A stretch of 40,405 nucleotides of DNA from positions 1-40,405 of the forward strand of contig JAEIOG010000042.1 of assembly GCA_016342495.1 (NCBI GenBank). The letters are read 5' to 3'. This stretch comes from Phycisphaerae bacterium. GTDB taxonomy: Bacteria > Planctomycetota > Phycisphaerae > Sedimentisphaerales > SM23-30. Both the position numbers and the translations under genes were made by a program. The notes beneath the pieces are model-generated. The model was not told where the DNA came from. It ran no database searches and saw nothing but the letters and a program-made list of their open reading frames with translations. Numbering within the stretch: position 1 is the stretch's first letter; each line of letters opens with the position of its first letter. Of the stretch, positions 1-40,405 are shown piece by piece.

Positions 1-81
1 CACCAACACCCTCACTATCCATAACTCCTTTACTACCAACACTTTGCGCAAATTCGCTCAAGTCCTGTATCGCCCATACAA
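1..81. other. Left-edge fragment, unassigned
   Basis: This is the transcribed sequence just before a strong terminator, cut by the window edge. Two forward frames stay open from the edge across it, but neither translation looks like a known protein end. It could be the 3' end of a coding gene or of a structured RNA. I cannot assign it. Confidence 0.3.
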
Positions 82-117
82 AAGCCTTGTTTCTAGCCCA
101 GAAACAAGGCTTTTTTT
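82..117 (+). terminator. Rho-independent terminator of an off-window gene
   Basis: A perfect 12-bp stem (82-93 with 101-112, starting AAGCCTTG) has a 7-nt loop and ends in a run of seven T. It ends a plus-strand transcript that starts left of the window. Confidence 0.85.
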
Positions 118-209
118 ATTACCTCAAAAAAAAGTCTTAGTGAAATATTGAAAAACCCAAATTTCTGGAATTTCATAATAAAAACTCTCTGTTTTTCCGA
201 TAGATATGT

Positions 210-215
210 TATAAT
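210..215 (+). promoter_or_regulatory. Probable -10 box for rnc
   Basis: A perfect TATAAT lies 110 nt before the rnc start, after the upstream terminator. No good -35 hexamer sits 16-18 bp upstream. The leader from about 222 to 313 is richer in GC than the surrounding spacer and may fold, but I see no known riboswitch. Confidence 0.4.
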
Positions 216-325
216 GAGTTGACTTTTTAATAATTTCAGGCTCTGACCGCCGACGCTTTGGGCTTTTCTCTCAGTAAAGTCAAGCCCTTTACGTCCCCGG
301 CCAGCAAACTAACTTGAGGAACACT

Positions 326-1033
326 ATGGCCAAATCCCTCTCGACCGCACAACTTTGTGAAAAAGCTATTGGTTACAAATTCAAAGATATTAATCTATTA
401 GTTCTGGCTCTACATCACGCTTCAGCAGCTGACAATCGCCTTGACAGCAATGAACGCATGGAATTTCTGGGCGATTCTGTTTTGGGTCTGGTGGTTTGCC
501 ATGAACTATATAAACGCTTTCCCCATTATCTCGAAGGCGAGCTTACCAAAATTAAAAGTATGATCGTCTCACGCAAAACCTGTGGCCGCATCGGACAGAA
601 ACTCCAGCTGGAAAGCTTCCTGAAAGTCGGCAAAGGCATGAGCAGCCAGGCTTCCGTGCCAGATTCCTGTGTCTCAGCGGCCTTCGAATCGGTTATCGGG
701 GCGATCTATATCGATGGTGGCGACAAAGCTGCCCGCAAATTCATCCTGGCCCAGATTGCCGACTTGCTCGACAATGCCGATGCCTCCGAGCATCAGGAAA
801 ATTACAAGTCCATGCTCCAGCAATATGCCCAAAGATACCTTGATGCTACACCTAACTATGAAATGCTGGATGAAAAAGGACCCGACCACAGCAAATGCTT
901 TGAAGTGGGCGTACTAATTGGTCACCAGCGATTTGGTTCGGCCTGGGGCCCCAGCAAAAAAGATGCCGAACAGATGGCCGCCTTCCATGCCCTGCAGGAA
1001 CTGGAACAACTGCCCCAGAATGTAAATGAATAA
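326..1033 (+). CDS. rnc: Ribonuclease III
   Basis: This is a double-strand RNA endonuclease that processes rRNA precursors and structured mRNAs in the cytoplasm, of normal length (235 aa). The N-terminal nuclease domain carries the family signature ERMEFLGDSVLG with metal-binding Glu46 and Asp50, and a second motif FESVIGAIYIDGG with Glu121. A dsRNA-binding domain fills about residues 160-230. One metal-site position looks altered: the acid normally three residues before Glu121 (Asp114 in E. coli) is Ala118 here. I chose ATG 326 because AGGA sits 5 nt upstream; a TTG four codons earlier would overlap that ribosome site. The gene appears monocistronic. Confidence 0.95.
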   Translation: MAKSLSTAQLCEKAIGYKFKDINLLVLALHHASAADNRLDSNERMEFLGDSVLGLVVCHELYKRFPHYLEGELTKIKSMIVSRKTCGRIGQKLQLESFLKVGKGMSSQASVPDSCVSAAFESVIGAIYIDGGDKAARKFILAQIADLLDNADASEHQENYKSMLQQYAQRYLDATPNYEMLDEKGPDHSKCFEVGVLIGHQRFGSAWGPSKKDAEQMAAFHALQELEQLPQNVNE

Positions 1034-1128
1034 AAGACATATACTCATAATAATTGAGTTTGCCCGTTCTTCCTGCATAAAAGTTCATATACAGCTAGGC
1101 ATTAGCATTGGCTCTACCAGATAAAACC

Positions 1129-1143
1129 ATACCCTTTGGGTAT
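1129..1143. repeat. Small inverted repeat between rnc and mltA
   Basis: ATACCC-TTT-GGGTAT is a perfect 6-bp inverted repeat, followed by an AT-rich stretch containing TATAAT at about 1150. It could be an operator or a weak hairpin before mltA. No function is proven. Confidence 0.25.
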
Positions 1144-1191
1144 AAAATTATAATCAATTAAAAACTCAACTTAATAAACATGGAGGTTTAT

Positions 1192-2382
1192 ATGAGAATC
1201 ATCACCATCACAATTATTAGCTTACTTGCCCTTTCTATCGCTGGCTGTAAATCAACTACAAAGAAATATGATCGCCAACTGCCACCTGGCCAGTTGGCTT
1301 TACGCAAAATCACCGATCCCGCTCAAATGCCCGATCTAACCAAGGCATGTTCCACTATCTATGACCGTCAGGCCATGCTTGACTCAATTGACAACAGCAT
1401 TAAATACCTTTCGATCAAATCAACTGAAAAATTCTATCCCTATGGCGATGTAACCCATGAACAGATGAAACAATCGCTGGAAACCTTCAAAGATTTGCTC
1501 TCCAACAGCACTTCACCAGCTCAACTTAAATCTGCCCTTAAAGAACAGTTCGACGTTTATATCTCCGTTGGCTGCGATGATCTGGGAACGGTTCTTTACA
1601 CTGGCTATTACACCCCCATCCTCGATGGCAGTTACAAACCCGATGGCCGTTTCCGCTACCCACTATACAAACGCCCTGCCGACCTCATCAAAACCGATGA
1701 CGGCGAAATCCTCGGCCAAAAGCTCCCCGATGGCTCAATCGCAAAATATCCATCCCGTCAACAAATCGAATCCTCCGGTATGCTCAATGGCACCGAACTT
1801 GTATATCTGACCGACCCGTTTGAAGTTTATGTCGCTCACATTCAAGGCTCGGCAATGGTGAAACTGCCTGATGGCCAAATCATTACCGTCGCCTATGATG
1901 GCTGCAATGGCCACGAATACAACTCAATTCGTGCCGAGCTCATCAAAGATGGTAAAATTGCCGCTGAAACCGCTTCCATGATAACTATTATGGATCATTT
2001 CAACCGCAACCCTCAGGATGTCGCCCGTTATGTTCAGCGAAACCCGCGTTTTGTCTTCTTCTATGAAACAACAGGAACACCCCATGGCTGTCTGAATGTT
2101 CCGGTTACTCCTAATCGAACAGTTGCCACCGACAAAACCATTTTCCCCCGTGCTGGCATTACTGTCATCGACACCACTATCCCGCGAGCCTATGGCTCCG
2201 ACATCGTCCAACGCCCCTATCAGGGCTTCGCCATGGATCAGGATTCCGGCGGCGCCATCCGCGCTCCGGGCCGCTGCGACATCTACATGGGCTCAGGCCC
2301 CATAGCTGGTCAAACCGCTGGCCAAACCTGTCAGGAAGGCAAACTCTACTACCTCATCCTGAAAAAACAATATCTAAAATAA
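1192..2382 (+). CDS. mltA: MltA-type lytic murein transglycosylase lipoprotein
   Basis: The protein cleaves the glycan strands of peptidoglycan to 1,6-anhydro products from a membrane-anchored position (396 aa). The N terminus is a lipoprotein signal: a short charged start, a hydrophobic stretch and the lipobox SIAGC, so the acylated Cys is about residue 19. MltA family blocks follow in order: GYYTPILDGSY, YVAHIQGSAMVKLPDG, CNGHEYNSI, NPRFVFFYE, and a C-terminal 3D-type domain with DQDSGGAIRAPGRCDIYMGSG-like spacing, whose aspartates supply the catalytic acid in the family. ATG 1192 has TGGAGG 5 nt upstream; the ATG at 1180 overlaps this site and is less likely. A MltA homologue is useful evidence for peptidoglycan turnover in this lineage. 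Confidence 0.9.
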   Translation: MRIITITIISLLALSIAGCKSTTKKYDRQLPPGQLALRKITDPAQMPDLTKACSTIYDRQAMLDSIDNSIKYLSIKSTEKFYPYGDVTHEQMKQSLETFKDLLSNSTSPAQLKSALKEQFDVYISVGCDDLGTVLYTGYYTPILDGSYKPDGRFRYPLYKRPADLIKTDDGEILGQKLPDGSIAKYPSRQQIESSGMLNGTELVYLTDPFEVYVAHIQGSAMVKLPDGQIITVAYDGCNGHEYNSIRAELIKDGKIAAETASMITIMDHFNRNPQDVARYVQRNPRFVFFYETTGTPHGCLNVPVTPNRTVATDKTIFPRAGITVIDTTIPRAYGSDIVQRPYQGFAMDQDSGGAIRAPGRCDIYMGSGPIAGQTAGQTCQEGKLYYLILKKQYLK

Positions 2383-2394
2383 CACTATTAAAAT

Positions 2395-2433
2395 ACCCCC
2401 TCCTGCTTTTCACGCCAGGAGGGGGTTATTTTT
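2395..2433 (+). terminator. Terminator of mltA
   Basis: The stem CCCCCTCCTG (2396-2405) pairs perfectly with CAGGAGGGGG (2416-2425) around a 10-nt loop, followed by a T-rich tail. Confidence 0.85.
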
Positions 2434-2537
2434 TTCAATTACATTTTATCCACATTTATCCGCAAATTTTTAAACTAAAAACGAACCGTTTGGGTATATT
2501 GCATTATTTTGATGGGACTTTTTCTGTGAAAAATATG

Positions 2538-2579
2538 GAAAAATGGTAAAAAACTGTCGAAAAGTGGTAATAAACTGCC
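2538..2579. repeat. Tandem pair of 21-bp imperfect repeats
   Basis: Two head-to-tail 21-bp units (2538-2558 and 2559-2579) match at 18 of 21 positions, with the shared core TGGTAA and AAACTG. They lie in the convergent spacer between mltA and the membrane gene, so a promoter-operator role is not obvious. Confidence 0.5.
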
Positions 2580-2646
2580 TTTTCGGGACTGATATTATTG
2601 ACTTTTTACCCCCAATATGCGCAAATGGTTTTAATGGTAAGCCCGA

Positions 2647-3882
2647 TCATCTTGCGACAATGAACATAATTTGAGCCACAATTATCCCCAGCCCCAGCAA
2701 TGCCAGCCATCGGGCCCAGCCCAGGCAGCGACTGACAGAAACCTCCTGAACCATATGTTTGCTATAAGCAATTATCGATCCGGTAGAAGCCATCAGTACC
2801 ATCGCGAAAGCCATCGAGACCATAATTGAATCATTGATCGAATTACCCGGAATTTCGCACTTAAACGCACAAATAAACAATAAAACTGTGAATGCCAAAC
2901 CGCCATAAAGCCATCGTAATTTTCTTGAATCATTATCATTTTTTCTAAAAACAATATACATACCAACCGTCAAAGCCATCAAAACCGCACTGTCATAAGC
3001 AATAGACCAAAACCGGTTTTCAGTTGCAGTTGTAACAACTCTAAACATGGTAAAAATCAACCCAACCAATACCCCACAAAGCAGAACAGCTACCACCCTG
3101 GGTAACTTGGCGGGCCTGACTTTATCGAGAATAATTGTCGAATCATCAAGCAAATTCCGACGAGTTTGCCAGGCGATTCTTAATGGTAAAAACAGTAAAA
3201 CAATAACACAAAAAACCGAAATAGTCTGAGCCATCCAAACGCAGATTATTGGCTTTATAACCAGAATAGACAGTTGCCAAAGGGGAATCCCCAATACAAT
3301 TCCCGCAAATAAAAATACCGGAATATTACGATCAAACCTCCTGCAAACCCCTGTCATCGTGGTAAAAGTAAGTCCCAGCCGATAGAGCAAATCAACCGCT
3401 ATTCCAAAGGCAAACCACACCGGACCCAAAAGTAATATCAGCACAAATAAATCGAATCCAAAACCAGATACCACCCCCAAAAAGAAATGGTACTCTACCC
3501 AGTCATGAAATTTAAAAACCAAAGGCAAAACCAGCGTCACTAAAACGGCCAGCAAAGCATAAATCAAAATCATCCCCGACAAAGCCGTGCCAATAGCAGC
3601 AGGATCGCCCTGGCTGTCAGGCAACCAGGAAACAGGTTCGGCCTGTCGAGCCCCAAAGCGTCGGCACCATGACAAAAGTCTTCTAATAAGCCATTGCGGG
3701 CTCATCAGCCCGACACAAAAACAACCTATTAAAACCGACCCTATCGCTAACTTATTAATGTGAAGATCGCCAGAAATTGATTTCACTAATAATAAATAAC
3801 TGAAAAATGTACCTGTCGCGCAAAATCCCTGCAAAATACAGACAAAAATAAATCTTTTTCGATATTGTGCCAGACTAATCAT
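2647..3882 (-). CDS. Multi-pass membrane protein of unknown function
   Basis: I do not recognise this 411-aa protein. It has roughly ten to twelve hydrophobic segments spread over its whole length. A basic soluble loop (residues about 65-95, with RRLLSWCRRFGARQ) follows the first two or three, and another basic loop lies near residue 245. There are no obvious transporter signature motifs or catalytic residues, and no large extracytoplasmic domain. The start is supported by a run of six G 5 nt upstream. It has no same-strand partner within several kb, so context gives no hint. A polytopic transporter-like or envelope protein is the most that can be said. Confidence 0.7.
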   Translation of the reverse strand: MISLAQYRKRFIFVCILQGFCATGTFFSYLLLVKSISGDLHINKLAIGSVLIGCFCVGLMSPQWLIRRLLSWCRRFGARQAEPVSWLPDSQGDPAAIGTALSGMILIYALLAVLVTLVLPLVFKFHDWVEYHFFLGVVSGFGFDLFVLILLLGPVWFAFGIAVDLLYRLGLTFTTMTGVCRRFDRNIPVFLFAGIVLGIPLWQLSILVIKPIICVWMAQTISVFCVIVLLFLPLRIAWQTRRNLLDDSTIILDKVRPAKLPRVVAVLLCGVLVGLIFTMFRVVTTATENRFWSIAYDSAVLMALTVGMYIVFRKNDNDSRKLRWLYGGLAFTVLLFICAFKCEIPGNSINDSIMVSMAFAMVLMASTGSIIAYSKHMVQEVSVSRCLGWARWLALLGLGIIVAQIMFIVAR

Positions 3883-4134
3883 ACTTGCCCCCCGGCAAAA
3901 AATTACTATTGCATTATATGCATCTACACAAATTAACTATATATAACTCAGCAAAGCTGAAGTGAAAAATAAGATTTATACTGACGGAACCAGTATTTGA
4001 TAGTAAATACTAGCTATTTCCTTGATAGTATATCGTCAAGTTCCGATAAAATCATTATTTTTATTGTTTTTTGATGAAAAATAGCAGTTTAAAAATAATT
4101 TCACATAAAAGAGAAAAGATGTCGAACTTTGCTA
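3883..4134. other. Divergent spacer upstream of membrane gene and tRNA-Pro
   Basis: AT-rich spacer without a plausible gene. It holds a perfect inverted repeat AGTATTT/AAATACT (3992-4011, 6-nt loop). It also holds two copies of TTGATAGTAWAT 25 nt apart (3997 and 4022), 115-150 nt upstream of the minus-strand membrane gene. These are candidate operator sites for that gene. Confidence 0.35.
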
Positions 4135-4162
4135 TTGACATTATAGCAATATTAAGTAGAAT
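4135..4162 (+). promoter_or_regulatory. Promoter of tRNA-Pro
   Basis: A consensus -35 TTGACA (4135-4140) and a -10 TAGAAT (4157-4162) are separated by 16 bp. Transcription should begin near 4169, about 21 nt before the mature tRNA. Confidence 0.75.
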
Positions 4163-4189
4163 CTCAAAGCTCGTCAGGTAACTGACCAA

Positions 4190-4264
4190 CGGGGTGTAGC
4201 TCAGCTTGGCTAGAGCGCTGCGTTTGGGACGCAGAAGTCGAAGGTTCGAATCCTTTCACCCCGA
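4190..4264 (+). tRNA. tRNA-Pro (anticodon UGG)
   Basis: A full cloverleaf can be drawn. The acceptor stem CGGGGTG pairs with CACCCCG, and the D arm is GCTC/GAGC. The anticodon stem CTGCG/CGCAG surrounds the loop TTTGGGA with anticodon TGG. The T arm contains TTCGAAT, and the discriminator base is A. The 3' CCA is not encoded. It stands alone with its own promoter and terminator. Confidence 0.95.
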
Positions 4265-4285
4265 TTATAAGCCTTAAGGGTAAAT

Positions 4286-4324
4286 AGCTGATAGTCTTGG
4301 ATTTCAAGGTAATCAGCTTTTTTT
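4286..4324 (+). terminator. Terminator of tRNA-Pro
   Basis: The outer stem AGCTGAT/ATCAGCT and inner stem CTTG/CAAG are separated by a small internal loop and followed by seven T. It lies 22 nt after the tRNA. Confidence 0.8.
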
Positions 4325-4431
4325 ATGCCTACAACGATAATAAGAGCATAGCACTACTTAGGAATAATGCTGAAATAAAATTTACCTGCTTGAGAGTAAT
4401 CAGCAATTATTTTATTTTTCAGGTGAATTCC

Positions 4432-4503
4432 ATGGAAAATCTTGTTACTATACAACAGAATATGACACCGTTATTTTTTGCAACAAAAGCCACAAAAATG
4501 TAA
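4432..4503 (+). other. Possible 23-codon leader ORF before gltB
   Basis: An ATG with AGGTGA a few nt upstream opens a 23-codon frame (MENLVTIQQNMT...) that stops inside a long hairpin. It contains a Gln-Gln-Asn run. It may be chance in AT-rich DNA, or a leader peptide. There is no homology that I can recognise. Confidence 0.15.
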
Positions 4504-4531
4504 CTTAAACATAAGTTAGGTACATTTTTGT
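4492..4531. repeat. Long AT-rich hairpin upstream of gltB
   Basis: A 16-nt arm (4492-4507: ACAAAAATG then TAACTTA) pairs completely with 4512-4518 and 4523-4531, leaving a 4-nt bulge GGTA and a 4-nt loop. It could act as a bidirectional terminator, an operator or a leader structure. Confidence 0.55.
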
Positions 4532-4865
4532 AACATGATACGAATTTCGAGTGTAATTCTGTATAAATTACGTAAAAAGATAAATCAACAGCTATTAAAA
4601 AATAGAAAAAGTAGTAACATTAGATAATCTACAAATGAAATAATAGATAAAATTTCTGTTTTGCCTGAAAACAAAGGATACAAGCCAGAATGACTATGCT
4701 ACTTAAATTACAAAGTACAATAAAATGGCCATAATTTTATTAAAGAAAAATCAGTTATATGCTGGCTTAGAATACTACATTTGAACAATTTATAAATTTA
4801 GATGTACTCAGCCTGTCTACCCCACCGGCTACAACTGACTGTATTAGAAAGGACTAAAACTAAAT
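4532..4865. other. gltB upstream region
   Basis: Very AT-rich spacer with no credible gene. A TAGAAT at about 4768 could be a -10, but I find no convincing -35 partner and no sigma-54 site. The gltB ribosome site (AAAGGA) is about 12 nt before its ATG, which is longer than usual. Confidence 0.4.
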
Positions 4866-7800
4866 ATGCAAAATTTGCCACCAAAAAGCAATGGTTTATA
4901 TGAACCAAGACGCGAGCACGATGCTTGCGGCTTTGGTGCTGTGGTGAATATCTCAGGAAAAGCCCAACACAGCATCCTTGAAATGGGAAACCAGGTTCTG
5001 ATGAAACTTCAGCACCGTGGTGCCGCCAGTGCTGATGAGGCTACTGGCGATGGCGCTGGTATGCTTTTTCAAATACCACATGACTTTTTCCATGAAGAAT
5101 TAAAAAAGCAAAACATTACCCTACCTGAGCCTTTAAGCTATGGTGTCGCGATGGTTTTTGAGCCACACGACAAAGCGATGGCTATACACTGCCGCGATAT
5201 TATGGATCAGGCTATTAGCCATTATGGCTTAAAAACTCTTGGCCGTCGTGATGTGCCATCGGACAATACCTGTCTGGGAGAATTAGCAAAAGCGTGCGAA
5301 CCGGTAACTACCCAGGTCTTTATCGATGGTTGTGGCTTGAAAGATATTGGTCTGGAACGTAAATTATTCTTGGCGCGTAAGCGTACAGAAAAAATTCTGA
5401 ACGAACGCTTTGGCGATAATGCCAAAGATTTCTATATTTCGACAATGTCCTGCAAAACCATTTGCTATAAAGGCATGTTTTTAGCTCCACAATTATTTGG
5501 GTATTACCCAGATTTATCTGACCAGCGAGTTAAAAGCTCACTTTGTTTAGTGCATCAGCGATATAGCACCAATACTTTTCCGAGTTGGGCATTAGCCCAG
5601 CCATTCAGACTTGTGGCCCATAACGGAGAGATCAATACCCTAAGTGGCAATATTAACTGGATGCGTTCACAAGAACATCTTATGGAATCGGACATCCTTG
5701 GCGACCTCAGTGATGTTTTCCCGGTATTAGCCCCCAGAGGTAGCGATTCGGCCTGTTTTGACAATGCTTTGGAACTGCTGCATATGGCTGGGCGCTCTTT
5801 GCCACATTCGATGATGATGATGATACCGGAAGCTTTTGGCGCACAGTATCACATCAGCACCGATAAACGTGCCTTTTATGAATATCAGGCATCAACAATG
5901 GAACCGTGGGATGGCCCAGCGGCAATGGTATTTACCGATGGAAAAATGGTAGCTGGAACACTAGATCGAAATGGTCTGCGTCCAGCCCGCTATGTTGTTA
6001 CCAAAGATGGGCTGGTAGTGCTGGCTAGCGAAGTTGGTGTAATCGAATTTCCTGCTGAAAATATCCAACAAAAAGGAAGACTACAACCTGGTAAAATGTT
6101 TATGGTCGATACTGTCGAAGGCCGTATCGTTCTCGACAATGAAATCAAAAGTAAAATCGCCCGACAAAAACCCTACCGGCGATGGCTGGAACAAAACCGC
6201 ATTGAACTTCGCGGCTTATTTAATGTATCTGAACCGGTAAAACGCGATCATCAATCAATTATTCAGACTTTGCGGTCTTTTGGCTATACCTATGAAGAAC
6301 TGCGAATGATTTTGAAACCGATGGCAGTTAATGGCCAGGAACCAATCGGGGCCATGGGCACCGACACCCCTCTTGCAGTGCTTTCGGATCAGCCCAAGCT
6401 TTTATTCAGCTATTTCAAACAACTTTTTGCCCAGGTAACAAATCCACCGATTGACCCATTACGCGAAGGTCTGGTTATGTCATTGATGAGCTGCATTGGA
6501 CGCCAACAAAATCTGCTGACAGAAACTCCGCTCCATTGTAAACAATTGAAAATCCCGCATCCGATTCTAACCAATCAGGATATTCAGCGTTTAAAATCAA
6601 ATCAAAATAAAGATTTCAAAGTCGGCACGGTTGCCGGACTTTTTGATTCTAATACCGATAACCCCCAAGCCGCTCTTGAGCAAGGTTTGCAAGACCTGAT
6701 TGTTGCTGTTGAAAATGAAATTATTACTAATGATGTTTCAATGATTATCGTTAGCGATCGTGATGTTTGCAAGGATCGGGCCCCGATTCCGACCCTGCTG
6801 GCAATGGCAGCAATCCACCATCATCTGCTGGATAAAAACCTCAGGCAAAAAACCGCTGTCGTCATAGAAAGCGGAGAACCGCGTGAAGTCATGCACATGT
6901 GCCTGCTGAGCGGATATGGAGTCAGTGGGATAAATCCATACCTGGCATTCGAGGCTATTGATGAAATGCAGCGTAGAGGTGAAATCCCCAGCCACATAGA
7001 ATCTGAACAGCTTATCGAAAATTATATCGCCGCACTGAAAAAAGGCATTCTTAAAACTATGTCAAAAATGGGTATTTCAACTTTACGAAGCTATCGTGGC
7101 GCTCAGCTTTTTGAAGCAATTGGACTCAATCGCGAATTTGTCGATAAATTTTTTACCGGTACCACCTCACGTGTCGGTGGAATTGGCATGAAAGAAATCG
7201 CGGAAGAAACCCTCAAACGCCATAACAAAGCTTATCAAAGACGTGACCCCGGCGCGATGGCTATGGATTGGGGTGGGGAATATCAATATCGTGATGATGG
7301 TGAATTCCATATGTTCAACCCACAGTCGCTGGCGACTTTCCAACAGTCAGTTCGTAGCGGTAACTTTGAACAATTCAAAAAATATACGGCAATGATCGAT
7401 GATCAGGCTAAACATCTTTGTACACTGCGTGGTTTATTCGAGCTTAAAAAAGCCGACAAACCCGTACCGCTTGATGAAGTTGAACCTGCAGTTGATATTG
7501 TCAAACGTTTTGTTACCGGAGCCATGAGTCATGGATCAATCAGCAAAGAAGCCCACGAAACCATGGCGATCGCAATGAATCGTCTGGGAGCGATGAGTAA
7601 TACCGGAGAAGGTGGCGAAGATCCAGCCCGTTATCAAAAACGAGAAAATGGTGATGTACTAAATTGTGCTATCAAACAGATTGCTTCTGGCCGCTTTGGC
7701 GTAACAATGGAATATTTATCGCAAGCGAAAATGCTCCAGATCAAAATGGCTCAAGGGGCAAAACCCGGCGAAGGCGGGCAGTTGCCCGGTCATAAGGTTA

Positions 7801-9431
7801 CCGATGAAATCGCCAGACTAAGGCATTCAACTCCGGGGGTGACGCTGATTTCACCACCGCCTCATCATGACATCTATTCAATTGAAGACCTGGCACAACT
7901 GATATATGATTTGAAATGCTCAAACCCGGGTGTAAAAGTTTCGGTGAAGCTGGTTTCTGAAATTGGCGTTGGTACTGTCGCTGCCGGGGTAACCAAAGGT
8001 AATGCCGACGAAGTGCTAATCAGCGGTCATGACGGAGGAACTGGTGCCAGTCCGTTTTCTTCTATCAAACATACAGGTTGCCCATGGGAACTGGGCTTAG
8101 CTGAGGCACAGCAGACTTTGATTTTGAACGGTTTGCGTGATAGAGTCAGAGTCCAGGTCGATGGCCAGATTAAAACTGGTCGCGATGTTATTATCGGTGC
8201 CCTGCTCGGAGCTGAATCTTTTGGTTTCGGTACAACGGCTTTGGTTTCACTGGGCTGTGTAATGCTGCGTAAATGCCATACTGGTGACTGTTCTGTTGGC
8301 ATTGCGACCCAGGACCCCGAACTACGTAAATGCTTCAAAGGTAAACCAGAACATCTCATGAATTTTATGCTTTTTATAGCTGAAGATACCCGACGATGGA
8401 TGGCAGAGATGGGCTTTAAAAAGCTGGATGATATTATCGGCAGAGTCGACTTGCTCAATACTTCAACTGCTATTAAGCACTGGAAAACTAAAGGGATTGA
8501 TTTTGGTTCTATCTTTGCTACGCCTGACACTTCCGGTGGCAAAGCTGTCAAGCAAATGCGTCAACAGGCTGACCTGCTCGGCGATCATCTCGATTGGGAA
8601 ATAATCGAAAAAGCTAAAGAAGCTATCGAAAAGAAAACACCTGTGACAATCAAAATGCATGTGCAAAATATCAATCGCACCATTGGTACCATCCTCAGTA
8701 ATAAGATAGTTACCACGCATGGTTCAAAAGGTTTGCCTGAAGACACTCTCACATTAGAACTTGATGGTTCAGCAGGCCAGAGCTTCGGGGCATTTTTATG
8801 TTCAGGAGTTACAATAAAACTTACCGGCGATGCTAATGATTATGTTGGCAAAGGACTTTCAGGCGGCAAGATTATCGTAAAAACCCCCGCAAAAGCCACC
8901 TATGCCTCACATGAAAATATTATCGTAGGCAACACCCTGCTTTATGGAGCAACTACTGGCGAAGTTTATATCAATGGCTTAGCCGGCGAGAGATTCTGCG
9001 TTCGTAATAGCGGAGCAACAGCCGTAGTTGAAGGTGTTGGCGACCATGGCTGCGAATATATGACAGGTGGAACTGTTGTAGTGCTGGGCAAAACCGGTCG
9101 CAACTTTGCCGCTGGAATGTCAGGAGGCATAGCATATGTATTTGATGAACATCAGCTGTTCGATACCTTATGCAACCTTGATATGGTTGACCTTGAATCT
9201 GTCTGGCATAAAAAAGATATTGAATTGCTACACGAACTAATTACTAATCATCAAAAACTGACTGGTTCAAAACGTTCAAATTATATTCTGGAAAACTGGT
9301 CAGAAATGATGGGGAGATTCGTCAAAGTAATGCCTATTGAATATCGCAAGTCACTGCAAAGACTGCAGGAAAGCGATCAAAAATTAACTGAATTCACCCC
9401 GGCAACTGAGGAGGTGTATAAAAATGACTGA
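4866..9431 (+). CDS. gltB: Glutamate synthase large subunit
   Basis: The protein transfers the amide nitrogen of glutamine to 2-oxoglutarate, giving two glutamates; with glutamine synthetase it forms the main ammonium assimilation route. At 1521 aa it has the usual length. The N-terminal glutaminase domain should be processed so that Cys21 (HDACGFG) becomes the nucleophile. The FMN-binding synthase barrel contains MSHGSISKEAHETMA and EGGEDPARY. The [3Fe-4S] ligands appear as C1131-x5-C1137-x4-C1142, and a C-terminal GXGXG beta-helix ends the protein. It overlaps gltD by 8 nt, so the two subunits are coupled. Confidence 0.97.
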   Translation: MQNLPPKSNGLYEPRREHDACGFGAVVNISGKAQHSILEMGNQVLMKLQHRGAASADEATGDGAGMLFQIPHDFFHEELKKQNITLPEPLSYGVAMVFEPHDKAMAIHCRDIMDQAISHYGLKTLGRRDVPSDNTCLGELAKACEPVTTQVFIDGCGLKDIGLERKLFLARKRTEKILNERFGDNAKDFYISTMSCKTICYKGMFLAPQLFGYYPDLSDQRVKSSLCLVHQRYSTNTFPSWALAQPFRLVAHNGEINTLSGNINWMRSQEHLMESDILGDLSDVFPVLAPRGSDSACFDNALELLHMAGRSLPHSMMMMIPEAFGAQYHISTDKRAFYEYQASTMEPWDGPAAMVFTDGKMVAGTLDRNGLRPARYVVTKDGLVVLASEVGVIEFPAENIQQKGRLQPGKMFMVDTVEGRIVLDNEIKSKIARQKPYRRWLEQNRIELRGLFNVSEPVKRDHQSIIQTLRSFGYTYEELRMILKPMAVNGQEPIGAMGTDTPLAVLSDQPKLLFSYFKQLFAQVTNPPIDPLREGLVMSLMSCIGRQQNLLTETPLHCKQLKIPHPILTNQDIQRLKSNQNKDFKVGTVAGLFDSNTDNPQAALEQGLQDLIVAVENEIITNDVSMIIVSDRDVCKDRAPIPTLLAMAAIHHHLLDKNLRQKTAVVIESGEPREVMHMCLLSGYGVSGINPYLAFEAIDEMQRRGEIPSHIESEQLIENYIAALKKGILKTMSKMGISTLRSYRGAQLFEAIGLNREFVDKFFTGTTSRVGGIGMKEIAEETLKRHNKAYQRRDPGAMAMDWGGEYQYRDDGEFHMFNPQSLATFQQSVRSGNFEQFKKYTAMIDDQAKHLCTLRGLFELKKADKPVPLDEVEPAVDIVKRFVTGAMSHGSISKEAHETMAIAMNRLGAMSNTGEGGEDPARYQKRENGDVLNCAIKQIASGRFGVTMEYLSQAKMLQIKMAQGAKPGEGGQLPGHKVTDEIARLRHSTPGVTLISPPPHHDIYSIEDLAQLIYDLKCSNPGVKVSVKLVSEIGVGTVAAGVTKGNADEVLISGHDGGTGASPFSSIKHTGCPWELGLAEAQQTLILNGLRDRVRVQVDGQIKTGRDVIIGALLGAESFGFGTTALVSLGCVMLRKCHTGDCSVGIATQDPELRKCFKGKPEHLMNFMLFIAEDTRRWMAEMGFKKLDDIIGRVDLLNTSTAIKHWKTKGIDFGSIFATPDTSGGKAVKQMRQQADLLGDHLDWEIIEKAKEAIEKKTPVTIKMHVQNINRTIGTILSNKIVTTHGSKGLPEDTLTLELDGSAGQSFGAFLCSGVTIKLTGDANDYVGKGLSGGKIIVKTPAKATYASHENIIVGNTLLYGATTGEVYINGLAGERFCVRNSGATAVVEGVGDHGCEYMTGGTVVVLGKTGRNFAAGMSGGIAYVFDEHQLFDTLCNLDMVDLESVWHKKDIELLHELITNHQKLTGSKRSNYILENWSEMMGRFVKVMPIEYRKSLQRLQESDQKLTEFTPATEEVYKND

Positions 9432-10845
9432 TAAATCAGGATTCCTAAAATATAATCGTGTTGACGTGAGCTACCGTCCGGTCGCTCAGCGTCTGACAGA
9501 CTTCCAGGAAGTCAGCGTTCCACTTGCCCTTGAAACACTTCTTGAGCAGGCGGCGCGTTGTATGGATTGCGGCATACCATTTTGCCTTGGCACTGGCTGT
9601 CCGCTAAAGAATAAAATCCCGGACTGGAATCGTTTTGTCTATAATGGCATGTGGCTTGAAGCTTGCCAACTATTGCATTCAACCAATAATTTTCCAGAAA
9701 TAACCGGGAGAGTTTGTCCGGCCCCCTGTGAAACGGCATGTTGCCTGGGCATTAGTGCCAGTGCCGTCAATATCAAACATATTGAATATAAAATTGTCGA
9801 ACGAGGTTTCGCTGAAGGCTGGATCAAACCGTTGATTCCTGAAACCCGCTCAGGCAAGGAAATTGCCATCATTGGCTCAGGACCAGCAGGCTTAGCAGCA
9901 GCTCAGCAACTTGCTCGTTTTGGACACACTCCGGTTGTCTTTGAAAAAGACAGCAGAATTGGTGGCTTATTACGCTATGGTATCCCGGATTTCAAACTGG
10001 ATAAAAATGTTTTAGACCGTCGACTCCAGCAACTCAAAGCTGAAGGGGTTCGATTTGAAACCGGAGTTCAGGTTGGTGAAGATATTTCTCCAAAATACCT
10101 GGAAAAGGTTTTTGACGCTGTGTGCCTGACCATAGGCGCTGGCCAACCAAGAGATATTGAAATACCAGGCCGTCGACTCGATGGTGTCCACTTTGCAATG
10201 GATTTTCTATCCCAACAGAATAAAATCTGCGCCGGAGACATTATCCCTGATGATCAGGTCATCACTGCCAAAGGTAAACATGTTGTCGTTATTGGTGGCG
10301 GAGATACTGGCAGTGACTGCGTCGGTACTTCACGTCGTCAAGGTGCAGTTCAGGTCCATCAATTGGAAATTATGCCCATACCACCAGTTTCAAGACCCGA
10401 CAGCACGCCCTGGCCCAATTGGCCTAACATCATGCGGACTTCTTCCAGCCACGAAGAAGGCTGCAACCGCCGCTGGTCAGTTACAACTAAAGAATTAATC
10501 GGCGCCAATGGAAAAGTTACCGAACTACATGGCATCGAAGTCAAATGGCAGCAAAAAGATGGTCGCTGGAATATGGTGGAAGTGCCCGGCACCGAATTTA
10601 CCATCAAAGCCGACCTGATCCTTTTAGCTATGGGTTTTGTTCATGTAGCACATAAAGGTTTAGTAGAAAAAGCCGATTTGAAGGTGGATCAACGTGGAAA
10701 TATCGCTATTGATGAGAATTTCATGACCAGTCGCAAAGGTTTCTTTGCTGCAGGTGATTCGCATAATGGTGCTTCTCTGGTTGTAACTGCCATAGATTTC
10801 GGACGTAAAGCCGCTAATGCTATCGATAATTTTTTAGAAAAGTAA
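9424..10845 (+). CDS. gltD: Glutamate synthase small subunit, NAD(P)H oxidising
   Basis: This subunit takes electrons from NAD(P)H through FAD and iron-sulfur clusters and passes them to GltB (473 aa, typical). The N terminus carries the cluster cysteines C46, C49, C54, C59 and a second group CPAPCETACC near residue 100. An FAD-binding GSGPAGLAAAQQ follows, then a pyridine nucleotide site GGGDTGSDC, and the C-terminal FAD contact ends in FAAGDSHNGASLVV. A strong GAGGAGGTG ribosome site lies inside the end of gltB. The order and overlap with gltB show a dedicated two-gene operon. Confidence 0.97.
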   Translation: MTDKSGFLKYNRVDVSYRPVAQRLTDFQEVSVPLALETLLEQAARCMDCGIPFCLGTGCPLKNKIPDWNRFVYNGMWLEACQLLHSTNNFPEITGRVCPAPCETACCLGISASAVNIKHIEYKIVERGFAEGWIKPLIPETRSGKEIAIIGSGPAGLAAAQQLARFGHTPVVFEKDSRIGGLLRYGIPDFKLDKNVLDRRLQQLKAEGVRFETGVQVGEDISPKYLEKVFDAVCLTIGAGQPRDIEIPGRRLDGVHFAMDFLSQQNKICAGDIIPDDQVITAKGKHVVVIGGGDTGSDCVGTSRRQGAVQVHQLEIMPIPPVSRPDSTPWPNWPNIMRTSSSHEEGCNRRWSVTTKELIGANGKVTELHGIEVKWQQKDGRWNMVEVPGTEFTIKADLILLAMGFVHVAHKGLVEKADLKVDQRGNIAIDENFMTSRKGFFAAGDSHNGASLVVTAIDFGRKAANAIDNFLEK

Positions 10846-10876
10846 TTTTATATAATTTCTTGCAAATCAACCACTT

Positions 10877-10901
10877 AAGCTCCCATACGGGGGCTTTTTT
10901 T
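10877..10901 (+). terminator. Terminator of gltBD
   Basis: The stem AAGCTCCC pairs with GGGGGCTT (one T-G pair) around the loop ATAC, followed by a run of T. Confidence 0.8.
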
Positions 10902-11089
10902 GTATTTTTAGCCATATATGAAATTAATTTATTGATATTGGCTGACCGATAAGATAATATATTAATGTCGCCTAGTCTATAGGTGGCATGCTAACTTTCA
11001 CAGTAGTTCGAAAAACAAGTTAAGATCTCGCCTGCCCTCTGCCATTTCCAGTTGCGGTTTCCGGTTTTTTAAGATGTTTTCCGATTTTG
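10902..11089. other. Spacer between gltBD and the RRM gene
   Basis: No gene is visible. The stretch is AT-rich at first, with a short CCTA/TAGG hairpin near 10975-10985. It becomes more mixed before the promoter region of the RRM protein gene. Confidence 0.4.
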
Positions 11090-11095
11090 TATAAT
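11090..11095 (+). promoter_or_regulatory. Probable -10 box of the RRM protein gene
   Basis: A perfect TATAAT lies 56 nt before the ATG. The -35 region is only T-rich. Transcription would begin near 11102, just ahead of the leader hairpin. Confidence 0.45.
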
Positions 11096-11103
11096 TTGAT
11101 CGT

Positions 11104-11124
11104 GTCCTTGTTGGACTTTTTTTT
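11104..11124 (+). promoter_or_regulatory. Leader hairpin with U tract before the RRM gene
   Basis: GTCC-TTGTT-GGAC is a 4-bp hairpin followed at once by eight T, then further T-rich sequence up to the ribosome site. It looks like a weak terminator or protein-binding leader at the very 5' end of the message. Confidence 0.4.
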
Positions 11125-11150
11125 CTTTTTTCGGATAATTGGAGACTGTT

Positions 11151-11498
11151 ATGACTAAGAAACTGTATGTTGGCAATCTAAGCTATGATATGGAAAATTC
11201 TGACCTGGAAACTGCTTTCGCAGAATTTGGCAGCGTCGAAAGTGCCACTGTTATTATTGACCGTCAAAGTGGACGTAGCAAAGGCTTTGGCTTTGTTGAA
11301 ATGAGTACTGAAGAAGAAGCTCAAGCTGCTATGGCTGCTATGGATGGCCAGGAAGTATCCGGACGCCCTTTAAAAGTCAATCTGGCTAAACCCCGCGAAG
11401 ATCGTCCTCAGGGCGGTGGCGGTGGTCGAGGCGGTTATGGCGGTGGCGGTGGCCGAGGCGGTTATGGCGGTGGCGGTGGCGGTGGCGGACGCTACTAA
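11151..11498 (+). CDS. Glycine-rich RRM RNA-binding protein
   Basis: A small single-RRM protein (115 aa) that binds single-stranded RNA. RNP2 is LYVGNL (residues 5-10) and RNP1 is KGFGFVEM (44-51), both with the aromatic residues needed for stacking on bases. After residue about 86 comes an RGG/GYGG tail of almost pure Gly, Arg and Tyr. This is the layout of cyanobacterial Rbp and related bacterial proteins, several of which respond to cold. ATG 11151 has GGAG 6 nt upstream; an upstream TTG overlaps that site and is unlikely. It is monocistronic, with a leader hairpin and a strong terminator, and possibly autoregulated. Confidence 0.93.
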   Translation: MTKKLYVGNLSYDMENSDLETAFAEFGSVESATVIIDRQSGRSKGFGFVEMSTEEEAQAAMAAMDGQEVSGRPLKVNLAKPREDRPQGGGGGRGGYGGGGGRGGYGGGGGGGGRY

Positions 11499-11540
11499 AA
11501 ACCACCGGGCTTCATGCCCTAAATACAATTGAATATTACG

Positions 11541-11571
11541 GGGGCTTCTTTATCCAAAGAGCCCCTCTTTT
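11541..11571 (+). terminator. Terminator of the RRM gene
   Basis: GGGGCT(T)CTTT pairs with AAAGAGCCCC around the loop ATCC with one bulged T, followed by a CTTTT tail. Confidence 0.75.
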
Positions 11572-11599
11572 CGTTTATATCTCATATCAGCATGATTGG

Positions 11600-12577
11600 C
11601 TAAGAAGCAGGCGTTTGACTGCTATAGATTTTCTTGACTATATCTTCCAGCCTCGGCTCGTGTATAGATATGTCACGCGCAGATCCCAACCTTAACAAGT
11701 CAGGTACAACATTTACCGCGTCGGCATAAGTTATATTAAACACATATTTACTGCCATGATCTATAGATAGCAGCATATCTTGGTATTGTTCTGGTATTTC
11801 GACCGGCTTATCATAGGCTATCTCTACCTGTTTGGTATGAACATACTGACTTTTCAATTCGCTCAATGGGCCATCATAAATAATATTGCCAAGATTAATA
11901 AATATGATTCGATGGCATAATTCCTCGATATCATCCATATCATGGGTTGTCAGGATAATAGTAACTTTTTCCTGTTCATTAATTCTTTTGAGAAAACCGC
12001 GAATCTCAGCTTTACTAAGAGCGTCAAGACCAATGGTAGGCTCATCCAGAAAAATAACTTTTGGTCTATGCAACAGGCTGGCCGCTATTTCACATCGCAT
12101 CCTCTGTCCCAGTGAAAGTTTACGTACCGGAATATGCAGTAAATCTTCCAATTGTAGAATATCAACAAATTCAGCCAACCTTTTGGCAAATACCTTTTCG
12201 TTCAGTTCATAAATAGCTTTATAAAGTAAAAATGAATCCCGAACCGGAATATCATATTCCAGCAATGACCGCTGGCCAAAAACCACGCCAATATTATAGG
12301 TATATTGATATCGGTCTTTATGCGGGTCAAAACCCATAACTGAAATCGAGCCATCAGTCGGATACAAAATACCAGTCAGCAATTTAATCGTCGTGCTCTT
12401 ACCGGCACCATTGGGCCCGATATAACCGATAAATTCACCTTCATCTATCGAAAAGTTGATATTGCTTAATACATTGACATCCATGCTTTTACGATAGAAT
12501 ATCTGCTTGAATGACCGTTTGGCCTTAACGGGCACCTTAAATGACTTGGAAACATTTTTTAATTCAATAATAGCGAT
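11600..12577 (-). CDS. ABC-2 type exporter ATP-binding protein
   Basis: This is the ATPase of an ABC exporter of the group that pairs with two DUF990-like permeases. It has Walker A GPNGAGKST, signature LSLGQRMR, Walker B VIFLDEP and the switch His in TTHDMDD, plus a C-terminal extension typical of the group. The first ATG/GTG-type codon in frame (GTG, 12535) would remove the conserved AIIELKNVSKSF start of the domain. A strong AAGGAGG lies 6 nt before an ATC codon at 12577-12575, and reading from there restores the expected N terminus. I therefore place the start at ATC (325 aa). It begins 2 nt after the permease stop, so it is translationally coupled. The substrate is unknown. Confidence 0.85.
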   Translation of the reverse strand: MAIIELKNVSKSFKVPVKAKRSFKQIFYRKSMDVNVLSNINFSIDEGEFIGYIGPNGAGKSTTIKLLTGILYPTDGSISVMGFDPHKDRYQYTYNIGVVFGQRSLLEYDIPVRDSFLLYKAIYELNEKVFAKRLAEFVDILQLEDLLHIPVRKLSLGQRMRCEIAASLLHRPKVIFLDEPTIGLDALSKAEIRGFLKRINEQEKVTIILTTHDMDDIEELCHRIIFINLGNIIYDGPLSELKSQYVHTKQVEIAYDKPVEIPEQYQDMLLSIDHGSKYVFNITYADAVNVVPDLLRLGSARDISIHEPRLEDIVKKIYSSQTPAS

Positions 12578-12579
12578 AA

Positions 12580-13389
12580 TTAACCTCCTTGGGCTTCAAA
12601 TTTTTTCAGGCCTTTATTATACGCAAAAATCACCATAAGCCACAATACAATCGCCCAGAAAAACTGGCCCAGCACCACATATATTGCCAACGTTGTTTCA
12701 ATTTTGCCGGTATAAATCGCTGCCGGGTTATATGCCAGCGAAGCAAACGGCAGAAAAATCAAAACATTTCTTACCCCATCATCAAAAATAGTCAAAGGCA
12801 ACAACTGCCCGGAAAGCAGATTATTAACAGTTCTAAAAAATCTATCAAAAGGCATAACTTCATAAACCCAGAAACTCAGTATTCCAATACCAATATAAAA
12901 GGCATATTGGGTTATAACCGTAGCGATAACCGAAAAAATAAATATCACCATTCGCACCCCGCTGGGCATAACCGCATCAAACATCATAGCCCCAGCGGTA
13001 ATCATCGCTACCCCCATAATACCGCAAAACAGTGGTATCGGCAAAGCTCGAAAAAATAGCCACGCCAGATAATGCATAGGGCGCACCAGTCGCATGGTTA
13101 GATTGCCATTGCATATTTCCTCGTTCATATCAGCTATCAGTCTTCCGCCAGGTGAAAATATCGCTATATAACGAACCACCAGCAAATAAAATATAAAACC
13201 ACTACGGTCAAAACCAGCAATAGTATCTTTGCCGCTAACCTGAAAAAGGACCATCCAAAGCGATGCCACCGCTGCCGTCATAATAATCGGGCGAATAAGC
13301 TTCAGGGCGATGTTAACCCTATACTCCAACAGATTCTTAAACTGGGTGAGAAATATAACCAGATATTTATTAGCTGTTAAAGCTTTCAT
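12580..13389 (-). CDS. ABC-2 family permease A
   Basis: A 269-aa membrane protein with about six hydrophobic segments, of the ABC-2/DUF990 permease type. It has the family feature EICNGNLTMRLVRPMHYL, a cytoplasmic loop between the second and third segments that follows an N-terminal cytoplasmic stretch. The next gene is the ATPase, separated by only 2 nt, and the last codons (CAAGGAGGT) also serve as the ATPase ribosome site. AAGGAAAG lies just before its own ATG. Together with permease B (16507-17316) it should form the channel of one exporter. Substrate unknown; members of this group are largely uncharacterised. Confidence 0.85.
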   Translation of the reverse strand: MKALTANKYLVIFLTQFKNLLEYRVNIALKLIRPIIMTAAVASLWMVLFQVSGKDTIAGFDRSGFIFYLLVVRYIAIFSPGGRLIADMNEEICNGNLTMRLVRPMHYLAWLFFRALPIPLFCGIMGVAMITAGAMMFDAVMPSGVRMVIFIFSVIATVITQYAFYIGIGILSFWVYEVMPFDRFFRTVNNLLSGQLLPLTIFDDGVRNVLIFLPFASLAYNPAAIYTGKIETTLAIYVVLGQFFWAIVLWLMVIFAYNKGLKKFEAQGG

Positions 13390-13518
13390 TCTTTCCTTCT
13401 AAGTATTTGTATTTTAACGATTTATAATTTTAAGAATAACATTATTATTAGGCTATAATATAGCTGTTTTACTGTAAAAATAAACTAAATAATTATGACA
13501 GACCGCTTGAATAACGCA

Positions 13519-13554
13519 AAATTCGATGCATAAGATGATTTATACATCGAATTT
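13519..13554. promoter_or_regulatory. Long inverted repeat over a possible promoter
   Basis: Two 15-nt arms (13519-13533, 13540-13554; arm begins AAATTCGATG) pair with a single mismatch around GATGAT. A possible promoter for the surface-protein gene, TTGAAT (13507-13512) and TAAGAT (13531-13536, 18-bp spacer), overlaps it. The repeat is thus an operator candidate, placed in the divergent spacer between permease A and the surface gene. Confidence 0.5.
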
Positions 13555-13612
13555 CACACCTTACTGGCTATTCAAGGATAATAAACCAATAATCGCTTAA
13601 GGAGATTTTCCG

Positions 13613-16492
13613 ATGAAACAGTTATCTATATTCTCGTTTTTTTTTGTTTTAATGATCTTTTGCGACTATTCTGTCATAGCGGATATTATTCATGTAAAGG
13701 CTAATGCCAGCGGAGCGGCAGATGGTTCTAGCTGGCCCGATGCTTATACTGATTTACAATCCGCTCTGGCGGTAGCAGTTCCCGGTGATCAGATATGGGT
13801 GGCAACTGGAACATATTATCCATCCGCTGTTGGAAATCGCGTAATAAGTTTCACCTTAAAAAATGCCGTTGAACTATATGGTGGCTTTCCGGCAATTGGT
13901 GAACCAGATATTCTTGATCGTGATATCAAAAACTGTGAAACTATCCTTTCAGGTGACCTCAACAAGAATAATTTCAGAGACATAAATGACACCTACCATA
14001 TTGTTTACGCAGACAGTGTGAATTCTAATACTATTATTGACGGTTTCACGGTTACCGGAGGATACTCAAGCGGTACGGGCCTTGATCAATTTGGCGGGGG
14101 CATGTATATAACAAACAGCTCACTTAAAATCAATAACTGTAATTTTATCAATAATGCTACCGGAAATGGCAGAAATGGCGAAGATGGCCACAATGATGGC
14201 TCCAGTGGCAGTTCTGGATCACCCGGTGGCAATGGCGCTGGTATTTTTATTACAAATAATTCTTCACTCGAGATTACAAGCTGCATTTTCAACAATAATA
14301 TTACCGGAAATGGCGGCAGAGGCGGCAATGGCCAGGACGGTGATATATGGGGTACAACCTATGGAGGAAATGGCGGCAATGGTGCCAACAGTGGCTTTGG
14401 CGCAGGAATATACAACATAAATTCATCAATCACTTTGGTCAATTGCATTTTTCATAACAACCAAACTGGCAATGGCGGCTATGGTGGCTATGGCGGTGAC
14501 GGCAAACTCTCAAGCGATGGTGGCGATGGCGGTAATGGTGGAAACAGTGGTAGCGGCTCGGCTATTTTTAATGCCAACGGCCCACTAACAATAACAAACT
14601 GTACATTTTATTCCAATAGAACTGGCTTACAAGGTTCCCCCGGTACAGGCGGTTCCAGTAATTTTGGCGATGATGGTAATAATGGCACCTCTGGTCTCAG
14701 AGGTTATGGCGGGGCAGTTTATAGTAATACTTCGCCTACAATAATAACTAATAGCATATTATGGCAAAACTCCCCAGATCAAATCAAGGCCCCCTTTCCA
14801 GATATTACCTACAGCGACATTCTAGGTGGAACAGGACAATCCTGGTTTGGAACTGGTTGTATTGATTCTAACCCACTATTTGCAAATGCTCCAGCTGGCG
14901 ATTTAAGATTACAGGTAAACTCACCATGCATAAATATTGGCGACAATAACGCCGAAAATCTGCCGGCAACAGATTTTCAGGGTGACCCTAGAATTATTGA
15001 CACCACTGTAGATATAGGCGCTGATGAATTATTGTCTTATTCACTTTCATACCAAATCGAACCTCCTGAAGGTGGAACAGTCACTCTTAATCCCAGCGGC
15101 GGCAAATACATTTATGGTACAGAAGTAACCGTTACAGCCAACAATACCGGCTGGTATATGTTCCATTTCAGTGGCGACCTGGCTGGCAACGACAAATCCC
15201 AGATAATTAATATGGATTCAGATAAAACTGTTACCGCCAATTTCACTCCTGCCGGCGGAGCAGGGACAGAATATGAACCTTACCAGATTAAATCATTTGT
15301 TCATTTGCATCTGCTATCGGAAACATCTTCTCTGTGGGGTACAGATACTTACTTTGAGCTCACTGGTGACATTACCATACCATCAGGATTCACGATAAAC
15401 CCTATTGGCAATGATACAACTCCATTCGATGGCAATTTCAACGGCATGGAATATTCTATTAATGGATTACAGCAGAATGGGAATTCTGATCTTGGTTTAT
15501 TTGGACAAACAGGCTCTTATGCAAGCATTAGCAATCTATCCGTTCTGGCTGCGGCAATAAATGGTTCTGCTGACCATATCGGAATCCTTGTTGGATATAA
15601 CAAGGCAAGTATAGCTAATTGTTATACATCTGGACATGTTACTGGCGATAATATAATTGGTGGCTTATGTGGATTCAATCAAAGCTCAATCTCAAATTGT
15701 TACTCTAACTGTAATGTCAAAGGTAATGACTATCTGGGCGGACTATGTGGCAGAAATTATTCATCGGGAATTATTTCAAACTGTTATTCAACTGGAAAAA
15801 TCTCTGGCAATGACTATATGGGTGGACTATGCGGACGAAATTACACATCCGCCACTATCACTGGCAGCTTCTCTGCCTGCGACATAATTGGCCAGGACGG
15901 TTCCTTCGCCATCGGAGGCTTGTGCGGATTCAATTACAGCTCAATATCAAATTGCTATTCAACCGGCAATGTCTCTGGCGGCGATTCTTCCGGTCAACTT
16001 GGTGGTCTCTGCGGAATAAATTTCTCAGGAACTATTGACAATTGCTACTCAACTGGCAATATAACAGGTGGAAATTTTTCACAAATTATCGGTGGATTGT
16101 GTGGCCATAATGGCGGAAATATAATTGATTGCTATTCAATCGGAAGTGTTACCAGTGGCGATTCTTCTTTATATCTGGGTGGACTGTGCGGAGAGGAACA
16201 AGGCGACAAAACCAACTGTTTCTGGGACATTCAGACCAGTGGGACAGAATCTGGCGTTGGCAAAGGCCCCGAAACCGGAGTAACTGGAAAAACAACAGAT
16301 CAGATGAAACAGCTATCTACATTTATTAACTGGGACTTTACCAATACATGGTTAATAATAAATGAGAAAAGTTATCCTTATCAGGATATTATTGTTGGAA
16401 GGCTAGAAATCAAAGGCGACAATAATAAAGATGGCAAGGTTGACTTACTTGACCTGGCAATACTGGCAACCAACTGGCTTGAAGAAATGTAA
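13613..16492 (+). CDS. Secreted beta-helix/GLUG surface protein with dockerin-like tail
   Basis: A 959-aa exported protein. It has a signal peptide (residues 1-23, charged start then FFFVLMIF), then a right-handed parallel beta-helix region (about 25-470) resembling polymorphic outer membrane repeats. That region includes four Gly/Asn-rich insertions such as GNGGRGGNGQDG, each ending in a GxGIY/AIF turn. A divergent InlB-type B-repeat follows (about 474-545), then about eight GLUG repeats (about 640-865, consensus NCYSTGxVxGxxxxGGLCG) and a closing NCFWD block. The C terminus, GDNNKDGKVDLLDLAILATN, is half of a type I dockerin-like calcium loop, common in planctomycete surface proteins. AAGGAG sits 8 nt before the ATG. 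It probably acts in adhesion or polymer binding; no catalytic domain is visible. It splits an ABC operon. Confidence 0.85.
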   Translation: MKQLSIFSFFFVLMIFCDYSVIADIIHVKANASGAADGSSWPDAYTDLQSALAVAVPGDQIWVATGTYYPSAVGNRVISFTLKNAVELYGGFPAIGEPDILDRDIKNCETILSGDLNKNNFRDINDTYHIVYADSVNSNTIIDGFTVTGGYSSGTGLDQFGGGMYITNSSLKINNCNFINNATGNGRNGEDGHNDGSSGSSGSPGGNGAGIFITNNSSLEITSCIFNNNITGNGGRGGNGQDGDIWGTTYGGNGGNGANSGFGAGIYNINSSITLVNCIFHNNQTGNGGYGGYGGDGKLSSDGGDGGNGGNSGSGSAIFNANGPLTITNCTFYSNRTGLQGSPGTGGSSNFGDDGNNGTSGLRGYGGAVYSNTSPTIITNSILWQNSPDQIKAPFPDITYSDILGGTGQSWFGTGCIDSNPLFANAPAGDLRLQVNSPCINIGDNNAENLPATDFQGDPRIIDTTVDIGADELLSYSLSYQIEPPEGGTVTLNPSGGKYIYGTEVTVTANNTGWYMFHFSGDLAGNDKSQIINMDSDKTVTANFTPAGGAGTEYEPYQIKSFVHLHLLSETSSLWGTDTYFELTGDITIPSGFTINPIGNDTTPFDGNFNGMEYSINGLQQNGNSDLGLFGQTGSYASISNLSVLAAAINGSADHIGILVGYNKASIANCYTSGHVTGDNIIGGLCGFNQSSISNCYSNCNVKGNDYLGGLCGRNYSSGIISNCYSTGKISGNDYMGGLCGRNYTSATITGSFSACDIIGQDGSFAIGGLCGFNYSSISNCYSTGNVSGGDSSGQLGGLCGINFSGTIDNCYSTGNITGGNFSQIIGGLCGHNGGNIIDCYSIGSVTSGDSSLYLGGLCGEEQGDKTNCFWDIQTSGTESGVGKGPETGVTGKTTDQMKQLSTFINWDFTNTWLIINEKSYPYQDIIVGRLEIKGDNNKDGKVDLLDLAILATNWLEEM

Positions 16493-16508
16493 AAAACCAG
16501 AAAGGTTT
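16491..16508 (-). terminator. Weak terminator after permease B
   Basis: On the minus strand AAACC-TTTCT-GGTTT forms a 5-bp hairpin followed by T residues, in the 14-bp gap between the convergent genes. The stem is weak, so read-through into the antisense of the surface gene is possible. Confidence 0.35.
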
Positions 16509-17316
16509 AGCCACCATAGCTTTCATATCGTTTTAAGCCTTTGTTCCATAAAAGTCTGAATAAAAAAATCTGAACGGTTATAATTACCAACTGGGCAGCC
16601 AAAAGACCTAATGCCTGGGTTTGAGTAAATTTAGTCAACACCAAAACCGGCACAGTCGAAGCGAAAATAAGAGGTATAATCGCTGAGAAAAACACGATAA
16701 AGCTACCGGGAAATTCACTCAGCGGATAATTCTGAAATAGAAAAAATTCGATAAATAAATCACGCAAAAACTCTGCCCGGCCAATCCAGAATACTGACAT
16801 GCAAACCATCGCAAAAGGCAAAAAAGTCGTCAAAAAACTAAATAAACTTATCAAAGCGGCGATGATTATCGCACCAGGGCTATAGCTTATTTCTTCAAAA
16901 TGGATTAATGACAAAATTACGATTGTTAAACCTATCCCAACTCGCGGAATAGCCCGCAAATTCAGCCTGCGCATAATCATATGAATAAAAGGATGCACCG
17001 GCTTGATCAGATAACAGTTAAGCTGGCCAGTAATAACCTCTCGCGGCAATCGCCATATAAATGAAAACATAAACCACATACCCATATTAATCGTGGCAAA
17101 GCCTGTCAACATCACCATATGCGGAAAATCAAAATGCCCTACCGCCCCGACCTTGCCAATCAGAATCTTCCAAAATAGCAGCCACACCCCGGCACCTATT
17201 GCCTGGTTAAAAATAAAGGTATAAAAACCCGCTTTGTATTCTGACTCGCGTTTTACCGCCAGGGATACATAGTCAGGAATAAGCTTAATATGTTTTCGGA
17301 AAGTATTCATTAGCAT
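16507..17316 (-). CDS. ABC-2 family permease B
   Basis: A 269-aa polytopic membrane protein of the same DUF990-like ABC-2 group as permease A, with the equivalent motif EVITGQLNCYLIKPVHPFIH and a C terminus KGLKRYESYGG close to permease A's KGLKKFEAQGG. Genes of this type normally sit side by side with the ATPase; here a 2.9 kb oppositely oriented gene separates them. Two ATGs are possible (17316 and 17310), and neither has a clear ribosome site. A TATAAT on the minus strand at 17324-17319 lies so close that a nearly leaderless message starting around 17312 is conceivable. Confidence 0.82.
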   Translation of the reverse strand: MLMNTFRKHIKLIPDYVSLAVKRESEYKAGFYTFIFNQAIGAGVWLLFWKILIGKVGAVGHFDFPHMVMLTGFATINMGMWFMFSFIWRLPREVITGQLNCYLIKPVHPFIHMIMRRLNLRAIPRVGIGLTIVILSLIHFEEISYSPGAIIIAALISLFSFLTTFLPFAMVCMSVFWIGRAEFLRDLFIEFFLFQNYPLSEFPGSFIVFFSAIIPLIFASTVPVLVLTKFTQTQALGLLAAQLVIITVQIFLFRLLWNKGLKRYESYGG

Positions 17317-17593
17317 AGATTATAGCTCAAGATCGCCTCAATTACACCTCAAAATCATAATCTTTATCTCATTTTAGCCAAAACAGAAGCATGGGTTGCA
17401 AATGATAAGGTAAAATAACCTTTCTATCTTCCTTAATTTTTATAATAATACTCTCCTGCGACTATCGTTGATCAGGTTTACGAATTTTACGATATTTAAC
17501 TACTACCAACCCCTAAAGTAAGCTAAAACGCAATAGTAACAAAATCTCATGCTAAAGCCGCTAAAATATCGAATCTCTATAAAATTTTCCTAC
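17317..17593. other. Divergent spacer between permease B and serA
   Basis: AT-rich with no gene. It contains the minus-strand TATAAT next to permease B and, at its right end, the serA promoter. No strong repeat seen. Confidence 0.4.
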
Positions 17594-17622
17594 TTTACAA
17601 TATAGTATACAACCACTAGAAT
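17594..17622 (+). promoter_or_regulatory. Promoter of serA
   Basis: A -35 TTTACA (17594-17599) and a -10 TAGAAT (17617-17622) are separated by 17 bp. The leader would be about 57 nt long, with AAGGA before the ATG. Confidence 0.7.
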
Positions 17623-17685
17623 ATAGCCGTTTTATAAAGTTAACTAAATAGAGTCCCCCCTGTTTATAGTAAAAAGGAAAAAATT

Positions 17686-18648
17686 ATGAAAATTCTGATG
17701 GCTGACAAATTCCAGGAACAGTATCTCGATGACCTCAAAGCTTTGGGCCTTGATTATGACCTTTTACCTGACCTGACCGCTGATGATCTCCCTGGTAAAA
17801 TCGCTGGCTACGATGCTCTGATTGTCAGAAGCACCAAAGTTACCGCTGCCACTATCGAGGCCAGCGATAAACTCAAAATTATCATCCGTGCCGGCGCTGG
17901 TTACAATACTATCGATGTCGCAAAAGCTACCGAAGCAGGCATTCATGTCTGTAACACCCCCGGTAAAAATGCTGTTGCAGTTGCTGAACTGGCTTTTGGC
18001 CTGATGATGGCTATTGATCGTCGTATCCCTGATAATGTCATCGAATTGCGAGCCGGAAAATGGAATAAGAAAACCTATTCCAAGGCTGATGGCCTCTTTG
18101 GTAAAAATGTTCTGGTCATGGGCCTGGGCGAAATTGGTTTTAACTTTGGCACACGAGCCTGTGCCTTTGGCATGAATGTCAATGGCTATGATGTAATGCA
18201 CAGCCCTGAACTGCAAAGCAAACTTGACGCAGCTGGCATCACTTTTGTTAAAGATCTGGATGAAGCTTTGAAAAATGCCGATGTCATTTCTCTGCATATC
18301 CCAGCTATTCCAGCAACCAAAGGTATGATTAACGCTGATTTCCTCAGCAAAGTCAAAAACAATACCATCATCCTGAACACCTCACGTGGCGAAATCGTTA
18401 ATGATGAAGATTTATTGGCCGCTATCGAAAGCAAAAAACTTCGCGTTGGCCTTGATGTCTATAATAATGAACCTGGCACCGCCCAGGCTGATTTCTCTAA
18501 TGCTCTAACTCAGCACCCTTCGGTGTATGGCACCCACCATATCGGGGCATCAACTACACAGGCTCAAAATGCCATCGCCGCAGAAGTCGTAGAAATATTC
18601 CGCAACTTCACCCAGGGCAAAGTCCTGCACGCGGTAAATAAAGCCTAA
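17686..18648 (+). CDS. serA: D-3-phosphoglycerate dehydrogenase (short form)
   Basis: A D-2-hydroxyacid dehydrogenase (320 aa) most like SerA, which oxidises 3-phosphoglycerate with NAD+ in the first step of serine synthesis. Visible are the substrate-loop motif RAGAGYNTID, a Rossmann site VMGLGEIGFNFG, the catalytic Arg234 in NTSRGEIV, the following Glu, and the catalytic His in HHIGAST. The C-terminal ACT regulatory domain of long SerA forms is absent, so serine feedback control through it is not expected. Another 2-hydroxyacid substrate cannot be excluded. It is monocistronic between a clear promoter and a strong terminator. Confidence 0.85.
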   Translation: MKILMADKFQEQYLDDLKALGLDYDLLPDLTADDLPGKIAGYDALIVRSTKVTAATIEASDKLKIIIRAGAGYNTIDVAKATEAGIHVCNTPGKNAVAVAELAFGLMMAIDRRIPDNVIELRAGKWNKKTYSKADGLFGKNVLVMGLGEIGFNFGTRACAFGMNVNGYDVMHSPELQSKLDAAGITFVKDLDEALKNADVISLHIPAIPATKGMINADFLSKVKNNTIILNTSRGEIVNDEDLLAAIESKKLRVGLDVYNNEPGTAQADFSNALTQHPSVYGTHHIGASTTQAQNAIAAEVVEIFRNFTQGKVLHAVNKA

Positions 18649-18670
18649 TTTTTTTAAATCAATACTTTAG

Positions 18671-18702
18671 AACGACAGACAATATAGTCTGTCGTTTTTT
18701 TT
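18671..18702 (+). terminator. Terminator of serA
   Basis: AACGACAGAC pairs perfectly with GTCTGTCGTT around AATATA, followed by a long run of T. Confidence 0.9.
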
Positions 18703-18727
18703 ATACCAGTAACATTTAAAACCAATG

Positions 18728-18758
18728 AAAAAAGCCCTCAGCATAACGCCAAGGGCTT
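18728..18758 (-). terminator. Terminator of argG
   Basis: On the minus strand AAGCCCT pairs with AGGGCTT across a 13-nt loop, followed by T residues. It lies about 30 nt after the argG stop codon. Confidence 0.8.
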
Positions 18759-18789
18759 ATAATTAATTCTGTCTCCAGCTTCAGGCTGG

Positions 18790-19995
18790 TCAGCGTTTAT
18801 TAGCCTGGACTTTCATTGGTAAACCAAACAAGCGGATGAATCCGGTGGCATCGGTGCTGTCATATTCAGCCCCCATGGTAAAGCTTGCAATTTCAGGACT
18901 GTACAGGCTATTGGGGCTCTTAACCCCGGCAAGGATAATATTACCCTTCCACAGTTTGATCTTAACAGTTCCGGTAACCTTACGCTGGGTGCTGTCAAAG
19001 AAGCTGTCCAATGCTTCACGCAAAGGGGTAAACCATTGGCCATTATAAACCAGGTCGGCATACTTTAATGCAACCTGCTGCTTATAATGCATGGTTTCAC
19101 GATCCAGAGTCAAAGTTTCAATAGCGCGATGAGCGCGATAGAGAATACTGCCGCCGGGAGTTTCATAAACGCCGCGGCTCTTCATTCCCACCAGGCGATT
19201 TTCAACAAGGTCTTCGGTGCCTACGCCATGTTTGCCACCAATGGCGTTCAATGTCTCCAGTAATTTAACAGCGGAAACTTTTTTACCATTGAGTTTAACT
19301 GGCGTCCCTTCAACAAAACCGATTTCAATATATTCAGCTTTGGCCGGAGTCTTACTCAACGGATTGCTCATAACCAGCACATCATCTTTGGGCTCATTCC
19401 AGGGATTTTCCAGATCCGCCCCTTCATGGGATATGTGCCAGAGGTTTCTATCACGACTGTAAATTTTCTTTTTAGTCTGATCAATAGGAATCTTGCGTGC
19501 CTTGGCATAGTCAATGGCCGCTTCACGACTAGTCAGTTCAAAGGAAGGGTCTTTCCACGGGGCAATGATCTTCAAAGATGGATCAAGAGCCATAAATGTC
19601 AGCTCAAAACGAACCTGGTCATTACCTTTGCCAGTTGCGCCATGAGCAACGGCATCTGCTCCTTCTTCATGGGCGACTCTGACCTGCTCTTTAGCGATCA
19701 ATGGCCGGGCAATACTGGTGCCCAGCAGGTAATTGCTTTCATAAATCGCCCCGCTGCGAAGCATCTTCCAGGCATAGTCTTCCAGGAACTCTTTACGCAA
19801 ATCCTGAACGATACACTTACATGCCCCCGAAGCCAGGGCCTTTTTCTTAACGCCTTTTAATTCTGAACCTTGCCCCAGCTCAGCTGCATAAGCTACAACT
19901 TCGCAATTATATTTTTCTTTCAACCACGGCAAAATCACCGAAGTATCCAGCCCACCACTATAGGCCAACACGATTTTCTTTATTTTCTGTGTCAT
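18790..19995 (-). CDS. argG: Argininosuccinate synthase
   Basis: The protein joins citrulline and aspartate using ATP, in the next-to-last step of arginine synthesis. It has 401 aa, the usual length. The N-terminal PP-loop is AYSGGLDTS, followed by the citrulline/aspartate binding blocks [12 protein letters not shown] and [14 protein letters not shown], and the C-terminal helix used in tetramer formation is present. The ATG has AAGGAA close upstream. It stands alone, with its own promoter in the divergent spacer and its own terminator; argH is not nearby. Confidence 0.97.
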
Positions 19996-20040
19996 TATGT
20001 ATTTCCTTATAATTTGACTATATATTTACATAAGTGCAAA

Positions 20041-20069
20041 ATTATAACTGATTTCCGGCCAACATTCAA
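20041..20069 (-). promoter_or_regulatory. Promoter of argG
   Basis: Read on the minus strand: -35 TTGAAT (20069-20064), a 17-bp spacer, and -10 TATAAT (20046-20041). The leader would be about 40 nt. No arginine-type operator is recognised. Confidence 0.7.
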
Positions 20070-20179
20070 CCCACAAAAAATGTCATAAACAATATCATAA
20101 CCATGGCTTTTTACTATAAAACCCGCTAAAATAGTTTTTCGTTTTTGAAAAGTAATATTTTTGATTTGAGGTTTATTTG

Positions 20180-21151
20180 ATGGCTATTCTAGTTGGAATC
20201 GACGAAGCAGGCTATGGTCCTATCCTGGGGCCCTTAGTAGTTTCTGCCTGTATATTTGAATTGCCCGATTCTATATTAAAGACGCCACTTTGGGATATTT
20301 TAAGTCATAGCGTATGCAAAACCCGCACTGGAGCCAAGGGTCGTATCGCTATTAATGACAGTAAGAAGCTCCATTCTAAGTTCGGTGATGTCAAACACTT
20401 ACAACGGGGGGTATTAGCCGCCCTGACCTGCCTGGACAAAAAAACTCCCAGCAATTTCATGCAACTGATGCAAAGTCTGGATGGCTGGGACGCTACTATA
20501 TTTGCACAATACCCATGGTATCGAACAGCGGCCAACAATTGGGAGCTGGAAATAGGATTGGGAGACTTAGCTGTTGCCGTCGGCAACCTTCGTAAAGACT
20601 TACAGGCAAACAATTTAGCGATAAAAGATTTCTGGTCACTGCCATTAGCTGCCGGCCATTATAATCATCTGATTGATCTGACTGATAACAAAGCTAAGGT
20701 TCTGTTCCAACAGGCGGCACAGTTAATATTTAAGGCCTGGTCTAAGTATGGCTCTGACAACAATTTACAAATAGTATGTGACCGCCAGGGAGGCCGTAGC
20801 CATTACAGGGTACCCTTGCAGAGAATTTTGCCGGATGCCACATTTAAAATCATAAAAGAATCACCAACCGTCAGTAGTTACCAACTTACGGAAAATAAAC
20901 GTTCGATGAAAATTCATTTTATTGTCAAAGGAGATTCCGAACAGCTACCAGTAGCATTAGCATCGATGGCATCGAAATATGTGCGAGAATTGATGATGTT
21001 GATGTTGAATAAGTATTTCAATGGCTATTTTCCTGATCTTAAGCCCACTGCCGGTTACTATCAGGATGGGACACGGTTCATTAATGAGCTGATAGCCAAC
21101 AAAATCGAAAAGTCCCTAATGCCAAAGGATTTGCTGATAAGAAAACGTTAA
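20180..21151 (+). CDS. Enlarged RNase HII-like protein
   Basis: A 323-aa protein, about 100 residues longer than ordinary RNase HII, but with its main motifs. These are GIDEAGYGP (Asp8, Glu9), INDSKKLHSK, VCDRQGGRSHYR (Asp201) and IVKGDSEQLPVALASMASKY (Asp252). All four acids expected for two-metal catalysis can be matched. The GRG motif that reads the RNA-DNA junction is GYG (residues 11-13), and the extra length lies mostly between residues about 75 and 190. It is thus a paralogue or relative of RNase HII that may act on RNA-DNA hybrids with altered specificity. The ATG at 20180 has GAGG 8 nt upstream. No operon partner. Confidence 0.75.
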   Translation: MAILVGIDEAGYGPILGPLVVSACIFELPDSILKTPLWDILSHSVCKTRTGAKGRIAINDSKKLHSKFGDVKHLQRGVLAALTCLDKKTPSNFMQLMQSLDGWDATIFAQYPWYRTAANNWELEIGLGDLAVAVGNLRKDLQANNLAIKDFWSLPLAAGHYNHLIDLTDNKAKVLFQQAAQLIFKAWSKYGSDNNLQIVCDRQGGRSHYRVPLQRILPDATFKIIKESPTVSSYQLTENKRSMKIHFIVKGDSEQLPVALASMASKYVRELMMLMLNKYFNGYFPDLKPTAGYYQDGTRFINELIANKIEKSLMPKDLLIRKR

Positions 21152-21258
21152 CATTAAAGTCACTTTTGTTTTTGTTTTTTCGCAAAATATTGGAAAAAGT
21201 CGGGCAGCTACATCCTATCTGGAAATATGGTTTACGCAATTACATTCAGCGATAAGAA

Positions 21259-22014
21259 TTAATCGCGAATTAAACGAATACGAGATATTTTCAGGGATTT
21301 TCTTTTTATAAAAATCGCCATACCTAAAAACATGGTCAAAACAGAAATCGGTTCCGGGATAGAAACAACAAACTCAGACAAGTAGAAATTGCCAAAGGGA
21401 TCTAATCCAGGACCACCAGCAGGCAATCTGAAATCCTGCAATGCTTCAAGCCTGAAACCAGTGATACCGGTTGTAGGTATCAATGCGGTAACGGTATAGT
21501 CAGAACTATGATTAGCATCGCCGCCTGAAACCAGCAAAGATGAATCTGGCAATCTGGTAATTGTTTCAGTGCCAGTTGATGTGTAAGTTAGCGGGTCAAT
21601 GACATTCCAGTTAGCATAGACATTGCCACCCCTGACAAAACCATCAGCAAAAGAATACCTATCATCTATTGTATATGATAAGCGGAATTTGCCTAATCCT
21701 ACATTGCCAGCTACAGAAAGCTCTTGATGATATATATTAAAAGTATATTCAGTGCCCTGCAGGGCCAAAGGAGAGGTAACTGTTTCCCATACAATAGCTT
21801 CAGGTAATATCGGCCCCTGAAAATTGCGACCAATAGCCCATGAAGTCGAATGACCAGAAATTATCCCATCAATTGTTTCGGTGGCGGAATAGCCTGCAAG
21901 ATTCTGTGAAAAAGTCGCGGTAGCATTTTGCAGTGGAACATTAATAGCGGCAGTTGCTGAAATTGCTGAACAAATAAATATGCCGGTCATATTGCGAAAA
22001 AAAGAAATATACAT
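21259..22014 (-). CDS. PEP-CTERM surface protein
   Basis: A 251-aa exported protein of unknown role. It starts with a short charged region and the hydrophobic stretch GIFICSAISATAA, so cleavage near residue 23 is likely. The middle is beta-rich, with Ser, Thr and Gly, and resembles other PEP-CTERM bodies, perhaps a discoidin-like sandwich (SATETIDGIISGHSTSWA). The end carries the exosortase sorting signal: IPEPISVLTMFLGMAIFI followed by KRK, then an unusual extra 10 or so residues. Such proteins are cut and attached or secreted by an exosortase that is not in this window. AGGTGA is 5 nt before the ATG. Confidence 0.85.
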   Translation of the reverse strand: MYISFFRNMTGIFICSAISATAAINVPLQNATATFSQNLAGYSATETIDGIISGHSTSWAIGRNFQGPILPEAIVWETVTSPLALQGTEYTFNIYHQELSVAGNVGLGKFRLSYTIDDRYSFADGFVRGGNVYANWNVIDPLTYTSTGTETITRLPDSSLLVSGGDANHSSDYTVTALIPTTGITGFRLEALQDFRLPAGGPGLDPFGNFYLSEFVVSIPEPISVLTMFLGMAIFIKRKSLKISRIRLIRD

Positions 22015-22316
22015 ACATTCACCTTTGAACTTGAAACTGATTAATTATAAATATTTCAGGTACTATATTAATTATCGGAAAATAAATACTATGCATGCAT
22101 TTAATCTTATAAAATTAACAAAATATTGTTTTATAAGGCAATAAAAGGGTAAAAATAAAGTTGAACATAAAGAGACGGGTCCGATAATCGAGATTTTTTT
22201 AAGTATTAGGCAGCTGTTAATTATCTCAATAGCAATTCCAACCCGGATAGTTCAGGCCAATATTTAATTGGTCTTTCAGCAGATTTTTGCGAGTGTCTGA
22301 AAGCATTGATTACAAC
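22015..22316. other. Divergent spacer between PEP-CTERM gene and GH57 fusion gene
   Basis: AT-rich, no gene seen. It contains the words ATTATCGG (about 22072) and CCGATAAT (about 22181), a widely spaced inverted pair of uncertain meaning. The GH57 promoter is at the right end. Confidence 0.4.
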
Positions 22317-22345
22317 TTGCTATTCCGGTAAATGAAAGGTAAAAT
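22317..22345 (+). promoter_or_regulatory. Promoter of the GH57 fusion gene
   Basis: A -35 TTGCTA (22317-22322), a 17-bp spacer and a -10 TAAAAT (22340-22345) lie about 50 nt before the chosen start. Confidence 0.55.
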
Positions 22346-22396
22346 AGCAGTATAAACCTTATGTTTTATGAGGTGTCTTTTTTCAAGGAGTCCGAT

Positions 22397-25147
22397 ATGC
22401 CTTTAGTCACATTCTATTTTGAGTTGCATCAGCCTTTCCGTCTTAATACAAATACCGAACTGTTCCTTTGGAAAGAAAAAGATAGCGAGGTATTCAATAA
22501 GGTAGCACATAAATGCTATATACCCGCAACACAAATGTTCACAAAGGCCATCAAAAACCATCCGAACTTCAAGGTTACTTTCAGCATGTCCGGCACATTC
22601 CTGGAACAAGCTGAGAAATATAACCCTCAGGTAATCGAAGAACTGCGAAAATTATATGAAGCCGGGCAAAAAAATAATCAGGTTGAGTTCCTGGAAGAAA
22701 CTTATTATCATTCATTAACGGCACTATTTGAAGATCCTAAAAAAACTGAATTTCGTAAACAGGTTTCCATGCATCGGCAAAAAATGCGGGAATTGTTTGG
22801 TTGCCGCCCTACCTCCTTTCGCAATACCGAATTGATGTATAATAATGAAATAGCCAACACCGTCGCTGATATGGGATATGAGGCAATTCTTTGCGAACAG
22901 CGTAACGATATGCTCGTCGATGCAAAAGGCAATGCGGTGTCACCTCATGCGGTATTTCATTGTGCCGGTGATACCAAAAAAGTAAAAAAAATCGTGGTTA
23001 TTCCAAGGCATCGTGACCTTAGTGATGATGTCGCGTTTCGATTCAGTGGCGGCGGATTAAGTGCTGACGATTATGCCAGAAGCCTGTCTAAAATTGATGG
23101 CGAAGTTATAATGCTTGGCTATGACTATGAACATATCGGAGAACATATCTGGCAGGATACCGGAATATTTGATTTTTGGGCAAAATTGCCTGAAGCATTG
23201 GAGAAATATCCTAATGTCGTACCTGCTAATCCAACTGAAATTGCAAAAAACTTCAAAGATGTCAAGTGCCCTATCGCTGACATTCATCCATTAAGCACTT
23301 CGTCCTGGGCCGATATTGAACGCAATACACACGGTTGGTTGGGCAATCAAACCCAATACACGCTCTTTAAAGAGCTTGAAGGAATGGAAGAAGATGTAAA
23401 AAAAGCCAATGTCTATTTCCAAAGACGTTGGCGATATCTGACAACTTCGGACCATTTATATTATCTACATGAAGGCACCGGTCCTGACCGTGGCGTGCAT
23501 GACTATTTCAGTCCCTATGGTTCACTTGCAACAGCTACCTATCTCTTAACTAGAAATCTAAGCCTGCTGGCTAATAATGTTAAAAGATTTAATGTCGTAA
23601 AAGATTCTAAGAAAACGCCTATTATTTTAATTTCACCTGAAACTGCCAAATTACCCAATCACGGAATGGGTAATTTAGCTAAATATGTTTCTGGAAAATC
23701 TGGTGGCATGGGCGATGTCGTATCAGCTATCTGCCAGGGGCTAACCGACCGAAACCTGCCTGTACATTTGATAACCTTAAACTTGCAGGAAAGATTCCAG
23801 AAAGAATCACGTATAACAAAAAAAGAATGGGTTGATGCTCGCTACAAACTAGATCCACAAAATATCCACCTTGTCACATCATCAGTATTTGAAAATTACC
23901 AACATGCCTATGAAGGCAACATTATCAATACCGCCGCTGAATTTCAACGGCAAATTATCAATAATTATATGCGTGAAATATTAGTAAAATACGATGGTCG
24001 CGGGATTATTCATAGTCATGACTGGATGGCTGGCGGATCGATAGCAGCTTATGCAAAGCTTAGGCAAATACCACTATTGCATACCATTCATAATACCCAT
24101 ACATGCCTTATCCCAGTAGAGGCGATGCAGGGCGTAAATCTGATAGCTATGTGGCATGATCTATATATCAGAAATGAACATGGCAAAGAATGCATTGACG
24201 CACAAGCCACAGCCATCAAAAGCGCTACGCGTATCAGCTATGTTGGCAAAACTTTCCTTAAAGAAATTGTCCAGAATCATTTCATGGACAGAAATATTAT
24301 TCCTGAATCAGTAAGAAACGAAACCAAAGTCAAACATTTCAATAAAGCTTCAGCGGTAATACCTAATGGCATATCGCCGGATGTTTACCCGGAAAATCAA
24401 ATTGCCAACACTTCCCTGGACAAACCTGGACTAGCTGTTCGCTACGGGCCAACCGATGATGTTATTGAAGCAAAAAGAACGAATCTATTGAAGTTCCAGC
24501 ATCAAATGGGTTTGAACAGCAATGCTGATGCGATATTGCTTTATTGGCCTTCGAGACTGGACCAGAATCAAAAAGGTGTTGAAATTCTGGAAGATATCGC
24601 AGGTAAATTTGTATATGAAAACCCCGATGTGCAAATAGCTATCGTTGGCAACCCTGTTGGCGATGACATGAGCCATAAAGAAATCCTGGGAAGAATCGCC
24701 TATGCTTCTGGGGGCCGAATTGCCTATCATCATTTTGACGAGGAATTAAGTAAATTAGGTTATGCAGCAGCTTCGGATGTATTTGGTGCTTCACTTTACG
24801 AGCCGTTTGGACAAATAGATGTTGTTGGTAATATCTATGGTGCAACGACAACCAATCGCAATACCGGAGGCTATCATGACAAAATTGAACCATTGGCATT
24901 GAAGGCATGGGGTGCACCAGAAGATTGTGGCAATGGCATATTATTTAATACCTATGACAGCGAAGGTTTATGGTGGGGGCTGTTTAATGCCGTAGAAAAC
25001 CATCGGTATTTCCGTAATAATCGAGCTGAATATCAAAAACAAGTTAAAAGAATTATGGCTCGGGCACGCGAAAAATGGTCGATGGAAAATATGATCGCAG
25101 GTTATCTGGATTTGTATGAAAAAATGATTGGTAAGGCTTTGATTTGA
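22397..25147 (+). CDS. GH57 glycosidase fused to glycogen synthase-like glycosyltransferase
   Basis: A 916-aa cytoplasmic protein (no signal) with two enzyme halves. Residues about 1-400 form a GH57 domain: start LVTFYFELHQPFRLN, probable nucleophile Glu145 in FRNTELMYNNEI, and probable acid Asp243 in GYDYEHIGEHIWQDTG. Residues about 410-910 are a GT-B glycosyltransferase like glycogen/starch synthase. They show KSGGMGDVVSAI, IIHSHDWMAGG, PSRLDQNQKGVEIL and the donor-site region ASLYEPFGQIDVVGNIYGAT. Combining an alpha-glucan hydrolase or branching fold with a synthase suggests glycogen making or remodelling in one polypeptide. The ATG at 22397 has AAGGAG 6 nt upstream; an earlier in-frame ATG lacks this. 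It is monocistronic. Confidence 0.88.
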   Translation: MPLVTFYFELHQPFRLNTNTELFLWKEKDSEVFNKVAHKCYIPATQMFTKAIKNHPNFKVTFSMSGTFLEQAEKYNPQVIEELRKLYEAGQKNNQVEFLEETYYHSLTALFEDPKKTEFRKQVSMHRQKMRELFGCRPTSFRNTELMYNNEIANTVADMGYEAILCEQRNDMLVDAKGNAVSPHAVFHCAGDTKKVKKIVVIPRHRDLSDDVAFRFSGGGLSADDYARSLSKIDGEVIMLGYDYEHIGEHIWQDTGIFDFWAKLPEALEKYPNVVPANPTEIAKNFKDVKCPIADIHPLSTSSWADIERNTHGWLGNQTQYTLFKELEGMEEDVKKANVYFQRRWRYLTTSDHLYYLHEGTGPDRGVHDYFSPYGSLATATYLLTRNLSLLANNVKRFNVVKDSKKTPIILISPETAKLPNHGMGNLAKYVSGKSGGMGDVVSAICQGLTDRNLPVHLITLNLQERFQKESRITKKEWVDARYKLDPQNIHLVTSSVFENYQHAYEGNIINTAAEFQRQIINNYMREILVKYDGRGIIHSHDWMAGGSIAAYAKLRQIPLLHTIHNTHTCLIPVEAMQGVNLIAMWHDLYIRNEHGKECIDAQATAIKSATRISYVGKTFLKEIVQNHFMDRNIIPESVRNETKVKHFNKASAVIPNGISPDVYPENQIANTSLDKPGLAVRYGPTDDVIEAKRTNLLKFQHQMGLNSNADAILLYWPSRLDQNQKGVEILEDIAGKFVYENPDVQIAIVGNPVGDDMSHKEILGRIAYASGGRIAYHHFDEELSKLGYAAASDVFGASLYEPFGQIDVVGNIYGATTTNRNTGGYHDKIEPLALKAWGAPEDCGNGILFNTYDSEGLWWGLFNAVENHRYFRNNRAEYQKQVKRIMARAREKWSMENMIAGYLDLYEKMIGKALI

Positions 25148-25173
25148 TTAACTGAATAGAATTGCGCAAAAAG

Positions 25174-25201
25174 AAACCCTGGCCAAAACCAGGGTTTTTT
25201 A
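25174..25201 (+). terminator. Terminator of the GH57 fusion gene
   Basis: AAACCCTGG pairs with CCAGGGTTT around the loop CCAAAA, with a T tail. In reverse it may also stop the minus-strand hydrogenase/signalling transcript, whose last stop codon is at 25211. Confidence 0.85.
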
Positions 25202-25210
25202 TTTCATTTA

Positions 25211-25579
25211 CTATCCCAGTAACTTTTTAACTTGAGCAACCAGAACATCTGGCTGAACAGGCTTATCAATAAAAGCATTTACTGGTAAAATATCATCAAC
25301 CTTGCCAAATTCCATATCAGTTACTTTACCAATACTGGAAAGCATAAGAATCGGTTTAGTAAAACCACTCCGACGGAGTTGTTGAGCCATGGCAATGCCA
25401 TCATCAGGCTGCTCCATCATAACATCTAACAGTAGCAAATCAGGTTCCTGTTTGGCAATAGCATCTAAGCCCTCCTGACGACTGTAACCAACCGCAACTT
25501 CGTAGCCCTGTTTTTCAAGCACCATTCTGGTTGCTTCGATGACATCGGGGTCATCATCCACTAAAAGAATTCTGGTCAT
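25211..25579 (-). CDS. Stand-alone receiver (response regulator), last of the hyd signalling set
   Basis: A single receiver domain of 122 aa with no output domain. The acidic pocket is VDDDP (Asp8-Asp10), the phosphoacceptor Asp52 lies in LLLLDVMME, and the conserved Ser/Thr and Lys positions are MLSS and IDKP. It resembles the other small receiver in this cluster (27172-27567), including an acidic DDG after the phosphorylation site. The second of two adjacent ATGs is favoured because AGGAGA then lies 5 nt upstream. It follows the receiver/kinase gene after 262 nt, so it may be transcribed with the hydrogenase genes or separately. Confidence 0.88.
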   Translation of the reverse strand: MTRILLVDDDPDVIEATRMVLEKQGYEVAVGYSRQEGLDAIAKQEPDLLLLDVMMEQPDDGIAMAQQLRRSGFTKPILMLSSIGKVTDMEFGKVDDILPVNAFIDKPVQPDVLVAQVKKLLG

Positions 25580-25841
25580 CATGCTCTCCTATGATAAAAT
25601 ATATAATTTTGGCATTCTCTCGCTTAGCGGTAACTTCCAACATAGCGACAAATCACCAACCATCTACATAAAAAAAGGCTTTGCCATCTTATTTAGAACA
25701 AATTGCCTCAAAAACCAATCTTATAGATCACATTTTTACCATTTGTAACGATGAAAATCAACAACTTTTCCTGAGATGTTAAAAAAATAACAAACAGATT
25801 GAATGGTTTTCCAAATATTACCCGCAATAAGGTAGGCCCAC

Positions 25842-27011
25842 TTATTGTTCCGTAGGTTTATGCTCAGCTTCCTGTGGCTCCTGAACATCACTGGTGTGCC
25901 TTAAAGTAATAGTAAATGTTGTGCCTACATCAGGCTGAGATTTAACATTTACCTCACCATTGTAAAGGTAAGCCAGTTTTTTGATGATAGACAGGCCCAA
26001 ACCCGAACCCAGTATATCACGAGTTTTGGTGTTGCGAATGCGGACGAAATCACCAAAGAGCCGGGATGCTTCATCTTCGGTCATACCTATGCCCGAATCC
26101 GCGACAGAAATAACGACTTTGTCGTCAGTTGGCGTGATATTGACATCGACGCTACCATTGTCTCGATTGTATTTAACGGCATTAGAAATAAGATTATTAA
26201 AGATAATCTCGATTTCACTGCGGTCAGCTAAAAACTTGATCGGCTCGGTATTATGCAGATTAACAGTGATGCCCCGCTCTTGAGCCGATGGCAAAACCGT
26301 TTCATAAGCCATCTGGGCCATCTCGCTAAGGTCAACTTCAGTAAGTTCGCGAGCCTTCTTGCCTGACTCAATATGGGTAAGATCCAGCAAATCACTGATG
26401 AGTTTGCGCATACCATCGGAACGAATTATTACACGGTCTAAAATTTTATTATACTGAGTTGGGTCCTTAGTTAAATCAAGGTCCTGCAGGATTTGTAAAT
26501 AACCCTGAATAGCAGCTAATGGAGCTTTAAGTTCATGAGCAACAACTCGAATAAACTGGAATCGAACCTGCTTTTTTTCCTGGGCTAATTTTTTTGCCTG
26601 GCGTTCAATGACAAGGTTTTCGACTGCTTTTTCAACCTGAGCTCGTAGCTCTGCAGGGGTAAAAGGCTTAGCAAGGAAATCATAAGCACCACGTTTGATA
26701 GCAACAACAGCGGTATCAATAGAGGCATATGCGGTAATCATAACGATGCGCATATTTTCTTTGTGAGGTGCTATTTTTTCCAGCAAATCAAGGCCTGTCA
26801 TACCAGGGAGCTTATAATCAAGTAGTAAAATGTCAGGGGGATGATTATTAATCATTTCCAGTGCCTGTTCAGCTGATTCAGCACCGTCAACAACAATAGC
26901 CACATCAACATCAACATCGGCAACATGAGTTTTGAAATTCTTCAAGGCGCGTTGAGCACCAAGTCGCATTCCCATTTCATCATCAACTATTAATACTCTG
27001 ATTTCTTCCAT
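25842..27011 (-). CDS. Receiver-histidine kinase, soluble
   Basis: A 389-aa protein with the receiver first (Asp10, Asp11, phosphoacceptor Asp65 in LLLLDYKLPG, then MITAYAS and AKPF). A coiled linker follows, then a HisKA domain (VVAHELKAPLAAIQGYL) and an ATPase with NNLISNAVKYN, DSGIGM and GSGLGLSII. There is no membrane segment and no DNA-binding domain. It can receive phosphate and also act as a kinase, so it may be an intermediate in a relay. I start it at ATG 27011, where the receiver fold begins; 40 in-frame codons upstream look non-conserved, and neither start has a clear ribosome site. Confidence 0.85.
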   Translation of the reverse strand: MEEIRVLIVDDEMGMRLGAQRALKNFKTHVADVDVDVAIVVDGAESAEQALEMINNHPPDILLLDYKLPGMTGLDLLEKIAPHKENMRIVMITAYASIDTAVVAIKRGAYDFLAKPFTPAELRAQVEKAVENLVIERQAKKLAQEKKQVRFQFIRVVAHELKAPLAAIQGYLQILQDLDLTKDPTQYNKILDRVIIRSDGMRKLISDLLDLTHIESGKKARELTEVDLSEMAQMAYETVLPSAQERGITVNLHNTEPIKFLADRSEIEIIFNNLISNAVKYNRDNGSVDVNITPTDDKVVISVADSGIGMTEDEASRLFGDFVRIRNTKTRDILGSGLGLSIIKKLAYLYNGEVNVKSQPDVGTTFTITLRHTSDVQEPQEAEHKPTEQ

Positions 27012-27171
27012 AGAAGCAAAGCCTGTAAAATTTAAGTTAAAAACTAATATCGCCTCGCGGAGATGCAGGGCATAAAAATGAAAAGTTGATGTCCCTGAAC
27101 ATTTTACGATGACCTGCTCTTGACAGGCCATTATAATGTCGCAATATTTTCAACTTTTCACTTAACAGAAA

Positions 27172-27567
27172 TTAATCTTTCAACAAGTGCTTGACTTCGC
27201 GTTTAAGCTGTTCAAAACGAACAGGTTTGGTCAGCATCTTGTCGGCCTTGATCCATGAACGTTCTTCATCAGTAGAAGCACCAAATTCCAGACCTGTTTC
27301 GCTAGCAACAGCTGTCACAAGCATAACAGGGATAGAAGGATCTTTCTTTTTGATTTTGTAGCATAGTTTGAAACCGCCATCAGCATCTTCGAGCATCAGG
27401 TCAACAATAGCCATGTCAAAATCATTATTATTAAGAGTTTCAATACCTTCCTTTATGGATGAAGCAGTAATAACATTATAGCCAGCCGCTTCCAGCTGCA
27501 TTTGTTCCTGAGTCAAAAAGTCGATATCATCATCAATCAATAAAATAGTTTTCTTTGATTCTGTCAT
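27172..27567 (-). CDS. Stand-alone receiver after the hydrogenase-like kinase
   Basis: A 131-aa receiver-only protein. It has IDDD (Asp12-Asp14), phosphoacceptor Asp56 in MAIVDLMLED, VTAVAS and the Lys of LTKPV. After the Asp56 motif comes ADGGFKLCYKIKKKDPS, and a longer loop DEERSWIKADK precedes the Lys. It lies 104 nt downstream of the kinase gene on the same strand, which makes it the most likely direct phosphate acceptor of that kinase. It has no output domain, so it must act by protein contact or pass phosphate on. Confidence 0.88.
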   Translation of the reverse strand: MTESKKTILLIDDDIDFLTQEQMQLEAAGYNVITASSIKEGIETLNNNDFDMAIVDLMLEDADGGFKLCYKIKKKDPSIPVMLVTAVASETGLEFGASTDEERSWIKADKMLTKPVRFEQLKREVKHLLKD

Positions 27568-27671
27568 TTTTTCATTTCTCTATATTAAGGTTATAATTAT
27601 TTTTATTATCTCTTGGAATGAATGCCTGATATATTATTCAAAACGAGCCTTCTTGAGAGATTTACTTATAT

Positions 27672-29681
27672 TTACGAAGCCTGCTGTTTTTTCCGTGGCA
27701 GGATAACGGTAAAAGTCGTTCCAGTTGGGCCTTTTCCCGGGTCATCGTTTGACTGGACCTGGATATTTCCATGATGCATTTTAACAATACCATAAGTTAC
27801 CGCCAGGCCCAGGCCGGTACCCTCTCCAATTTGCTTGGTAGTAAAAAATGGTTCGAACAATTTTGAGATATTTTCTTTTGCAATACCTGTGCCGGTATCC
27901 GAAACCATAACTTTAATATTATGCTGGTCGCCAGAGCTGTTAATTGTCAAAGTTCCTCCATCAGTCATGGCGTGCTGGGCATTATTAACCAGATTGGTAA
28001 AAACCTGAATAATCTGATCAGAATCAATTTCAGCTGATTTATTATCCATATTATGTTCAACGACAACATTAACATTTGACTGGTTGCAATGCAATTCAAC
28101 GACACTATCAAGCAAATCAGTAATATCGGCATTGCTGAAAACAACTTTGTTCTGTCTGGCAAAATGAAGTAAACCGCCAACAATTTTTTTGCATCGGTCC
28201 GCTTGTTCGGCAATCATTTTTACATCTTCAAGAGTCTCAACTGGCATATTCTGCTGATCCAGCAATAAATGCGAATACATCAAAACCACGCCCAACGGGT
28301 TATTAACTTCATGGGCGATGCCAGCAGCTAACTGCCCCATCGAAGCAAGCTTTTCTGAATGCATCAAAGCTTCCTGGGTGTCAGCTAACTGTTCATTTGA
28401 TAAATGAAGCTTCTTAACAGTGAGCTTCAAGGTTTCAATAATATTTGGCAGACACATTTCAGTTTCGGCCAAACCCTTAAATATTGCAACAGCATGCTCC
28501 TGGCAGGTGTCATAGCCACAAGCACCACAGTTAAGCTCATCCGCGGTAGATTTTTTACCCATCCTTGCTAAAATCTGGGCCAGTTCTTCCTTAAAAGGAA
28601 CCGCGAGTCTCTGGTCATTAGCCGTAAACTTACGATATAAATCAACATCTTTGAGCTCTTCGAACATCTGCAAATCCGCATCAGTCAGGGGGACCTCTCT
28701 CTGCTTTTTAACATATTTACTTATATCGCTGCGACGGGTAAACAAGGAGTTTCTGGTGCTCATCCCTGCCCCCATAATACAGCCATTACATGCTAAAATC
28801 TCAAGAAAACGGGCATCCATTGATCCCATTTCAAATTCACGTATTGCTTCAATAAAACGAGTACGCCCATCAGTATTAACTACATCGCCAAGAATAAGGT
28901 CTTCATGCAAATTCGCAGCCTGCAGCAAGCCCCTGCTCAGCGGAAACAGCCCGCCTAACGATGGTTTTGGAGGGTCAAATTCACAATGTGATACGTCTTC
29001 AGGTTTCAGATCATGAGCAATAAACATCTCACGCAATTCCGCAAATGTAATTGACACCGATACTTCTTGCTCAAGATTAGCACTGGATGCTTCACATTTT
29101 TTAGCAATACAAGGGCCAATAAATACAATTTTCAAATCATCATCATATAATCTGTGCAACACACGAGCCATTGCAATCATCGGAGAAACTATCGGAGCTA
29201 GATATTCTAATGCCTCAGGATGATATTTCTCAACAAAACTAATAATAGCCGGACAAGGTGTAGAAATAAATCTTTTTGAAGTATCAGCTTCAAGAAGTTT
29301 ACGATATTCAGCAGCAACAAGATCCGCTCCAAAGGCAACTTCGGTAACTAAGTCAAATCCCAAAGCACGAATCATCCCTACGATTTTGCCATAATCTAGC
29401 TCACTAAACTCTGCTGGAAACGATGGAGCAATGCAAGCAGCAACCCGGGAGCCAGATTTCAGTAAATCTTCAACCTGGCCAATTGTGCTGACAGCATACT
29501 TGGCATGTTGACTGCAAACTCGCACACAATTGCCACAACTGATACATCTTTCAGGGATAATCTCAGCCTGTCCGTCAACTATACGAATAGCCTTGGCCGG
29601 ACAATCACGCACGCATGAATAACACATACGACAATCGTCAATGCGAGTTTCTATAAAAGATTTATGTGGTGGCAAAATCAT
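27672..29681 (-). CDS. Hydrogenase-like iron-sulfur sensor histidine kinase (HydS type)
   Basis: A 669-aa soluble sensor kinase. In order: two [4Fe-4S] ferredoxin motifs (C17-x2-C20-x2-C23-x3-C27, and CISCGNCVRVC); an [FeFe]-hydrogenase large-subunit domain (about 80-340) with altered cluster motifs TPCPAII (Cys143), GPCIAKKCE (Cys191) and ACNGCIMGAG (Cys298, Cys301); an Fe-S/Fes motif NCGACGYDTCQEHA; and a kinase core with H457 in GIAHEVNNPLG, NLVNNAQHA and GTGLGLAV. The Cys that relays protons in active hydrogenases is Pro142. The domain thus probably senses H2 or redox state instead of turning over. GGAG is 7 nt before its ATG. It follows hydA by 66 nt, so it probably controls or monitors the hydrogenase. 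Confidence 0.88.
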   Translation of the reverse strand: MILPPHKSFIETRIDDCRMCYSCVRDCPAKAIRIVDGQAEIIPERCISCGNCVRVCSQHAKYAVSTIGQVEDLLKSGSRVAACIAPSFPAEFSELDYGKIVGMIRALGFDLVTEVAFGADLVAAEYRKLLEADTSKRFISTPCPAIISFVEKYHPEALEYLAPIVSPMIAMARVLHRLYDDDLKIVFIGPCIAKKCEASSANLEQEVSVSITFAELREMFIAHDLKPEDVSHCEFDPPKPSLGGLFPLSRGLLQAANLHEDLILGDVVNTDGRTRFIEAIREFEMGSMDARFLEILACNGCIMGAGMSTRNSLFTRRSDISKYVKKQREVPLTDADLQMFEELKDVDLYRKFTANDQRLAVPFKEELAQILARMGKKSTADELNCGACGYDTCQEHAVAIFKGLAETEMCLPNIIETLKLTVKKLHLSNEQLADTQEALMHSEKLASMGQLAAGIAHEVNNPLGVVLMYSHLLLDQQNMPVETLEDVKMIAEQADRCKKIVGGLLHFARQNKVVFSNADITDLLDSVVELHCNQSNVNVVVEHNMDNKSAEIDSDQIIQVFTNLVNNAQHAMTDGGTLTINSSGDQHNIKVMVSDTGTGIAKENISKLFEPFFTTKQIGEGTGLGLAVTYGIVKMHHGNIQVQSNDDPGKGPTGTTFTVILPRKKQQAS

Positions 29682-29708
29682 ATATTTGCTCCAATCTTAA
29701 ATTTAAAG

Positions 29709-29734
29709 TTCCCCCCGGTATTACGCCGGAGGAA
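29709..29734 (-). repeat. Intercistronic hairpin between hydA and the sensor kinase
   Basis: TTCC-(CC)-CCGG pairs with CCGG-(A)-GGAA around TATTACG. No T tract follows on the minus strand, so it may modulate RNA processing or stability more than end transcription. Confidence 0.35.
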
Positions 29735-29747
29735 ACCGCAATTTTAT

Positions 29748-31472
29748 CTATTTAATGCTATCACGTTTTTCATATTCAGTATGAAGTAAGTGATGGCTCT
29801 TTTCGCCCAGAGGTTTCTTGAGATATTCTTCGTAAATACGAGTAATCTCCGGGTTAAGATGAGAGCACTGCAAAGATTCATCTCGATCAATTTTATACAG
29901 GGCCATCATGCGTTCTTTAACAGCTTCGATATCAGTACCAAGAGGCTGACCGCCACCATTGATACAACCACCCGGACAGGACATCACTTCGATAAAGTGT
30001 AAATCTTTTTCACCTTTTTTGATAGCTTGCAAGATTTTATGAGCATTGCCCAGACCAGAAACTGCTGCCACATTAAGAGTTAAATCACCAATTTTGACTG
30101 AAGTTTCTTTGATCCCGTCAAAACCACGAATTTCTTTAACCTTGATATCAGTCATTTCCTTACCTGTGACAAGGAAATGGGCGCTGCGAATAGCAGCTTC
30201 CATAACGCCACCGGAAGCACCAAAAAGCTTTCCAGCTGAACTGCGTTGTCCAAATGGGTTATCAGCTGCATCAGGTTCTAAGGCATTAATATCCAAATGA
30301 TACAGTTTGATAAGTCTTGCCAGTTCACGAGTAGTGAGAACTGCATCAACATCAGGAAAACCTTCAATATCTTCCATTTCAGGTCTTTGTGCTTCAAACT
30401 TTTTAGCGGTACAAGGCATCAAAGATACACTAAAGATATTTTTGGGGTCAAGCTCTTTCTTTTCAGCGAAAAAGCTCTTGATAACCGCACCCATCATTTG
30501 CTGAGGGCTCTTACAAGAAGAGACGTTTGGTAAAAATTCTGGATAGAACTGTTCGACAAACTTAACCCAGCCTGGGCTGCAGCTTGTCATCATTGGCAAT
30601 ACCCCGCCGTTTGTGAGGCGGTGAACCAATTCTGAGCCCTCTTCCATAATGGTAAGGTCGGCAGAAAAACTGGTATCGAACACAAAATCAAAACCTAATG
30701 CCCGCAAAGCAGCTGTCATAACACCACAGAAATCCTGTCCTGGTTTCATGCCGAATTCTTCTGCAACAGTAACTGAAACAGATGGCGCATGTTGAACCAC
30801 AACAGTTTTATTTGGATCATTAAGGGCGTCGATAACAGATTTAAGATGAGATTGTTCACGCAAAGCACCAGTGGGACAAACCATGATACATTGACCACAG
30901 TTGATACAGCTGGAGACATTAAGTCCTTCATTAAATGCAGTGCCAACTATAGCCTGGCTGCCCCGATTGATGAAATCCAGGGCACTTACGCCTTGAGTCT
31001 CTTCACAAACACGAACACAACGACCACAAAGGATACATTTGTCAGGATCACGAACAATAGACATACTGGAAGTATCTACATTTTTGAAAATACGTCCGCC
31101 AGAATAACGTCTTTCACGCACGCCATGTTCTTCGGCAAGAGTCTGCAATTCACAATTACCATTACGCACACAATACAAACAATCATCAGGATGGTCGGCA
31201 AGAAGAAGCTCAATAATTGTTTTACGAGCTCTGACTACCTTAGGTGAATGTGTCTGGATTTTCATACCAGGTTCAACCGGATAAGCACAGCTGGGAATCA
31301 GGCCCGGACGGCCTTCAACTTCAACTACACAAATACGGCAAGCGCCTGTTGGCGCAAAATCTTCCATATGGCAAAGAGTAGGAACTATGATACCAGCTCG
31401 TTTAAGAGCAGTCAAAATAGTTTCGCCTTCCTTAGCTTCAATGGTTCTTTTGTTTACTTCTATATTAATCAC
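29748..31472 (-). CDS. hydA: Bifurcating [FeFe] hydrogenase catalytic subunit
   Basis: The subunit makes or oxidises H2 at the H-cluster in the trimeric HydABC/Hnd-type enzyme that couples NADH and ferredoxin. It has 574 aa. The order is a [2Fe-2S] domain (CHMEDFAPTGACRIC), a His-Cys [4Fe-4S] motif (HPDDCLYCVRNGNC), two ferredoxin clusters (CILCGRCVRVC, CINCGQCIMVC) and the H domain. H motifs: L1 TSCSPGW (Cys298, Ser299), L2 MPCTAKKFE (Cys354) and L3 SCPGGCINGGG (Cys499, Cys503). L1 is usually TSCCP; here the second Cys, a cluster ligand in the CpI enzyme, is Ser, while an extra Cys320 follows in SSCKSPQ. The start is GTG with AGAGG 6 nt upstream, 14 nt after hydB. Confidence 0.95.
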   Translation of the reverse strand: MINIEVNKRTIEAKEGETILTALKRAGIIVPTLCHMEDFAPTGACRICVVEVEGRPGLIPSCAYPVEPGMKIQTHSPKVVRARKTIIELLLADHPDDCLYCVRNGNCELQTLAEEHGVRERRYSGGRIFKNVDTSSMSIVRDPDKCILCGRCVRVCEETQGVSALDFINRGSQAIVGTAFNEGLNVSSCINCGQCIMVCPTGALREQSHLKSVIDALNDPNKTVVVQHAPSVSVTVAEEFGMKPGQDFCGVMTAALRALGFDFVFDTSFSADLTIMEEGSELVHRLTNGGVLPMMTSCSPGWVKFVEQFYPEFLPNVSSCKSPQQMMGAVIKSFFAEKKELDPKNIFSVSLMPCTAKKFEAQRPEMEDIEGFPDVDAVLTTRELARLIKLYHLDINALEPDAADNPFGQRSSAGKLFGASGGVMEAAIRSAHFLVTGKEMTDIKVKEIRGFDGIKETSVKIGDLTLNVAAVSGLGNAHKILQAIKKGEKDLHFIEVMSCPGGCINGGGQPLGTDIEAVKERMMALYKIDRDESLQCSHLNPEITRIYEEYLKKPLGEKSHHLLHTEYEKRDSIK

Positions 31473-31486
31473 GTCAAGCCTCTTTC

Positions 31487-33469
31487 TTATTTAACCTCAA
31501 CCGCGTCAAAACGACAAACATCAACACAAGTACCGCAAGCAATACACTTGTCGGGAACGATATAGTGCGGGCTCTTGGCAGTACCCATAATTGCATCGAC
31601 AGGACATTTCCTGGCACAAAGAGTACAACCAACACATTTTTCGGCATTAATACTGTAATGTAATAATTCCGTACATGCTCCAGCAGGACAACAACGTTCA
31701 TAGACATGAGCATCATATTCATCCCGGAACCATCTTAAGGTACTGAGAACCGGATTCGGGGCTGTCTGGCCCAGACCACACAATGATGTATTTTTGATGA
31801 CTTCACCCAGTCGCGACAAATACATAACGCCTTTGAAACGCTCAAGCGTTTCCATTTGAGTTTCTTTGCCGGGGGCACGAGTAATGCGTTCGAGAATCTC
31901 AAGCATACGACGTGTGCCTTCACGGCATGGAATACATTTTCCGCATGATTCACGTTGAATAAAGTCCATGAAGAACTTGGCAACATCAACCATACAGGTC
32001 TTTTCATCCATAACCACCAGACCGCCAGAACCCATCATCGCTCCAACAGTTTTAAGTGATTCATAGTCAATTTCAATATCAAGATGGCTTTCAGGAATAC
32101 AACCACCAGATGGTCCACCAATCTGAACTGCTTTATAAGCTAAACCATCGGGAATACCGCCACCAATGTCAAAAACGATTTCGCGAAGGGTTGTACCCAT
32201 TGCAACTTCGATAAGACCAGTGCGATTTACTTTGCCAGACAAAGCAAAAACCTTTGTTCCCTTTGAACCTTCCGTACCAATCGAACTGAACCAGTCAGAA
32301 CCATTGGCTACAATTAAAGGAAGATTTGAAAGAGTTTCAACATTATTAATAATAGTTGGCTTGCCAAACAAACCAGAGACCGCCGGAAATGGTGGACGCG
32401 GACGTGGCATGCCACGTTTACCTTCAATACTATTTATCAAAGCTGTTTCTTCGCCACAAACAAAAGCACCGGCACCCTTTTTGATAACAATTTCCAGATT
32501 GAAACCACTATCAAGAATATTACTCCCCAAAAGCCCACAAGCTTTTGCCTGAGCAATAGCCAGTTCAAAACGGGCGATTGCCAGGGGATATTCGGCACGA
32601 AGATAACAATACGCCTTAGAAGCACCGATAGCATAAGCTGCTATAGCCATACCTTCCAGCAAACGATGCGGATCACCTTCGATAACCGCACGATCCATAA
32701 AAGCACCAGGGTCACCCTCATCTGCATTACATATGAGATATTTTTGATCGGAGTTTTGAGCTAAAGCAAATTTCCATTTGCGCCCAGCCGGGAACCCCCC
32801 GCCACCACGACCACGAAGGCCGGAAGCTTCAACCATATCACAAAGTTCCTGGGAAGTATTCTGGGAAATAGCATGTGCAAAAGCACGATAACCGCCACCA
32901 GCTAAATATTCTTCAATCCTGGTAGGATCAACAATACCACAATTTATCAGAACCAGACGTTTTTGAGCTTTGAAGAATGGATGCTCATCAATAAAAGGTG
33001 CTGACCAGGATTCAAGAGCTTCATTTCGGTGTTGCCCCATAACATTATCTGCTGGGACATTACCAGCAAAGACTAAATCTATAATATCAGCAACTTTGTC
33101 TGCAGTTACAGCTTCAAAAGCGATTCTGGTTTTACCGGGAAGCTGAATTTCCATAATTGGTTCAGCGGCACAAAGGCCAATACAGCCAACTTCCACTACA
33201 TCAGCATCAATTGCTTTATCAGCAAGATAACCTTTGAGTACTTTTAGCGATTTACCAGCACCGGCGGCCAGGCCACAAGTTCCGGTACCAACAAAGATTA
33301 CCGGTTTAGTAATAACATTGCGTTTCAGATAGGATATCTTTGTTTGTAATTCATCATCTAAAGCAGAACTATCATTGACCGGTCCTACGGTCAAACTGGA
33401 TACCAGGTCTGCATGCAGCACACCTGAATCACAGCAACAACCCTGCTTAGCATTATTATTCTGATTCAT
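31487..33469 (-). CDS. hydB: Bifurcating hydrogenase NADH/FMN subunit
   Basis: The 660-aa NuoF-like subunit holds the FMN, the NAD(H) site and the likely electron-bifurcation point. It has a thioredoxin-like [2Fe-2S] domain near residues 55-130 (TGTCGLAAG, then GCIGLCAAEP), and FMN/NAD-binding blocks GRGGGGFPAGRKW and GAGAFVCGEETALI. A [4Fe-4S] motif ESCGKCIPCREG follows, and the C-terminal tail has two ferredoxin motifs (CVGCTLCARKC, CIACGTCVDVC). It overlaps hydC by 14 nt, which supports coupled translation. The domain set matches HydB/HndC of trimeric [FeFe] hydrogenases more than complex I. Confidence 0.95.
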   Translation of the reverse strand: MNQNNNAKQGCCCDSGVLHADLVSSLTVGPVNDSSALDDELQTKISYLKRNVITKPVIFVGTGTCGLAAGAGKSLKVLKGYLADKAIDADVVEVGCIGLCAAEPIMEIQLPGKTRIAFEAVTADKVADIIDLVFAGNVPADNVMGQHRNEALESWSAPFIDEHPFFKAQKRLVLINCGIVDPTRIEEYLAGGGYRAFAHAISQNTSQELCDMVEASGLRGRGGGGFPAGRKWKFALAQNSDQKYLICNADEGDPGAFMDRAVIEGDPHRLLEGMAIAAYAIGASKAYCYLRAEYPLAIARFELAIAQAKACGLLGSNILDSGFNLEIVIKKGAGAFVCGEETALINSIEGKRGMPRPRPPFPAVSGLFGKPTIINNVETLSNLPLIVANGSDWFSSIGTEGSKGTKVFALSGKVNRTGLIEVAMGTTLREIVFDIGGGIPDGLAYKAVQIGGPSGGCIPESHLDIEIDYESLKTVGAMMGSGGLVVMDEKTCMVDVAKFFMDFIQRESCGKCIPCREGTRRMLEILERITRAPGKETQMETLERFKGVMYLSRLGEVIKNTSLCGLGQTAPNPVLSTLRWFRDEYDAHVYERCCPAGACTELLHYSINAEKCVGCTLCARKCPVDAIMGTAKSPHYIVPDKCIACGTCVDVCRFDAVEVK

Positions 33470-33938
33470 TTTGCGCTGCCTTTCTACGATAAATATCGAT
33501 AATGTCTTTTATTTTATCTCCAGTAGCGCCGGCGTAAAATTCGCCATTAATACTGATAACAGGTGCCAACCCACAAGCTCCGATACAGGCAACAACTTCC
33601 AGACTGAACAGACCATCGCGAGAAGTACTCCCGGCTTTAATGCCTAGTTCACGCTCTACAGCATCAAGAGTAGCCAATGAGCCGCGAACATGACAAGCCG
33701 TACCGCGGCATACCTGTATATGATATTTGCCTTGAGGTTCAAAACTGAACTGATTGTAAAAAGTTGCCACCCCGTAAATTTTACTAGCTGGTAAACTAAG
33801 ATGTTCACCAACGGCAATAACCGCTTCACGTGACAGGTAGCCCTGGGCTTCCTGAATGTCCTGCAAAAGAGGAATCAAACTGTCACGGCTAGCGTTAGGA
33901 TAGTTTTCAAAAATGCTTGAAAATTCATTCTGTGCCAT
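33456..33938 (-). CDS. hydC: Bifurcating hydrogenase [2Fe-2S] subunit (NuoE-like)
   Basis: A 160-aa thioredoxin-like [2Fe-2S] protein that passes electrons within HydABC. It shows the NuoE pattern: YLSREAVIAVGEHL helix, YGVATFYNQF, then cluster Cys in CRGTACHVRG and ACIGACGLAP (C-x4-C and C-x3-C). Its ATG shares one base with the rex stop codon (TAATG), and it overlaps hydB by 14 nt, so rex, hydC and hydB form one translationally coupled unit. Confidence 0.95.
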   Translation of the reverse strand: MAQNEFSSIFENYPNASRDSLIPLLQDIQEAQGYLSREAVIAVGEHLSLPASKIYGVATFYNQFSFEPQGKYHIQVCRGTACHVRGSLATLDAVERELGIKAGSTSRDGLFSLEVVACIGACGLAPVISINGEFYAGATGDKIKDIIDIYRRKAAQNESE

Positions 33939-34579
33939 TACGCTTCCTTTTTCTGTTTATTTTGACGTGCAAAATAGGCTACTTTTTCCAGTGAAATAGC
34001 CAGGTCAATATCTTCTATAAAAACGTCTGATGGAACTCTAAGATGAATAGGAGCAAAATTCATGATGCCTTTAACGCCAGAACGAACCAGAATATCAGCG
34101 ACATTCTGTGCCTGAGTAACCGGTACGGTAATAACGGCAACCTTAATTGAATTTTGCACAATGTATTCTTCGAGTGAATCAGCCGAAAAACAACGAATAT
34201 TATGAATAACCCGATTAACTTTCTTCTCATCAGAATCAAAAGCTGCTACGAGTTGTAATTTGGGCCTCCTGCCCCCGAAATAGGACATAATCGCCCTGCC
34301 TAGATTCCCGACACCTATAATAACAGCAGGTTGCCCTTCTGGGTCTTCCAGAAAATGAGCGATGCTTTCTGCAAGTTTAACAACATCATAGCCTTTAGAA
34401 GGACTACCGGTATATCCAATAGCCATTATGTCACGACGCAACTTTGCCGCGGTGACACCAGCTTTGGTCGCCAACTGATGAGAATACACATATGAGACCG
34501 ATGCAGTACTTAGCTCTTGCAGTAATCTCCGGTACAGACTCAATCGTCCAACTGTTTTTTCTGAAGTATTAAGAGGCAT
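33938..34579 (-). CDS. rex: Redox-sensing transcriptional repressor Rex
   Basis: Rex binds DNA when NAD+ is high and lets go when NADH rises, controlling fermentative and hydrogenase genes. The N-terminal winged helix (RLSLYRRLLQEL, QLATKAGVTAAKLRRDI) is followed by a Rossmann fold with GVGNLGRAI, and a C-terminal helix EKVAYFARQ swaps between dimer partners. I start it at ATG 34579, with GAGGA 7 nt upstream, giving 213 aa, the usual Rex length; the ATG at 34615 lacks a ribosome site and would add 12 non-conserved residues. First gene of the hydrogenase operon, preceded by its own Rex-type operator. Confidence 0.93.
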   Translation of the reverse strand: MPLNTSEKTVGRLSLYRRLLQELSTASVSYVYSHQLATKAGVTAAKLRRDIMAIGYTGSPSKGYDVVKLAESIAHFLEDPEGQPAVIIGVGNLGRAIMSYFGGRRPKLQLVAAFDSDEKKVNRVIHNIRCFSADSLEEYIVQNSIKVAVITVPVTQAQNVADILVRSGVKGIMNFAPIHLRVPSDVFIEDIDLAISLEKVAYFARQNKQKKEA

Positions 34580-34621
34580 TTTGAAATCCTCTGGGGACCT
34601 TGGTTTGTGACTCATTAAACA

Positions 34622-34639
34622 TTGTTAAAATATTCACAG
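34622..34639. promoter_or_regulatory. Rex operator at the rex-hydCBA transcription start
   Basis: Read on the minus strand, CTGTGAA-TATT-TTAACAA matches the Rex consensus TTGTGAA-N4-TTCACAA at 12 of 14 half-site positions. It begins 1 nt downstream of the -10 box and covers the predicted start of transcription (about 34634), an ideal place for repression. Confidence 0.8.
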
Positions 34640-34640
34640 C

Positions 34641-34669
34641 AGTATATATTCACGAATCGGATTTGTCAA
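34641..34669 (-). promoter_or_regulatory. Promoter of the rex-hyd operon
   Basis: On the minus strand, a perfect -35 TTGACA (34669-34664), a 17-bp spacer and a -10 TATACT (34646-34641). The Rex operator follows directly. The spacer holds TTCGTGAA, which resembles a further Rex half-site. Confidence 0.8.
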
Positions 34670-35006
34670 GCATTAAAAACAACAATTATTTCCCCAGATA
34701 TCGTTTTAATACGTAATTACTTGCAAAATAAAGACTAAACACTTTATGGCGACCTATAAATCTCCGATAATCTTCGTTTATCTTTGTGAAAAATAAACAT
34801 ATCGCGATACAACCCCCCTTACTGTTATTTTAAATTAATAAAACATATCGCGTTATAAATCAACTATCGTCTTTTTTTTACCAAAATTTAACGTAAATCA
34901 TATGATATATTAAGATTATAAGCTAAATATATGGAAATATCTCCATCCATAATCATTTTGGAATACAGATTAAAGTTAATGTTACCCCCCGGCACCGTCA
35001 AATCGT
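34670..35006. other. Spacer between dapA and the rex promoter
   Basis: AT-rich with no gene. It holds two direct repeats of AACATATCGCG (34796-34806 and 34842-34852, 46 nt apart). The first overlaps the perfect palindrome TATCGCGATA (34800-34809). These may be binding sites for a second regulator of the hyd operon. Confidence 0.45.
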
Positions 35007-35030
35007 AGAGACAGGGCTCGCCCTGTCTCT
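35007..35030. repeat. REP-like palindrome
   Basis: A perfect 10-bp inverted repeat AGAGACAGGG/CCCTGTCTCT with loop CTCG. Neither strand has a T tract after it, so it is not a normal terminator. It looks like a dispersed repetitive extragenic palindrome, and lies between the dapA stop and the rex upstream region. Confidence 0.6.
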
Positions 35031-35076
35031 GTCATCAAAATAACCAAAACATCAAACTGTCAAAAGGACAGGCCTC

Positions 35077-35946
35077 TTACAACAAACCAAAATCTTTCAA
35101 TATCTGGCGTAATTGCTGTTTCTGAGCCGAATCCAGCGGTACCATTGGCAGACGCAATTCGTCCGAGCACATGTTCAGCTCAGCCATCGCCGCTTTAATT
35201 GGTATTGGATTAGTTGACATCGACAGCAATGCCTTCGCAAGAGCATAGAGTTTATTATGCCATTTGCGGGCTGACTGAAAATCGCCATCAAGGATCGAAT
35301 CAGTCAAAGCCTTGACATCGGCAGGCACAATATTAGCAACAACCGAAATAACGCCTTTTCCACCTACCGATGCTATAGGCAATGTCAAACTGTCATCACC
35401 AGAAAGAATTGTCAAATTACAGCCGATGGCAATTGCCGAGGCTTGATCTAACATCCCGGTCGCTTCTTTGACGGCAACAATATTTTCTAAAGCAGCCAAG
35501 CGGATAATGGTTTCCGGGGTCATATTTACCGCCGAACGACCCGGAATATTATATAGCACTACAGGCAAATCCACAGTTTCAGCGATAGCGGAAAAATGCT
35601 GATAAAGCCCTTCCTGAGTCGGTTTATTATAATAAGGCACAACCTGCAGCGATGCATCAGCACCAACTTCTTTGGCAAAACGGGTCAATTCAATAGCTTC
35701 AGAAGTGCTATTTGACCCGGTTCCGGCAATAACCGGGATGCGCCCGGCAACCTGATCTACTACGGTTTTTATAACCTGTTTATGTTCTTCTGGATTAAGG
35801 GTAGGTGATTCGCCAGTAGTTCCGCAAGGCACAATGCCATCGGTACCTGCTTTAACATGCAAATCAACCAGTTCGCGTAAAGTTTCAAAATCAACCTGGC
35901 CATCACTAAATGGTGTGACCAACGCTACAATACTGCCTGAGAACAT
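35077..35946 (-). CDS. dapA: 4-hydroxy-tetrahydrodipicolinate synthase
   Basis: The protein condenses pyruvate with aspartate semialdehyde in the lysine/diaminopimelate pathway, supplying peptidoglycan cross-links. It has 289 aa, the family length. The TIM-barrel motifs are GTTGESPTL, the catalytic Tyr in [10 protein letters not shown], and the Schiff-base Lys in [14 protein letters not shown] lies before the ATG. It follows pdxJ on the same strand after 115 nt and could be read from the pdxJ promoter. Confidence 0.97.
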
Positions 35947-35998
35947 TATATTACTCCTGTAATAATTTAGAATTCATATCAGCACTCTCAATATAATC

Positions 35999-36012
35999 GT
36001 CGCCTCAGCGAC
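35999..36012. repeat. Small hairpin between pdxJ and dapA
   Basis: GTCGC-CTCA-GCGAC, a perfect 5-bp GC-rich stem without a T tract. It may be an mRNA stability or processing element if the two genes are co-transcribed. Confidence 0.35.
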
Positions 36013-36061
36013 ATCTTCACTAGCGTCTTGTGCCTTTGACCTAGTGTATTCTTTGGATACT

Positions 36062-36793
36062 TTAACCGATTTGCCAGTGTTTGTCAATCAGGTCCAGCAT
36101 TTCACGGGTAGCTACCTGAATCCCGGTAAAAATCGACCTGGCTATAATGCTATGGCCAATATTAAAGTCTTCGATACCGTCAATTCCGGCTATCGGGCCA
36201 ATATTGCGATAATTCAGGCCATGACCGGCATGGACAGTCATACCCATTTCCCAGCCCATCTCGACAGCTTCGGTAATTTCATTGATACACCGCTCTATTT
36301 TTTCAGGACTGGTAGCATTGGCATATTCACCAGTATGCAACTCGACAGCGTCGACACCAGCGGTACAGGAAGCTTCCAGCTGCTTTTGGTCCGGGGCAAT
36401 AAAAGCCGAAACCAATATACCAGCTTTATGGAATCGCTTGGTAGCCAGTTTGAGTTTACTGGCGATCTTAACGCAATCCAGCCCGCCCTCGGTGGTAAGT
36501 TCTTCGCGTTTTTCCGGCACTAAAGTCACCTGCTCAGGTTTAAGCTTCAACGCCAGCTTAATAATAGGTTCAGTTAGAGCCATCTCCAGATTCAGCATGA
36601 CCCCGCCCAATTGCCGAACCAACTGAACATCGCGATCTTGAATATGGCGGCGATCTTCCCGCAGGTGCATGGTAATTCCAGATGCCCCGCCCAGCATACA
36701 CGCAGAAGCGGCCCAAACCGGATCTGGCTCATCAACTAAACGGGCTTGACGGATAGTGGCAACATGGTCGATATTAACATTTAATTTTGGCAT
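36062..36793 (-). CDS. pdxJ: Pyridoxine 5'-phosphate synthase
   Basis: The protein forms pyridoxine phosphate from deoxyxylulose 5-phosphate and aminoacetone phosphate, the last step of the DXP-dependent vitamin B6 route. It has 243 aa, typical. The barrel starts with LNVNIDHVATIRQAR and contains ITMHLREDRRHIQDRD, the catalytic-site Glu in MALTEPIIKLA, ELHTGEYA and VHAGHGLNYRN. It is first in a likely pdxJ-dapA unit and has its own promoter. No partner PdxA is present in the window. Confidence 0.95.
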   Translation of the reverse strand: MPKLNVNIDHVATIRQARLVDEPDPVWAASACMLGGASGITMHLREDRRHIQDRDVQLVRQLGGVMLNLEMALTEPIIKLALKLKPEQVTLVPEKREELTTEGGLDCVKIASKLKLATKRFHKAGILVSAFIAPDQKQLEASCTAGVDAVELHTGEYANATSPEKIERCINEITEAVEMGWEMGMTVHAGHGLNYRNIGPIAGIDGIEDFNIGHSIIARSIFTGIQVATREMLDLIDKHWQIG

Positions 36794-36844
36794 AGCAATA
36801 GTTCCATTACTGATAGTATTAACTTTATTACTTAATAATGAATC

Positions 36845-36873
36845 AGTATACCGCCAAAATTAAACAATTGCAA
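36845..36873 (-). promoter_or_regulatory. Promoter of pdxJ
   Basis: On the minus strand, -35 TTGCAA (36873-36868), a 17-bp spacer and -10 TATACT (36850-36845), about 52 nt before the start codon. Confidence 0.65.
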
Positions 36874-36919
36874 TGGAGATAGTGAGATAGTTTAGACAAG
36901 AATGCAGCAAGCATTATAA

Positions 36920-39016
36920 CTAAGAATGTATTGAAGAAACACCTACAACTTTTAAAGCCTGTTCTAATTTACTGCGGTCAATCGGTTTTGAAACATAATC
37001 ATCCATACCAGCATCAAGACATAGCTGCCGATCACCACTCATTGCGTTGGCGGTCATAGCGATAATATGTACATGCTCACCAGTTTCTTTTTCATTTTGA
37101 CGAATCACCTTAGTTGCCTCCAGACCATTCATTTGTGGCATTTGGATATCCATCAAAATCGCATCAAATGTCTCAGCTTGCGCTGCCTGAACTGCTTGTT
37201 TGCCATCTTCGGCCAACACGAACTCATGACCCATTCTGGTCAAATAAACAGCGGCAAGTTTGCGATTAGTATCGTTATCATCCACCAGCAAAATCTTCAA
37301 TGAGTGCTCACTGCCAGATAGGGCTGACTGCACAGTCGAATCTATAATCAAATTTTCACTCTGCAATTGTGAACAATCATTTTCATCTGATGGATGGTCA
37401 AGAATCTTTGATATGCCAAAACTTACAGTAAAATGAAACAGTGAACCTTCATTTTCTTCACTGACAAGCTCAAGTCGCCCTTTCATCATTTCGACAAGCT
37501 GACAAGAAATAGACAAGCCTAGCCCGGTGCCACCAAAACGTCGAGTGGTTGAATTGTCGGCCTGTTCAAATGGACTAAAAATCCCTTCCTGCTTTTCCCT
37601 GGAGATTCCGATTCCGGTATCTTTAATCTGAAAATGCAGGGTAACCTCATCTTGAGTTTTTGACTCCAGATCAATTTTCAATAAAACTTCACCTTCGTGG
37701 GTAAATTTCACAGCATTACCTACAAGATTATTTAGTACCTGACGCAATCGACCAGGGTCCCCTATAAGCATATCAGGAATGTCGTCTGTAATAGATGTCA
37801 ACATTTCTATATCTTTTTGGCCAATATTAATCTCTAATGCCTGCGTGATATTTTCAACAATTTGACGTAAAGAAAAATCAACTGAATCAAGAGCAAGTTT
37901 ACCTGCTTCAATTTTTGAAAAATCCAGAATATCATTGATTATACTCAAAAGTGAATTAGCTGAATCCATGACAATATTTAGTTGTTCCCGCTGCTCAATA
38001 TCAAGATCTGATTCCAAAACAATTCCTGTCATACCGAGAACACCATTCATGGGAGTGCGAATCTCATGCGACATATTTGCCAAAAATGCACTTTTAGCCT
38101 CATTAGCTAAATTAGCCTGAGCAAGAGCTTTACCTAATTTATCATTAATATCTTCGAGCTCTGTCGTTCGCTCCTGGACACGTGATTCCAGCGTTTTATT
38201 TAATTTAGCCAAGTCTCCCTGCGCCTGTCTGCGGTCAGCTATCTCAGAATCTAATGCTGATATTTTATCCCGAATCGCATTTCGCATTACAAGAAAACTC
38301 TGCGCCAGGATACCAATTTCATCTTTTCGCTTGACATTAATATCCTGATTAAGATTACCCTTGGCCATTTCCTGAGCAGCTTCTGTCAAGGTTTGAATTG
38401 GACGAGTCATCCATGCAATGGCAAATGACAAAAGTAATGCCACAACCAAAATCGGTAATATTAAAACTGTGAATAACTTAAATCTAAAAGCGTGGATTTC
38501 GGCAAACTTAACATCTAACGGTATTGTATAAAAAACATGCCAATCCCAGGGTTCAAAATAAGTATACATACACCATTTCGACTTGCCATCATATTCATAG
38601 GAAAACTCCCCAAACCTGCCCTTATTATCCTTATTGCGGTCCACAAGATTCTCTTTGAATACCTCATCATATTTCTCAGATTTGGGATGCATTACAAAGC
38701 GGTTCTTTCCATTAACAATAAATGGATAACATTGCAAATCAGGATCATTATAATATTCTGTGGCCAGCTGCTGGATTGCTGATTTTTGAAAGCCTACCAG
38801 ATAAGCACTCCACAAACCGGTATTCTGCAAAAGTTCTTCCTTACGATCAAGGCTTTTTGCGATAGAATCCAACCGCTCAATAAATAATTGATGCTGTTTT
38901 TCTTCTATATAGCCTCTGGCCCACTGGTCAGTAACATATAATGCCACCGACAATATCAAGGTAAATCCTAGACCAACTAAAATCAAAAGTCTGATTCTCA
39001 AAGATGTTTTTTTCAT
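36920..39016 (-). CDS. Membrane hybrid sensor histidine kinase
   Basis: A 698-aa inner-membrane hybrid kinase. A first membrane segment (about 9-29) is followed by a periplasmic Cache-like sensing domain of about 150 residues (QDLQ-type [15 protein letters not shown] and [10 protein letters not shown]). Then come a second membrane segment (about 185-205), a HAMP and coiled coil, HisKA with His317 in [12 protein letters not shown], an ATPase with [16 protein letters not shown] and GTGLGLSI, and a C-terminal receiver with Asp623 in [12 protein letters not shown]. No Hpt domain is present, so an outside phosphotransfer protein is needed. Its gene starts 12 nt after the substrate-binding-like gene, so the two are one operon and probably one sensor. 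Confidence 0.92.
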
Positions 39017-39028
39017 GATGCAATACCA

Positions 39029-40120
39029 TTAATTTACAAGAACTGCCTGTTCGACCATTTCTACAGGAAATACATAGCCCTGTTTGCGGGCCAGCGGCAT
39101 ATTAAGGTATAAAATAACACGTTCATTTTCGACTATAGGAATATCTTTGGGACTTTCACCTGATAAAATTCGCAATGCCGTCTTAGCTGTCCACTGACCA
39201 TGCTCAGCAGATGATTTACTCAGGCACACCAAAGCATATTTCGCTATCCAGTTTTCAACACAACCTGTAGGGATTACAGTGTTTTCAAGGACAAAGTTGC
39301 GGGCATCCTGTTTCTCGGCATCGCTGGCGGTGGCAAGTAAAAAACATGGAGGTTCAAGAATGAGCATATCTACATCCTTTTGAATATCCAGATAAGCAGC
39401 TTTCCATTCATTAATGGTTTTGACATAGTAGACTTGTTCAAATTCCAAGCCACACTTGTTGATATAGTTTTCCGTTGACTTACGGTTCGATTCATTATCT
39501 TCGCCAATTATTCCAATCCGGGAACCTTTGGCATATTTACTGAGAACCTCTACTGTTTTTTCAATCAGGTCAACTTCAAGCATTCCCGTAACATTTTCAG
39601 GAGAAAACTGGTATTCACCGGCATCCCAGTTAATACCACAGAACACACATGGAATATCGCTGTTTCGATAATAAGGGGCAATTACATATTTGGCGGCATT
39701 GTCCTCAGCAAAGATTATCAGGTCTGGCTGCCATTGATCTATAACATCTTTGGCCTTTTGAGCGGCCTGAAGTTTAAACAGTTCAGAAGGATTCCGCTTA
39801 GTATCCATATGATGAATACGCAGATTTACCAGACACTCAGGATTATCAATAAAGCCATCAACAATATCAGGGTCAGTGAGCTTTCCTTTGAAAACCTTGA
39901 GCATACCATCGACCTTCTCACTGCACCATTGATACCTCTGATGATAAGAATTCAGGAACAATACCTTTGGCTTATCTATAGAAGTATCTACGGTCATACC
40001 ATTTACATTGCGCTGTGATTGACCTGCAATTATTTTATCCGGACCAGGCCGCATAGAGAACCATCCCGCCAAAACCACTATTAATACAACAACAGTCATC
40101 CAGATATGCTTCATAGACAT
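39029..40120 (-). CDS. Periplasmic substrate-binding-like protein, sensor partner
   Basis: A 363-aa exported or membrane-anchored protein resembling ABC substrate-binding proteins of the COG2984 kind. One N-terminal hydrophobic segment (TVVVLIVVLAGWF) precedes two alternating alpha/beta lobes: KVLFLNSYHQRYQW, PDLIIFAEDNAAKYV, NVTGMLEVDLIEKTVEVL, SRIGIIGEDNESN. No permease or ATPase gene is next to it; the neighbour is a hybrid kinase 12 nt downstream, so it most likely presents a ligand to that kinase. I favour ATG 40120 (GGGGGG a few nt upstream) over the TTG at 40135 or the ATG at 40114. Confidence 0.82.
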   Translation of the reverse strand: MSMKHIWMTVVVLIVVLAGWFSMRPGPDKIIAGQSQRNVNGMTVDTSIDKPKVLFLNSYHQRYQWCSEKVDGMLKVFKGKLTDPDIVDGFIDNPECLVNLRIHHMDTKRNPSELFKLQAAQKAKDVIDQWQPDLIIFAEDNAAKYVIAPYYRNSDIPCVFCGINWDAGEYQFSPENVTGMLEVDLIEKTVEVLSKYAKGSRIGIIGEDNESNRKSTENYINKCGLEFEQVYYVKTINEWKAAYLDIQKDVDMLILEPPCFLLATASDAEKQDARNFVLENTVIPTGCVENWIAKYALVCLSKSSAEHGQWTAKTALRILSGESPKDIPIVENERVILYLNMPLARKQGYVFPVEMVEQAVLVN

Positions 40121-40157
40121 TGCCTGGCCCCCCAAAAAATGGCATTTGTGTTAAGTA

Positions 40158-40181
40158 TTGATTTATTTTACAGTAAATCAA
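40158..40181. promoter_or_regulatory. Inverted repeat upstream of the sensor pair
   Basis: TTGATTTA-TTTTACAG-TAAATCAA is a perfect 8-bp inverted repeat 38 nt before the chosen start of the substrate-binding-like gene. It is an operator candidate for that operon, and overlaps the -35 region of a possible rightward promoter. Confidence 0.5.
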
Positions 40182-40182
40182 C

Positions 40183-40191
40183 TGCTATAAT
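40183..40191 (+). promoter_or_regulatory. Possible rightward extended -10 promoter
   Basis: TGCTATAAT is a perfect extended -10 motif on the plus strand. There is no clear -35, and no coding gene follows before the terminator at 40368. Confidence 0.35.
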
Positions 40192-40197
40192 ATTCAT

Positions 40198-40402
40198 ACA
40201 TTTGTCATCAATACCATCATCGTCAATAAACTAAAGGTTATTTAGCTAATTTAAGACTAAAAACCCAACAATATACAACTTATCTACCTCAACATCAAAA
40301 CTAACTAGTTAGTATATTAAATGATACGAATACACAACCATCCCATAGTCTAGGGAATAGGTGTGTTAAGCTGATTTGCGGTAGCAAAAATAGCTTTTTT
40401 TT
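40198..40402 (+). ncRNA. Candidate small RNA at the right edge
   Basis: Between the possible promoter above and a terminator lies about 200 nt with no credible ORF. It contains a perfect 14-bp palindrome ACTAACTAGTTAGT (40300-40313) and a multi-part hairpin around 40331-40366 (ACAC, ACC and TCCC pairing with GGGA, GGT and GTGT). No known RNA family is recognised. It is only a candidate. Confidence 0.25.
40368..40402 (+). terminator. Terminator at the right edge
   Basis: The outer stem AAGCT/AGCTT and inner stem TTGC/GCAA around GGTA are followed by eight T. It should end a plus-strand transcript, yet no plus-strand coding gene precedes it in the window. Confidence 0.6.
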
Positions 40403-40405
40403 GGG

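Follow-up and report, generated by a model that had tools for sequence, protein, structure and literature searches.

Rex is a textbook NADH sensor, commonly pictured as a single dimer bound to a single palindrome. The window, by which we mean the whole stretch of 40,405 nucleotides of planctomycete DNA analyzed here, contains a rex gene (product Rex1) at the head of an [FeFe] hydrogenase operon. This raises the question of whether Rex1 controls its own operon and whether a single palindrome is enough to describe its operator. A first-pass annotation of this DNA had placed one Rex site on the start point of the promoter and had predicted autoregulation and NADH-dependent induction of the hydrogenase. 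Our analysis indicates that Rex1 very probably represses its own hydrogenase operon at a tandem operator and is very probably released by NADH.

Table 1. Features of the rex-hydrogenase region, with positions in the window.
Feature	Positions	Strand	Remarks
-35 box TTGACA	34664..34669	-	TTGAC-type -35 at the same place in most orthologous loci
-10 box TATACT	34641..34646	-	precedes Rex site 1 with one base between
Rex site 1, CTGTGAATATTTTAACAA	34622..34639	-	18-bp palindrome with a perfect GTKA-N6-TMAC core, over the predicted start near 34634
Rex site 2 (candidate), ATGTTTAATGAGTCACAA	34605..34622	-	weaker copy at 17-bp pitch; exact pitch kept in orthologues
Shine-Dalgarno AGAGG (putative)	34588..34592	-	8 nt before ATG 34579
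rex (Rex1)	33938..34579	-	probable start ATG 34579, Met13 of the ORF from 34615
NuoE-like 2Fe-2S subunit	33456..33938	-	directly behind rex
NuoF-like NADH/FMN subunit	31487..33469	-	
[FeFe] hydrogenase, group A6	29748..31472	-	NF040763, 840.5 bits (cut-off 765)
Histidine kinase, hydrogenase-like sensor domain	27672..29681	-	probably same operon, from the 67-bp gap

The ends of the rex, NuoE-like, NuoF-like and hydrogenase genes overlap or nearly touch. An A6 catalytic subunit with NuoE- and NuoF-like partners places the enzyme among the trimeric [FeFe] hydrogenases of group A6, and its predicted function is the NADH-/ferredoxin-linked H2 production expected of this class. Rex1 contains an N-terminal DNA-binding domain (PF06971) followed by a CoA-binding-type Rossmann domain (PF02629) and scores 206.8 bits against the family model NF003995 (cut-off 126). 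Its top solved structural relatives are all Rex proteins, and the fold agrees. The GxGxxG nucleotide-binding motif is intact, with G101, G103 and G106 invariant together with D127, the acidic residue after the second strand. From this intact Rossmann motif and the known biochemistry of Rex (PMC8836258), induction of the operon would be expected to depend on NADH.

The promoter, TTGACA-17-TATACT on the minus strand (34669-34641), scores 11 of 12 and is the top promoter match within 33500-36500. We found this promoter and the 18-bp Rex-type site behind it at exactly the coordinates given by the first-pass annotation, and recounting the match of CTGTGAATATTTTAACAA to the Rex operator TTGTGAANNNNTTCACAA gave the same value, 12 of 14 half-site bases (13 of 14 when TTGTKAANNNNTTMACAA is allowed). 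The proposed single site stands as site 1 but is not the complete operator, which is a tandem of two sites at 17-bp pitch. Site 2 begins 17 bp downstream of site 1 and has base 34622 in common with it, giving a tandem of 35 bp. In the window this second copy is degenerate, with three mismatches to the relaxed consensus TTGTKAANNNNTTMACAA, and may be weak there. The 31-bp tandem core GTKA-N6-TMAC-N3-GTTA-N6-TMAC has one mismatch in the window, and no other place in the genome comes closer than two. The longest rex reading frame, from 34615, would lay site 2 across the start codon. Because orthologues begin near residue 13, AGAGG lies 8 nt ahead of ATG 34579, and the structural model leaves residues 1-15 disordered, rex probably starts at this ATG, and both operator copies would thus be in the leader. 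An additional half-site without a partner, TCGTGAA (34649-34655, minus strand), straddles the spacer and -10 region of the promoter; it lies 16 bp ahead of the first half-site in site 1.

We examined the upstream regions of orthologous loci, and most of the first set had a pair of sites at 17-bp spacing. An enlarged set of 93 loci (the first 13 orthologues and 80 named relatives from the genome collection, with a few duplicates among them) contained the perfect tandem core in 23 loci and the core with one mismatch in 17. None appeared at that level in 50 whole-set shuffles, which preserved base composition only, the stronger test being the whole-genome control described below. In a non-redundant subset of 43 loci with nuoE behind rex, a perfect single core was found upstream in 42. 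When pitch was tabulated in these 43 loci with no spacing presumed, 17 bp was the only clearly enriched value. Pairs of sites at this pitch numbered 19 with no mismatches (0.0 expected) and 32 with at most one mismatch per site (0.03 expected), and a tandem with at most two mismatches was present in 35 of the 43 loci. According to their record titles, the tandem loci include Planctomycetota, Acidobacteriota, Hydrogenedentota, Riflebacteria, Lentisphaeria, Fermentibacteria, Eisenbacteria and Neomarinimicrobiota; this list is approximate, as titles of metagenome-assembled genomes (MAGs) can err. In actinobacterial MAGs (L118 2218-3807, L124 4042-5616) the tandem and rex precede a gene other than nuoE whose product combines a kinase-type ATPase domain with a hydrogenase-like Fe-S domain.

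The placement of the tandem relative to the promoter is also conserved. A sigma-70-like promoter scoring at least 9 of 12 was found in 28 of the 35 tandem loci, and in 25 of these 28 the -10 box ends 0-7 bp ahead of the first core. This conserved distance puts the predicted start point inside site 1, the classical position for a repressor, and fits the start near 34634 that had been predicted for the window. An 18-bp palindrome near TTGTGAANNNNTTCACAA lies at the promoter and is conserved with its regulator across relatives, as is characteristic of Rex operators. Phylogenetic footprinting, in which 42 of 43 rex-nuoE loci have the operator at the same place upstream, strongly supports the earlier proposal that Rex regulates itself and the hydrogenase operon.

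A lone site is modestly specific. Among the matches listed, sites with at most two mismatches to TTGTGAANNNNTTCACAA occurred at 34 distinct places in the 5.42-Mb genome (221 contigs), which amounts to about 6e-4 expected sites per 100 bp. When G/T and A/C were allowed with at most one mismatch, there were 9 places in this genome compared with 6 for the reversed pattern. These noisy single-site counts, obtained with the looser pattern, are what might be expected if site 1 were a palindrome that had arisen by chance in AT-rich intergenic DNA. We regard this as extremely improbable, as dozens of loci whose surroundings have diverged keep both the position and the spacing, and shuffling predicts none. 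Site 1 is convincing by position and conservation, not by score.

We searched 59 whole genomes from the family and order of the window for the exact 17-bp tandem and found it at 7 places, all directly upstream of rex-nuoE; the reversed pattern and a pitch-18 control had no match in these genomes. The tandem of the window itself is outside these 7 exact matches, owing to its one mismatch.

A second Rex, Rex2, is encoded on contig C167 of the same genome (L046 3654-4500). Like Rex1, it is the first gene before nuoE-nuoF-hydA and has a repeated palindromic operator upstream. Unlike Rex1, to which it is 32% identical, it has an operator of the form TCGAKA-N6-TMTCGA at 14-bp pitch. This motif was found with at most two mismatches upstream of Rex2 and all 18 of its orthologues, with 0.5 loci expected. 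In this clade (L046, L208-L226) it is often present in two or three copies at a strongly enriched 14-bp pitch, with neighbors sharing TCGA. A genome scan for the motif with at most one mismatch gave 39 matches compared with 41 for the reversed control, which leaves position and pitch as the only means of recognizing Rex2 sites. We placed 141 Rex proteins on a tree. Of the 41 loci carrying the 17-bp tandem, 39 group in a single 50-member clade (support 0.78), and a 20-member clade (support 0.986) takes in all 19 of the TCGA loci. This switch of operator motif with Rex clade argues that Rex itself is the binder. A paralogous Rex clade with a different motif at the equivalent place before the same kind of operon further backs Rex control of the hydrogenase genes.

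The core TGTGA-N6-TCACA is common to CRP and Rex operators. A regulator of the CRP/FNR family could in principle occupy the element in place of Rex, given that GTGA-N6-TCAC is a CRP core too. We consider this very unlikely. An operator for such a protein would be expected to carry GTGA-N6-TCAC in both halves and to have no tie to rex, and neither was observed: half-sites of the rex-nuoE loci mix TGTGAA and TGTTAA, with GTTA/TAAC frequent, the full tandem occurs only beside rex in the 59 genomes, and the motif becomes TCGA at the same place in the Rex2 clade.

Is the tandem occupied by one dimer or by two? Because the fixed 17-bp spacing recurs before the same operon in many phyla, it suggests that two copies of Rex act together at the double operator. 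In the alternative, one dimer binds at a time to mutually exclusive sites, with the second copy being a leftover or an alternative register. The geometry allows for this, as the sites overlap by one base and have a 3-bp junction in common; the second copy is also weaker in the window, and a few rex-nuoE loci retain just one good site. This alternative appears rather unlikely to us, since exact spacing kept in 31 of 43 loci (at most one mismatch per site) is hard to explain without joint function, and since the ldh1 promoter of Staphylococcus aureus has two separate Rex sites that give two shifted bands (PMC3544828). Our preferred reading is that two dimers act together. For this particular genome, simultaneous binding of both dimers is moderately probable because site 2 of the window is degenerate.

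We also compared the residues expected to contact DNA. In Rex from T. maritima, major-groove contacts are made by Arg48 and Lys49, and minor-groove contacts by Arg60-Gly61 in the wing (PMC8836258). The first of these recognition-helix positions is an invariant Arg in the Rex1 clade (R60), and the Lys position is Arg, His or, once, Gln. The wing of the clade has GSPxKGY in place of RGxGY, and the proteins still pass the family models; the wing Arg60-Gly61 is a structural detail and does not define the family. One idea is that, with such a wing, two dimers could more easily accommodate their common 3-bp junction. We rejected the missing wing Arg as a sufficient cause of the tandem, as there are Bacteroidales with the changed wing and no tandem. 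Most Bacteroidales relatives of Rex1 (L119 3628-4551 and others) lacked this operator within the 170 bp preceding rex. In one Bacteroidales locus that we checked, rex is followed by an FAD synthetase gene and not by hydrogenase genes.

These observations lead us to propose the following mechanism. Two Rex dimers would sit on two 18-bp palindromes 17 bp apart, covering the DNA from just past the -10 box over the start point and the early leader. When NAD+ is dominant, bound Rex would block RNA polymerase. A rise in NADH would cause Rex to close and leave the DNA, allowing expression of the operon, including rex. The NADH-linked [FeFe] hydrogenase could then dispose of reducing equivalents as H2. 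From a double operator whose pitch is fixed in front of hydrogenase operons of different phyla, one would predict that Rex binds cooperatively and responds to NADH at a sharper threshold.

We asked which other genes Rex1 might control. Scanning the genome for the motif, as the first-pass annotation had suggested for defining the regulon, revealed no broad regulon but did yield one further candidate. Single sites were too noisy for defining a regulon in this way; most other matches were inside genes or near unrelated genes, among them those for MarR, Rrf2, a fucosidase and PhoD. The best other candidate in the genome is an NADH-type hydrogenase operon on contig C43 (L088 6788-10675), comprising nuoE-nuoF-[FeFe] hydrogenase genes without a rex of its own, and preceded by a tandem with two mismatches and a single site with one. 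The orthologous operon in genome G007 has a full consensus site, TTGTGAAATATTTCACAA, but none occurs within 330 bp of its counterpart in genome G005. Across genomes with and without Rex1, the occurrence of sites ahead of other nuoE genes was too patchy to be informative. Rex1 therefore seems to regulate hydrogenase genes locally, with a small number of targets.

That Rex can control its own gene and hydrogenase genes is already known in outline (PMC6391272), and a promoter with two Rex sites is known too (PMC3544828). In Caldicellulosiruptor, hydrogenase-related genes are under Rex control and rex is a predicted target as well (PMC6391272); Rex is a global regulator there, whereas Rex1 is encoded within the hydrogenase operon itself and we found few other targets for it. 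The two Rex sites of the S. aureus ldh1 promoter lie at -160 and -218, a separation of about 58 bp with no overlap (PMC3544828). That promoter resembles ours in having two sites with the start point inside the proximal one, and differs in that its sites are separate and ours overlap by one base. Rex1 itself has the family, fold and nucleotide-binding motif of the known Rex repressors. Both halves of its tandem match their 18-bp operator TTGTGAANNNNTTCACAA, and the operator is over the start point as expected of a repressor. It differs from them in having two operator copies at a fixed 17-bp pitch with one base in common, in its GSPxKGY wing, and in half-sites of mixed sequence. In the literature searched we found neither a fixed 17-bp overlapping Rex tandem, although close tandem sites may have been mentioned earlier, nor a paralogous Rex clade with 14-bp TCGA arrays. 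The regulation is ordinary in kind, but the operator architecture appears to be new.

With two Rex clades and two different operators in one genome, it becomes possible to study in a natural setting how paralogous redox sensors are kept from cross-talk. We tentatively suggest that some anaerobes have two parallel, insulated NADH-sensing channels, in which each of two Rex paralogues heads its own NADH-linked [FeFe]-hydrogenase operon and reads its own multi-dimer operator. If so, these operators would be TGTKA sites at 17-bp pitch and TCGA sites at 14-bp pitch; packed neighboring dimers would give a switch-like response and the distinct half-sites would prevent cross-talk. The position-anchored operator pattern should also be useful for finding such hydrogenase regulation in uncultured bacteria.

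The histidine kinase encoded behind the hydrogenase (27672-29681, minus strand) has an N-terminal ferredoxin and [FeFe]-hydrogenase-like domain, and is followed by two single-domain response regulators and then a hybrid kinase. This cluster is a possible second layer of redox or H2 sensing.
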